Shown here: piece by piece, positions 1 to 64,000 of the stretch
How the letters are laid out: every line of letters starts with the position of its first letter
Numbering within the stretch: position 1 is the first letter of the stretch
NCBI GenBank assembly: GCA_029747585.1
Contig: JAPEVF010000141.1
Location: 1-64,000 of the forward strand
Length of the DNA stretch: 64,000 nt
Source of the DNA: Pleurotus djamor
Lineage: Eukaryota > Basidiomycota > Agaricomycetes > Agaricales > Pleurotaceae
Direction: 5' to 3'
The notes under the pieces: generated by a model
What the model was told of the DNA's origin: nothing
Seen by the model: the letters and a program-made list of their open reading frames with translations, nothing else
The model's database searches: none
Program-made: the position numbers and the translations under genes

Positions 1-1629
1 ATTGTGAGCCATTTGAATACACGCATGTGAGTGATTCGGAGTTGGGGTGGACAGAATACCAATTCATTCTTAGCCCTTCCCATCCTCCGATATAGGCAAT
101 ACTCTTTCTGGCAATTCACAAACGATATCGCACTACGTTTTCCCATCGATGTACTTCCTTTGGCTCGCATCCTCGCCGTTTTGCCTCCATTTGCATTTCA
201 TCATTGTAAAATAGCCTTGCCGCCGGCTTTGCACCTTCTATGATCAACGTTTGCGCGTGGTTGTACGTTTGAGGATGGTAAGTTTATTCATTTTGTTATG
301 TTTTGACGTTCTCATGAGTGAACTATATATCCCCCGGACACTCAGGCTCAGTTCAAGGCCCACATTCTGGTCTGTCAAATGAGGCACCATGCCCTTCCTC
401 CACGCTGGTCTGTCCCTAGAAAATACATGGTGAGTCCCCCGGGGAAAGATTGAGTTCGAACGATCTCTATCTCTCAAATGACCCACGTTATCGTTGCAGA
501 TCAACAGCATCTCACCATTCGCGTGCGCGAGTCCTGAGTTATGTGAGCATATCATCTCGCAATATACCACTGAGAAGCAGCCTCCAATTTCCGGTCTCTC
601 CATGCGTGAAAGCATCAGGCTCCCGACAAGAAGTTTGATGGTTTCCTTTAGGACGGCGGAAACCCCCTTCACCCCTCACTAGTCACTGTCTATTGGCTTA
701 CGTGCGCTTTTTGGACTCTGTTGGACTTCTCGGTGTGTAAAGTTTCGATCTCTATCCCGTCGTCTTGCACCCGTGTCATGAAGTTTGTAACTCTTGAATA
801 TCATTACGTTGCCTTTACTCTGCCGCCACATTTCTCTACTTTCGCCGGGGCGCAAACATGAGACTGACACTTCTGACAGGTCCTTGCCTAGCATCATCAA
901 ATTCTTTCAATCGAAGTTCTGACTATTCTCCATACCCAAATGATAAATGACTGATCATCAGACTTGTAGGTCATTCATCAGACTTGTAGGTCATTCATGG
1001 GCCCTCATCTAACTATTTCAGCGGACTCACCCATTTTCTAGCGCCTGCGGGCGTCCTCGATGGTAATGCTGCTCTATATACTGGTGTTGGACGGCGTTTT
1101 CGCCTGGAGCGAGCCATTCCTTCTATGGTCTTGCGCCACTGAGAAGCCAGTGTCTGTTTGTCTCGTCTTTCAACTCCTCGTCGTATCGAGCGATTTGGTG
1201 GCTGATTGGTGGCGACACGACATGTGGTGCGCCATGTGTCTTTGATCTTCTTCGCGTCTTCATTGCATCCTCTTCCAGATCATCATGCTCTCGATGTTTA
1301 TGCTATCGATTAGTGGATAGCAGCAGTCCATCGTGGAATGATATGGTTCGTAAAGAACCCTTCGGCCCCGCAGACAAACCTTCGCTGCTTCCCCTCCTGG
1401 CAGTGTACATCCCCTCCATGGAAGTTATACCACCCGTTGTGATGCGTCATGTCACATTTCCTCGCTAGAATGCAGGAGGCTCCAAGCATCTAGACCTCTC
1501 AATAGGGCCGGGAAGTATCGATCTCTTCTGGATTTTGGGCTATATTGAAGTGGTTCAAGCGGTATGTGGAGTTGGTCCAGCGTATATAAGACTGCTTAGG
1601 GAATTTCAGGTGCGCAAAGAATTCATAGG
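1..1629. other. No gene recognised
   Basis: I see no convincing gene here. Around 244-680 there are short open stretches on both strands that could be joined by plausible introns, but the peptides match no family I know. The only structured element is a small tandem repeat near 957-999, listed separately. Confidence 0.5.
957..999. repeat. Two-copy tandem repeat of about 20 bp
   Basis: The unit gacttgtaggtcattcatca occurs at 961-980 and again, with the last two bases changed, at 981-1000. It is preceded by a partial unit (tcatca). It lies in non-coding sequence and looks like simple slippage. Confidence 0.8.
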
Positions 1630-2215
1630 ATGGAAACATCGCATATAGACCTCAACCTTGATGCCAAACTCGGGGCCATGTTTTTGGGTAACGTTGTGGC
1701 TGCAATGTGAGTCTATACTTTACCTTTCCTTGTTGAAACTCTCCCTTAAACTTCAGCGGTAGCTTGTATGGTGTTACGAGTGTCCAGACCTTCATCTATT
1801 TCAAGGGTAGTGCTCAAGACCTGCGTTCATTGAAAGTCATCGTGAGTTTGAAGATAGGCCAATGTGCTTGCTCCGCACTACCAACCGATCGCCACCTTCG
1901 TATAGGTTCTTATCCTATGGTACATCCTATTGCACTACTCCCAAGCCCGTTGTTACTCACCGAACCCATTAGGCTCCTTGACTCCCTCCATATTATCCTC
2001 GTCACACATACAGTTTACTTTTACACTGTCTCAAATTACGCCGATCCTTTGGCTTTGAATACCCCCATATGGTGAGCGAACGGTTTCCAATCCTGTCTCA
2101 TCCGACTGTTGAATTATTCCAAGGAGTAACGTTGTGCGTCCTTTCCTGGTCCTTAAGCTTGATCGTTCAAGCTCTCCGCTTTGACAGTCACAAGTGTATA
2201 CCACTGTTGTGAGGG
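1630..2215 (+). pseudogene. DUF6534-type membrane protein, truncated
   Basis: This is the 5' half of a multi-spanning membrane protein of the basidiomycete DUF6534 family, whose function is unknown. Exons joined by eye start with METSHIDLNLDAKLGAMFLG at 1630. They continue through SLYGVTSVQTFIYFKGSAQD, then the segment VLILWLLDSLHIILVTHTVY, and end at YADPLALNTPIW (splice near 2071). The order matches the first two or three helices of the family. After the next acceptor (about 2120) the reading frame breaks: the expected helix (CVLSWSLSLIVQALRF) is in another frame and then meets a stop. The usual remaining helices and cytoplasmic tail are absent, and the sequence runs into a pyrimidine-rich tract. 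I read it as a decayed gene; a missed splice site is a weaker alternative. Confidence 0.6.
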
Positions 2216-3086
2216 TTCCCCTCAGTTTGTATCCGAAAACCCCTTCTTCCCCCCTTTCCCCCAGATCACATGTCACTCGTTTCCATTTCTAGTCTTTCCA
2301 TTCTACTTCCGCACTTCCAACACGCCCACCCTCTTTAGTCCTCTCTCCTCCATCTTCGCGTTTTACATACAGGTTCCACAAACCATCCTCTCGTTACGCT
2401 TTCTCACCCAACTTGCAAATCACTCCAACACTCCTTTCCTGAGAAAACCGTGTCATTCTTGACACGATTCTCACTTTACCTTCTCTTTTTTTTCTGTTCT
2501 ATGTTCGTACCTCCACCCTCTTTCCACTGCTCAAACTGCTACCTTCATACGAACTCCTCTAGTATAAATACCTCATGTTTTCTCTACAAACCACATGAAT
2601 TTACAAGACTCATTTTCCCCATCTTTCCATTGTCCGAGGCCTAAGTTCTTTCTATTTCGCTCTCGTTTTCTAGCATTTTCTTCGCCGTTTCATTCGACTT
2701 CACGACTATTCGCCTTTGCCTTCGCTATCGACTTCGACTTCGACTCTCTGACCGACCGATTAACCGATTTACCGACTTCGACTATCCGATATTGACTTAC
2801 CGCCGTCGACACGAGTTCGACCGCTTTGACTTCACCGCCATCCACTGCTTCTCCACTGTTTCGCAAGGGACGCACCACCACCCACGCACCACCACCCACC
2901 ACCATCACCACCACCACTCTCCGAGATCTAGAGAAGATACAGCCCACTGGTCAGCCGGAGGCGACCAACTCGCATTGCAACANCCCCCCCTTTACATCAC
3001 AGTAAGGAACCCAACGCCAACATCAACTCAAGTTGTAAGTTCCCTTGTTGCGATGAATCCCCCTGACTAACAAACAACCTCCCCAG
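2216..3086. other. Pyrimidine-rich and CAC-rich tract, no gene
   Basis: 2220-2720 is strongly C/T-rich on the + strand, as in fungal promoters. 2870-2925 is a run of CAC/CAT that would encode poly-His. I see no supported gene; an N sits at 2983. Confidence 0.5.
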
Positions 3087-3640
3087 TCGAATCATGGGGC
3101 TTCCGCTTCGCTGCTGAGAGGTGGCTGCTAGGACGTTGACGGCGGAAGCGCCGAGCTACGCGACGATTATGGAGTTGGATAAGAAGGTCCGTGACTTTCC
3201 GTTACCCGCCCTTGGGGGAGCGACATCCACACCATCTTTGACGACGGCGACCGCTGCTGTGGCTGGCTCTGGAGCTCAAGGACAGAAAGGTCAATAACAG
3301 CAACAGCAACCCCGAGGATCCTTTGCGTCTGAGTTCATGCGCTGCGTCTTGGATCATACAAGGGAGACCAGTGCGTGCCCCACTTCTTTTTCTTCGTCGT
3401 TGTGCAGTTCCTTACATACCCTATTGCGCACAGTCCTCCTATACATCCACCGAAGCTTCTTTGCTCAAGCCATCATCGACCAACCCGCCAACCCTCTGAA
3501 GAGCGCATATGCCCCGTCGTTCCTAGCAGCGTATCGAGCGTCGACGACCATCTTGAAATCGGTCAAGGAGCAATTTAGGACGTGGCCCGTGGCGTGTGCA
3601 TGCTTCTGGAGCATGTGGACGTTTGCGTTCTCCACTGCGG
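3087..3640 (+). pseudogene. Fungal-specific transcription factor domain remnant
   Basis: Fragments of a Zn2Cys6-type transcription factor, namely the fungal-specific regulatory domain, are recognisable on the + strand. They include ESWGFRFAAER at 3087, RTLTAEAPSYATIMELDKKV near 3130, FMRCVLDHTRE near 3335, and HRSFFAQAIIDQPANPLKSA followed by YAPSFLAAYRASTTILKSVK from about 3450 to 3560. The last good piece is FWSMWTFAFSTA before a GTAAGT donor at about 3639. An in-frame TAA (3295-3297) and frame changes interrupt it, and no DNA-binding Zn cluster or C-terminal part is visible. It lies just outside the left arm of the inverted duplication. Family assignment rests on resemblance to Agaricomycete regulators I know. 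Confidence 0.55.
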
Positions 3641-4191
3641 TAAGTTTTGGTATATGTTTTCCCTGTCGTCTCTTGGTTCCCCCTTGTACTTGTGACCGTG
3701 GGCCATCTCGACGGTGTCCACTCGCACGATGCCTTCTTCTTCTTCACCACCTCTTTCTATTCCTTCTCCTCCTGCTCCTCTATATCCACAGCTTCCAAGT
3801 CGACACATATCGAAAGCTGACATGCACACAGACACATGAACAGCGGTCGATCCTCTTGAGCATGATATCAAGGAGGTGGTAACGATCACAAACATATCGA
3901 AAACCAAGCTCGCCGCCAGCTCTGCGCAACAGATGGCAGTCCAATGGAGCTTGTAGAAGGAGGGAGACGGGAGATTGGAGGCGGTGAAGCAATGTGATGA
4001 TATTCGTAACCATGAACATAATGAACCAGGCGGCGGCAGGCCTGGGAGTTTATTTTTACTTCCTTACTTAGAGTACAAGTATCTGCAGGAGATGTAGGGG
4101 GATGTCTCAATCCTTACAGTCATTGCCTCATTATTTATGAGTTATGACGGACCCGTACCTGCCACGCCATGCGGTGGCCCACTTGCGCAAG
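3641..4191. other. No gene recognised
   Basis: I see only short overlapping ORFs without recognisable products. The outer end of the left duplication arm begins at about 4192. Confidence 0.4.
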
Positions 4192-4406
4192 TGAGTTTCC
4201 CAGATGGCATCGCCATTCGGGTCTGAAAGGCGCTCCTGTACAATAGCAGCGGGCATGTGCAGTGCCTATTGATCCTAGCAATGACCATTGACATTGGCAA
4301 CGGCGGGAGTTGGAAGCACCAAGTTGAAGCCCACACCAAATTTGATCAAGAACGGACAACGATCGCGTCGCGTGTGCCTCACGTGGCATCAACGTGGCAT
4401 GCAAAT

Positions 4407-5671
4407 TAGGCGCCCTCTGCTCAGCCTACTGCTACCTCAACCACGACTCCAACCGCGACTCTAGTCTGCTATATAAACCATGTCGCTCTTGGGCCTTGAT
4501 GTCAACGACCTTCACATCAGATCATAAACATTTTAATGCTCCGTCTGTTCAGGGGAAAACCCACTGACTCGCCACATACCTGCACGACAAGTGAGAGAAT
4601 TCTTTTGCATTCATGCTCTAAGTATCTATCTGTATTCTGCATTGCACCGTCCTATTCAAATCCGGTACCATGAACCGCAAACACTAGTCCCATTTGACGA
4701 TGCTCCATTTATTCCTTCTGGTACGCTTCGTCATCGATTTTTAGGCTGATTGCTCATCATTGCGCAGACGCAGATCGAGCCCTCCAAAACCTATGGCTCG
4801 GTGAGGCCGGCGGATTAGGGTGATCTTCGCAAGTCTATTGTTCCTGCATCCACTTGTTGCGCTCGGCAACCTGTGGTAAGCCCTGCTGGCTATGTGTGAT
4901 GCAATTGCGACGGGAGTAATGTGCAGCCGGCGCAGCACGTAGTTGTATGTGCTGTCCGTGTGCGCACGCCTCGGACTCGACTAAGTACACACAAACTATC
5001 CCCTTTGTCAGTCGAGGTACATTAGTGAGAGCTTGGCCTTCTGTTCTTTCAGTCGCTTGATGCTGATAGGCAATTCAAAGTGAAGATGTCGAAGACTTTG
5101 AAGAGATTGTAGGTCCATTATCTCTGGTCGATGCGGACGATCTGCCCTGTCATGCTGACTCGTCAATGTGCGTTGCCTTGACACTCCTCCCTCGGGTGCC
5201 GTCGTTACAAGTATTTTTGATATCGGGAACGGTCTCTTCTGGGAAGATTGTGTCATGCAACTCAAGTCAACTCCACATAGCCGAACTCTCATCCAGGGCT
5301 ATGGTGGACCATGAAACCGCCATATTCAGTCGCCCCTTTGACCTGAGTGTCTACTCCCGCCCCTCCGTCCACGGCCCCGAACTTGCTTATCCGCTAAGCT
5401 GAGCGCATCATGCCCTCCGCGACTCCCGCCTTTTTACTCCCATTTAGCAATATCTAGTCCAATGAAGGTGCCTTTTGGAGATGACGCCGTCCATCATTCC
5501 CTCGAAAATCCGAGCCTATGAGCTATGCATTGAATCCTGCACAGATTTTTGGTCGTGTATGGACAAGTCTCCTCCTGGCTTTCCGATGGAGGAGCGGGCG
5601 CGGTTGTCATTTCGAATTCATCCTAGACCACTTAGTGCCTGATATTGAAGCGCTCCCTACGGAGAGCAGCC
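4407..5671. promoter_or_regulatory. Upstream region of GMC gene 1
   Basis: I find no gene here. The block at about 5403-5450 (gcgcatcatgccctccgcga and following bases) recurs with few changes upstream of the GMC genes at 20165 and 30378, and is mirrored upstream of the right-arm copy. This suggests inherited shared promoter elements. The uninterrupted site of the right-arm Helitron-like insertion corresponds to about 5215-5220. Confidence 0.45.
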
Positions 5672-5679
5672 TATAAAAA
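5672..5679 (+). promoter_or_regulatory. TATA box of GMC gene 1
   Basis: TATAAAAA lies 92 bp upstream of the ATG at 5764, a usual distance for a fungal core promoter. The same element is mirrored at 45205-45212 for the right-arm copy. Confidence 0.6.
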
Positions 5680-5763
5680 CCCGATGCAATTTATCCTAGG
5701 GCCTTGTCGTTCAACCAACGTCAACGACTTCGTTCTCTTCCTCTCTCTTCCATACCAAGCATA

Positions 5764-8291
5764 ATGGGCGTTTCCCGCTTCCTTCATGGGCTTGTGCTAC
5801 TCGCTGTATCTCTATCAGCAAGTTCCAAGCTTACCTCGTCTATCAACGATGTCAGCAACGGTGATTACGACTTCATCGTTGTCGGTGGTGAGTCCTTGCT
5901 ACTGGGTTTGTTTTACTTCAAACTGACATGGATTTACTAGCGGGAAATGCTGGTTGCGTTGTTGCCAGTCGGCTATCGGAATCTCCTTCGACTCGGGTGC
6001 TTCTCATCGAGGCCGGCATTTCGTGGGTTCTTTCAAACATCCTTCCATTGGTTGCCGACGAAGCTAACTCTTCCCAATCATCGCAGCAACGAGGGGATTG
6101 AAGACGCTATCGTTCCTTTGTTCGGTCCTGAAATGACCCCCGACAAGCCATGGAACTGGAACTACACCGTCGCGCCCCAATCCGCCCTTGATAACCGCAC
6201 CTTTCCATATCCCCGTGGCAAGCTCCTTGGTGGTAGTTCCTCCGTCAGTAAGTCGGCCAATGCGTAATCAAACGTTTCACCGCGCTCAGCGCCATCACCT
6301 CTTTTTAGACTATGTCGTTTATAATTGGGGTGGCTCCGATGATTTCGATCGTTGGGCTAACTACACCGGAGATCAAGGTTGGTCTTGGGACGGTTTACAA
6401 CCGTATATGAAAAAGGTGAAACTCTCCGTTTTAAAACAAACTGTCTCTGACTGATACACATCTTCAACAGAATGAACGCATGGTACCGCCTGCGGACAAC
6501 CACAACACTACTGGACAATTCCTCCCCTCGGCCCATGGCTTTGATGGAACACTGATGACAAGGTTCGTTTTCCGTCTTTCAGTAGTGATTCCAAACCCTG
6601 ACGTCACTTCTCGTCATCCAGCTTGCCCGGTTACCCCAGTAAGCTCTAAGCCTGGATAATCGCGATTTAAAATGTGGGCTTACGGCATGGATGACTTTAG
6701 CTGCTATCGACAACATGATCTTGGAAGCAACCACACAAGTCCCAGGTTTCCCGTTCAACATCGACATGAACCGGGGCGATGAAACTGGCATCGGTATGAT
6801 TCCAATTATTCCATAGTTCACCCACACCGACACTCGATCTATTTACAGGCTGGACTTTCAGTTCTATCGGGGAATCCAAGCGCGCTAGCTCGGCTACCGC
6901 CTATCTCGGTCCTGACGTCATTGCACGCCCAAATCTCGATGTCCTCATTACGGCACAAGTAACCCGCCTGATCCAAAACGGTGTTCGTGGACGAGTTCCC
7001 GCAGTTACGGGCGTCGAATTCAGTCAGAGTTCTACATGTGCGTGCGACCGAACCGTCTCTTTTTCTCGAGCTTCCTGGTTGATTCAACTTATCTAGCACC
7101 TAAATTTACTCTGAATGCGAAGAACGAAGTCATCCTCAGTGCCGTAAGTATATTCCACATAGACACGCTGCTCTTAAAACCAATCAACTTCTCTTCTAGG
7201 GCTCTATCGGCTCCGCCCAGCTACTACTACTCAGTGGAATCGGCAATCCTACAGAATTGTCGCAATTTGGCATCGATTCCATCGCCAACGTACCAGATGT
7301 TGGGAAGAATCTCCAAGTACGCGCTCTAAATTCATGGACAGTACATTTGACTGACTTCAAGACAGGATCACGCACTGCTACCCAATCAGTTCTACGTCAA
7401 TTCTACCGACACCTGGGAAATTCGCAGGAACATGACGATCTTTAACGAACAATTGGCTGAGTACAACGCCACAGGCCAAGGTCCTCTCGTCAACACCATA
7501 TGTAATCACATTGGTTGGCTTCGGGTCCCCGACAACTCTTCTGCATGGCAAGGCGAGCCTGACCCCTCCGCGGGGCCAACAACTGGACATTACGAACTAG
7601 TCTTCTCAGTAAGCGCTTGGTCTGTTCGTTGTGTGTAGCTTCTCACACCTTTACGTAGAATGGGTTCGTTGGCATCATACAGGAAACCCCCGACGAGGGA
7701 AATTTCTTCACGATTATCAGCAACTTGGTAACACCCGCCTCTCGTATGCCTCTTCCCTGAGCCATTATTTTCGCGTTTTCTGAATTCTACCATCAGGCGG
7801 CTCCCTGACTTTGAAATCTTCCAACCCCTGGGACGATCCGATCATCGACCCTGGTTTCCTCACTTCTCCCCTCGATGTTCGTCTCTACCGGGAAGCCTAC
7901 AAAGCTGTTCGCCGCTTTATCTCTGCTCCTGCATTCGATGGATACATCATTGGTCCTTACGGAGAAGCCGGCGCCAGTACAGACGATGAAATTGATGCGT
8001 ACGTACGCAAGTACACCACAAGCGTCTGGCACCCCGTCGGTACTGCAGCCATGAGCCCGGTCAATTCCAACTCTGGAGTCGTTAATCCTGATTTGACTGT
8101 GAAAGGCGTCAGCGGTCTGCGTGTAGTCGATGCTTCCATCATGGTCAGTCTTCATGTTGTTCTTTGAAATTCCCAATTCACATCGAGGTTTGTTTCCCCA
8201 GCCTTACATCGTTGCCGCACATACTCAAGCCGCTGTCTATGTTATTGCTGAGCGGGCTTCTGATCTCATTAAAACCGCCTGGGGTCTCTAA
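5764..8291 (+). CDS. Secreted GMC oxidoreductase, aryl-alcohol-oxidase-like (copy 1, left arm)
   Basis: This is a flavoenzyme of the glucose-methanol-choline family, probably oxidising aryl or other primary alcohols outside the cell and reducing O2 to H2O2. Fourteen exons can be read: 5764-5887, 5941-6022, 6087-6247, 6309-6415, 6471-6562, 6622-6638 (17 bp), 6701-6793, 6849-7037, 7097-7143, 7200-7316, 7366-7608, 7659-7743, 7797-8143 and 8202-8291. They give 597 aa. Residues 1-20 form a signal peptide. VVGAGNAG (39-46) is the FAD-binding Rossmann loop. The GMC signatures are GKLLGGSSSVNY and GSIGSAQLLLLSGIG. The active-site pair is His531 (VWHPVG) and His575 (AAHTQA), equivalent to the two catalytic histidines of Pleurotus aryl-alcohol oxidase. 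Several NxT/S sites suggest glycosylation. It converges on the F-box gene downstream. Substrate is inferred from family only. Confidence 0.92.
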
Positions 8292-8445
8292 ATAAGTTTA
8301 CACTAACCAATCGTCTCTACCAGCCATTTAATCTCTTTTCGTTGTTCGTTGTTCATCCATTTCTAGTTGGTAATGAGAAGTCTGGATAATAATTTCTAAT
8401 AATATAAGATATCCCCCGAATCGGGTTCCTTCAATGACCAATATT

Positions 8446-10104
8446 TTAGCATACCCCAAGAGAGGACACTGAATCAAGTATGACCACATCGATTTCTGTT
8501 GCCTTATGCCTGTTTCCGCAGAATGAACATAGAGAGCGCCAAGACTCAATCTCAACCACTGCCGAAGCTTCGCACATAAATGTGAGCTTCTTGACTGTTA
8601 AGCCCTTCTCTTCCCGTTTGCGCAGAATGCCATCTACGTGCCGGGTATCATAGTGGCTTACGCCCCTATCCGCTACCCAAACGACCTCCTCTAGTTGAGG
8701 GTAATAAGCAGATGAGGCTTGCTCCATTGATGTACAACCAAGCAGAAGGGCTTCACACGCGGACAGCGAATCAATGATGAGCTTCGTAGTATTATTCTGC
8801 GGCTTGGTGAAGGAGTCGTAGTTGAATGAATCCTCCGCTGGTCGATTGAATTGAAGTGTAGCGGCGATAGGGGGCACAGTCGAAGGGAGGGTGTCGGCGA
8901 ATGTAGACGATACCTTGCCACCATGATCCTCTCCAGTGACTGAAAATTTATATGGTGGCGTTGTGCGAAGCTCATTATTTCCACTCTTCAGTCGAACAAT
9001 AGCGTGGGGATTCACGTGGACAGACTGATACCAGGAACGCCCCGGACCAGGCGCCATAGTGAGTTGGTAACACCGATGGTGGCTGGCTGGTGGAGGTATT
9101 AAAGCATAGAATGCTGAGGCCGCGGATGCCAAGATGTCGGGAGTCATTTCCAAGGAAGATGAACAAATTATGATTGACCGCATTTGCGGAGAAGAGATGT
9201 ACTTGAGGAAACCCTCTACGCGCCGAATGGAATCGTCTTGCACTTCGAGGGACTTCAGTGAGGGAATGTATATCTTGCCAGATATCGGTTTTATCGTCCC
9301 GCGGAGGGCCTGGTTGAGAACTAAATTCTCCAAACGATACATCCTCTGGAAAGCACGCAAGAGATCTACCAACGCTGGTTTGTTGGGAATGTCGATGAGC
9401 TTCATCGTAGAGAGTTTTGAGAAGCACGGCGAGGAAATGTTATGAACGCTAATGTTCCGGAGCTCCAAATAACGTAGAGTTGGCGTGAGGGCCGACGTCC
9501 CGTTCGGTGCAGGAGGAAATCTAAGTGTTGACTCCGAGCTGCTAGCAATAGTGAGGCTCTCGAGGATCGGGAAATTGGATTGATTTACTATGTCTATGTA
9601 TTTTTTGGGGANANGAAAATTTTCAATGACGAGTTCGCGAATTCGAGAGGATTGGTGTTGGACGAGTGAATCAATGGTGGTGTCAATGCGCATGAATTGA
9701 TTCTCAATCGCGTTGAGGAGACGAAGGGGGAGCGTGTGTCCACCTCTATCTATGAAGAGTTGGGCTATGTCGTTTTTCATGGAGACGTAGAGCGAGGTCC
9801 AAAATGAAGGGGCGGAAACGAGGAAGTCCCGCCATCGACGACAGACGTGGGTGCAAGGAAAGAACGACTGGTGTAAGCCGGCAAGGTTCGGCGCCTCCGT
9901 GTTCCTACCACGAAGGGGCAGATACTCGAATATCATCAGGAGAATTTCTTGAGGCAAGTGGGCGACAATATCCCCGCTTCGAACTTGAACCTCTCGTTTG
10001 TGCTGTAGGAACGCGATGTCGCCTTGAAGGATTTCAATCTTCTTGTCGATATCGTCGACGCCATGCACGCCTGAGCGGAGCCAAGCCAAGATATCTTCAG
10101 ACAT
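8446..10104 (-). CDS. F-box protein (left arm)
   Basis: This is a single-exon F-box protein, likely a substrate adaptor of an SCF ubiquitin ligase. After a short coiled segment (IDKKIEILQGDIAFLQHKRE) the F-box follows at about residues 45-60 (IVAHLPQEILLMIFEYLPL), then THVCRRWRDFLVSAPSFWTS. The rest is a leucine-rich but irregular substrate-binding region, as in the large Agaricomycete F-box families. The start at 10104 is chosen because MSEDILAW is shared with the right-arm copy. Two N characters at 9612 and 9614 fall in codons 163-165; the frame survives only if both are counted as bases, so that spot is uncertain. The right-arm copy is one codon shorter there. Its target is unknown. Confidence 0.85.
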   Translation of the reverse strand: MSEDILAWLRSGVHGVDDIDKKIEILQGDIAFLQHKREVQVRSGDIVAHLPQEILLMIFEYLPLRGRNTEAPNLAGLHQSFFPCTHVCRRWRDFLVSAPSFWTSLYVSMKNDIAQLFIDRGGHTLPLRLLNAIENQFMRIDTTIDSLVQHQSSRIRELVIENFXXPKKYIDIVNQSNFPILESLTIASSSESTLRFPPAPNGTSALTPTLRYLELRNISVHNISSPCFSKLSTMKLIDIPNKPALVDLLRAFQRMYRLENLVLNQALRGTIKPISGKIYIPSLKSLEVQDDSIRRVEGFLKYISSPQMRSIIICSSSLEMTPDILASAASAFYALIPPPASHHRCYQLTMAPGPGRSWYQSVHVNPHAIVRLKSGNNELRTTPPYKFSVTGEDHGGKVSSTFADTLPSTVPPIAATLQFNRPAEDSFNYDSFTKPQNNTTKLIIDSLSACEALLLGCTSMEQASSAYYPQLEEVVWVADRGVSHYDTRHVDGILRKREEKGLTVKKLTFMCEASAVVEIESWRSLCSFCGNRHKATEIDVVILDSVSSLGVC

Positions 10105-10268
10105 TGTCGGGTGTTCGCCAAGGTAGGGTATTTTGATTCCTGCAACTTGAAAGGAGGCAGTTGGGAAGGGGCGCTGCGTGGCAACCCATTAAGGGGGCAG
10201 AGCCTCAGGGGCATCAGACAAGGACATCAAGCTGTGTTACTCTTCTTAGGCCTTCCCCCAATTGTGCT

Positions 10269-11078
10269 CTACGTCTGTATCTCTCCCCAGAGGACCAGAT
10301 GCCCAAGTATGATGCAAAGCACGGCGACAAACCCCAAGCGTCTGGTTTGGATGGTGCATGCGCGTTTGGATCCAGAAGCGAGGGCTGGGGTAGTGGGGGA
10401 TGGAAAATATGGCTGGGTAGATCCAGTCGATGCCGTAAGCGTAGGAATGGGTACAGATTGACTGTCGACCTTGGCCGAAGCCGTATGTATCTGAGGCCGA
10501 GACAGTGTTGGTAGGATTCGGCTGCTTTTCCGAGTCCAAGTAGTTGTGCCAGTCTTAGGCTTTCCCGTTTCAGCTGCTTGTTCCCCGCCCAATGTCAGCA
10601 CATAGGAAATCAGGCAGATTTCGTGGGGCAGACAACTATTTTGACGGGGTAAACTTGAACTCGACGTGGACGTCAGGGGTACTAGGGGCTGCGGTGGAGC
10701 ATTGGTTGGAGGGCCATTCTGAACGACTGGCGCAACCGAAGGTGACACCATCGCAGTCGGGGATGGTATCTCAATGAGTATACTAGTAGCGGGGACAGAA
10801 GCGGGCACTTGTATCATTTTAGAGGTCGATGAGAATGAAATAGTGGGCATCTGTGTCGTCGTAGGCGTAGGGGAGAATGAGATGATGGGAAAACTGGTCG
10901 CGACGGTGGCATCTTGAGTGTGTGTAAAGGTAGGTATTCCCATCATACCCATACCTGGCCACTGGAGTCGTCGTGGACCTTTTATTGCGAACGGGGAAAG
11001 TGCTGCGAACCCATGAACAACTACTAATAGTACACGGATAAGATAAGAATCAGCCATCAAGGTGATTGCAACAACCAT
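10269..11078 (-). CDS. Ser/Thr/Pro-rich surface protein candidate
   Basis: I do not recognise a named family. The N terminus is hydrophobic (MADSYLIRVLLVVVHGFAAL, beginning at Met8, near 11057, which I prefer as the start). The middle is rich in Ser, Thr and Pro, as in O-glycosylated wall proteins. The C terminus is hydrophobic (LGFVAVLCIILGHLVLW) and could be a membrane or GPI-type anchor. It is related to two genes at 33445-34119 and 34208-34732: the shared marks are AIKG after the N-terminal helix and ASGxKR followed by the C-terminal hydrophobic segment. The part between about residues 150 and 180 may hide an intron. It lies in a 1.6 kb segment absent from the right arm. Confidence 0.5.
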   Translation of the reverse strand: MVVAITLMADSYLIRVLLVVVHGFAALSPFAIKGPRRLQWPGMGMMGIPTFTHTQDATVATSFPIISFSPTPTTTQMPTISFSSTSKMIQVPASVPATSILIEIPSPTAMVSPSVAPVVQNGPPTNAPPQPLVPLTSTSSSSLPRQNSCLPHEICLISYVLTLGGEQAAETGKPKTGTTTWTRKSSRILPTLSRPQIHTASAKVDSQSVPIPTLTASTGSTQPYFPSPTTPALASGSKRACTIQTRRLGFVAVLCIILGHLVLWGEIQT

Positions 11079-11081
11079 CTG

Positions 11082-11593
11082 TCACGTAAGACTGCCGGGC
11101 TGGTGGTAAACTGTTCCGTCTGATGAGTACCTCCAAGACAGGCCACGAAGAGGGCCGGAGATAAGACGCCGAGAAAGCTGGCTGCGACTGAGACAAGGGT
11201 TGCATGCAACAGGCATGAGAAGGATAAAGAAGTCTGTATGGGTATGCGTGGCTAGAGGTATAGATGCCTTCAGGTTTGTCAGGGAAGGTACGGGTAACAA
11301 GTAGTCAGTATTGGTATTAAGGGCACTTGTAGGTACAGAAGTGTCACAATTCACCGTGGAATGAATGGGTAAGTGGTTTGGATTGCCGTTGACAGGCGTA
11401 GGTGTCGAACGCTTCGAGGGCGGGCTTGAACTTGAACGTTTGAACTCCTGAACCCAGGTATACGAGAAGTGGATGCAGCGGTGCCAGACGGCGCCACGGG
11501 ATGCTGAGGCTCAGATTCTACGACCAGCGACGGGGTTGTTAGGCCCGAGTTGAGACTCGGAGGCATAGGCGTCACGAATCCTAACGGTGGCAC
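11082..11593 (-). pseudogene. Possible decayed second Ser/Thr/Pro-rich gene
   Basis: Two overlapping minus-strand frames encode Ser/Thr/Pro-rich peptides (for example SGLTTPSLVVESEPQHPVAP, and further on ALNTNTDYLLPVPSL). Composition resembles the neighbour at 10269-11078, but there is no continuous frame, signal peptide or C-terminal anchor. A tandem pair of the same family stands in the spacer, so I infer this was the second member of a pair. The evidence is composition only. Confidence 0.25.
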
Positions 11594-12261
11594 TATTTTA
11601 GATGGGCCAAGATAGTGGATGGTGCAGGCCCGGGGGCGTTGCCAATTTGTTCATGGCTCTACGATCAGGCTCTCGGATTTGAGACCGAAGACGTCGATTT
11701 ATATTCATCGTACCATCGACGCTAGTTATAAAGTCTTCGGACGCCATGTGTATCATCATCATCGGCGGTCGTGACACACCTTGTACTTTCGGCATGAACA
11801 ATGGTCAAGCAGCGAGAACTGCGTGTTGGTTGCTGACCTCTGGGATGGATTGAGTTGATCCTGTCCGCAGCAGCTTCGAATTCCTTGGTACGCACCTCAT
11901 CCCTTCTCTATCAGAAACGCCTAGACTCCTCAAGAAGCAAGTCGTTCCCGAAGCTTGGGATACTGGAGGGAAATTCACTGTATCATGTGGTCATCTTGAT
12001 GCTATCGCTGAAAGAGGGTGAATAGTGACAGGTCGCCAAGAGAAAGGGTGTTGTTCCTCGTCGCTTGGATGATGTCGATGATGCAGGTGTGTCCAAAAGC
12101 GCTCTAACGGAGGACATATAAAAGGTGCTTCGCTTTCGGCGTACTTGCACCAACGACTCGTCTCGAAGATCCCAATTTACTTGTACGTGCTAAGATTTAT
12201 ACATGAGATCCAGACTGACCATTCGTTTTCTTAGCAGACCTCAAAGAGCTACACGTACCAG

Positions 12262-12623
12262 ATGTCTTTTGCTGACTCCTCCTCCAACATCCGTCTCGGG
12301 GACCACACCTTGTACGCATCAGTCCAAAATGGGGACGGCGACTGGGGTGACTGCGAGCTTAACCTAAACACTATCCTCGGTAACCACGACGGAGAGTTTG
12401 CTCCAGGCGGAGAAAACNTTTTTTGACTCTGCGCAAGGCATTTGGTTGGATGGAACGACGTTGCGTGGACAGCTCATGAACGTCGAGGGGGAGTGGAAAG
12501 ACGCCGAAATTGATTTGAACGGTTTCATCGGGAACGATAACGGGTCCCTCATCTTTGGTGAGCTTCCCGATGCATAGCTACTGCATATTGATTCTGACGG
12601 GGACTTTGCTTGCAGTTGGTTAA
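12262..12623 (+). CDS. CVNH (cyanovirin-N homology) protein, left arm
   Basis: This is a small protein of about 100 aa, the size of a single CVNH domain. These are sugar-binding lectin-like folds found in fungi and ferns. Exon 1 (12262-12556) begins MSFADSSSNIRLGDHTLYAS and shows the two-fold internal repeat of the family: ELNLNTILGNHDGEF in the first half and EIDLNGFIGNDNGSLIF in the second. Exon 2 adds only two codons before TAA (12621-12623), giving a C terminus of LIFVG. No signal peptide is present, so a cytosolic role is likely. An N at 12418 adds a base that would break the frame; the right-arm copy shows the base is spurious. Lectin specificity cannot be told from sequence. Confidence 0.85.
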
Positions 12624-12800
12624 GAGAAGCCACAAGTAATGAGCAAGCGATGCGTGCCGTGTGCGTGCGCGCCCGTGACGACGAACTACTTGTCACCCCT
12701 GATTACTCCTAAATGTATTGTGTGGTCGTGCTTGGCACCGAAATAATTTGTGTGATTGCGTTACCCTGAACTTTTTCAAATCTCCTTTCCTCTTCCCCTC

Positions 12801-13655
12801 ATGACCACGACGAAGTCAAACATGCTCGACATCGAGGACGACGATGCCCGACAACGTAGAATCCGTTAGTATCCTGCTCACTTGGAGCCATCGCGGTCGT
12901 TCGAGAAGTGACTGAGACTTGTGGCTTTACAGAAATAGCACTAGAGAAACTGAACAAATCGTCGTCCACGTCTGTCTCACCGATGCCTTCCTTTTCGTTT
13001 GGCTTTGGTGGCAATCCAAGTCCAGGACAACTGCCACTTCCTACCCCTCCCACAGAACGTGAGTTCCGTGTTTGTTCAGAATGAAGCCATCTCTGAAGTG
13101 GTTGCGATTTTGTCTTGACAGTATTATCTCGAGTTCAAGCGTTTCTTCCTCAATTAGAAGCTTCGAATGCTCTGCTAGCCCAGAAGATGCAGGATAGTCC
13201 GGCTAGCGTGGATATTGAGAATATTACGGAGGGGAGCACAGAGTACATTGAGATGGTGCGTCTCCTTCTCCAGCTGGTGTTCAATCAATTCAGATTGCTC
13301 TTGAATTATCTCACAGAACCTTGGCCTTGGTGTATTCGAACAAAGACTGGGAGGAACGCAAGGTGATATGGACGTGGACGCCGAGGAAGCCGAGTTCTCT
13401 AGTTCCTCTTCCTCCTCTTCGTCCACCCCTACGTCTGGTCCTACCACACTGAGACCCACTTTTGCTTCTTCTACCTCTTCCTTCACCTCATCTTCATCGT
13501 CCTCAGATGACGATAACGGCGACTATGATGATTACGATTCCGACGCGTCTTCTGAGATCATCACCTGCTTCGTTCCATCGAGACCTATCCGACCATTACC
13601 CAGGCGAAGCTTGAATGCACGACCCCGTCCTCAGATCGTCGTCCTGGGAGACTGA
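12801..13655 (+). CDS. NOPCHAP1-like (DUF4598) protein, left arm
   Basis: The start MTTTKSNMLDIEDDDARQRR at 12801 is followed by four further exons. The core LSRVQAFLPQLEASNALLAQ, then DIENITEGSTEYIEM, resembles the conserved segment of NOPCHAP1/C12orf45-like proteins, which in animals act as a cofactor in box C/D snoRNP assembly. The last exon (from about 13365) has a poly-Ser tract, an acidic Asp run (SSDDDNGDYDDYDSDASSE) and a basic Arg-rich tail ending VVLGD. This layout fits a nuclear or nucleolar chaperone-like protein. Both arms keep an intact reading frame, so both copies may be functional. The assignment comes from motif memory; the low-complexity tail carries no family information. 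Confidence 0.6.
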
Positions 13656-14536
13656 GTGGCGTTCGTCACAGAGCTTTGAGCATGACCATACTGCTCTTCT
13701 CCGCAGTCGCGTAGGGGTCTATTTTTAGACCCTCGGCACGGAATCCCCATTCGATTCCTATATTTCCTATCCACCCCTTTTTCTTGTTCGTGTTCTTGCT
13801 CCCTACTCTGTCATCTTGTACTACATACATATCCCTGCTGAATCTCATCTTACCCTCCTGCTCTTGCTTTGAATTGTGAAAGCTCCTCCACGACGTGTCT
13901 CAGTCGACAGATGTCGTGGTTTCCGATGCATGTCACGTCATCATACCCTGGGCTCTAAGGGTTGACGCGCTGGCTCTACGTGGTGGCCTTTGGGAAGATT
14001 ACGCGGATGGTCCCCCGTGGGGTAAACCACGTAAGGCATTTAGAGCCCCAGTCAGCGGCCGATGTTGGGGAGGGCTGACCAGTTCTCTTTCAATGGCTCC
14101 AGGCTGACTATTACCATGGGGGCTGTCTTAGCGTATGTCTTAACGACACGTAGACCTTTTGAACGGACCACTCGATGGCAGAAGCAGACCGTAACGCGCT
14201 TCTCTGGATCAACGCAGACGCCGAGTGCTCCTCCTGTTCTTGTCCGTGCTGACGCATTAGGCGATGTAAGTCAAGCTTGAAAGCTTGATCAGTTGATTGT
14301 GCACACAACTCGTCTCCCACGGAATATCAAGACTCAGTGCTTTCCTTGTGCGTTTTGAAATTCCTTTGTTTGACATGCCAATCCAAATCCGATGTGTCTA
14401 GAATGTTGGTACGCGATCTTCGCGCCTGCTCAAGCTTCTTCGATGCAGGCTTTCAAGTTTGCCTGTCGCTCCTGCCATTAGGACCCAAAGATCCTACGTC
14501 AAACAAGACCTCGTAGTACCAAAGTGCCCAGAATAT
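13656..14536. other. Conserved between arms but no convincing gene
   Basis: The stretch is mirrored at about 36950-38825 in the right arm, where a Helitron-like insertion interrupts it. ORFs on both strands shift frame between the two copies (for example 14111-14320 against 38146-38421), which argues against a protein-coding gene. It probably holds 3' regions of the converging neighbours. Confidence 0.4.
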
Positions 14537-14896
14537 TTAGAGAACCCCAAACGGACAGTTGCAAAACGCTCCACATGCGGTTGATAGGCTGCACATAAGA
14601 GATACAAAAGTGGGTAAGGTATTCGGCGGCGCTGATTCACGAATCGTGGTAGGACTCACCATGCCCAGGGACCTCTTTCCTTCCCTTTTACGGGGAGTAA
14701 CTGCGAATCTGGTGGATAGGCGTAGCTCATTTGGGACTGTGGTTGGGGTTGCGCTTGCGATGGACCCATGTCAGCATGTCGCCATCGGAAGTTGACGAGG
14801 AAAGTAATGAAGCTTACTTGGGTAACCTGGTTGAGGTGGGAGCGGACTTGATTGTTGTCCTGGTGTAGTGATATGATTTGGCGAAGGCTTTTCCAT
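14537..14896 (-). CDS. Small Pro/Gln-rich protein with Cys-rich C terminus, CYSTM-like (left arm)
   Basis: This is a three-exon gene of roughly 70 aa read on the minus strand. It starts MEKPSPNHITTPGQQSSPLP at 14896, continues with a Pro/Gln-rich exon (QPQPQSQMSYAYPPD) and LLPVKGKERGPWA, and ends with ACGAFCNCPFGVL before TAA at 14537-14539. A soluble Pro/Gln-rich N terminus followed by a short Cys-rich tail is the layout of CYSTM-type stress-associated membrane proteins. Here the tail has only four cysteines, so the assignment is loose. The middle acceptor (cgcaag) is chosen because it gives the same protein in both arms. It neighbours a better CYSTM gene at 15891-16279. Confidence 0.5.
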
Positions 14897-14936
14897 CGGG
14901 AATAATAACCGTTGATTTTTNAAAAAAATAGATGGA

Positions 14937-15890
14937 TAGTCGAGATATATGGTTGCAGCCGTTGCGATTGCTGCCAATGAATAGAGGAGTGGATTTTGAT
15001 GAAGGATTGTCGGTTTATATACTCGCTCACAATACTAAGAAGGTAGTAAGTAATCATCTGATGGCGGGGGAAGTAAGCCTCACATCATTCGCAAAATAAG
15101 TCTACAGTCTGTGCTGTGTTGCTGTGCGTGTGGCAGTTCTTCCGCGTCCGAGGTTTCTTCAGGACGCTGGGGCCCTGATGCCTTGAGGATTGATGTAGTT
15201 AAGTCGGTTCGGATAGACGGACGTAGGGTTGAATGGGAGGGATTAGGACGTCACGCACAGTGGCATCAGAAATCGACGGAGTCAAAGCACGTTCACGAAG
15301 CTAGCGACGAATCCCTTTGATAAATGTCGATGGGTGTTGGAAATCGAATATGTCACTCAAGCCGGGCGGTAGCTTCAACGTTTACAACATTTAGATTCAT
15401 GCAGTAATTAGCGCCATTGACGGCTGGAGACGATGCAGAGTCGTACGGCCTTGGTTCGGCTATAAGATCGATAAGGGAAGTAGGTGAATGGAGGGTACGC
15501 TGATACTGAACTCCCACCAAATTTCGAGTGAGTAGATGCCCCCCGGCTTGACTCTTTCAGCGTAGGCTTGGAGGATGCGCGTTGTTCGATAGACGAAAAG
15601 GTTCCCGAGATCGGGGAAGTGTATGGGGACTATGCGAGTCGGGGCGTGGCTCCAGGAAGTCTGAGAGGAAGGACTCAGGCACAGGGTGGTTTTACAATGG
15701 CGTATGATTAGAAGGACTATGGAAACAATACAATGAAAATTGGGAATGTCCAGAGTGATTGGAGAATGTCGTCAAGCCATGACGGTACATGTATGATTAC
15801 ACACGGCGATTTCGGGTAACAGATGATGAGCGAGAGGTGCAGGCCACCGGGGGTGGGGGGGTTCCAAGCTTAGAGGGTGCTCAGAAACAC
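14937..15890. other. Intergenic between two CYSTM-like genes
   Basis: I see no gene. The region is mirrored in the right arm (about 35700-36550), which supports the duplication rather than a gene. Confidence 0.4.
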
Positions 15891-16279
15891 CAGCATGGAC
15901 AACAGCAACATGCTCCGCAACAACCTGCGAGACTATATGGACCGTATTAGACAATAGGGTTAAACGTAGCATTTTCGCAACAGCTCACCAAGCACAGGGG
16001 ATCAGCCAGCCTGAGTTATCCTCCTTCTCCGGTGGTCTTTGAACATGAACCATTTGTGGTTGACCTTGAGGTTGTTGTTGATGATGGGGAGGGTAATAAC
16101 CCGAGTCGTGCTCTACATAAATCGAAGTAAGAAAAGGGGGTAAAATCGTTGAGAATGGTGCACAACTCACGCTGATATGGCGGCTGTTGGGGTGGGGGAT
16201 GCTGGCCCTGCCATCCTGAGTACGCTGGGGCAGGTTTCTCCATGTTTAGCGGAGGACCGTAGTAGTTTTGTGCAGACAT
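15891..16279 (-). CDS. CYSTM-type cysteine-rich tail protein (left arm)
   Basis: The protein, of about 87 aa, starts MSAQNYYGPPLNMEKPAPAY and is Pro/Gln/Gly/Tyr-rich. It then has RPPEKEDNSGWLIPCA and ends in a cysteine-packed hydrophobic tail, CLAGCCGACCCCPCWCF. This is the classic CYSTM arrangement: a short C-terminal helix full of cysteines that is likely membrane-inserted or palmitoylated, linked in yeast and plants to stress and metal tolerance. The last acceptor is the 'atatag' just before tctcgcagg; a slightly later AG would lose the Cys tail, which is why I reject it. Three exons are seen, with the stop at 15891-15893. The right-arm copy encodes the same tail. Confidence 0.75.
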
Positions 16280-16776
16280 TTAGAGCGCGGGCGTGAGTCC
16301 CTACGATGAGGAGCAGAGAGAAGGGAAGAAAGCAGGGTAGATTTGGTTAGGGCACTCCTAGTGGATTTATAGCGAGGAGCTAAGAAGGAGAAGATCGCAG
16401 CTTGTCCTGCAGAGCTTTGCGTAGTTCCATTGTGGCTGTTCCGGAGGGGAGCGACCTCCCGAGTTGCCTTGGCAGGTCGGATAGGAGACAAATTCAGTGC
16501 CCCCTNGTTTGAGCATCCTATCAGAGGAGTCAACGGTAGGTGTGAGTTTGCACCTGTTTGCTAGGCTTGTCGTAGTCCTTTCCGTTATAAAACAACTATA
16601 AAATAAGATTCGACTCGTACATGGACATTGCGACTGAACTCTCTGGGACGCCATACGATGTCCTTGCTTTGAAGGTGCGATACAGGATGTACCATCTGCC
16701 CTATTCTACCTGGAATCACTCATCTCCGTGGTCATTTTGACGGTTAAAAGCAGACTCACTGACTAGCATCCACGTC

Positions 16777-18390
16777 ATGCTTACTGGAACTGTGGGTTCC
16801 CTTCACGGCGACAATATCGACGAGGCGCTGCCAGGCTTTTCACTTGAAAGCAATATGACATCTACCCTTGTTGCCGATCTTCCTGACGAACTTCTCACAA
16901 TGATATTTGAGAACCTTCCTCTTGGCTTAAAGACCACCAATGCCCAGAAAGTCCTCGAGCTAAACGGTCTACGCCAATCCTTCTTCGTTTGTACTCATGT
17001 ATGTCGTCGATGGCGACACATTCTTATCTCCGTCCCTTCCTTTTGGGACACAATCTACGTCTTTATGGAGAAAGAACTGGCCGAACTCTTCTCTGAGCGA
17101 GCGGGACCTACGCTCCCCCTTCGACTCCTTAACGATGAAAGAGCCCATAGATGGAATGGAGCAACGATTGGATACTTCATCCAAAATCACTCCTCGCGGA
17201 TCCGTGAACTGGAGGTTAACCCAGATAGAAGTGCCGAAGCCACAGATCTCATATCCTCTATCACACAGCCCAACTTACCAATGCTCGAGCACCTCACCAT
17301 TGTTCGGACGTTTTCATGGGGCTCTTTCCAATTTTTTCCTGCGACTGAAAGTGGGTTCGAGACATCAGCTATACGTCCTGTACTACGTTACCTTCATCTC
17401 CAAGAGTTCCTACCTCAAAACATACATTCTCCTCTCTTCTCTCAGCTCTCCTTCCTCAAAATCCAATTCGAGCTTGGTAACATATTCAGACTGGGCTTGA
17501 CCTATCTCCTGCACACATTAGGCGGAATGGTTCATCTGCAAGTTCTAGATCTCAAGGAAATTATTTCTCCTGACGTCCCACACACACAAACACCGACCTT
17601 AACTATCCTACCGTCCTTGACTTCCTTGGTCCTGGAAGAGGACCTCCATATATTGGAGGTTTTTCTCCGGCACGTATCCTGTCCTCACGTCATCTCCGCC
17701 CGAATGCACGCACCCCCCTACGGTCAAGCGGATTCGGCTCACCTGACTTCCGCGGTTGCAGGATTCCTCGCCTTGATCCCCACTGAGCCACGCGACTGGC
17801 ACTCACGGCTAGTCCTGGCGCCAAATACGGGCAGCTACTGGACGCAAGCTATCCATATATATCCTCAGCGTGAATATGAACGGGGAGAGGGTGAGATTCT
17901 ACCTGGATCACCACCGTTCAAATTCTCGATTACACAGCAAAACGGCAGTGGCCTATGGCAATCATTCATGCGAGTGTTTCCTGCTGGCGCACCTCGAATC
18001 GCCACCCTCCAATTTAATCGACCGCACGACTTGAAGTCATTCGATTGGGTTTTCCATCCACCTGAAACATATATTAAAACTCTCCTTGTCGACTCGCTCC
18101 CTACATGTGAGGGCCTTCTCCTTGGCGAGGGCCCTTATCGGGAAACATCAGAAGTTTACTATCCTTCAATTGAGCACGTCATTTGGGTCCCCTATAAGGG
18201 TGTGGATGGCGAGGATATGTTAGACGCGGGCAGCATCCTGCGTGAACGGGAATCGAAGGGACTGGCGGTGAAGAAGCTCACCATCGTTTGTACGCCTGAA
18301 GATCATGAGTTGGTGACGGATATGGCATGGTTTCAACAAGAAGTGATGGAAGTCAAATTGGTGGAGTCGGTGCCCTCTCTGACTGTGTAA
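16777..18390 (+). CDS. F-box protein, divergent (spacer)
   Basis: This single-exon protein of 537 aa lies just inside the left arm. The F-box sits at about residues 30-50 (TSTLVADLPDELLTMIFENL), followed by THVCRRWRHILISVPSFWDT. The remainder aligns in layout with the arm F-box proteins: PTLPLRLLND, SSRIRELEV, and near the C terminus YYPSIEHVIWVPYKGVD and GLAVKKLTIVC. It is clearly a diverged paralogue and not part of the recent duplication. It has no N-terminal coiled segment like the arm copies. It is a presumed SCF adaptor with unknown target. Confidence 0.82.
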   Translation: MLTGTVGSLHGDNIDEALPGFSLESNMTSTLVADLPDELLTMIFENLPLGLKTTNAQKVLELNGLRQSFFVCTHVCRRWRHILISVPSFWDTIYVFMEKELAELFSERAGPTLPLRLLNDERAHRWNGATIGYFIQNHSSRIRELEVNPDRSAEATDLISSITQPNLPMLEHLTIVRTFSWGSFQFFPATESGFETSAIRPVLRYLHLQEFLPQNIHSPLFSQLSFLKIQFELGNIFRLGLTYLLHTLGGMVHLQVLDLKEIISPDVPHTQTPTLTILPSLTSLVLEEDLHILEVFLRHVSCPHVISARMHAPPYGQADSAHLTSAVAGFLALIPTEPRDWHSRLVLAPNTGSYWTQAIHIYPQREYERGEGEILPGSPPFKFSITQQNGSGLWQSFMRVFPAGAPRIATLQFNRPHDLKSFDWVFHPPETYIKTLLVDSLPTCEGLLLGEGPYRETSEVYYPSIEHVIWVPYKGVDGEDMLDAGSILRERESKGLAVKKLTIVCTPEDHELVTDMAWFQQEVMEVKLVESVPSLTV

Positions 18391-18598
18391 AACTTGTAAG
18401 TCAATTGACAAGATCTTGGACCACCCTAGACTTATTTCCATTTATCGATCTTCAGTATCCTACACATTTTCTGTCGATAAACGGGATGATGGAAGGTCGC
18501 GCTTTGAAATGCTCACAAGTTTTTGTTTATATAAAGGCACCCGCCGAACTTGTTATCGTCACGGGTCAGCCTCGAGGCGTACTCATCTTTCGTCCATC

Positions 18599-18991
18599 AT
18601 GACCGTCAGTATCCTTGAATGGTTCCAGTCAAGCATCCCCAACATCAGCGACATCAACCAAAAAATCCAAGATCTACAAGATGAAACTGCCTGCCTACGA
18701 CGCGCACGCAAATCTCGTCTTCCAACGGGCACGATCGTCGCAGAATTTCCTGAACACCTCTTGTGCATGATCTTCAGCCTGGTATCCCTCGATTTCGACG
18801 AGACTTTGTCCATCATCAAGAACACCCTTGCCATCACGCACTTTCCACAAATGTGGCCCTGCATACTGAGCCACAGCAACCAGAAAATCACTGATCCCTG
18901 CCTAAGCCGTGCCGGAGCAATTACGGGGTTGGGGGCGCATTCTCTACGAGGAGGGGTTGGACTTTTTGCATATGCCTTCCAGCATCCTTGA
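18599..18991 (+). pseudogene. Truncated F-box gene
   Basis: The start MTVSILEWFQSSIPNISDIN at 18599, with QKIQDLQDETACLRRARKSR after it, matches the N-terminal coiled segment of the arm F-box proteins (ILAWLRSGVHGVDDIDKKIE). IVAEFPEHLLCMIFSLVSLD is an F-box start. After about residue 80 the conserved THVCRRWR block is missing or scrambled, and the frame ends at 130 aa instead of about 550. I read it as a truncated, probably non-functional copy upstream of GMC gene 2. This mirrors the F-box/GMC pairing seen elsewhere in the window. Confidence 0.6.
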
Positions 18992-20098
18992 CCTTCGCGG
19001 GGACTATATCTCATAACTCCGTACTCTTGATCGCGTGGGAGCCTGGGAGGAGCGAGTGTAGAGGTTTATTCCCACTCCGTAGCGTAGGTCGGCGCTCTTT
19101 CCACCACAAACCGTCAACAAACCGTTCGATTCTGCAAGCCGAAACAAACTTGGCCTCAGTGTCGCTGAAACAGGCCAATCTGGCTTTCCTATCTTGAACT
19201 TTTGCATCTGCTATAGTATCGTATGTAGCCCCTTGGGTGCAGCCCAAGTCTAGACAGGACGGGCGCGGCGCGTAGCCGTATGTATAATGCGTGCCGTTTG
19301 CGACTCCAACTCGGACTCCACCAAGCAAATCTCGACGCCTCGCCGAGGCACAACAGCGAATTCCCCCTTCGGTTCCCTCAGCCGTATCCAGTCGCCAAAC
19401 ACATCGACAGATTATCCGGTGTGTCAGGAATGATTGATGAACATTTTACCTTGAATGGACCATTTTTCGCCCGGGAACCTAGGACAACGTATGGACTCTC
19501 CCACCACCCCCACGCTCTCGGACGTACCCTGTGAAAACTCACTGATAAGTTGATGCTCGTTGCTCGGCGCTTTCACCCCCCGACAATATCAATCAACTCC
19601 GTCGTACGAAGTGACAATCCTTTTTGATCTCGTTGGAGTCGTAGTCTCTCCTAGACACAGTGCGTCCACACAAGTATAACTCGCCCGCTTGCATGAACTG
19701 AGGTCTGAGCTCATATCCAGCCGTGCGTGTTGGACTTGGTACACGACGCTGCGATACCCGTCCGCTTGCCAGCTGCCAATCACAAATATCGACCAGAATT
19801 CGAGGTTCGGCTAAGCCCAGCGCATCATACCTTCCGCGAGTCCCGCCTCTCTTTACATCCGTTTAGCAACATCGTCGAATCATAACGCCTTTCGGATATG
19901 ATATCACTCCCTTGAAAGTCCGAGTCTTTGCAAAATGTATTGACCTAGATCTCTCTGCCGTTGTTGATGGTGCATGGTCTCAACATATCCGATCAATGAC
20001 GGAGGAGGTGGGTATCTCTCTCCGACTCAGAATAGATGCTTCAAGCTTTATTTCTTCTTAGTGCCTGGAAGCCAAAGCGCTTGCTATGGATTGAGCGG

Positions 20099-20105
20099 TA
20101 TAAAA
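20099..20105 (+). promoter_or_regulatory. TATA box of GMC gene 2
   Basis: TATAAAA lies 66 bp upstream of the ATG at 20165. An equivalent element occurs at 30299-30305 before GMC gene 3. The upstream block at 19819-19866 matches the one at 5403-5450. Confidence 0.55.
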
Positions 20106-20164
20106 ACAAGGTAAACGTCTCTCAAACACCTCCAGCAAGCACATTTCCGCTACCCCCAACCGCC

Positions 20165-22673
20165 ATGGCCTTATCTCGCTTCTTCAATGGACTGGCGGTG
20201 CTCATTTTGGGTCTATCTGCCAGTGCCAAACTCACTTCTCGTATCCATGATGTCAATGACCGTGATTACGACTTCATCGTCGTTGGTGGTACGTCCATAC
20301 CACCGCCTTTTAAACCGAGACTAACTTCAATGTAGCGGGGAACGCTGGCTGCGTCGTCGCTAGCCGTCTCTCCGAATCTCGATCTACTCGAGTGCTTCTC
20401 ATTGAGGCTGGCATGTCGTGGGTTATCCTGGACTTCCTTTTCTTGATTGCCGACGAATCTGACACCTTCTACCCTTGGTAGCAACGAAGGCATTGAGGAC
20501 GCCATCGTTCCCTTGTTTGGCCCAGACATGACCCCCGATAAGCCATGGAACTGGAACTATACCGTTGCCCCTCAAGTTGCCCTGGATAACCGCACGTTTC
20601 CATACCCCCGTGGCAAACTCCTCGGTGGTAGCTCCTCTGTCAGTAAGTTGACCAGCGCGTAATCACAGATTTCACCGCGCTCAACTCCGTTAGATTTCGT
20701 CGTTTACAACTGGGGTGGTTCCGATGACTTCGACAGGTGGGCGAATCACACCGGAGATCAAGGTTGGTCTTGGGATAGTTTACAGCCGTTCATGAGGAAG
20801 GTAAAACACCCTCCTCTTAGCAAGGTTGTCCTGTCTGTCTGATGTACATTTCTAACAGAATGAGCGAATGGTACCACCTGCGGACAATCATAACACTACC
20901 GGCCAGTTCCTCCCTTCTGCACACGGCTTTAATGGAACCTTGATGACTAGGTTCGCCTTTGTTCCTTGTACTGACTTCCCTGATTGCTGACGACGGATCG
21001 TCATCTAGCTTGCCCGGCTACCCTAGTAGGTTTCGTGTCCCTGTGGCGGTTTAGTATACGTGTGCTTACAACATCTTGAACTTAGCTCCCATCGACGACA
21101 TGATCATGGAAGCTACGACCCAAGTCCCAGGTTTCCCATTCAACATCGACATGAACCGAGGTGATGAGATTGGAATCGGTATGTCGTTACGGCGATTATC
21201 CATGCGTCACCAACATCCAAGTCTTGTTTCATAGGTTGGGCCGTCAGTACCATCGGAAAGTCCAAACGCGCTAGCTCCGCGACGACATACCTTCGTCCTG
21301 ACGTCATCGCACGGCCAAATCTTGATGTCCTCATTACGGCGCAGGTCACTCGCCTGATCCAAAACGGTGTCCGGGGACGAGTTCCCGTAGTCACGGGCGT
21401 CGAGTTCAGTCAGAGCCCTAGTTGTGCGTGTGGCTGCCGTGTCTATCAGATTCACCTCCCGACTCATCTTGCTCCTAGCTCCCAAGTTCACTCTGAAAGC
21501 GAAGAAAGAAGTCATTCTCAGCGCTGTAAGTTTGATCCGTACATGACTCTTTTTAAGGCAACTCAATTTCCTTTGTAGGGTTCTATCGGCTCCGCCCAGT
21601 TGCTACTTCTCAGTGGGATTGGCGATGCTGCAGAATTGTCTCAAGTCGGAATCCACTCCATCGCGAATGTCCCTGATGTTGGAAAGAACCTCCAAGTACG
21701 TGTTCGTCCTCTTGAAACTGTGACAGGTAATTGACTTCATGGCAGGATCACGCACTTCTACCCAATCAGTTCTACGTCAACTCTACTGACACATGGGAAA
21801 TTCGCAGGAATTTGACTATCTTTAACGAACAACTGGCTGAGTACAACACCACGGGCCAAGGCCCTCTTGTCAATACTGTATGCAACCATATGGCTTGGCT
21901 GAGGGTTCCTGACAACTCCTCAATCTGGCAAGGAGAACCAGACCCCTCCGCTGGGCCAACGTCTGGCCACTACGAGCTTATCTTCTCTGTGAGCGCTTGA
22001 CTCTTTATCATTGTACTCACTCTCTAATAGATTCTCTCCAGAATGGCTTTATCGGTGTCGTCCAGGACCTCCCTGATGAAGGGAATTTCTTTACCATCAC
22101 TAGCAACCTTGTGACGCCCGCCTCCCGTATGTCTCCTTCCTGAGTACTTTCGCGTTGTCTGACATCTGCCACCACACCAGGTGGTTCCCTGACCTTGAAG
22201 TCTTCAAACCCCTGGGAGGATCCTATCATTGACCCAGGTTTCTTGACTTCCCCTCTCGATGTTCGTATCTATCGCGAAGCCTACAAAGCCGTCCATCGCT
22301 TCATCTCTGCTCCCGTCTTCGATGGATACATCCTTGGCCCCTTCGGAGAGGGTAACGCAACCACCGACGACGAAATTGACGCGTACGTGCGCAAGTACAC
22401 CACGAGCGTTTGGCATCCTGTCGGTACTGCGGCCATGAGCCCGGTCCATTCCAAGTCTGGGGTTGTCAATCCCGATTTAACCGTGAAGGGTGTCAGTGGT
22501 TTGCGTGTCGTCGATGCTTCCATCATGGTCCGCCTTCTTGTGTGTAGTTCTTTGAGAGTTCTGCTGATTTAGGCCATTTCTAGCCATACATTGTTGCTGC
22601 ACATACTCAAGCTGCCGTATATGTTATTGCTGAACGCGCATCTGACCTCATCAAGAAATCTTGGAAGCTTTAG
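20165..22673 (+). CDS. Secreted GMC oxidoreductase, aryl-alcohol-oxidase-like (copy 2)
   Basis: This has the same 14-exon architecture as the gene at 5764, including the 17-bp exon that encodes the LPGYP segment. The start MALSRFFNGLAVLILGLSAS gives a signal peptide. The FAD loop spans the first intron (VVG|AGNAG). SVWHPVGTAAMSP and AAHTQAAVYVIAERASDL carry the catalytic His pair, and the protein ends KSWKL. All splice sites I checked are GT-AG and the frame is open, so it appears functional. It is most similar to gene 3 at 30378 and less so to the arm copies. It lies upstream of the versatile peroxidase; H2O2 made by this enzyme could feed that peroxidase. Confidence 0.9.
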
Positions 22674-22857
22674 AACTAGAAGGCGTCTCCGTCCAGACCG
22701 AATACCACGCCATACCTCTCTATACCAGCCACTTACAGTACCCGCCATTGTCTTTTCTTGATACACTATAGATATATTCATTTTCTTGTCGTAATCAATG
22801 TAATAACATCTTAATTCCGTCATTCCATGGAAGCGAGGACGACGAATCTGGCAGAAA

Positions 22858-22935
22858 GGAGCCCAACCTCAACACTATCCTTGGTGCCCACAACGGAGAA
22901 TTCGCTCCAAGGTGATAGAGCTTCTTCGAATCTGT
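22858..22935 (+). pseudogene. CVNH gene fragment
   Basis: The segment reading PNLNTILGAHNGEFAP, followed by an aligned but stop-interrupted stretch (tgatagagcttcttcgaatctg), matches the middle of the CVNH genes in the arms (LNLNTILGNHDGEFAPGGEN). Only about 75 bp survive. It shows that the GMC/CVNH association once existed beside this GMC copy too. Confidence 0.65.
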
Positions 22936-24036
22936 ACATGATAACTCTACTCACTTGCTGGTCATGCGTCCTTCCTTTCCGCGTCCCCTACCTGTCTTAA
23001 TCCGTGCACCAGACCCAACGACGACCATCATAGACAGGTAGATGGCGAGGTGAGGCTCAGACGGCCAACCCTATTTGTGGAGGTGGTAAAAGTCCTGTCT
23101 TACAGTGTCACCAAGGTGTTAAGAAATAGAAAGTACGAAGTACGGCACCTTGGTATTATAACCATAACGGTCGTGGGCTGACGTGGCAGTGACGAGTTCT
23201 GCGAATGCTCAATCAAGCCAGTACACCTCTCCGCGGGGGCTCGGAAACTGCAGAGGCCGCTAAGAGGAGGTGCGTCGTGACGAGAAAAAAAAGACAGCGT
23301 GGCGGTGGGCCGAGGTGGAAGGAAGTTCTGGCAAACCCGAGATGGGGAGGATTGGCATTCGGTAAGCTGAAGCCAGAACACCCCCCTTGTTCTGCTAGGC
23401 TGGAAACCAACCTCTATGACGAGAGGATGATCGATGATAGTCCTCTGAGAAAAGAGGCTGGGACGCTCTGGGACGAGGATCTGAAACAACTCCGACCGCC
23501 CNNTTTGGCATGGTGGCGTGAACTCCGACACCCGTGGCACTAGGTTTCAAGATCCGCCAATCTGACTGAGCCTCGCGTGTCTGTGTACTCTGTCACGTCC
23601 TCCACCTACGACGTCTCGATGGACGCGTTTTCATCCGGCGAGTACGCTGGAAACGATGGTTCGAACGGTGCGTAACCTATATCTACTCGGAAATCACGTC
23701 TTCTCACGGCCTGTCTTCTCCATCAGTGCGACCTTTCACCCTTGCGATGACTCTACCTTCACACGACGGCCTACCTTTACCCATCAACTAGAACACCCAC
23801 GAAACACCGCGCATGAGCACGACTCAAGGTGAGATTGATATGCATCCACTTAATCTTGCTGTACTGACTGTGGATCACACTGTATAGAATGTCCTTCGAG
23901 CATTATGTCGCGGAAGCTTGGAAACTGCAGAGGCCGCGAAGGGGGAATGTAATGGCTTTGAGCAGTTGCCAACAAGGACTGTGTAAGTCTCCTAATTTCT
24001 TTGATCGAGGTTTTTTTTCTGATCGTGCATCCAATT
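22936..24036. other. Gene-poor, decayed sequence
   Basis: I see no gene. A stretch of about 21 bp (ggaaactgcagaggccgc with flanks) occurs twice, at about 23247 and 23921, in the same orientation. Two N characters are at 23502-23503. Confidence 0.4.
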
Positions 24037-25110
24037 CCAGTGTCAGGAACTGCTGACGAAGCTCGGTAGCGAGAAGGTCACGCTGCCTGGCCCTACAGGC
24101 TTCAGTTCCAGGAGCTCAGAGCGTCGTACTACACTCCTCAGGAGTGGGGCTCGCAGCGCAATACCGAGTGACTGCTACCAATGCAGAAGACGTATCCGAA
24201 GCGGTCAAGATAGTCAAGCAAGGCAAATACCCGTTTTCTGTATGGTCTGTCGGATTGGGCCGGTGCAGCGAATATTGCCAGCCCTAGTATTGCTATTGAT
24301 CTTCAACTCATCAATGCAACAACGCTTTCTGCAGACAAGAAAGCTGAAAGTCTTGGTCCTGGAGGGACATGGGGGTGCGGTATATGACACTCTCGATCAG
24401 TTTGGAGTGACTGTCGCCGGTGGTCGCTCAAACATTGCCGGTGTTGGTGGTTTCATTCTTAAAGGTAAATCAACGTGTTATATCAAACGGGAGTCTGAGA
24501 GCGCTGATCACTTCAACAGGTGGCTTCTCAAATTCATCGCCCGAACATGTATTCGCCTCAGACAACGTCGTCAACTATGAGGTTGTCCTCCCTGACGGAC
24601 GCATCGTCAACGCAAACGCAACCTCAGAACCTGCCCTTTTCAAGGGAGCAAGCTCGGATCTCAGCCGCTTCGATATCAGAGCGTACCTGTTGACCTCCAA
24701 TTGGGGTGGCCTCAGAGGACATACGATTTCTACTGGCCCCGCGATATCTAATGCCAGGATGCAGATGGTGAAACTGAGGAACGATCCTCATAATGGTTGC
24801 TCCGTTCTGTGGGGTACCTTGGCGCCGATGTCTTGCATAAGGACCCGTTCGACGATATGCGGCCGTCCTCTCGATCCCCGACACTTATTCTACGCACCAA
24901 AAAACCAACCAACAGTCGTTGAGTGGACACTGGAGAGATTGACGATGCATTCCGTTCTGGGCTGCGGCGTACATTTTCGACGGTCACGCTGAAGATCAAC
25001 GTAGGCATGGGTATCTACGAGAAATGGCATGAGCTCTTTGCACCCCTCGTTGGAAAGCCTCAAGTACGATGGTCCGCTTCGTTCCAGCCCATCACTGTTA
25101 CACATCTCCG
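24037..25110 (+). pseudogene. FAD-linked (berberine-bridge-type) oxidase, decayed
   Basis: Remnants of a secreted FAD-linked oxidoreductase of the PCMH/BBE class can be followed in shifting frames. They include QELLTKLGSEKVTLPGP near 24045, YQFQELRASYYTPQEWGS, WAGAANIASPSIAIDLQLIN, and YDTLDQFGVTVAGGRSNIAG with VGGF (the FAD-binding region) near 24390-24460. After an intron come SPEHVFASDNVVNYEVVLPD and GRIVNANATSEPALFKG. The usual GGSNNFGVVT motif is scrambled to GASSDLSRFDI. A C-terminal piece, YEKWHELFAPLVGKPQVRW, follows. Frameshifts and in-frame stops occur throughout, so it is not functional. Confidence 0.7.
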
Positions 25111-26039
25111 AGCCACCGAGTCTGTACCTAGTATTTATATACTATTCTCCATCGCTTTCCCATCGACCACAACGATCATCAATCGCGGTCACTATCCCCT
25201 CTTTCGGGACTGAAAACTGCTGAGGTGCTCCCTACATTGTACTCTCGACCTAACCTTTCTCATGGATACCCGCTGTCCTTAGTCTCGCGAAATTGTGTTT
25301 GAGATGGCCATTCTCATTCATCTCACTCAAGTCTCGTAAATAAACTCTCTGCATGTGGCCCTTCGCTGAACAGAGCCCATGGATGGCTGCTATGATCAGA
25401 TCGCCTTGGTACATCACTCCGATAGACATGCCAATCAGCAAGCCTGGCACGACAGCGAACGATCAATCCCGATTGCCCTGGCGAGCAACGGGCCAATAAT
25501 AAGAGCTGCTCTTTTTGTGAGCTGGCACGTATCCAGCCTAGAATCGTGCGCTAGGTATAGCCACGGAGAGAGCGGAACCTGGACTGCCTTATGGTTACAT
25601 CCCACTCTATTCTCAAGTACTTCGCCGTTATCTTTCAATCATATCCTCGACCTGCAAATTTTGAAGGCTGTCAGACCCAGATGGAGATGGGAGGATACCC
25701 GCTCTATCGCAATTGATTAGCTGTGACCTGTCGGGGTCTATCAGATGTTGTGTTCTCAACCCGCAACACTGGGACCCGCAAAGTTGGAGTAGTGCACTCC
25801 CTTCACAAATATGGATGGACACCAGCAAGCCTCACGCTCAAGCTGATGCCAAAAACTCCTATGCTTCTTTTCTCACTGGTTGACATGAGAATCTGTGTCC
25901 CTCTATGCATTTACGGGGCCTACGACAACCCTTTCGTTCGTTTTACGATGGAAAACACGTCCACACACCGAATCATCGGAATGACATTGGCAAACCTTCT
26001 CTTAATGGGATTCAGCCGTTTCATCCAGTCAATTTGCCA
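25111..26039. promoter_or_regulatory. Intergenic region upstream of the peroxidase
   Basis: I see no gene. The 3' part is presumably the promoter of the peroxidase gene. No specific regulator site can be claimed by eye. Confidence 0.35.
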
Positions 26040-26048
26040 TATAAAAGG
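26040..26048 (+). promoter_or_regulatory. TATA box of the versatile peroxidase gene
   Basis: TATAAAAGG lies 65 bp upstream of the ATG at 26105. Confidence 0.6.
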
Positions 26049-26104
26049 GCAAGTACAAAGTGTCTGTGTTGCGCAAGCTCTTCAGTTTTGGATTCAGCTT
26101 TTCG

Positions 26105-28063
<1,959 letters not shown>

Positions 28064-29499
28064 ACTTTCTGTATCGCCTTACATAGTTCTTGGTAGCTTT
28101 TCTCCGCTGCTTTTGGCCAATTACAGTTTTTTACGATCAACATCCCACTTGGTACAGTGCCCATGCAAGAATCAGCATTTACTTTGCGTGGCCTTTTGAT
28201 GAGGATCTTGAGGCATATTCCAGGACCAACGGGTCAACGATGTCACGTTCTACACGCCTCAAGTCGTCCGAGACCTACACGATGAGTACAACGGGCATTG
28301 ACTTTCAAAATAGACGCTCCGGGCCGTCGCCGAAACTCCGCACCCCCAATACACCTCTCAGTCTCATCGTCACCGTTGTGTCGCGTCCATGTCTTATCCA
28401 GACACCCTCCACACCCCAGCTTCCCACGTCGCCATATAATTCATCCTACACCTCGAGAACCCATGTATTCACTGCGTTTCAGGCAAACCTAGACAAACCC
28501 AGCTAAAGGATCGGAACGGTCAAGTTAGGTGAGAGAAGGTCGGAATTATAGGCAACCTTTCACGCAGTGCAAGAAAGGATTGAAACAGTCGTCTTAGGTG
28601 AGTGTAGGTGTCTCCGAAAAGGCCACCTAAATTTACTCTCACGAGAAGGTTGGGGGAGGTGAGTGTAGGTGCCCTTGACACTGTTGCTCTACCTCAACCG
28701 TGGAATTCTTCAGGTTCATTTGTTTGATAAACTACCGAAAAGCTAAGCAAGCCATCAGAATTAACCTATAGATTATTAATCATTCCGGTAACCTGGGGTT
28801 ATGTGACTTTTGTTGGCCTTTACACACCTTTTCAAATTCCAGACGAAGGTAAACTACTCCGAGGGTCAGCTAGGTCAGCGAGGTGACCTTTCCCGACCTC
28901 CCTTCGAGCTGAACAGACGACCTAAGCTTGACCTAAACCCACAACCGAGGAAAGGTGTGCGAAGGTCACCATTCCCACCTAGACCATGGGAATCTAGGTT
29001 TGCCTGTAACGCAGTGATTGCCTTCGAANTTTTTATGGGGATGTCCCCCTCAATGATTCAAACACGATAGCCTTTGAAAACGCGCCGCTGCTGCTGGATC
29101 TATCTGGCAGCCCCATCACTTCCCATGCCGGCAGATCCATTGATCATTGACACCCAAGAAACGTCAGTATTTCAAGCTTCAGTACTTCAGTGCTCGGTCC
29201 TAGCTGGCCGTCATCTTCCTCCGCTCTCAGTCCACTTCGCCCTACGTCTGCTCATAATAAGCCTTGGACACCGCGCCAGACAAGGAGGACAATAGCTCAG
29301 TGTCCTTCTGGACACGATCACGGTGGCCCATCTTGCTACTTTCTGGAGGTTCTCTTCGATCCCACACCATCTTACGCGGACCAGGATCTCTTGCAGACCA
29401 TCATCACTATACACTCGCCTCTCAAGATCAGCACCTATGCCCGTCAAATGATACACATCGACTTCCGGAAGTCTCAGTGTTCCTGGAGCCTGCGAGAGG
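28064..29499. other. Intergenic with non-coding repeats
   Basis: No gene is recognised between the peroxidase and the second direct-duplication copy. 28500-29060 is rich in related aggtgag/gtaggtg and gacctaa-type words on both strands, possibly a decayed transposable element. An N is at 29029. Confidence 0.4.
28527..28671. repeat. Short direct repeats aggtgagtgtaggtg
   Basis: aggtgagtgtaggtg occurs exactly at 28596-28610 and 28657-28671, with a variant (aggtgagagaaggtc) at 28527-28541. Spacing is 61-69 bp. The neighbourhood also contains inverted words such as cacctaa. It could be part of a decayed mobile element. Confidence 0.5.
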
Positions 29500-32400
29500 T
29501 CTATCAAGACAGGACGTGAGCAGTGCTTACCGACCTTGGGCATGCTGCCAACTCGGACTTGAAGCTTGACCGGTGACCAAGTGTGTCTTTTCACCTTCGC
29601 CGAGGCACACCAACGATTTCCAGTTCTATCCAAGTCACCAAACACATTGACAGACATTCGGTGTGTCAGGCCTGATTGATGTTTTTTTTTTTACCTGGAA
29701 TAGACTTTTTTTTCGGCCGTGAACCTAGGACCAACGTATAGACTCTCTCACCACCACCACCCCTCCCCCCACACACACTCGGATGCACCCTTACCCTATG
29801 AGAACTCAATGATAAGACGATGCTTGTCACCGCTTTCGCCATCCAACAATCATCTGTAACAGCTCTGCTTGACGGTTCTTCTTCTTCGTGATACAATCTC
29901 CACAAGCGCTTGCATGATCTGAGGTCCAAACTCATATCCAGATTCCAGACTGAAGAGCCGTGTCTAGTGGTTTACAAAATGCGACATCCAACCGCGAGTC
30001 AAGGCCCAACATGGTCCCGATTTCGTATTCGGCTCGTACCTTCCGCGGGTCCCGCCTCTCTTAACCCCCATTTAGCAGCACTTCGTCGAATCATAGCGTC
30101 TTTCGGATATAATATTGCTCCCTCGAAAGTCCGAATCTTTGCAGAATGTGAGATCTCTCTGCCATTTTTTTTGATTGTGTATGATCTTAACATACCCAAT
30201 CAATGACGAAGATGGGTATCTCTCCCCGACTTGGCGTAAATTCTTGAAGCTTCATTTTCTAGTGCCTGAAGCCAAAGCGTTCATTATAGACTGAATGGTA
30301 TAAAAACAAAGGTCAAAGTCCCTCAAAGACATTCAGCAAGCACATTTCCGCTACCTCAATCCTACACTCCAACCGCCATGGGCTTATCTTGCTTCTTTCA
30401 TGGACTGGTGGTGCTCATTGTGGGCCTATCTACCAGTGCCAGACTCACTTCTCGTATCGGTGATATCGGAGGCGATTACGACTTCATTGTCGTTGGCGGT
30501 ACACCCATACTACTTACTTCCTGTGAGCGGAGGCTGACTTTGACTTAGCGGGGAATGCTGGTTGTGTCGTCGCTAGCCGGCTATCTGAGTCTCAGTCTAC
30601 TCGAGTGCTTCTCATTGAGGCTGGCATTTCGTGAGTTATCCTGGACTTCCTTCCCCTGATTGCTGATGAATCTGACAATCTGCTACCCATGATAGCAACG
30701 AGGGCATTGAGGACGCCATTGTTCCCTTTTTTGGCCCGCAAATGACCCCCAATAAGCCATGGAATTGGAACTATACCGTTGCCCCTCAGGTCGGTTTGGA
30801 TAACCGCACGTTTCCATACCCCCGTGGTAGACTCCTCGGAGGTACCTCCTCTGTCAGTAAGTTGGCAAGTGAAGGACCAAATATATCACCGCACTCAGCT
30901 CTGTTAGATTTCCTCGTTTACACCTGGGGTGGCTCCGACGACTTCAACCGTTGGGCCAACCACACCGGAGATCAAGGTTGGTCTTGGGAAAATTTACAAC
31001 CGTTTATGAGAAAGGTAAGCACACTTATTCAAACGAGGCCTTCCAGCCTGTCTGACACGCGTCGTTTGACAGAATGAGCGAATGGTACCGCCTGCGGACA
31101 ATCATAACACCACTGGGCAATTCCTCCCTTCTGCACATGGCTTCAACGGGACTTTGATGACGAGGTGTGCTTTCTTTCCATTGAGACACTTCCCTAGTTG
31201 CTGATGATATGCTCTGACCCAGCTTGCCTGGCTTCCCTAGTATGTTTATGCCCATATGCCGCACTAGGTCCTGTGCTTACGACATACTCCGCCTTAACTT
31301 AGCTCCCATCGACCCCATGATTTTGAACGCTACAACACAAGTCCCCGGTTTCCCGTTCAACATTGATATGAACCGAGGCAACGAGATTGGAATCGGTATG
31401 GAGTTACCTCGATTGTCCACATGTCGTTAATCTTCAAGTCTTGTTTCACAGGTTGGGCCGTCAGTACCATTGGCCAGTCCAAACGCGCTAGCTCAGCGAC
31501 GGCTTACCTTCGTCCTGAAGTCATTGCACGCCCGAATCTTGATGTCCTCTTTACGGCGCAGGTCACCCGCCTGATCTCAAAGGGTTTCCAGGGAGCAGTC
31601 CCTGTAGTGACAGGTGTTGAGTTCAGCCAGAGCCCTACTTGTGCGTCTGCAGAGTCTTCCGACTTGAAATTTTCCTCCCAATTCACCTTTGTTTTAGCTC
31701 CCAGGTTCAATGTGACAGCAAAGAATGAAGTCATTCTCAGCGCGGTAAGTGTGACCTGTACACGATGCTTTTAAGATAACTCAGTTTCCCTTGCAGGGCA
31801 CTATTGGCTCCGCCCAATTGCTACTGCTCAGCGGAATTGGCGACGCGGGAGAATTGTCTAGACTTGGTATCCGTCCCATCGCTAACGTCTCCGATGTTGG
31901 GAAGAACCTCCAAGTACGTGTTTTTCATCTTCAAAACAGGACACCAATGATTGACTCCACAACAGGATCACGCGCTTCTACCCAATCAGTTCTTCGTCAA
32001 TTCTACCAACACATGGGAAATGCGCAGGAACATGACTATCTTTAACGAACAATTTGCCGAGTACAACGCGACGGGCCAAGGCCCTCTCGTCAACACCGTA
32101 TCCAATCAATTGGCTTGGCTGAGGGTCCCCGACAACTCTTCTATCTGGCAAGGAGAACCAGATCCCTCCGCTGGGCCGACGTCTGGCCACTACGAGCTTA
32201 TCTTCTCTGTGAGTGCTTGACTCTCTATCGTTGCACTCACTCTCTAATAGATTCTCTCCAGAATGGCTTTATCGGTGTCGTCCAGTCCCTTCCTGATAAA
32301 GGGAATTTCTTCACCGTCACTAGTAATCTTGTGGCGCCCGCTTCCCGTATGTCTCCTTCCTGTGTCCTTTCGTGTTATCTGAGTTCTGCCCCAAGGTGGC

Positions 32401-33060
32401 TCCATAACCTTAAACTCTTCCAACCCCTGGGACAACCCGATCATCGATCCAGGTTTCCTCACTTCCCCTCTTGATGTTCGTATTTATCGCGAGGCTGTCA
32501 AGGCCGTTCATCGATTTATCTCTGCTCCTGTTTTCAATGGATACATCATTGGCCCCTTGGTAAAGGTTAACACAACCATCGATCGCGAAATTGACGCATA
32601 CGTGCGCAACTTCACCACGAGCGTCTGGCATCCAGTCGGTACCGCGTCCATGAGCTCGGTCCAATCAAAGTCCGGGGTCGTCAATCCCGATTTGACCGTG
32701 AAGGGTGTTAGTGGCTTGCGTGTCGTCGATGCATCCGTCATGGTCCGTATTCTTCCGTGTAGTTCTTTTTTGAAAATTCTGCTGACTTGGGCCATTTCTA
32801 GCCTTACATCGTTGCTGCGCATACTCAAGCTGCCGTATATGTTATTGCTGAACGTGCGTCTGATCTTATCAAGAAATCTTGGAAGCTCTGAAATTAGGAG
32901 ACGCCTCCGACCACGATTCATAGAATCACAAATACCACGATGGATCCGGGTTCAAACCTCTTTATACCTACCATCACGATACTCGATTTTGTCTTGTCTT
33001 GAAACTCCAGATGTATCCATTTTATCATATCAACCAATGCGACAGCATCCTCATTCTAAG
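29500..33060 (+). repeat. Direct duplication, copy B (promoter + GMC gene 3)
   Basis: This is the partner of 19245-22820. Shared landmarks are cgccgaggcac near 29608, gtgtcaggcctgattgatg near 29662, and the promoter block at about 30030-30075. The GMC gene and the 3' flank (ttgtcttgtcttg near 32990) also match. An extended poly-T run sits at about 29680-29692 in this copy. Confidence 0.75.
30378..32891 (+). CDS. Secreted GMC oxidoreductase, aryl-alcohol-oxidase-like (copy 3)
   Basis: This is a paralogue of the gene at 20165 with the same exon plan and an open frame. The start MGLSCFFHGLVVLIVGLSTS provides the signal peptide. It differs from its relatives at several points near conserved motifs: GGTSSVNFLVYTWGG in place of GGSSSVNYVVYNWGG, an altered loop before the active site (LVKVNTTIDREIDAYVRN), and SVWHPVGTASMSS. 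Both catalytic histidines (VWHP and AAHTQA) remain, so activity is expected. The changes around the substrate-access region may alter specificity; this is inference. It stands directly before an F-box remnant and two Ser/Thr-rich genes, the same order as in the left arm. Confidence 0.88.
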
Positions 33061-33143
33061 GAACCCACATTCCAAGTGAGGAGACCAAATCCAGTACAAC
33101 CACAACCATCTTCGTGGCCTTGAGTGCTGTGTACCGAAGATAC

Positions 33144-33300
33144 ACGCATAATCGTGAGTTTCTTGACTGTTAACCCGTTCGCTCCCCATTCACTTCCCGC
33201 TGCATCCCGGATGCCATCATCACACCTGACCCTCCTATCCGCTACTCCCTATCCACGAACCAAACGACCTCCTCAAGTGAAGGGTAGCAAAAAGTTGATG
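33144..33300 (-). pseudogene. F-box gene 3' remnant
   Basis: About 155 bp matches the C-terminal coding end of the arm F-box gene in the same relative place, downstream of and converging with a GMC gene. Compare gtgagtttcttgactgttaa here with gtgagcttcttgactgttaa at 8581 onward, and ctatccgctactccc with the matching bases near 8670. The rest of the gene is lost. Confidence 0.65.
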
Positions 33301-33444
33301 CTTCCCAGTATGAGGACCACCAAGTGGGAAAAATTTACACGCAGATAGGAAGCCAAAGATGAGCATCTTGACATTATCCTGAGGCAGGCGGGTGTGGGCA
33401 AGGCAACTGGTCAGGAGCCCAAGGAGTAGAATAGGGACCGTGAT

Positions 33445-34119
33445 CTACAGAGGATGTATATATCCCAACGCAAGCAACACATAAAGCAGCGCTACCGCAT
33501 AATATCCAAGATGAGATGGCCTGGTGCGCTTGAGACCTGAGGCTGGTACTGGGGCGATCGGAAGAGGTAAAGGTTGCTGGGTTACGATGATGACCGTCGC
33601 CGCCAAAATTGTGCTCATCTGTGATGGCGATGATGGCGACGACATTGGGTGTTCTGCGTGCGGATTTGGATGCGCAAGGGCTTTATGTCTTGTGGAAGCG
33701 GGCGTGGAGGTGGGTATGGATATGAAATGGGGCTGGGTACTGGTTTGACGTAGGAGTGGTGAGCCAATAGTCGACGGGATGAAGGTCAGTGAACCCAGCC
33801 GCTGTTGATCGTTCTGGATGACTTTTATGGTGGAAGGTGAGGGTGTCGCCATAGGCACCACAATGGACCTTGTCAATTCGGATAGCAAGGTGGGAATTTG
33901 GCTGAGGGTAGCAATTGAAGAGTTCGTGAATGAAAATTGGGTTTGCTCGGCAGGCGAAATATTTGTGTTGGTGACATTTTGTGTTTGTATGGAGATAGAA
34001 CCAATGCTGGAGATAGAAGTACTCATCATGGTAGTATTGCATAGTTGAAGAGGACCCAGTCCTTTTATTGCAATCAAGAGCTGTTGAACAGGCCACATAA
34101 ATCCGCAATGGTGAATCAA
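33445..34119 (-). CDS. Ser/Thr-rich protein with C-terminal hydrophobic anchor
   Basis: This belongs to the same unnamed family as 10269-11078. The body is dense in Ser/Thr with NxT/S sites (SIQTQNVTNTNISPAEQT). The tail is ASGLKRTRPSHLGYYAVALL then YVLLALGYIHPL, a single hydrophobic segment at the very end. The true N terminus is unclear: the frame opens at MIHHCGFMWPVQQLLIAIKG, and an upstream exon in another frame (MIDSPLRIYVACSTALDCNK) may supply the signal peptide. It forms a tandem pair with 34208-34732. A cell-surface role is inferred from composition only. Confidence 0.5.
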   Translation of the reverse strand: MIHHCGFMWPVQQLLIAIKGLGPLQLCNTTMMSTSISSIGSISIQTQNVTNTNISPAEQTQFSFTNSSIATLSQIPTLLSELTRSIVVPMATPSPSTIKVIQNDQQRLGSLTFIPSTIGSPLLRQTSTQPHFISIPTSTPASTRHKALAHPNPHAEHPMSSPSSPSQMSTILAATVIIVTQQPLPLPIAPVPASGLKRTRPSHLGYYAVALLYVLLALGYIHPL

Positions 34120-34207
34120 TCATATCAAGGTCTCGTAGCACCCATCTGTTATTGACGTTGTCTACGTAGACTCCCTATCCACACAGGGACGGAGTAGGGA
34201 CCATGAT

Positions 34208-34732
34208 CTACAGAGGAAACAGATATCCCAACGCAAGGTATAGATAAAGCAGAGCTACCGCATAATATCCAGGGTGTAATACGCTGACGCGCCTGAGCCC
34301 CGAGGCTGAGATTGAGGTGATCGGAGGTGGTACAGGTGGCTGGGTTACAGAAATAACCGTCGCTGCCAAAATGGTAGTCATCTGTGATGGTGGCAACAGC
34401 GACGAAATTTGGGTTGGCTTTCCCGCGAATGCGGGCGTAGAGTCGGTTGGGATGAAGGTTATGGGGTGCAGCGGCTCTTCAATGGGGGTTCCGCCTGAAG
34501 AGGGGTTGTTCTGGATGACTGGTACGACTGACTTGGAAGGGGTCGCCGCTGGTACCACAATAACAGCTGAAGAAAGAGCAACCGAGGGGAAGAGTTCGCT
34601 TTGACTGAGAGTCGCGGTTGAGGAACCTCTTGATGAGAAATGGGTTTGCGTGACAGGTGAACTGGTTGTGTTCGTGACATTCTGTGTTTGTATGAGGATA
34701 GAAGAGGTGCTTGAGATAAAGGAGCTCATCAC
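34208..34732 (-). CDS. Ser/Thr-rich protein with C-terminal hydrophobic anchor, tandem paralogue
   Basis: This 174-aa frame shares with its neighbour the stretch SILIQTQNVTNTTSSPVTQT and the tail ASGLRRVSVLHPGYYAVALL followed by YLYLALGYLFPL. No signal peptide is in this frame. Upstream, a separate minus-strand stretch (34745-34850, MVDCIRACAHVVSVFLSCLC then AIKG) looks like a first exon carrying one, so the gene may start near 34850. Tandem duplication within the pair is evident. Confidence 0.5.
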   Translation of the reverse strand: MMSSFISSTSSILIQTQNVTNTTSSPVTQTHFSSRGSSTATLSQSELFPSVALSSAVIVVPAATPSKSVVPVIQNNPSSGGTPIEEPLHPITFIPTDSTPAFAGKPTQISSLLPPSQMTTILAATVISVTQPPVPPPITSISASGLRRVSVLHPGYYAVALLYLYLALGYLFPL

Positions 34733-35292
34733 AGTTGTAGCTCGTTTCTCACAGAGAGCCTTTCCCTTTTATTGCGTAGGACCAGGAGCTACAAAGGCAT
34801 GAGAGAAACACGGATACTACATGCGCGCAGGCTCGAATACAATCAACCATCAAGCTACCGCGACAACCATCTGTCCGGAAACTTGGAGGACTTCTCGGCC
34901 GGTGATGATCGATGACGACCTAGAGGCAGCAGGGAGTGGGAACTTAGAGAAGAAGGCAGTTGATATGATGTAGATTTACTGAGAGCGTTACATTCTATTG
35001 ATGTTTATTAAACATCCAACCGTGAGCGAGGAATCAGGATGTCCATCATAGTTGTCCTCGGACAGGGGCATCGAATTTATCTCCTATCCTACCTGCCAAG
35101 GCAACTCGGAGGTCGCTCCACCTCCGGAACAGCCACAATGGAACTACGCAAAGCTCTGCAGAACAAGCTGCGGTCTTCTTGAATCTTCTTAGCTCCTCAC
35201 TATAAATCAACTAGCAGTGCTCTAACCAAAGTTGCCCTACTTTCTTCCCTTCTCTTTGTTCCTCATCGCAAGGACACACGCTCGTGCTCTAA

Positions 35293-35694
35293 ATGTCTGC
35301 GCAAAACTACTACGGTCCTCCACCAAACATGGAGAAACCTGCCCCAGCGTACTCAGGATGGCAGGGCCAGCATCCCCCACCCCAACAGCCGCCATATCAG
35401 CGTGAGTTGTGCACCATTCTCCACGATTTTACCCCCCTTTTCTTACTTCGATTTATGTAGAGCACGACTCGGGTTATTACCCTCCCCATCATCAACAACA
35501 ACCTCAAGGTCAACCACAAATGGTTTATGTTCAAAGACCACCGGAGAAGGAGGATAACTCAGGCTGGTTGATCCCTTGTGCATGGTGAGCTGTTGCGAAA
35601 GTGCCACGTCTAACCCTATTGTCTGATATGGCTGGGATATAGTCTTGCAGGTTGTTGCGGAGCATGTTGCTGTTGTCCATGCTGGTGTTTCTGA
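35293..35694 (+). CDS. CYSTM-type cysteine-rich tail protein (right arm)
   Basis: This is the mirror of the gene at 15891-16279. Exon 1 starts MSAQNYYGPPPNMEKPAPAY at 35293, exon 2 encodes QHDSGYYPPHHQQQPQGQPQ and beyond, and the last exon uses the acceptor 'atatag' before tcttgcagg. This gives CLAGCCGACCCCPCWCF and TGA at 35692-35694. Differences from the left copy are minor (P for L at residue 11, Y for H in MVYVQRPP). The frame is intact. Confidence 0.75.
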
Positions 35695-36590
35695 GCATCC
35701 CTTAAGCTCGGAACCCCACCTCAGCGGCCTGCACCTCTCGCTCATTAATTGTTACCCGAAATCGCCGTCTGTAATCATACATGTACCATCATGGCTTGAC
35801 GACATTCTCCAATCACTCTGGACATTCCCAACTTTCATTGTATTGTTTCCATAGTCCTTCTAATCATACGCCATTGTAAGACCACCCTGTGCCTGAGTCC
35901 TTCATCTCAGACTTCCTGGAGCCACGCCCCGACTCGCATAGCCCCCATACACTTCCCCAATCTCTGGAACCCCTCGTCTATCAAAACACACCCTCTAAGC
36001 ACAAGCTGAAAGAGTCAAGTTNGGGGGGGCATCTACTCACTCCAAATTCGGTGGGAGTTCAGTATCAGCCCACCCTCCATTCACTTCCCTTATTTTATAG
36101 GCGAACCAAGACCATGCGTCCTCAGCGTCAATGGCGTCAATTACTGCATGGATTTCAGTATTGTAAACGTTGAAGCTACCGCTCGGCTTGAGTGACGTAT
36201 TCGATATCCAACACCCATCGCTATTTATCGAGGGGATTCGTCGCTGGCTACTTTGTCGGTTTCTGATGCCACTGCGCGTGAAGTCCTGATCCCCCCTCCT
36301 TCCGTCTAAGTATACGAACCGACTTAACTAGGCTAGGCCTCAGCATCCTGAAGAAACCTCGGACGCGGAAGAACTGCCACACGCGCAGCAACACAGCACA
36401 GAGTGTAAATCTATTTTGCAAATGATGTGAGGCTTACTTCCCCCGCCATCAGATGATTACTTCCCGTCTTCTTGGTATTACGAGCGAGTATATAAAGCGA
36501 CATCCAACATTTACTTTATCCATTGCAAGCAATCGCAACGGCTGTACGTGTACATCTCGACCCTCAACAATCAACAGTTATTATTCCCGA

Positions 36591-36946
36591 TGGAAAAGCC
36601 TTCGCCAGATCATATCACTACACCAGGACAACAATCAAGTCCGCTCCCACCTCAACCAGATTACCCAAGTAAGCTTCATTACTTTCCTCGTCAACTTCCG
36701 ATGGCGACATCATACATGCTGACATGGCTCCATCGCAAGCGCAACCCCAACCACAGTCCCAAATGAGCTACGCTTATCCACCAGATACGCAGTTACTCCC
36801 CGTAAAAGGGAAGGAAAGAGGTCCCTGGGCATGGTGAGTCCTACCACAATTCGTGAATCAGCGCCTTACCCACTTTTGTATCGCTTATGTGCAGTCTATC
36901 AACCGCATGTGGAGCGTTTTGCAACTGTCCGTTTGGGGTTCTATAG
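36591..36946 (+). CDS. Small Pro/Gln-rich protein with Cys-rich C terminus, CYSTM-like (right arm)
   Basis: This is the mirror of 14537-14896, starting MEKPSPDHITTPGQQSSPLP. The second exon begins after cgcaag (TQPQPQSQMSYAYPPDTQLL) and the third gives CLSTACGAFCNCPFGVL with TAG at 36944-36946. It stays open in both copies despite base changes, which supports a real gene. Membrane association through the Cys tail is an inference. Confidence 0.5.
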
Positions 36947-37090
36947 ATATTCCGGGCACTTTGGTACTATAAGGTCTTGTGTGACATAGGATCTCTGGGT
37001 CTTAATGGCAGGAGCGACAGGCAAACTTGAAAGCCTGCATCGAAGAAGCTTGAGCGGGCGCGAAGATCGCGTACCAACATCCTAGACACA

Positions 37091-38077
37091 AAGGCAAACT
37101 CATTGGATTACCTTGCTTGCAAGGTCTCTCAACTCTCATCTTCGCCTTATTTAGTAATCCGAAATGCCCGAGTCGAATTTCGCACGCTAAATCACGTCAT
37201 TATCGACTTGTCATGTCCTTTCCTTTCCTTATTAGGCAGTCGAAATTGCCTAAATTGCTGATTTCACGTCATCCTCGTTGTGTCATCCAGTCCTTCGTGT
37301 CATCGCAAGTATGTCATCCTAAGGACTCCTGCAACGTAAACACTCTTTCTGTTTCCCGCGTCGCCATCGCCATCTCCGATGTCTCAAAGCGTTCCCGTGT
37401 AGAAGAACCTTCATGCAACGAGATTAGCGATCGATTGAACAAACTCACCACCAATTTTGATTATCCCGACTTTTCGCAGACGACTCCTTTCTTACCAGGC
37501 GTGATGATGCGACCCGACTCCTAATCTCAGACTACGGCACTCAGCTTAGGTGACGACTGTGGATCTTATCTTGGGCGAAATCGTCCTCACCTGGCCTCCC
37601 GATTCCGAGGCGTCCAAAACCAGTCGTGGTCTCTCCCTTGTCGACGGCCATGTCTTTGCCGTTGAATGCTTTTTTCCATTACTCAATATTTGGGAGAATG
37701 TGTTCATCAACGGAGGAGGCTCTGGAGACCGTCGAGCGTCCAAGAAATTCATGAAGGCAGACTGCGAGATGGGACGCGACCGTGGAGAAGTACTTGTTTG
37801 GTCGGGTGAGAGCCGACGAATAATGAATTGAAGGTCGACTACGGTACTGAGTTTCATGACGCCCGCTCATTGCTGCCAAGTTGGATAAATCTGTTCGTGT
37901 AAACGTGAACAGACGATATGATCCAAATTACGGGCTATAAAGCAGCGCTATGGAATGCTTTACATAAATTCTATCATTATTTAGATTACTTTATACAATG
38001 TTTGCGCACAACATCCACCATATTCAAAGTACCAAAAGAGCAAGCAAGGGTTTTTTTGACGACGCAGGCGTCCCTAG
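37091..38077 (+). mobile_element. Probable Helitron-like insertion, second element
   Basis: The left arm lacks about 0.97 kb found here. The insert begins near ttaccttgcttgcaaggtctc (37108 onward), close in sequence to the 5' end of the element at 45672-46907. It ends with a short GC hairpin (gacgc-ag-gcgtc, 38059-38070), then CTAG (38074-38077) followed by T. Those are Helitron 3'-end marks. The exact 5' base is uncertain. The inside has no Rep/helicase gene; one 93-codon frame (37550-37831) has no recognisable product. Confidence 0.5.
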
Positions 38078-38825
38078 TTTAGATTAATATGTCAAACGAA
38101 GGAATTTCAAAAACTCACAAGGAAAGCACTGAGTCTTGATATTCCGTGGGAGACGAGTTGTGTGCACAATCAACTGATCAAGCTTTCAAGTTTGGACATC
38201 GCCTAATGCGTCAGCACGGACAAGAACAGGAGGAGCACTCGGCGTCTGCGTTGATCCAGAGAAGCGCGTTACGGTCACGAACTGTTTGCTTCCGCCATCG
38301 AGTGGTCCGTTCAAAAGGTCTACGTGTCGCTAAGACATACGCCAAGACAGCCCCCATGGTGATAGTCAGCCTGGAGCCATTGAAAGAGAACTGGTCAGCC
38401 CTCCCCAGCATCGGCCGGTGACTGGGGCTCTAAAGGCCTTACGCGGTTTACCCCACGGGGACCATCCGCGTAATCTTCTTATCCACCCCAAAGGCCACCA
38501 CGTAGAGCCAGCGCGTCAACCCTTAGAGCCCAGGGTATGCTGACGTGACATGCATCGGAAACCACGACATCTGTCGACTGAGACACGTCGTGGAGGAGCT
38601 TTCACAATTCAAAGCAAGAGCAGGAGCGTAAGATGAGATTTAGCAGGGATATGTATGTATTACAAGATGGCAGAGTAGGGAGCAAGAACACGAACAAGAA
38701 AAGGGGGTGGATAGGAAATATAGGAATCGAATGGGGATTCCGTGCCGAGGGTCTAAAAATAGACTCCTACGCGACTGCGGAGAAGAGCAGTATGGTCATG
38801 CTCAAAGCTCTGTGACGAACGCCAC

Positions 38826-39682
38826 TCAGTCTCCCAGCACGACGATCTGAGGACGGGGTCGTGCATTCAAGCTTCGCCTGGGTAACGGTCGGATAGGTCT
38901 CGATGGAACGAAGCATGTGATGATCTCAGAAGACGCGTCGGAATCGTAATCATCATAGTCGCCGTTATCGTCATCTGAAGACGATGAAGACGAGGTGAAG
39001 GAGGAGGTAGAAGAAGCAAAAGGGGGTCTTAGTGTGGTAGGACCAGACGTAGGAGTGGACGAAGAGGAGGAAGAGGAACTAGAGAACTCGGCTTCCTCGG
39101 CGTCCACGTCCATATCACCTTGCATTCCTCCCAGTCTTTGTTCGAATACACCAAGGCCAAGGTTCTGTGAGATAATTCAAGACCAATATGAGTTAATTGA
39201 ACACCAGCTGGGGAGGGAGACGCACCATCTCAATATACTCTGTAGTCCCCTCCGTAATATTCTCAATGTCCACGCTGGCTGGACTATCCTGCATCTTCTG
39301 GGCCAGCAGAGCATTCGAAGCTTCTAGTTGAGGCAGAAAGGCTTGTACTCGAGATAATACTGTCAAAACAAGATCGCGACCACCATTTGAGAGATGGCTC
39401 CATTCTGAGCAAACACGGAAACTCACATTCTGTAGGTGGGGTAGGAAGTGGCAGTTGTCCTGGGTTTGGATTGCTACCAAAGCCAAACGAAAAGGAAGGC
39501 ATCGGTGAGACAGACGTGGACGACGATTTGTTCAGTTTCTCGAGTGCTATTTCTGAAAAGCCACAACTCAGTCACTCCTCGAACGACCGCGAAAACTCCA
39601 AATGAGCAAGATACTAACGGATTCTACGTTGTCGGGCATCGTCGTCCTCAACGTCGAGCATGTTTGACTTATTCGTGGTCAT
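38826..39682 (-). CDS. NOPCHAP1-like (DUF4598) protein, right arm
   Basis: This is the mirror of 12801-13655, starting MTTNKSNMLDVEDDDARQRR at 39682 and ending VVLGD. The same five-exon plan, core LSRVQAFLPQLEASNALLAQ and Ser/Asp-rich C-terminal exon are kept. Small changes occur (EGTTEYIEM, RPPFASSTS). The frame is open, so the arms carry two apparently intact copies of what is usually a single-copy gene. Confidence 0.6.
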
Positions 39683-39822
39683 GAGGAGAAGAGGAAAGGA
39701 GATTTGAAAAAGCTCAGGGTAACGCAATCACATTATTTCGGTTCCAAGCACGACCACACAATATATTTAGGAGTAATCAGGAGTAATGAGTTCGTTCCGA
39801 CAAGCGCTCTGTTCAGGCAACT

Positions 39823-40177
39823 GCGAACGAAGTCCCGGCATCTGCATCAAGATTCGTAGTAGATATGTCTCGGAAAGCTCACCAAAGATGAGGGAGCCGT
39901 TATCGTTCCCGATGAAACCGTTCAAATCAATTTCGGCGTCTTTCCACTCCCCCTCGACGTTCATGAGCTGTCCACGCAACGTCGTTCCATCCAACCAAAT
40001 GCCTTGCGCAGAGTCAAAAAAGTTCTCTCCTCCTGGAGCAAACTCTCCGTCGTGGTTACCGAGGATAGTGTTTAGGTTTAGCTCGCAGTCACCCCAGTCG
40101 CCGTCCCCATTTTGGACTGATGCGTACAAGGTGTGGTCCCCGAGACGGATGTTGGAGGAGGAATCGGCAAAAGACAT
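39823..40177 (-). CDS. CVNH (cyanovirin-N homology) protein, right arm
   Basis: This is the mirror of 12262-12623 without the spurious N, so it gives the clean sequence: GGENFFDSAQGIWLDGTTLR in the centre and EIDLNGFIGNDNGSLIF at the end of exon 1. The short second exon gives VA and TGA (39823-39825) in place of VG and TAA. The two-exon structure and single-domain length are unchanged. Confidence 0.85.
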
Positions 40178-40778
40178 CTGGTACGTGTAGGTCTTTGAGG
40201 GCTGCTACGGAAGCGGATACTTAGTCAGGCCCTCATCTTAGAGAGTTGAGCACGTACAAGTAAATTGGGATCTTCGAGACGAGTCGTTGGTGCAAGTACG
40301 CCGCAAGCGAAGCACCTTTTATATGTCTTCCGTTAGAGCGCTTTTGGACACACCTGCATCATCGACATCATCCAAGAGACGAGGAACAACACCCTTTCTC
40401 TTGGCGACCTGTCACTATTCACCCACATTCAGCGATAGCATCAAGATGACCACATGATACAGTGAATTTCTCTGTAGTATCCCAAGCTTTGGGAACGACT
40501 TGCTTCTTGAGGAGTCTAGGCGTTTCTGATAGAGAAGAATGAGGTGTGTACCAAGGAATTCGAAGCTGCTGCGGACAGGATCAGCTCAACAAAATGAACA
40601 GGCAATCCAGATACAACCCATGCCGAAAGCCTGACCAGTCTCTTTGTCTGCTGGCCCCCTGAAACTCTGCCCCCTTAATGGTTTGCCACGAAGTGACGAA
40701 GTCACGAAACGCCCCTTCCAACCGCCTCCTTTCAAGTTGCAGGCATCAAAAATACCCAACCTTGACGTACACCCGACA

Positions 40779-42434
40779 ATGTCTGAAGATATTTTGGCTT
40801 GGCTTTGCTCAGGCGTGCATGGCGTCGACGATATCGACAAGAAGATTGAAATCCTTCAAGGCGACATCGCGTTCCTACAGCACAAACGAGAGGTTCAAGT
40901 CCGAAGCGGGGATATTGTCGCTCACTTGCCTCAAGAAATTCTCCTTATGATATTCGAGTATCTGCCCCTTCGTGGTAGGAACACGGAGGGGCCGAACCTT
41001 GCCGGCTTACACCAGTCGTTCTTTCCCTGCACCCACGTCTGTCGTCGATGGCGGGACTTCCTCGTTTCCGCCCCTTCATTCTGGACCTCGCTCTACGTAT
41101 CCATGAAAAAGGACATAGCCCAACTCTTCATAGATAGAGGTGGACACACACTCCCCCTTCGTCTCCTCAACGCGATTGAGAAACAATTCATACGTATTGA
41201 CACCACCATTGATTCACTCGTCCAACACCAATCCTCTCGAATCCGCGAACTCGTCATTGAAAAATTTCTCCCCAAAAAATACATAGACATAGTAAATCAA
41301 TCCAATTTCCCGATCCTCGAGAGCCTCACTATTGCGAGCAGCTCGGAGTCAACACTTAGATTTCCTCCTGCACCGAACGGGACGTCGGCCCTCACGCCAA
41401 CTCTACGTTATCTGGAGCTCCGGAACATTAGCGTTCATAACATTTCCTCGCCGTGCTTCTCAAAACTCTCTACGATGAAGCTCATCGACATTCCCAACAA
41501 ACCAGCGTTGGTAGATCTCTTGCGTGCTTTCCAGAGGATGTATCGTTTGGAGAATTTAGTTCTCAACCAGGCCCTCCGCGGGACGATAAAACCGATATCT
41601 GGCAAGATATACATTCCCTCACTGAAGTCCCTCGAAGTGCAAGACGATTCCATTCGGCGCGTAGAGGGTTTCCTCAAGTACATCTCTTCTCCGCAAATGC
41701 GGTCAATCATAATTTGTTCATCTTCCTTGGAAATGACTCCCGACATCTTGGCATCCGCGGCCTCAGCATTCTATGCTTTAATCCCTCCACCAGCCAGCCA
41801 CCATCGGTGTTACCAACTCACTATGGCGCCTGGTCCGGGGCGTTCCTGGTATCAGTCTGTCCATGTGAATCCCCACGCTATTGTTCGACTGAAGAGTGGA
41901 AATAATGAGCCTCGCACAACGCCACCATATAAATTTTCAGTCACTGGAGAGGATCATGGGGGCAAGGTATCGTCTACATTCGCCGACACCCTCCCTTCGA
42001 CTGTGCCCCCTATCGCCGTTACACTTCAATTCAATCGACCAGCGGAGGCTTCATTCAACTACGACTCCTTCACCAAGCCGCAGAATAATATTACGAAGCT
42101 CATCATTGATTCGCTGTCCGCGTGTGAAGCCCTTCTGCTTGGTTGTACATCAACGGAGCAAGCCTCATCCGCTTATTACCCTCAACTAGAGGAGGTCGTT
42201 TGGGTAGCGGATAGGGGCGTAAGCCACTATGATACCCGGCACGTAGATGGCATTCTGCGCAAACGGGAAGAGAAGGGCTTAACAGTCAAGAAGCTCACAT
42301 TTATGTGCGAAGCTTCGGCAGTGGTTGAGATTGAGTCTTGGCGCTCTCTATGTTCATTCTGCGGAAACAGGCATAAGGCAACAGAAGTTGATGTGGTCAT
42401 ACTTGAATCAGTGTCCTCTCTTGGGATATGCTAA
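40779..42434 (+). CDS. F-box protein (right arm)
   Basis: This is the mirror of 8446-10104, with a clean, N-free frame of 551 aa. I start at 40779 (MSEDILAWLCSGVHG), although the frame opens upstream at 40644, because the extra 45 residues are not open in the left arm. About 14 residue differences from the left copy are spread evenly (for example N/K in SMKKDIAQL, E/G in RNTEGPNL). It converges on the GMC gene to its right, as in the left arm. Confidence 0.87.
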   Translation: MSEDILAWLCSGVHGVDDIDKKIEILQGDIAFLQHKREVQVRSGDIVAHLPQEILLMIFEYLPLRGRNTEGPNLAGLHQSFFPCTHVCRRWRDFLVSAPSFWTSLYVSMKKDIAQLFIDRGGHTLPLRLLNAIEKQFIRIDTTIDSLVQHQSSRIRELVIEKFLPKKYIDIVNQSNFPILESLTIASSSESTLRFPPAPNGTSALTPTLRYLELRNISVHNISSPCFSKLSTMKLIDIPNKPALVDLLRAFQRMYRLENLVLNQALRGTIKPISGKIYIPSLKSLEVQDDSIRRVEGFLKYISSPQMRSIIICSSSLEMTPDILASAASAFYALIPPPASHHRCYQLTMAPGPGRSWYQSVHVNPHAIVRLKSGNNEPRTTPPYKFSVTGEDHGGKVSSTFADTLPSTVPPIAVTLQFNRPAEASFNYDSFTKPQNNITKLIIDSLSACEALLLGCTSTEQASSAYYPQLEEVVWVADRGVSHYDTRHVDGILRKREEKGLTVKKLTFMCEASAVVEIESWRSLCSFCGNRHKATEVDVVILESVSSLGIC

Positions 42435-42592
42435 AATATTGGTTATTGAAGGTGTCTTACATTATTAGAGATTATTACCCAAACTTCTCAGTACCAACTA
42501 GAAATGGATGGACAATGAACAAGGAAAAGAGATTATGTAAATGGCTGGTAGATATGATGAAAAGTATGAATCGTGGATTAGTGTGAAATTAT

Positions 42593-45120
42593 TTAGAGAC
42601 TCCAGGCGGTTTTAATGAGATCAGAAGCCCGCTCAGCAATAACGTAGACAGCGGCTTGAGTGTGTGCGGCAACGATGTAAGGCTGAGGAAAACAAACGTC
42701 GATGTGAGTTGAGAATTTCAAAGAACACCATAATTACTGACCATGATGGAAGCATCGACTACACGCAGACCACTGACGCCTTTCACAGTCAAATCAGGAT
42801 TAACGACTCCAGAGTTGGAATTGACCGGGCTCATGGCTGCAGTACCGACGGGGTGCCAGACGCTTGTGGTGTACTTGCGTACGTACGCATCAATTTCGTC
42901 GTCGCTACTGGCACCGGCTTCTCCGTAAGGACCAATGATGTATCCATCGAAGGCGGGAGCAGAGATGAAACGGCGAACAGCTTTATAGGCTTCGCGGTAG
43001 AGGCGAACGTCGAGGGGAGAAGTGAGGAAACCAGGGTCGATGATCGGATCGTCCCAGGGGTTGGAAGACTTCAAAGTCAGGGAGCCGCCTGGTGGGAGAA
43101 GTCAGCAAACGCGAAAATAATCAGGGAGGAGACATACGAGAGGCGGGTGTTACCAAGTTGCTGATGATCGTGAAGAAATTTCCCTCGTCGGGGGTTTCCT
43201 GTATGATGCCAACGAACCCATTCTACGTAAAGGTGTCAGAAGCTACACGCAACAAACAGACCAAGCGCTTACTGAGAAGACTAGTTCGTAATGTCCAGTT
43301 GTTGGCCCGGCGGAGGGGTCAGGCTCGCCTTGCCACGCAGAAGAGTTGTCGGGAACCCGAAGCCAACCAATGTGATTACATATAGTGTTGACGAGAGGAC
43401 CTTGGCCTGTGGCATTGTATTCAGCCAACTGTTCGTTAAAGATGGTCATGTTCCTGCGAATTTCCCAGGTGTCGGTAGAATTGACGTAGAATTGATTGGG
43501 TAGTAGTGCGTGATCCTGTCTTGAGGTCAGTCAAATGGACTGTCCATGAATTTAGAGCGCGTACTTGGAGATTCTTCCCAACATCTGGTACGTTGGCGAT
43601 GGAATCGATGCCAAATTGCGACAATTCTGTAGGATTGCCGATTCCACTGAGTAGTAGTAGCTGGGCGGAGCCGATAGAGCCCTAGAAAGGAAGTTGATTG
43701 GTTTTAAGAGCAGCGCGTCTATGTGGAATATACTTACGGCACTGAGGATGACTTCGTTCTTTGCATTCAGAGTAAATTTAGGTGCTAGATAAGTTGAATC
43801 AACCAGGAAGCTCGTGGGAGAGAGGGTTCGGTCGCACGCACATGTAGAACTCTGACTGAATTCGACGCCCGTAACTGCGGGAACTCGTCCACGAACACCG
43901 TTTTGGATCAGGCGGGTTACTTGTGCCGTAATGAGGACATCGAGATTTGGGCGTGCAATGACGTCAGGACCGAGATAGGCGGTAGCCGAGCTAGCGCGCT
44001 TGGATTCCCCAATAGAACTGAAAGTCCAGCCTGTAAATAGATCGAGTGTCGGTGTGGGTGAACTATGGAATAATTGTAATCATACCGATGCCAGTTTCAT
44101 CGCCCCGGTTCATGTCGACGTTGAACGGGAAACCTGGGACTTGTGTGGTTGCTTCCAAGATCATGTTGTCGATGGCAGCTAAAGTCATCCATGCCGTAAG
44201 CCCACATTTTAGATCGCGTATATCTAGGCTTAGAGCTTACTGGGGTAACCGGGCAAGCTGGATGACGAGAAGTGACGTCAGGGTTTGGAATCACTACTGA
44301 AAGACGGAAAACGAACCTTGTCATCAGTGTTCCATCAAAGCCATGGGCCGAGGGGAGGAATTGTCCAGTAGTGTTGTGATTGTCCGCAGGCGGTACCATG
44401 CGTTCATTCTGTTGAAGATGTGTATCAGTCAGAGACGGTTTGTTTTAAAACGGAGAGTTTCACCTTTTTCATATACGGTTGTAAACCGTCCCAAGACCAA
44501 CCTTGATCTCCGGTGTAGTTAGCCCAACGATCGAAATCATCGGAGCCACCCCAATTATAAACGACATAGTCTAAAAAGAGGAGATGGGATGAGCGCGGTG
44601 AAACGTTTGATTTTGATTACGCATTGGCCGACTTACTGACGGAGGAACTACCACCAAGGAGCTTGCCACGGGGATATGGAAAGGTGCGGTTATCAAGGGC
44701 GGATTGGGGCGCGACGGTGTAGTTCCAGTTCCATGGCTTGTCGGGGGTCATTTCTGGACCGAACAAAGGAACGATAGCGTCTTCAATCCCCTCGTTGCTG
44801 CGATGATTGGGAAGAGTTAGCTTCGTCGGCAACCAATGGAAGGATGTTTGAAAGAACCCACGAAATGCCGGCCTCGATGAGAAGCACCCGAGTCGAAGGA
44901 GATTCCGATAGCCGACTGGCAACAACGCAACCAGCATTTCCCGCTAGTAAATCCATGTCAGTTTGAAGTAAAACAAACCCAGTAGCAAGGACTCACCACC
45001 GACAACGATGAAGTCGTAATCACCGTTGCTGACATCGTTGATAGACGAGGTAAGCTTGGAACTTGCTGATAGAGATACAGCGAGTAGCACAAGCCCATGA
45101 AGGAAGCGGGAAACGCCCAT
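42593..45120 (-). CDS. Secreted GMC oxidoreductase, aryl-alcohol-oxidase-like (copy 4, right arm)
   Basis: This is the mirror of the gene at 5764-8291, with the same genomic span (2528 bp) and the same splice sites. The protein is nearly identical: a few changes such as S for T in GASSDDEIDAY and AWSL for AWGL at the C terminus. Signal peptide, FAD loop and both catalytic histidines are retained. TATA (45205-45212) and proximal promoter are shared with the left copy. The Helitron-like insertion begins only about 550 bp upstream of the start codon, so the two copies may differ in distal regulation. Confidence 0.92.
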
Positions 45121-45671
45121 TATGCTTGGTATGGAAGAGAGAGGAAGAGAACGAAGTCGTTGACGTTGGTTGAACGACAAGGCCCTAGGATAAATTGCAT
45201 CGGGTTTTTATAGGCTGCTCTCCGTAGGGAGCGCTTCAATATCAGGCACTAAGTGGTCTAGGATGAATTCGAAATGACAACCGCGCCCGCTCCTCCATCG
45301 GAAAGCCAGGGAGGAGACTTGTCCATACACGACCAAAAATCTGTGCAGGATTCAATGCATAGCTCATAGGCTCGGATTTTCGAGGGAATGATGGACGGCG
45401 TCATCTCCAAAAGGCACCTTCATTGGACTAGATATTGCTAAATGGGAGTAAAAAGGCGGGAGTCGCGGAGGGCATGATGCGCTCAGCCTAGCGGATAAGC
45501 AAGTTCGGGGCCGTGGACGGAGGGGCGGGAGTAGACACTCAGGTCAAAGGGGCGACTGAATATGGCGGTTTCATGGTCCACCATAGCCCTGGATGAGAGT
45601 TCGGCTATGTGGAGTTGACTTGAGTTGCATGACACAATCTTCCCAGACGAGACCGTTCCCGATCTCAAAAA

Positions 45672-46907
45672 CTAGGCGGCGCTAGTGAGCGCCAGGGGGA
45701 TCACCTTGCTTCAGTTTTGCCTTGGCTAGACACAGGGATACAGTTATGGCACGACTTGGCTGCTGACGAGTGACCAATGTTTCCCATGAAAGCGAAAGTC
45801 GAGGCTACGAGTAAAGCGGAAAAGTCAGGCAAAAACAGACACCATTGACCGCAGCGTACGCTTTCACAGCAATTTCACAGACTACCAGTTGCAGGGACGA
45901 AAGTTGGAATACGTGATCATAGATTTGACACAACCCAAAGACAGTGCACAATGTATATGTAGCTCTGCCCAGATCAAGGGGAAGCAACACAATAGGTCTT
46001 CTACAAAAGGTAGATCAACAGCTACCAGTACTAACAAAACTACTTAACAGCGGCGGCAAGGAAGACGATGTTGTTTCCTGCGCCATCAGTGTTGGTCTTG
46101 GCATCATCCACGACGACGGCCACAGCCCAACAAGAGACCCCTTGGGAAGAATGCGAGCGGGAAGGCGGCCTTGTAGAGGCTCGAGAGGAATCACCAAGCA
46201 ATTCATAGAGGTACGAGCGCGGTCAACGTCAGCCTGAGTGCGCCCGATGTATGGGATCCCTGAAAGCCAACGAAAAGCTTGCGGCACTACCTAACAAAGA
46301 GATAACGCGAGAGGACGTACACTTAGAGGTACTGACTTCGTGGACTTACAAAGAGCAAAGTACACAACATAAAAATGCATCCGATGATGATCATAAGGGG
46401 GAGAACACAAACAAATGGAGTCGTCGCGTGCAGAGACGCAAGAGAATGAGGGACACTGACCCCAAATCCACACGATGGTTGTGGAACCAATCGAAGCGAG
46501 TCGCGTTGGAAGCAGCGTCCCAAAATTTATCGCACCAAAAATGGCTGAGGCTCAGACTGCTGGAAACTTGAAAGAACGAACGTTCTCAAGAGTAAGGCCG
46601 TGAAACGTCGCTTACGGGCAACACTGCAAGGCGAAGATCGATACGTCATTCTCATAAGTCAGACGAAAACGATGAGAAGTTCNAAAAAAAACACGGAGCA
46701 TGAACCAAGCACGAACGCAGCTATCCCAGCCCAAAAAGGAAGGCAACGCCAAGACGACGCACTTTTACTTCAAAAGGAAACGGTCCCTCTATGGTAAACA
46801 AGCGCTCGTAGAACGCCCAAAATAAGGGTCTTTTTCGGCCTAAAAAGGTGATACCTGACAAAAGAAGCGATTCTAAGAAAAGAGGAGACCTTGCTGAAGC
46901 AAGGTGA
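45672..46907 (-). mobile_element. Non-autonomous Helitron, 1.24 kb
   Basis: Read on the minus strand, the element begins TCACCTTGCTTCAGCAAGG and ends CCCCCTGGCGCTCACTAGC then GCCGCCTAG. That gives a 5'-TC, a 3' hairpin (GGCGCTcactaGCGCC type) two bases before CTAG, and insertion between A and T. The left arm shows the empty site: gttacaagta|tttttgatatcggg at about 5211-5224. There is no target-site duplication, as expected for a Helitron. A subterminal copy of the 5' motif in inverted orientation lies at 45700-45714. No Rep or helicase is encoded. A minus-strand stretch with a hydrophobic segment (VLPLMIIIGCIFMLCTLLFV), a GTAAGT donor and a further open exon may be a captured gene fragment, unidentified. 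An N is at 46683. Confidence 0.75.
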
Positions 46908-47915
46908 TACTTGTAACGACGGCACCCGAGGGAGGAGTGTCAAGGCAACGCACATTGACGAGTCAGCATGACAGGGCAGATCGTCCGCATCGACCAGAGA
47001 TAATGGACCTACAATCTCTTCAAAGTCTTCGACATCTTCACTTTGAATTGCCTATCAGCATCAAGCGACTGAAAGAACAGAAGGCCAAGCTCTCACTAAT
47101 GTACCTCGACTGACAAAGGGGATAGTTTGTGTGTACTTAGTCGAGTCCGAGGCGTGCGCACACGGACTGCACATACAACTACGTGCTGCGCCGGCTGCAC
47201 ATTACTCCCGTCGCAATTGCATCACACATAGCCAGCAGGGCTTACCACAGGTTGCCGAGCGCAACAAGTGGATGCAGGAACAATAGACTTGCGAAGATCA
47301 CCCTAATCCGCCGGCCTCACCGAGCCATAGGTTTTGGAGGGCTCGATCTGCGTCTGCGCAATGATGAGCAATCAGCCTAAAAATCGATGACGAAGCGTAC
47401 CAGAAGGAATAAATGGAGCATCGTCAAATGGGACTAGTGTTTGCGGTTCATGGTACCGGATTTGAATGGGACGGTGCAATGCAGAATACAGACAGATACT
47501 TAGAGCATGAATGCAGAAGAATTCTCTCACTTGTCGTGCAGGTATGTGGCGAGTCAGTGGGTTTTCCCCTGAACAGACGGAGCATTAAAATGTTTATGAT
47601 CTGATGTGAAGGTCGTTGACATCAAGGCCCAAGAGCGACATGGTTTATATAGCAGACTAGAGTCGCGGTTGGAGTCGCGGTTGATGTAGCAGTAGGCTGA
47701 GCAGAGGGCGCCTAATTTGCATGCCACGTTGATGCCACGTGAGGCACACGCGACGCGATCGTTGTCCGTTCTTGATCAAATTTGGTGTGTGCTTCAACTT
47801 GGTGCTTCCAACTCCCGCCGTTGCCAATGTCAATGGTCATTGCTAGGATCAATAGGCGCTGCACATGCTCGCTGCTATTGTACAGGAGCGCCTTTCAGAC
47901 ATCTGGGAAACTCAC

Positions 47916-48482
47916 AAACAGCTGCTGCGAAGAAAACCGGTGAAATTAGCTTGCGGATGTCTTCGCGAAAAGAAAGGCTCAAGCTTCAGACTCACATCTG
48001 CGCTCCCAGTCTCTCACCTCTATGCCAGTAGCTCAGGGCTTCCATCCGACTTACTCAAGATTTCGATGACCAGCCAGAAAACCAAAGAAGAGCTATACTT
48101 CTCGCTAAAAACCTCGAGACTCCTGTCCATGCCCCACTCGAGGGTAGTATCGGGCCTTTGAGAATACCGAGTGAGGCAGAAAAGCCCCCGATATCGGTTG
48201 CCATTGAGTGGCTCTTTGAAGCCCTTCGCATATTTACCGCTTCTAGTGCTCCAGGACGGAAAGAGTATCATGGTATGTCCGATTATTTTCTGAGGGATTG
48301 GTTGTTCTGTCAATCTCACGCTGTCATCCACAGGCCTTAACCGGAGTTACCTCCAAATAACATCGGACGGGTATCCTCTTCATTTTCGCAGGATCACCCC
48401 ATCCTGTTTCTGCTGAGGTCGTGTGAGGGCTTTGAGCAAACTCCCTGTAGTCTCTCTCTAACCACCCACTAACCTGCGAAGG
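47916..48482 (+). other. Unassigned coding-like remnant
   Basis: Just outside the right arm, one + frame reads PENQRRAILLAKNLETPVHA, then PPISVAIEWLFEALRIFTAS up to about 48270. It can be spliced to LNRSYLQITSDGYPLHFRRI near 48336. No start or family is recognised, and a frame change precedes it. It may be the end of a gene cut by the duplication breakpoint. Confidence 0.25.
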
Positions 48483-49346
48483 ATGATAACCCCCCACAGA
48501 CAACGTGCAAAGGCGCTTCGTTACACTTGGCTTGTCCTCCGCGTACTCTGTATGGTCAACATCTTGTTGGTCATTCTACTCGCCGTTCATGTCCTGGAAA
48601 AGCCTGGCGATGCTGTTTATTGTACGTCGACACTTTCGCTTCGGTTAGTATAACCATCGTACTCATATAAAGTCGGCTTCCCAGCTCCCGCACAAGACGT
48701 CGTTGAATACGAAATCAAGCGATTCAACACCGGTTTCCTTGATGAACCAAAGTCTGTCTTCCAAGGCCCGCCTACCGACGCCATGGATGCCGCTTGGCAA
48801 GATCTTTACAAAGGTATCATCATAGTGCTCATTCACCCACCATGTTAAATCGAACCTCTGTCTAGACGGCGTCTCGTATCTCCTCCCAGAGGAAGCTCGC
48901 CTCTTGAGAGATCCAACAGTCCCAGCGCCAGGTGCTCAAGTTTACGTCGGAGGGCTCGACGTCTTCCATCAAATCCACTGCTTGGTGCGCTCCCTCCGCA
49001 ACGCCCTTTCCAATTCCAACGTATACAAACCATTATTCCACAGGACATGATTCGAATGGCGGCTTATCCTGACAGGTATAACGCCTCACAGCGACATCAA
49101 ATGCACCTCCGTCGCAGCGGAAGTATGGGCCACCCCAAGATATCGGACCAGGAACACCTCCAGCACTGCATCAACAGCGTTCGTCAGTCACTCATGTGCT
49201 CTTCCGATATCAGCATAAACCCATATTACAACCCGAAATTGGAGAAGCGACCCTTCCCCCGATTCGACCAGTTACACACATGCCGTAACTTTGAGAAGAT
49301 CAAGGACTGGGCCTTTAAGCGGACGACGAATGTTTGGCATGAGTAA
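48483..49346 (+). CDS. UstYa-family oxidase (DUF3328), first copy
   Basis: UstYa-like proteins oxidise and cyclise RiPP precursor peptides in fungi (ustiloxin, asperipin and cyclochlorotine pathways). Four exons (48483-48621, 48673-48813, 48866-48984, 49044-49346) give 233 aa. There is a single membrane helix at about residues 18-37 (VLCMVNILLVILLAVHVL). The catalytic domain has RFNTGFLDEPKSVFQGPPTD, LRDPTVPAPGAQVYVGGLDV, and the paired motif HxxHC ... HxxHC: HQIHC at the end of exon 3 and HLQHC in exon 4, followed by SLMCSSDI. The tail has DQLHTCRNFEKIKDW. Both motifs are complete, so activity is likely. The 127-bp gap to the next UstYa gene and the nearby repeat precursor point to one biosynthetic locus. 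Confidence 0.9.
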
Positions 49347-49472
49347 TTGTAACTTCTTACAACCCCACTCGGCTGTGTAGATAAGACACCAAACAAATCA
49401 CCGATCCTTTCTATCCGCGCCTGAGATATATCATCCACGGACAATCATTGACAACGTAGGCCTCCCACCAAG

Positions 49473-50552
49473 ATGAACAACCCCTTCAAGATTGATCCCC
49501 CTTCTTCTGTGGAAATCGAGCTCGAACGCGAACCTTTCCTAGGCTCCAGTGGAAAGGATGAACTCGACGTCGTTGATATCGATGGTCATTCAAATGGACG
49601 CCGCCTACTCTTACACCTGGCCGGGATAGTCTTACTGTCTTTCTCATCTATCAGTATCCTCCATGTCCTCCTCCGTGCAAACGTTTCAGTGACTCCAGAA
49701 AAAATATTTCCAACCCTACTGTACAGTGAGTATTCGAATCCCCGCGTTGCTGTCTATTGTCTCAACACACCTGCTCCTTCCCAAGGCCCCGTTGAACATC
49801 TTATTGAATATCAACATATCCGCTTCCACACCGGATTTTTCGATGACGAATTACCCTCCGTTTTCGACGGCCCGTCCACCGACGCAATGGATAAAGCCTG
49901 GTTAGACCTCTACGATATCTGGACCTGTAAGGTTCATTATTCCATCCGTTCTCATCAAGCTCAGGCTTTCCCTCTCTGTGCAGATGCCGTTTCTTCGCTG
50001 ACCGAAGATGAGAATGATCGTCTGCCCGATCCCACCGTTCCGGCCTTTGGAAACCATTCCCAGTTGTTTGGGGGCATCGACGTCTTCCACCAACTGCACT
50101 GTTTGGTTTGTCCAATCCCCCCATCGTGTCTTGTTGATATTGCTGAAACCTATTCATATTTTATTTGCACCAGGATTATGTTCGCCAAGCAATTGAACCC
50201 GACCGCTACAGTCGTGGCCACCATCATGGCAGGAAGCGGGCCATCTCACCTCCTCTCGTACCAAGGCGAGCAACGACGGATTTGCCACATGTATCTGACG
50301 CAGAACATGTTGCCCACTGCATCGACATGATTCGGCAGTCTCTCATGTGCTCGGCTGATATCAGNTGTTGTTTCGTGGTACTTTGCAGACGCCTCTGTAA
50401 TGAAGGGGCCCAGGGGGAATAGGAAGGGGAAACTGTTTCCAAGATTTGATCAGACACGTCTCTGCAGGAATTTCGATAAAATTAAGGGATGGGCAGGGGA
50501 GAGGACACCAAATGCGAGAGACCTGGAAGCAGTCCTCCCTCGTCCACATTAG
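49473..50552 (+). CDS. UstYa-family oxidase (DUF3328), second copy
   Basis: Four exons (49473-49725, 49786-49926, 49984-50105, 50174-50552) give about 297 aa once the N at 50365 is treated as spurious. Counting it as a base shifts the frame to an early stop. Skipping it restores SADISVVSWYFADASVMKGP, then FPRFDQTRLCRNFDKIKGWA, matching the first copy, with TAG at 50550-50552. The protein has a longer cytosolic N terminus, a membrane helix (HLAGIVLLSFSSISILHVLL), HTGFFDDELPSVFDGPSTDA, then HQLHC and HVAHC. The donor after ACC T at 49927 is the only nearby GT and adds four residues (DIWT) relative to copy one. The two enzymes differ enough to act at different steps. Confidence 0.85.
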
Positions 50553-51264
50553 CTTACGTAGATTAATCGTGTTCAAACAATGAAAATTTCCTTCCGTTCC
50601 TCCGAATCTTCCCATAATTAAGGAACATAGATGATAATCAAGACGACCACAAGACGGCCATGGAGAATTAATCAACGCATAAGCGGCCAGGCTACCAAGA
50701 GCTGGCGTTGGCACCAAGGTATGCTAGAAGTCGGGAAGATCCTCTTCCAAATCGAGACTAGCTCTCACTCTGGTCTCGAAGATTGAGGGGAGTAACAAGA
50801 TCTACGGCCCACCAAGATGGCGCCACTGAGAAGTATAACAGCGGAGGCTTCTCTCGCCGGTGCCAAATATCGTCAAATATACGGCAGCGCTGCCTTGTAA
50901 CAGAGGGCGCGGATGCGTCCTCGGGTGATTTATCGTCTTATAAGTGCCGTTGGAACTTGTTGCAAGCTAAGGCTAGAGTGATTGACGGGAAACCACGATT
51001 GCACCATCAGCGGAAACTTCTCTCACCGGAGACAAAGAGCAACAAATATGCGATAACGCTTATTGAGCAGTGTTGGAAGGAGCACACGACGTGTGGTACT
51101 TTCTGACGGCGTGGGTGCGACGACAAACAACGCGTCCAAATATAAACAAAGTTTACTTCTTAGAACAGGTTCCCTATAAAAGGGTTCTTTCAGCAACTCA
51201 TGAGTTCACCAAGTCGAAAACAAACGGCCTACCCAACAGCAAATACCAATCCAGTCATCGCATC
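50553..51264. promoter_or_regulatory. Intergenic; promoter of the peptide precursor
   Basis: No gene is seen. TATAAA at 51175-51180 (ccctataaaaggg) is 90 bp upstream of the precursor ATG. Confidence 0.5.
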
Positions 51265-51713
51265 ATGCTTCGCAACGTCCTTTTCGTCCTCGCCGTCTTT
51301 ACGGCGTCCATGACGTCGACCAGCGCACTACCAGTCGAGCAAGGTCAGTCACCAAGCATCGAGTCGATGTGAATGATACTGACGAGGTTCTCCTTCATTT
51401 TGCCGTCGTAGAAGCTCCTGCCAAGCGCTTTTTCTACAAATATGCGGACGAAATCGCTGAGCGTTCAGCAGCCCCGGAGAAACGTTTGGTCTATATCTAC
51501 GACGGCGAAGTTGCCGAGCGCTCTGAAGTTGAGGGATTGACGAAGCGATTGGTCTACATCTACGACGGCGAAGTCGCCGAACGCTCGGTTGAAGGCTTGG
51601 AAAAGCGGCTTGTCTACATTTATGACGGCGAAGTTGCCGAGCGATCGGAAGTAGAGGGTCTGGAGAAGCGCTTGGTCTACATCTATCCTGATGAGAACGA
51701 AGCACTGGCTTAA
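51265..51713 (+). CDS. Secreted RiPP precursor with five Kex2-delimited repeats
   Basis: Two exons (51265-51343, 51412-51713) encode 126 aa. Residues 1-21 (MLRNVLFVLAVFTASMTSTSA) are a signal peptide. Five Lys-Arg sites (31-32, 50-51, 71-72, 91-92, 112-113) precede five related segments: FFYKYADE (33), LVYIYDGE (52, 73, 93) and LVYIYPDE (114). Each of the first four is followed by an acidic spacer such as VAERSEVEGLE. This layout of signal peptide, Kex2 sites and near-identical Tyr-containing cores is that of dikaritin precursors (UstA, PhomA, AprA). The invariant Tyr-X-Tyr with a preceding hydrophobic residue is a plausible substrate for Tyr cross-linking by the two UstYa proteins upstream. 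Core ends are not certain. The product is novel to me. Confidence 0.85.
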
Positions 51714-52813
51714 ATTATTCACCGCGTCTACGCACTTTGTTAAACAGTGTCCAATTGTGTGTACGGTCGATCGTAGTGCGTTCGCCTAGTGAATTCCATG
51801 TTCTTGTGTTGTGTTGTATCGCGTGTTGAGGTTGTCAAAGAAGGTGGCCGGATATGGCGGAAAATTGAAGAGCGTCGGGAGAATCCCTGTTGGCAAACAT
51901 AGAATTTCAGAATCTATCCAAGGACAGGCCGTGAGGTCAATATGCGAAAGTGAACGGAAAATATGACTTACTTTTCTAGGTGATTCACGTTCAACTTGTC
52001 TTTGTATTCGTCAAGCAGCTTCTAGCCATATAACTAAGTTTGGAGGATTCATCTAAAGTTGCCGCCCATGATCATCAAGGACTTCGATGAGGAAGTCCGG
52101 GTAGTCCCTCAAAGCCTTCCAGATCCGCTGAAGTCGCGTTCAGCACGAAAGGAGGCGTGGTCGGAAGCAAGTGGGCGATATACCATTCATCAGAGACCAT
52201 GGGTATGATTGAGTTGGCCTCCATAGCGGAGCTTTATGTCATGAATAGTCGTTCAGATGAAGATGTTGGCGCACTGCAAGGTCCTGAGCTTTTTGCTAGT
52301 TCCCGCAGCACTAAGTCCGGGGTCCATCTGGACAGAGAGGTGGACGATGACGGTGACGCTTTGAAATTTGGTAAGTATTTCGTGGCACCGCTGGCTCGGG
52401 TTAATTATGAGTATTCTGGTCATATTAGATTGAAGTATTATAGCCTAATTCGCTTGCTCATTAGTATTAACGGAGTCATCTAGTTTGGTCCGCTTCGACG
52501 CGGAGACGGCTGCAGGCTCAGGCGTCGTGCGTTCACGCTTGGTCCTCGCTATCAAAAAGGTGAGTTAGTATCCAGAACGACAGAGTGGAGAGCAGAGATG
52601 GATAGCTACCCACACGAGGGCGAGGTGGTGTCTTTTGGTTCCCCCGGCTTTTTAGACTTGAGAGGGCGGAAGTATGGTTGCGAGAGCCAGTGTGGTAGAA
52701 TTTTAAAGCCTGTGGTTGGCTCTATCGTTATCAACTCATTCCATGACTTGTCTTCCGCGTCCTTAGCCGCGCGCTAGATGAACGGTTGAGCGTGATGTCG
52801 ATAGAAAAAAAAA
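51714..52813. other. No firm gene
   Basis: Open stretches exist on both strands (52157-52483 on +; a minus-strand Lys/Arg-rich stretch TKRERTTPEPAAVSASKRTK near 52500-52550 with a possible upstream exon near 52640). None has a recognisable start or family. A small hypothetical gene on the minus strand cannot be excluded. Confidence 0.3.
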
Positions 52814-54206
52814 TCAAAATGAGATACGAACATCCATTCTCTCCTTCATCTCCTTCACGACATCCACATATTCCTTCAGCCCCTCTGGCCCGATTCTCCC
52901 ATCCCTCCCTTCAGAAGCACGTATCTTGCCCAGCTTATCACGAAGGTCAGGTTCATGAGCCAACGCGGGCCGCATGATTTTGAACATGTGTCCTTTGATC
53001 GCGGACGCTGCTGTGCGAGTTTTGAGGGATCCGACAATTGAAAGGTACTCGAGGGCTAGGTCAGTGTGGTAAGGGTGAAGGCCATCAAGAGGCGTGCTCC
53101 TCGGAGGCAGGGATTCGGGTTTATGGAGGGTAGAAGGCTGAAATGAAGACGATGCAAAAAGGGCTGCATTGTACAGCTGACCCTCGGCAGACATAACACC
53201 GTCACAACCTGTCGCGTCAAGACAAGCTTGAATGTCTTCATGATAGAGTATGTTTCCATTTGCGAATACAGGCACCGAAACAGCTTCCTTGACGGCTCGT
53301 ATGTGTTCCCAGGACGCTACGCCCTGTAAAAAATCATTGAAGTCAGCGGGGACGCCACTAGAGGGGACGCCAAATGTACGGTGTTCTGCCCACGTTGTTC
53401 CCGCAAACGACCATGACAAGTAATAATCTGAGCCCCAGCACGCTCAAGCATCTTTGCGTATTCAACGGTCTTTTCTATCGTAGGAAAGATTCGGAACTTG
53501 GCGGTCACAGGTATACACAAGTTGTTATGCAGGGTGTTGACTGTGAGATGATGTCAATGATAGAAGAAAGCATGCATTTCTTGAGATAAAAGACTCACTC
53601 AAAGAGTATATGAGATCCCAATCATCCTGCAAAAAGGAACCGTAGCGTCCTCGCTTTGCAATTTCTTGCGGGCACCCCAAGTTAATATCCACTGCATCAC
53701 AGTGTTTTTCAACGTATCTCGCCGAGGCAAGGAGCGCTTCTGGGTCGTTTGCTGCGAATTGGACGACAAGCGGTCGATCGAGGGGACCGCCCTCTTCACC
53801 ATTGATCGTGTCGAATTGGTGTTCCCGGAAGACGCCTTTGGTGGCTTCGTAGAACATCTAATATCGATTACAAGAGTTCAATTGGGGGTCACTGAGAGCA
53901 AGCGCACCTTTGCATTGATCATGGGCGTGTAAACAAGCTACCCGAAGAACTAATCCATAAATGTTGATACCACCTAGAGATGAGTCACGCATGGACCTAC
54001 CTGTGCGCCATATCTACGAGATAGTATTCTCCAGGCCTATTAAATTGATTAATCCACTATTTTCACCTTTGGATCAACTTACTTACCAGCTCGCTCTGGT
54101 CAACCATAGGCGCTACGATATACTTGGGGCTTCCCAAAACCTGACGGTAGAAATCATATCCACCGAGTTTTGCCGCTTGCTGTTTCGATTCGACCCCTTC
54201 AGTCAT
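52814..54206 (-). CDS. tRNA-dihydrouridine synthase, Dus1 type
   Basis: This flavin enzyme reduces uridine to dihydrouridine in the tRNA D-loop (positions 16/17 in yeast Dus1). On the minus strand the exons read: [21 protein letters not shown], then [12 protein letters not shown], then [10 protein letters not shown], then [14 protein letters not shown] with [13 protein letters not shown] and [20 protein letters not shown] (catalytic Cys in GCPQ). After these come [25 protein letters not shown], and [20 protein letters not shown] with a C-terminal helical domain to TGA at 52814-52816. I start at Met 54206 ([20 protein letters not shown]), the usual position before the domain; the frame opens at 54341. 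It is a housekeeping gene and probably unrelated to the RiPP locus. Confidence 0.87.
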
Positions 54207-54593
54207 TCCGGTTGCTTTGGAGGTCGAGCTCCAAATGCGCACGATGCTGCGCCAGAGATGAGACGTCGTGGTGGCAGGACGCAGGCGATGGGTTTGATTC
54301 GGGGAATTCGAAGCTGTTTGCAGAGTTCCGCAGAGTTCCAACGTTCACGAAACTCGGGAAATTTTGCCGCGATCAAAAAGATCTTATCAACTACTTACGA
54401 TAAGATAAGGATCCACTCTTGTCATCTTCGGCGCCGCCGTGCCTTACATGTCACGTTGGACTTGCGTTTGGGCTCTTTGATGGTGGTATCGCCGTTGTTA
54501 TTTAAATTTGCACTGCGATTCTATTGTTGCGACTACTAATGACGTGCTAAACTACATTGATTGATGCTAGTGGATAACAGAAGGAGGAACATA

Positions 54594-55924
54594 TCATGGG
54601 AATACAATGACATTCCTGAAGTTGGACTTGTTGTCGACAACTCCCTGGTACGCCTCCAAGAACGAGTCGAATGGGAACTCCTGCACGATGGTCTTGACAC
54701 CCGTCTGCTGCGCAAACCTCACGCACTTCTCCATATCCTGCGCGCACCCACAGCACCAACCCTTGACCGTGGCCCTGTTCAAGTTCAACGTCAAGTTCCA
54801 CACTTCCAGCGGCTTATCCGTCGCAGCTGAGCAGATCATCACAGTGCCGTTTTTGCCTACGGCAGGGATGATATCGGAGACGTGCTTCGCGTAAGGGGCC
54901 GTCGTCAAGACGAGCTTGGCTCCACCGAGGGATTGGATGTATTTCACGACATCCGTGGTACTGGCGTCAATGTACTCAACAGCACCCAGAGAAAGGGAGA
55001 GATCCTTCTTCCGTGATCCAGATGATACGGCGTAGACCTAGAATACATACGGAAAAGGTTAAACACCGCTTTAAACACGACATTCAAAGGCAAGGGCAAG
55101 AGAGCGCACCTTCAAACCCATTTTGGCAGCGAACTAAACAGGGTGAATGACGTCAGAGAAAACCAAGTGTAAAAATAGAACGGCGCGCACTTGGACAGCC
55201 AAATGACCGAGACCTCCAATGCCTTGGACAACACAAAGATCTCCGGGGGACCAGGTCGAGGCACGAATGGCGTCATAGACCGTTGCACCCGCGCACAGCA
55301 ACGGCGCGAGTTCCGCATATGTCGCTGTCTTCAGCGCATCCTCATCCAAGGTAACCACGCCTATGATCACACGACAGTCAGAAAACACAACCCACAACTC
55401 CAAGGAGGAAAGGAAAACATACTAGTCTCAGGAGCGTACATATATTCCGCGTGTCCACCGTCAATGGTAAAGCCCGTAAAGTTACCGTTGGAGCATATCC
55501 AGAAATCTCCATTCCTGCACATCTCACAGTGGTTGCAATAGCCTCCATTCCAGCCGACACCGGACAGGGTTCCAACCTTGAATCTCCCACCGTCCGCACC
55601 GTACTTGGTCAAGATGTTGGACCCGACGGCAGCGACGCGACCGACCATTTCGTGGCCAGGGATTTTTGGGTAAGGGAGACCCGGCCATGTACCTTCCTTG
55701 ACGAAGTGGTCGGAAAAGCAGATTCCGGAGGCGTGAACACGGATGAGGATTTCATCAGGGCCTGGTTCACGGAGAGGCTTATCGACGATTAGCCAGTCCT
55801 CCTTGGGTTTAGGCACGGTGACTATTGCAGAGGAGTAATAGTCAGACGTTGAATTCATCACGAGGAGACTGTGGTTGTACTCACTGGCCTTGTAGGTTTT
55901 GGGAAGGTGGGCGATGGAAGTCAT
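54594..55924 (-). CDS. Zinc-dependent alcohol dehydrogenase (MDR family)
   Basis: This medium-chain dehydrogenase has all zinc ligands. Catalytic-zinc residues lie in HASGICFSDHF and KIPGHEMVGRVAAVG. The structural-zinc four-Cys loop is CNHCEMCRNGDFWIC. The NAD(P) Rossmann motif is GIGGLGHLAVQ, continuing FAAKMGLK and VYAVSSGSRKKDLSLSLGAV. It ends FRNVIVFP with TGA at 54594-54596. Start MTSIAHLPKTYKA at 55924. A 54-bp in-frame stretch after KA (gtgagta to caatag) is most likely an intron, joining KA to ITVPKPKEDW. It resembles fungal primary-alcohol/aryl-alcohol dehydrogenases, so an intracellular partner to the alcohol oxidases is conceivable but unproven. Confidence 0.85.
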
Positions 55925-57673
55925 TATGTTTCTGATGTACGATGAGCTGTCAGAGCTGGTTAGAGGGCCTAGGCGGTGGTGAAACCGCTCTTAAGAGGGT
56001 TCGCAAGAAACTCCCATACCCAGGCCGAAGTCCTTAGGTGGGTCAGGTGGCAAGCTGGAGCCCTTGTTACATGACTCTGCTGACTGATCGGACGACTCGT
56101 ATATCGATGAACTATATCAGAGAAGCCCTCGATGTCAGTTTGTTCTACAGCAGACAATAATGATGGGTAGACATGAAGTCCACTTGAACGCCGCGTTACG
56201 GAGAAAGGGTTGCCTAACCCACCACAAGTCCGACAAAAGGCGTGTCATCCAAGTATCTCAAGTGGGATACAGAAATGTTTCGATGCGGCTCTTTCGCCTG
56301 GGGAGGCGCGTGGTTGATGAGGTGAATTCAACATATTTGGGGATAGTACCTAGAGATGTGATGCAAAAAGGCGCGAGTCAGCGGCGAATGGAGATATGAA
56401 AGATGAAACAAAGTCGAGATATCCGACTTTAACGTGGATACTTGCCTCAAACGTGCGTATGCTCAAGTATACAAGTGATATCCACGTCGCACGACCAAGA
56501 AGCATGCCTCGAGCCAACCCTTGACGTTGGGGTGACGCATCGGCTAATGTGTACATGTAACGTCCTGATCATGCCTGGGCTTTCACCCGCTGGAGTCGAG
56601 TCGCAATAGTCGGGGAAACAAATCTCCCAGATGAATGGTGCGGGAGTAAGTTGGGGCCGCCAAAGGTTGTGGCCGTGCTGTTTCGGGAAAGGGTGGGTTA
56701 TGTAAATGCCCCTGAGTCACGGACGGAGGCTCGGACTTTGAGCACAACTTTTCCTTCCGTTCCACTGCCATCAAGGCCCAGTCCTGTGACAAGTTCATCT
56801 TTAGTTCACCATCAAATCGACCGATGCTGCAAACATAGACGTATTCCGCTGGTCATCCATGGAAAATCTTTTCCACTTTTGCAAGGCGCCCCCGACGATT
56901 GAACAATCCCCGACTTCTACGCCAATCGTAGATCTACCACGACGTAATGTGTCAGAATCGTTTAGACTACCCAAGAATTCTGTACTTCTTTACAGGCACT
57001 TTTCTGGAAAATTACCGATGAAATTTGCCAGAGCTCAGCGAACATTGCTCGACTCGGCCTCTGTGCTAGCCTGCTGGTGCCCATGCTTGTCTCGCTTCTC
57101 TGGTTGATTGAAGAGACAACCAAGGAAGTTTTNGGCCACTCGTTTTCCGAAACCCCCTGGAAGCCCAGATCGGAACAACTTAGAGCTGGATCTCAGTACA
57201 CAGTCTAATCGTAATCGCTTAGACCGCTAATGTATGAGCGCATCATTCATTCCCGCCGTTGATGTTTACCATCTGGAGATGCGTTCCTATGCTCTGACCG
57301 TTCGATTGACTTTCTGGAGCTGTCTATCGTTCATCATACATCATTCCTCCCAAAGTCCGAGCCCGTCTCGATGTACAGCCGCCTCTCCCAAAAATTTCGT
57401 GTTTGACAAGTTTCTCTCCCATCTCACCGGGCAAGGGGGTGGACGCGTCCGTCTTGGGTTGATGTTGGCAACTGCTGTCCCTGGTCTGCTCTTTCAATTC
57501 ACTCCAACAATCTCTCGGGTGCCTAGACCTATGCGCTCCCTACGGATAAGAAGCTATAAGTACCTCCCAATGGATTCTCGAAGCACGTTGTTCTTCACCC
57601 AGCGAAGGCGCCTTGAGTATTTCCTTCCCCTTTCACCACTGCGCATCGTTCCTCTCGCCAAGGGTATCCCGAT
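55925..57673. other. Intergenic, no gene recognised
   Basis: The ORFs here (for example 57234-57758) show no family features. The right part is the promoter of the GMC gene at 57674. An N is at 57133. Confidence 0.4.
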
Positions 57674-60253
57674 ATGCGTTCTTCGTTCACATCACTCTCC
57701 AGCCTTGTGCTGCTTACCGCTTGCTTCTCTGCAAACGCGAAGCTCACCTCTAACATGAGGGACATCAGGCGCAATGACTACGACTTCATTGTCGTCGGTG
57801 GTGAGTCTGTTCTCATGAAGCCGTTCCACAAGACCAAGTTTACTGACCGACGTTGATATCCTTTCCTAGCCGGAAATGCGGGTAGCGTTGTCGCCAGTCG
57901 GCTCTCGGAATCACCACGTACTCGCGTGCTTCTCATCGAAGCTGGTATCTCGTAAGTTTATCTTTGCCAATGCCCGGATGGCGCTGACGTTACGCTGCTT
58001 CTCTCAGAAATGAAGGTATCGAAGATGCCATCGTACCGATGTTTGGACCGGACATGGCGCCCGACAAGCCTTGGAACTGGAATTACACCGTCGCACCACA
58101 GGTCGCTCTCGACAATCGTACCTTCCCTTATCCCCGTGGAAGGCTCCTCGGTGGGAGTTCCTCCGTCAGTAAGTCGGCCAGTTCATCATGCCACCGCTTC
58201 ACTTGATTGACCACTTTTAGACTATGTCGTCTATAATTGGGGAGGTTCCGATGATTACGATCGTTGGGCCAATCACACTGGAGATCAAGGTTGGTCTTGG
58301 GATGCTCTTGACCCATTCATGAAAAAGGTTCGTCGCTTCAACCCAATTTCTCCGACAAACTGACTGATGGGGACTCCAGAACGAGAGGATGGTCGCCCCT
58401 GCGGATAACCACAATACAACTGGGCAATTCCTTCCCTCTGCTCATGGTTTTGATGGCGAATTGATGACCAGGTAACGTCACAACTCTTTCTGCACCTTTG
58501 GACATGGATCTGATCGCTTGACGTCATTTTCGGCTATCAGCTTACCTGGGTTCCCTAGTAAGCATACCTGCTCTTCTAGCCATCACAACATGCTAACATA
58601 GACATGATCATAGCACCTATTGACGATATGATTTTGGAAGCTACCACCCAAGTCCCTGGGTTTCCTTACAATGTCGACATGAACCGTGGTGACGAGACAG
58701 GCATTGGTAAGCATCGTTGAAGCCACCCTTCGCCATTATTAACCTTGCTCCAGGTTGGGTCTACAGCTCTATCGGAGACTCCAAGCGCGCCAGTTCTGCT
58801 ACGGCCTACCTCAGTCCTGACGTCCTTGCTCGTCCAAATCTTGACGTCCTCATCACAGCCCAAGTTACTCGTCTCGTCCAAACTGGTGTTCGCGGTCGTG
58901 TACCTTCCTTCAATGGTGTCGAATTCAGCCATAGTCGAACTTGTGCGTGTTAAGATTCAGAATCATTCCCGCCTTAACAACTAATCGTTTATCGATCCCC
59001 AATAGCCGCCAAGATGACATTGAAGGCGAAGAAAGAAGTCATCCTTAGCGCTGTAAGATCCAGATGTCCTGTTTTTTTTTTTATAATTATCACCATCTGA
59101 CCGATACTTTCTCCAGGGAGCTATCGGCTCACCTCAACTTCTTATGCTCAGCGGCATCGGCGATCCACAGGAGTTGAGGAAGTTCGGTATCAAGAACCTC
59201 GTCAAACTTCCCGACGTCGGCAAGAATCTCCAAGTACGTGTGTTCGCCTCAATCTAATCAAACCTGCACTCTGACCCATTTCACGTTGCTTTAGGACCAT
59301 GCTCTCTTGCCCAATCAATTCTACGTCAACTCCACCGATACCTGGGAAGCCCGCACTCGTAACCAAACCGTCCTCGATGAACAAATGGCGGAGTACAATG
59401 CCACTGGACAAGGTCCACTAGTCAACACCATTTGCAACCACATTGGTTGGTTGAGAGTTCCAGACAACTCATCAATCTGGCAAGGGGAACCTGATCCATC
59501 TGCCGGACCCACTGTCGGACATTATGAACTTGTCTTCTCCGTAAGCACTCGTACCCTGTCTTGGTATGGTGGTAGCAACTCATTGTTCGGACATTAGAAT
59601 GGTTTCGTCGGGGTCATCCAAGATCTTCCAGCCGAAGGAAACTTCTTCACAGTGATCAGCAATCTTGTCACGCCCGCTTCCAGTGAGCCACCTTTACTCC
59701 GCAATCTGCTGATTCCAAAAATATCCCTCTAACTTATTCATCTACTTTCCTAAAGTTGGCTCTGTGACGCTGAAATCCGCCAACCCATGGGACGATCCCA
59801 TCATCGACCCTGGTTTCCTCACCAATGCCCTTGACGTCCGCATGTACCGCGAGGCCTACAAGGCTGTTCGCAAATTCATCTCGGCTCCCGTTTTCGATGG
59901 ATACATCCTCGGCCCCTACGGCGAAGCTAACGCAACTACGGATGATGAGATCGACGCGTATGTACGCAAGTACACGACCAGTGTGTGGCACCCTGTCGGT
60001 ACGGCTGCGATGAGCCCAGCGAACTCGAGGAAAGGCGTGGTTAACCCTGATTTGGCGGTGAAGGGTGTTAGCGGGTTGAGAGTTGTGGATGCTTCTATCA
60101 TGGTAAGTTTCTCTCTTGCGCTCTCTGTTCGGTGCTTTGAGCTCTAATCTTGTGAATGTTTAGCCATTCATCCCCTCTGCGCATACTCAAGCACCTGTAT
60201 ATGTCATTGCCGAACGCGCTTCGGACCTCATCAAGCGCGCCTGGCACCTATAA
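57674..60253 (+). CDS. Secreted GMC oxidoreductase, aryl-alcohol-oxidase-like (copy 5)
   Basis: This is a divergent member of the local family with the same exon plan, including the 17-bp exon (LPGFP). The start MRSSFTSLSSLVLLTACFSA gives a signal peptide. The FAD loop is VVGAGNAGSVVASRL. The second GMC signature is GAIGSPQLLMLSGIG, fully matching the family pattern, where the other copies have Ala for Pro. The catalytic His pair is in SVWHPVGTAAMSP and in PFIPSAHTQAPVYVIAERAS; the arm copies have PYIVAAHTQAAVYV. The Phe/Pro-Ser variation next to the second His could change the active-site pocket. The C terminus is KRAWHL with TAA at 60251-60253. It does not share the promoter block of copies 1-4. 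Confidence 0.9.
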
Positions 60254-61428
60254 AAAGCCACTCCTTTTTTTTTNCAGAACGCGCCACTATCTTAAAAACA
60301 TTGCTTCTCATAATTCACTATCGTTGATGTTAGAACCTATAGGCATACCTCCCAAAGTTGTTTAATACTTCTTTTTCTTAGTTGTATATCGCAGTCAATC
60401 AGGTTAATACAAGTATCTTGCTCATGTTCACTGTTGATCAACCGGTGGAACACGGACCACGAGAATTTGACTGGATCACTTTGATGATAGGGGTCTCTTT
60501 CAGTCGGAGACTCGAGCTGACTTTTGCAAGCTCCAGCTCGGTTCAATCATAACCAGAGCCGCTCTGGTTACGCGCGATGTATAAATCTTTCGAGAAGAAA
60601 CGGCATTGCCATGGCCACGCACAGTGTTCGCTTGACCAGAAACTGACGCCTGAACTCCTGGAGCTTGGCCATTCATATTCATCGACATCCACCCCTCATA
60701 CCTACTGCGTTTTTCTGGACGGCTAAGCCACTTACCATGTGCTCCCAAATGCGGCTCGGACTTTGCACCCCAGGGCTGGCGGCCTTTTCCTTCAATACTC
60801 TTCGACATGGGAGGACTTCTCGGCACTCGTAACCAGCTCAACAACACCTGCGCAGATCAAACTATCTCCTTGCTGTCTCCAAGAACCTGGAGATACCTAG
60901 GCAACCTCTAGAATCGGTATTTGCTCGATTCACGCCCGTAGCTCTTTTTGGCTCTATGTTCTTTCCGTGGACTTCACAGTCTTCACTCAAGGTTAAGCGG
61001 TCCGAACGATCTGGATCAATATTTTTGCCCTAGCCGAGAGAAAGTACGCGTCACTCAGCTCGCTAAAAGCGTCGGGATCGACTCATGAGAATCATCTACC
61101 TTTCGGGGAAGATATCGGTGATCCTCCCTGCAAGTCCGAGCTCAAGCACCTCGCTCCTCTCTTAGAGCTATACTAGCATTCTCTTCGCTGTCTCATGGAG
61201 GCTTACCGCGCATCGGAGGTCGGCGGGGTTTGTGACTAACAAGGGAATCTGGGCCCCACTTCTGAAAAAATCATGGTCGATGAGATTTTGCGAGCCACTT
61301 TGCGCCTTCAGTGCTCACGGTTTCAGAGGCGGGCTGTAAGCTATAAGAACTAGTACTCAAGTTGATGAAGGTCATTGTGGCTCACCCATCAGCTCTACGT
61401 CCAACCTCTTCTCTCCTTGCAGGAAAAA
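60254..61428. other. Intergenic between two GMC genes
   Basis: No gene is recognised. It contains the terminator region of copy 5 and the promoter of copy 6. An N sits at 60274 in a T run. Confidence 0.4.
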
Positions 61429-63997
61429 ATGGGTTCTTTCCGACTTCTCCACAGCCTCGTGCTGCTGAGTGCTTGTTTATCTGCAAGCGCGAAGCTCACC
61501 TCTTCGACGGCCGATGTCAGCAACGGCGATTACGACTTCATAATCATCGGCGGTACGAAATTCACCTTTCTAACTCAAATCACAACCCGCTCACTAATAT
61601 TGCTCTCAAGGTGGAACGGCTGGCTGCGTTGTCGCTAATCGCTTATCCGAATCTTCTTCTACTCGAGTGCTTCTCATCGAAGCCGGCATCTCGTGCGTTT
61701 CTTCTCTTCTCTTCTCTCTCTTCGTTTCTTCGTCGTGTGCGGACGCGTCGCTGANCATGTTTTTCTACCTCAGCAACGAGGGTATCCTAGAAGGTATAGT
61801 CCCACTATTGGGCGTCGGTATGGTGCCCGACAGGCCTTGGACCTGGAATTACACCGTCACACCACAAGTCGAACTCAACAATCGTACCTTCCCTTATCCT
61901 CGTGGCAGGATTCTTGGGGGTAGCTCTTCTGTCAGTACGTATAGAGTGTTTTTGTTACTTAATTGTACCCCAAGCTTATCAATGCTTTCTTCTAGACGAT
62001 GTTGTCTACAACTATGGTGGATCTGACGATTATGACCGATGGGCCAGCTATACCGGAGATGCAGGTTGGTCTTGGAGTGAATTGATTCCTTTCATGAGAA
62101 AGGTAAGAATTTCCGTCCCTCCCTATCAACACGAAGTTAAACATGGGTCCCTGCATAGAACGAGAGGATGGTCGCACCTGCGGACAATCACAACACTACT
62201 GGAGAATTCCTTCCCTCAGCCCACGGTTTCGATGGAAAGGTCATGACCAGGTCAGTCAGTGTCAAAGGTTCTATAAAATCTTTGCTTAATTCACCTTCCT
62301 TAGCTTGCCTGGGTATCCGAGTGAGCTGAATTACAGCATCATAAGCGCAGAAGTGTGGTACTAACGGCTTCTCGCATTACCTAGCTGCCATCGACAGTCT
62401 GATCTTGACAGCCACATCTCAACTACCAGAATTCCCTTTCAACATTGACATGAACCGTGGCGATGAAACTGGAATCGGTTTGTACCCTCATATGACATGG
62501 ATGTCTTAATCATCTCATATCTCACTCCTTACAGGCTGGGTCTACAGCGCCATCGGAGAATCGAAGCGTTCCAGCGCCGCAACAGCATATTTAACCCCCG
62601 ATGTCTATGCCCGTCCCAACCTCGACGTCCTCATCACTGCTCAGGTCACCCGTCTGATCCAAAACGGAGAACGCGATGGTCTCCCATCTTTTACTGGTGT
62701 TGAGTTCGCTCATGATGCCTCTTGTGCGTGTTCTACCCGTTCACAATTGTTTCCTCCCTGAGATCCCCTCAATTTCTGCAGCCCCCAGGATAACACTCAC
62801 TGCGAAGAACGAAATCATCCTCAGTGCGGTATGAATTCATCTTTGCCATTTTCTACATTGTGAGTACTGAGACAGTATATAGGGAGCTATTGGCACCCCT
62901 CAGATATTGATGCTCAGTGGTATCGGCGACTCGGCTGAGCTTCAAGCCCTTGGTATTGCGCCTGCTGTCGATATCCCTGACGTTGGAAAGAATCTTCAGG
63001 TCAGTCTTTTTTCTCTTCTTCCTCTATGCATCTTCTAAATCCACATATACTACACAACGTAGGATCATGCCCTCCTCCCTAACCAATTTTACGTCAACTC
63101 CACCGACACTTGGGAAGTTCGCCGCAATGTGACGGTGTTCAATGAGCAAATGGCCGAGTGGAACGCGACTGGCCAGGGCCCAATGGTCAATACTCTCTGC
63201 AACCACATTGGCTGGCTCAGAGTTCCGGAAGATTCGCCCGTCTGGCAAGGAGAGGCTGACCCATCCGCAGGACCCACCGTCGGACACTACGAATTTGTCT
63301 TCTCCGTATGCCATTCTCGTCGTCTTCTCAACCATCAGCTAATAGTATTTGATCCCATAGAATGGCTTCGTCGGTATCATCCAACCAACTCCAGACGAAG
63401 GCAACTTCTTCTCCATCATTAGCAATCTCGTCACTCCCGCTTCTCGTAAGTTTGTTTTCAACTCACTGGATTTCACTCGTTTCTTACACCTATCTCGTCG
63501 CAGGCGGATTCATGACATTAGCATCTTCTAACCCATGGGAGAACCCCATCATCGATCCTGGTTTCTTCACTTCCCCCCTCGACCTCCGTATCTTCCGTGA
63601 AGCTCTCAAGGCCGTCAACCGATTCGTCGCAGCCCCCGTCTTCGATGATTACATCATCGGACCTTACGATGAAGCGGGTGCTACCACCGATGATGCCATT
63701 GACGCATATATTCGCAAGTACACCACCAGTGTCTGGCACCCCGTCGGTACTGCTGCTATGAGCCCCGCTGACTCGACCGAGGGTGTCGTAAATCCGGACT
63801 TGGTAGTGAAAGGTGTTAGCGGCCTCAGAATTGTTGATGCCTCTATCATGGTAAGTGGTGCATAATTCCTTCCCAAAAATTTTATCGCTCACAAATTATC
63901 TGCGTAGCCATTCATCCCCTCCGCACATACTACAGCTCCCGTATACGTTATTGCCGAGCGCGCTTCGAGCCTCATCAAGAGCGCCTGGAACCTCTGA
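61429..63997 (+). CDS. Secreted GMC oxidoreductase, aryl-alcohol-oxidase-like (copy 6)
   Basis: This is the most divergent copy, complete and ending three bases before the window edge. The start at 61429 (MGSFRLLHSLVLLSACLSAS) is preferred to the upstream Met at 61375 because it begins the signal peptide shared with the other copies. The FAD loop reads IIGGGTAGCVVANRL. The second signature is GAIGTPQILMLSGIG. The catalytic His pair is in SVWHPVGTAAMSPADS and PFIPSAHTTAPVYVIAERAS, with Thr replacing the Gln found in the other copies. It groups with copy 5 by the PFIPSAH motif and adjacency. An N at 61755 lies in an intron and is harmless. Confidence 0.9.
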
Positions 63998-64000
63998 ACA

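Follow-up and report, generated by a model that had tools for sequence, protein, structure and literature searches.

Does the pair of UstYa-family oxidase genes (A1 and B1) beside a repeat-bearing precursor gene (P1) in the basidiomycete Pleurotus djamor constitute a cassette for a dikaritin-type RiPP and, if so, of which kind? The locus lies in the window, i.e. the whole stretch of 64,000 nucleotides that was analysed (contig JAPEVF010000141.1, here C453), and its features are collected in Table 1.

Table 1. Features of the A1-B1-P1 locus, with positions in the window.
Feature	Position	Strand	Details
UstYa-family oxidase gene A1	48483..49346	+	exons 48483-48621, 48685-48813, 48866-48984, 49044-49346; 229 aa (spliced model)
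UstYa-family oxidase gene B1	49473..50552	+	exons 49473-49725, 49786-49926, 49984-50105, 50174-50552
TATA-like site	51175..51181	+	90 nt upstream of P1 ATG
Precursor P1	51265..51713	+	exon 1 51265-51343, 68-nt intron 51344-51411, exon 2 51412-51713; 126 aa
Core 1 FFYKY	51429..51443	+	Lys-Arg precedes
Core 2 LVYIY	51486..51500	+	Lys-Arg precedes
Core 3 LVYIY	51549..51563	+	Lys-Arg precedes
Core 4 LVYIY	51609..51623	+	Lys-Arg precedes
Core 5 LVYIY	51672..51686	+	Lys-Arg precedes; then PDENEALA and stop

The sequence-only reading had placed two adjacent, same-strand UstYa genes with complete HxxHC pairs upstream of the precursor, and Pfam scores and motifs agree in bearing this out. Against Pfam UstYa, A1 scores 175.9 bits and B1 139.1 bits (the latter measured on the intact copy on contig C340), both far above the cut-off of 25; thus, the UstYa (DUF3328) oxidase expected of asperipin-type dikaritins is present in both genes. 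A1 has a hydrophobic N-terminal segment and the motifs HQIHC and HLQHC, while B1 has HQLHC and HVAHC. Paired HxxHC motifs are a mark of the family, and all four motifs are encoded by the window DNA itself. The B1 frame is broken in the window assembly by an N at position 50365, which may be an assembly ambiguity, and the C340 copy is open and encodes 297 aa.

Contig C340, which we read as the other haplotype of the locus, retains A1, B1 and P1. Between C453 and C340, A1 has a dN of 0.025 and a dS of 0.138 (dN/dS about 0.18), and B1 has 0.021 and 0.171 (about 0.12) in the stretch before the N, which replaced a calculation through the interrupted frame (dN 0.152, dS 0.346). To judge from these sequences, A1 and B1 are under purifying selection. 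The region of P1 from 51211 to 51704 is identical on the two contigs, with zero amino-acid differences in the precursor.

P1 itself has no Pfam match. An earlier claim was that it holds five near-identical segments delimited by Lys-Arg; five cores do follow Lys-Arg, but only four of them are near-identical, the first being FFYKY. DGEVAERS trails three of the four LVYIY cores, and the last has a tail of its own (Table 1). With several cores parted by Kex2 Lys-Arg sites, P1 has the build of a Kex2-processed repeat protein (KEP); its signal peptide is probable by inspection only, the hydrophobic N terminus coming from a like exon in the five precursors described below. A chance origin of the repeat was rejected: a single open frame of the window has up to 4 identical 5-mers behind Lys-Arg, whereas 50 first-order Markov simulations, which preserve neighbour-base frequencies but not codon structure, gave 1 in each of their top five results. 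Moreover, the 13-codon repeat unit (three copies) has nine variable sites and KRLVYIY (four copies) has seven, two counts that overlap, and all of these sites are synonymous, against random expectations of 23.6% and 21.8%, respectively. All five precursor genes have a TATA-like site, at distances of 47-90 nt upstream of their ATG. When the UstYa genes of this locus and of its second copy (A2 and B2, see below) were inspected, TATAT was seen at B1 only; the background frequency of TATAWR is 10.9% of the window's 150-bp stretches.

Four further precursors of the same build, P2 to P5, are present in the genome. The five genes share an exon 1 of 76-82 nt (phase 1), ending in LPVEQ, LPVDQ, LPVEQ, LPATQ or LPVAVDR, and an intron of 58-68 nt. 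Cores such as FFYTHY, FYYTNY and FYYNDY are typical of P2-P5, and P4 (contig C634) carries, as KR-FYYTGY-QLQEKR, the exact core of asperipin-2a, a peptide of Aspergillus flavus that is made bicyclic by Tyr ethers and requires the UstYa homolog aprY (PMC6514808). The cores of P2, P3, P5 and most of P4 differ from FYYTGY by one or two residues, and YLYSKY of P4 differs by four. G, H, N, D, R and K all occur at the freely varying position 5 of the six-residue cores, which makes the exact FYYTGY one of several variants. P1, with LVYIY and FFYKY, has no FYYTGY-like core, and its tyrosines are spaced as Y-x-Y, with one residue between them, unlike the Y-x-x-Y of its relatives, so that a ring would need a smaller size or another way of joining. 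In similarity searches, P2 finds P1 at E 2.3e-9; P1 returns only itself, its C340 copy and P2 (best E 4.1e-4); P3 does not return P1, and P4 returns it at E 0.3. By sequence comparison, then, P1 is the outlier of the precursor family. The repeats of P5 are degenerate, and the whole suggests a small, fast-changing family.

A second copy of the entire trio (A2, B2 and P2) lies on contig C685, with gene A inverted. A1 and A2 are 72.6% identical and B1 and B2 64.2%, compared with only 43-46% between A and B, and the two trios may descend from one ancestral adjacency. The UstYa tree comprised 16 rows picked from the matches; weaker or split ones were left out (C815, C902, C900, C158, C511, C1088, one of C751, B3 of C612 and B1 of C453). 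The counts speak against a strict rule of clustering: UstYa genes adjoin only 2 of the 5 precursor loci, and a precursor of the P1-P5 family adjoins only 2 of the 12 distinct UstYa loci. The scan of UstYa loci for repeat precursors covered the window and 18 stretches of 17 contigs (L009-L026), with L035, L038 and L039 compared as DNA only. Beyond P1 and P2, it returned a G/Y-rich protein on C815, as well as a short C1088 fragment with two like segments and a lone KRFLYGF on C1006, both of which look like chance.

The sequence-only reading had named homologues in related species, with the repeat protein occurring without UstYa genes, as evidence against itself. Within this genome such a situation is partly seen, for the full-length P3 allele, P4 and P5, whose contigs (19, 50 and 68 kb) contain no UstYa matches. 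The result is qualified by the truncated P3 allele, which is cut short after one core but lies on C685 about 22 kb from its UstYa genes, and by the P4 contig, which ends short of the place matching the flank of the C685 trio; P5 is the sole precursor clearly unlinked from UstYa genes. There is also a UstYa pair, on C926/C612, with no precursor beside it, and on both contigs the two HxxHC motifs of its gene A3 have each lost a residue, now reading HQLRC and QLRHC. Because the precursor-less pair has altered A3 motifs and the UstYa-less P5 has worn repeats, one case each, enzyme and substrate seem to depend on each other.

It could be argued that a single UstYa pair, or a small number of them, modifies all precursors in trans, in which case A1 and B1 need not be the enzymes of P1 and adjacency would not mean functional coupling. 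The UstYa-free contigs of P4, P5 and the full-length P3 allele would fit this account, as would the separate changes in copy number of precursors and enzymes. We nevertheless consider it rather unlikely, given that the one clearly unlinked precursor is the degenerate one, that P3 lies about 22 kb from the C685 pair, and that the P4 contig ends too early, as noted above. Far less probable still is that the locus is in decay, as the remnant of a cassette that was duplicated and is now losing its function: the N in B1, the P3 allele cut short on C685 and the lost A3 motifs would be expected of such decay, but B1 is open on C340, dN/dS is 0.12-0.18, repeat variation is silent only, the precursor's amino acids are identical in C453 and C340, and the N itself is perhaps an assembly ambiguity.

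A different objection is that P1-P5 are ordinary Kex2-processed repeat proteins which, in the manner of Rep1, give linear peptides for signalling or for coating the wall, and that the UstYa genes beside two of them serve something else. KEPs are reported in nearly all of 250 fungi surveyed, Rep1 of Ustilago maydis being a basidiomycete case (PMC6339444), and 3 of the 5 precursor loci lack an adjoining UstYa gene. We judge this improbable, since the trio is kept at two diverged loci even with one gene turned round, and the cores are short and Tyr-rich, one of them equal to that of asperipin-2a. In addition, Lys-Arg in P1 is not followed by XA or XP, the STE13 signature that pheromone-type precursors show behind the Kex2 site (PMC6339444), and a sexual pheromone was rejected on the same ground.

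The reading that we prefer, at a probability of roughly 0.8, is that A1, B1 and P1 form a cassette for a dikaritin-type RiPP and belong to the asperipin branch, as a divergent member with five-residue Tyr-x-Tyr cores in a basidiomycete host. Its products are probably ring-closed, Tyr-linked peptides like those hitherto reported from Aspergillus and other moulds. The initial proposal of an undescribed dikaritin-type RiPP holds as to type, through the anatomy of the locus, the C340 copy and the paralogous trio on C685; its chemistry class is not unknown, because the other cores of the family are mostly asperipin-2a-like and one is exactly FYYTGY. To our knowledge, LVYIY matches no known product. 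P1 would enter the secretory pathway via its signal peptide, and Kex2 cleavage after Lys-Arg would release peptides starting with LVYIY or FFYKY. By analogy with asperipin-2a, A1 and B1, probably membrane-anchored, would then oxidatively link Tyr side chains, probably to the beta-carbons of neighbouring residues, yielding cyclic or bicyclic peptides, while the acidic tail would be trimmed by unlinked proteases. Points against this reading are the small share of precursor and UstYa loci that adjoin each other, the outlying position of P1, the free variation at core position 5 and the single ancestral adjacency that may lie behind the two trios. A further one is that a Pfam scan of 18 window and 9 C685 fragments, in which introns and short exons leave gaps, revealed no nearby gene for a transporter, an isoflavone reductase, an S41 peptidase or a tyrosinase. 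Among 177635 Protein Data Bank sequences there are no UstYa relatives; the precursors had two matches there, neither convincing (best E 0.24), and none of 109 pattern matches in IMG/VR was confirmed as a relative.

Tentatively, and at somewhat less than even odds, we envisage that asperipin-type precursors and paired UstYa oxidases form a family in a basidiomycete that evolves by birth and death and shares the exact FYYTGY with Aspergillus flavus. The asperipin pathway would then be as old as Dikarya or have crossed between phyla. The window cassette would have shifted to five-residue Y-x-Y cores and would make a hitherto undescribed type of ring, and for some precursors the enzymes would be unlinked UstYa pairs that work in trans. 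Fungal RiPP reviews of 2019 and 2022 (including PMC6514808), up to which the literature was considered, assign dikaritins to Ascomycetes, even though these peptides were named after Dikarya (PMC6514808). If a basidiomycete family does have an asperipin core identical to the known one, UstYa-made peptides would extend to mushrooms, and the question would arise of whether the pathway is ancient or transferred. Furthermore, the natural core series FYYTGY, FYYTNY, FFYTHY, YLYSKY and LVYIY, two with oxidase pairs of their own, would offer a lead to what sets the ring size and site of UstYa enzymes.

How does the locus compare with known systems? Ustiloxin B and phomopsin share with it a UstYa/UstYb-like pair and a Kex2-repeat precursor with Tyr in the core. 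Membership of their subgroup was rejected, since the EDYXI-type core that characterises it (PMC6339444) is absent from P1-P5; tyrosinase, methyltransferase and S41 peptidase were likewise not recognised in the scanned fragments. The epichloecyclins (gigA) resemble it in their signal sequence, a probable one in P1, and in four repeats, Kex2 sites and Tyr-based rings, which in P1 would be the predicted product, but the 2019 and 2022 reviews give their rings seven or nine residues and treat them as a class apart. Basidiomycete KEPs (Rep1 and the XSDW group) likewise have a signal peptide, repeats and Kex2 sites (PMC6339444), whereas the P1-P5 cores are Tyr-rich and UstYa-linked at two loci; the strings FYY, YYT, FFY and VYIY are absent from the main text of that survey. 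Finally, the asperipin-2a pathway (aprA, aprY, aprT, aprR) differs in having one UstYa gene rather than two, in its core as against the five-residue Y-x-Y cores LVYIY and FFYKY, in aprT and aprR, homologs of which were not recognised in the scanned fragments, and in its host, which is not a basidiomycete; in common with the window, it has a precursor with a short, Tyr-rich core and a clustered UstYa-family gene, and its core is identical to one in the paralog P4.

The window's contig (C453) is 92.1 kb long, in an assembly of 55.9 Mb and 1413 contigs. A Pfam UstYa cut-off of 25 bits was applied to both oxidase genes, A1 and B1; the B1 score was taken from its copy on contig C340, because an N at 50365 breaks the frame in the window. 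The precursor encoded by P1 has a hydrophobic N-terminal start, followed by EAPAKR-FFYKY-ADEIAERSAAPEKR, then by three copies of LVYIYDGEVAERS with Lys-Arg ahead of each, and finally by KR-LVYIY-PDENEALA. The sequence-only reading had described five near-identical Lys-Arg segments; five cores do follow Lys-Arg, but near-identity holds for only four.

Genes of the window locus and precursor loci of the same genome
Feature	Location	Strand	Description
A1	48483-49346	+	UstYa family, four exons; Pfam UstYa 175.9 bits; HQIHC/HLQHC
B1	49473-50552	+	UstYa family, four exons; Pfam UstYa 139.1 bits (C340 copy); HQLHC/HVAHC
P1	window (C453) 51265-51713; C340	+ (window)	two exons, 126-aa protein
P2	C685		nine cores FFYT[HD]Y
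P3	C1249		seven cores FYYT[NH]Y
P4	C634		FYYTGY, YLYSKY, FYYTHY, FYYHDY, FYYTRY; also a single irregular segment containing NTYIQY
P5	C548		FYYNDY; repeats worn

For the P1 repeats, chance was gauged by 50 first-order Markov simulations: within a single open frame the window holds 4 identical 5-mers that follow Lys-Arg, versus 1 in each of the five highest simulations. All 9 sites that vary in the 13-codon unit (three copies) are silent (random expectation, 23.6% silent), as are all 7 among the four copies of KRLVYIY (21.8%), the two site counts overlapping. C340, which we read from its sequence as the other haplotype, carries the same three genes at ~95% DNA identity. Between C453 and C340, dN and dS are 0.025 and 0.138 for A1, and 0.021 and 0.171 for the part of B1 that precedes the N; the P1 protein is identical. 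Moreover, the 494 bp at 51211-51704, P1 intron included, show zero differences, while the flanks differ by ~3-6%; this tract could stem from either gene conversion or a sweep of recent date.

Searching the assembly with P1, P2, P3 and P4 yields five distinct precursor loci of common build (exon 1 of 76-82 nt, phase 1; intron of 58-68 nt). By sequence comparison, P1 is the outlier among them. As a query it matches P2 at E 4.1e-4 and otherwise just its own two copies; it is matched by P2 at E 2.3e-9 and by P4 at E 0.3, and is absent from the matches of P3. A TATA-like site lies 47-90 nt 5' of the ATG in all five precursor genes, and TATAT lies upstream of one of four UstYa genes examined (B1), against a background in which TATAWR occurs in 10.9% of the window's 150-bp stretches. 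The 28 cores were collected by a pattern that fixes both the third and the final residue as Tyr, which makes the constancy of these Tyr partly a matter of construction; the pattern omits the irregular segment of P4 and the worn segments of P5.

A paralogous trio, A2 (reverse), B2 and P2, lies adjacent on C685, with identities of 72.6% for A1/A2, 64.2% for B1/B2 and 43-46% for A versus B. The first intron of B2 (5343-5642 of the C685 stretch L010) appears to have a GC donor (GCAAGT) and was modelled so. No further copy of the trio was found in the assembly. A third pair lies on C926/C612, where A3 has HQLRC and QLRHC on both contigs and B3 retains both motifs; genome searches with P1-P4 found no P1-P5-family precursor on either contig. 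Beside this pair (stretches L015, ~2758-3130, and L016, + strand from 7263) are small proteins, rich in cysteine and secreted-looking (CIPKGKSCQPSYIKGAIPCCQGRTCVPVIFGVGGWC together with a relative), whose spacing is reminiscent of cystine knots. In a tree of 16 chosen UstYa rows, a branch with support 94/93 splits the five A rows from the three B rows. Strong support falls on only 2 of 12 inner branches, and the A rows are unresolved against the C1006/C775 and C47 rows; hence, the tree supports no firm history of the three A-B pairs.

UstYa matches on 18 contigs represent 12 distinct loci once six like-contig pairs are merged as haplotypes. Two of the 12 adjoin a P1-P5-family precursor, and two of the five precursor loci adjoin UstYa genes. 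The full P3 allele is on a 19-kb contig (C1249) without UstYa, while the other, at ~15.7 kb on C685, lies ~22 kb from A2/B2 and ends after one core. This is a length polymorphism: the allele in L049 (C685:14800-16300, - strand) stops after its first core, versus seven on C1249. The 50-kb P4 contig, C634, has no UstYa match. C634:45801-49991 and C685:42990-45004 share three matching pieces at 76-84% identity, an identity at which the C634 piece may be a paralogous stretch, not the other haplotype. P4 sits in an additional ~2.2 kb within the C634 region, and C634 runs out short of the place corresponding to the C685 trio; from 47.2 kb onward C685 is matched by C1218 at 91-96% identity. P5, on a 68-kb contig, is unlinked to UstYa genes.

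The putative four-gene cluster of asperipin-2a comprises aprA, aprY (a UstYa/UstYb homolog), aprT (transporter) and aprR (isoflavone reductase) (PMC6514808). Pfam scans of 18 window and 9 C685 fragments, with many short exons outside the scan, gave no transporter, aprR-type reductase, S41 peptidase or tyrosinase. Matches in the window were F-box, GMC oxidoreductase C-domains, dihydrouridine synthase and an alcohol dehydrogenase N-domain; those on C685 were BTB and fungal protein kinase. The 64-kb window encodes three long F-box-like proteins (8446-10188, 16741-18390, 40635-42434); its GMC oxidoreductase C-domains number at least four (32383, 42721, 59713, 63353). Elsewhere, L024 (C815:22500-32499) encodes on its - strand (~3751-1480) a Gly/Tyr/Trp-rich protein that looks secreted and contains numerous Lys-Arg sites, with units such as QYGYGRGWGRGRWGGGYYKR. 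A divergent UstYa gene lies ~2 kb away, and the protein is possibly a second, unrelated precursor type.

As to the host, a probable basidiomycete, DUF6533 (which we take to be a family of agaricomycetes) is matched 89 times in this assembly, versus none in 14 control genomes. A repeat-protein survey of 250 fungi assigns ustiloxins and phomopsins to Ascomycota and gives XSDW as a conserved basidiomycete motif; FYY, YYT, FFY and VYIY are absent from its main text (PMC6339444). Dikaritins are classed among Ascomycete RiPPs in PMC9233826, which notes that asperipins may come to form a separate family, and likewise under Ascomycetes in PMC6514808, though the name derives from Dikarya.

FYYTGY is the core of asperipin-2a, which comes from Aspergillus flavus and is bicyclic, with ethers from Tyr side chains to beta-carbons (PMC6514808). 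This core occurs exactly after Lys-Arg in P4; the P2, P3 and P5 cores and three further P4 cores are 1-2 residues away, and YLYSKY of P4 is four away. Since core position 5 varies freely, the exact FYYTGY is one variant among several. Given this core and its near relatives, we read P1, on sequence grounds, as a divergent member of an asperipin-type family. The sequence establishes the genes, motifs, repeats, selection and relatives. The P1 precursor would be secreted and cut by Kex2, A1/B1 would close the peptide ring, and the peptides would be trimmed. The two Tyr of P1 cores are separated by one residue, versus two in P2-P5 cores; thus, the P1 ring would be no plain copy of asperipin-2a.
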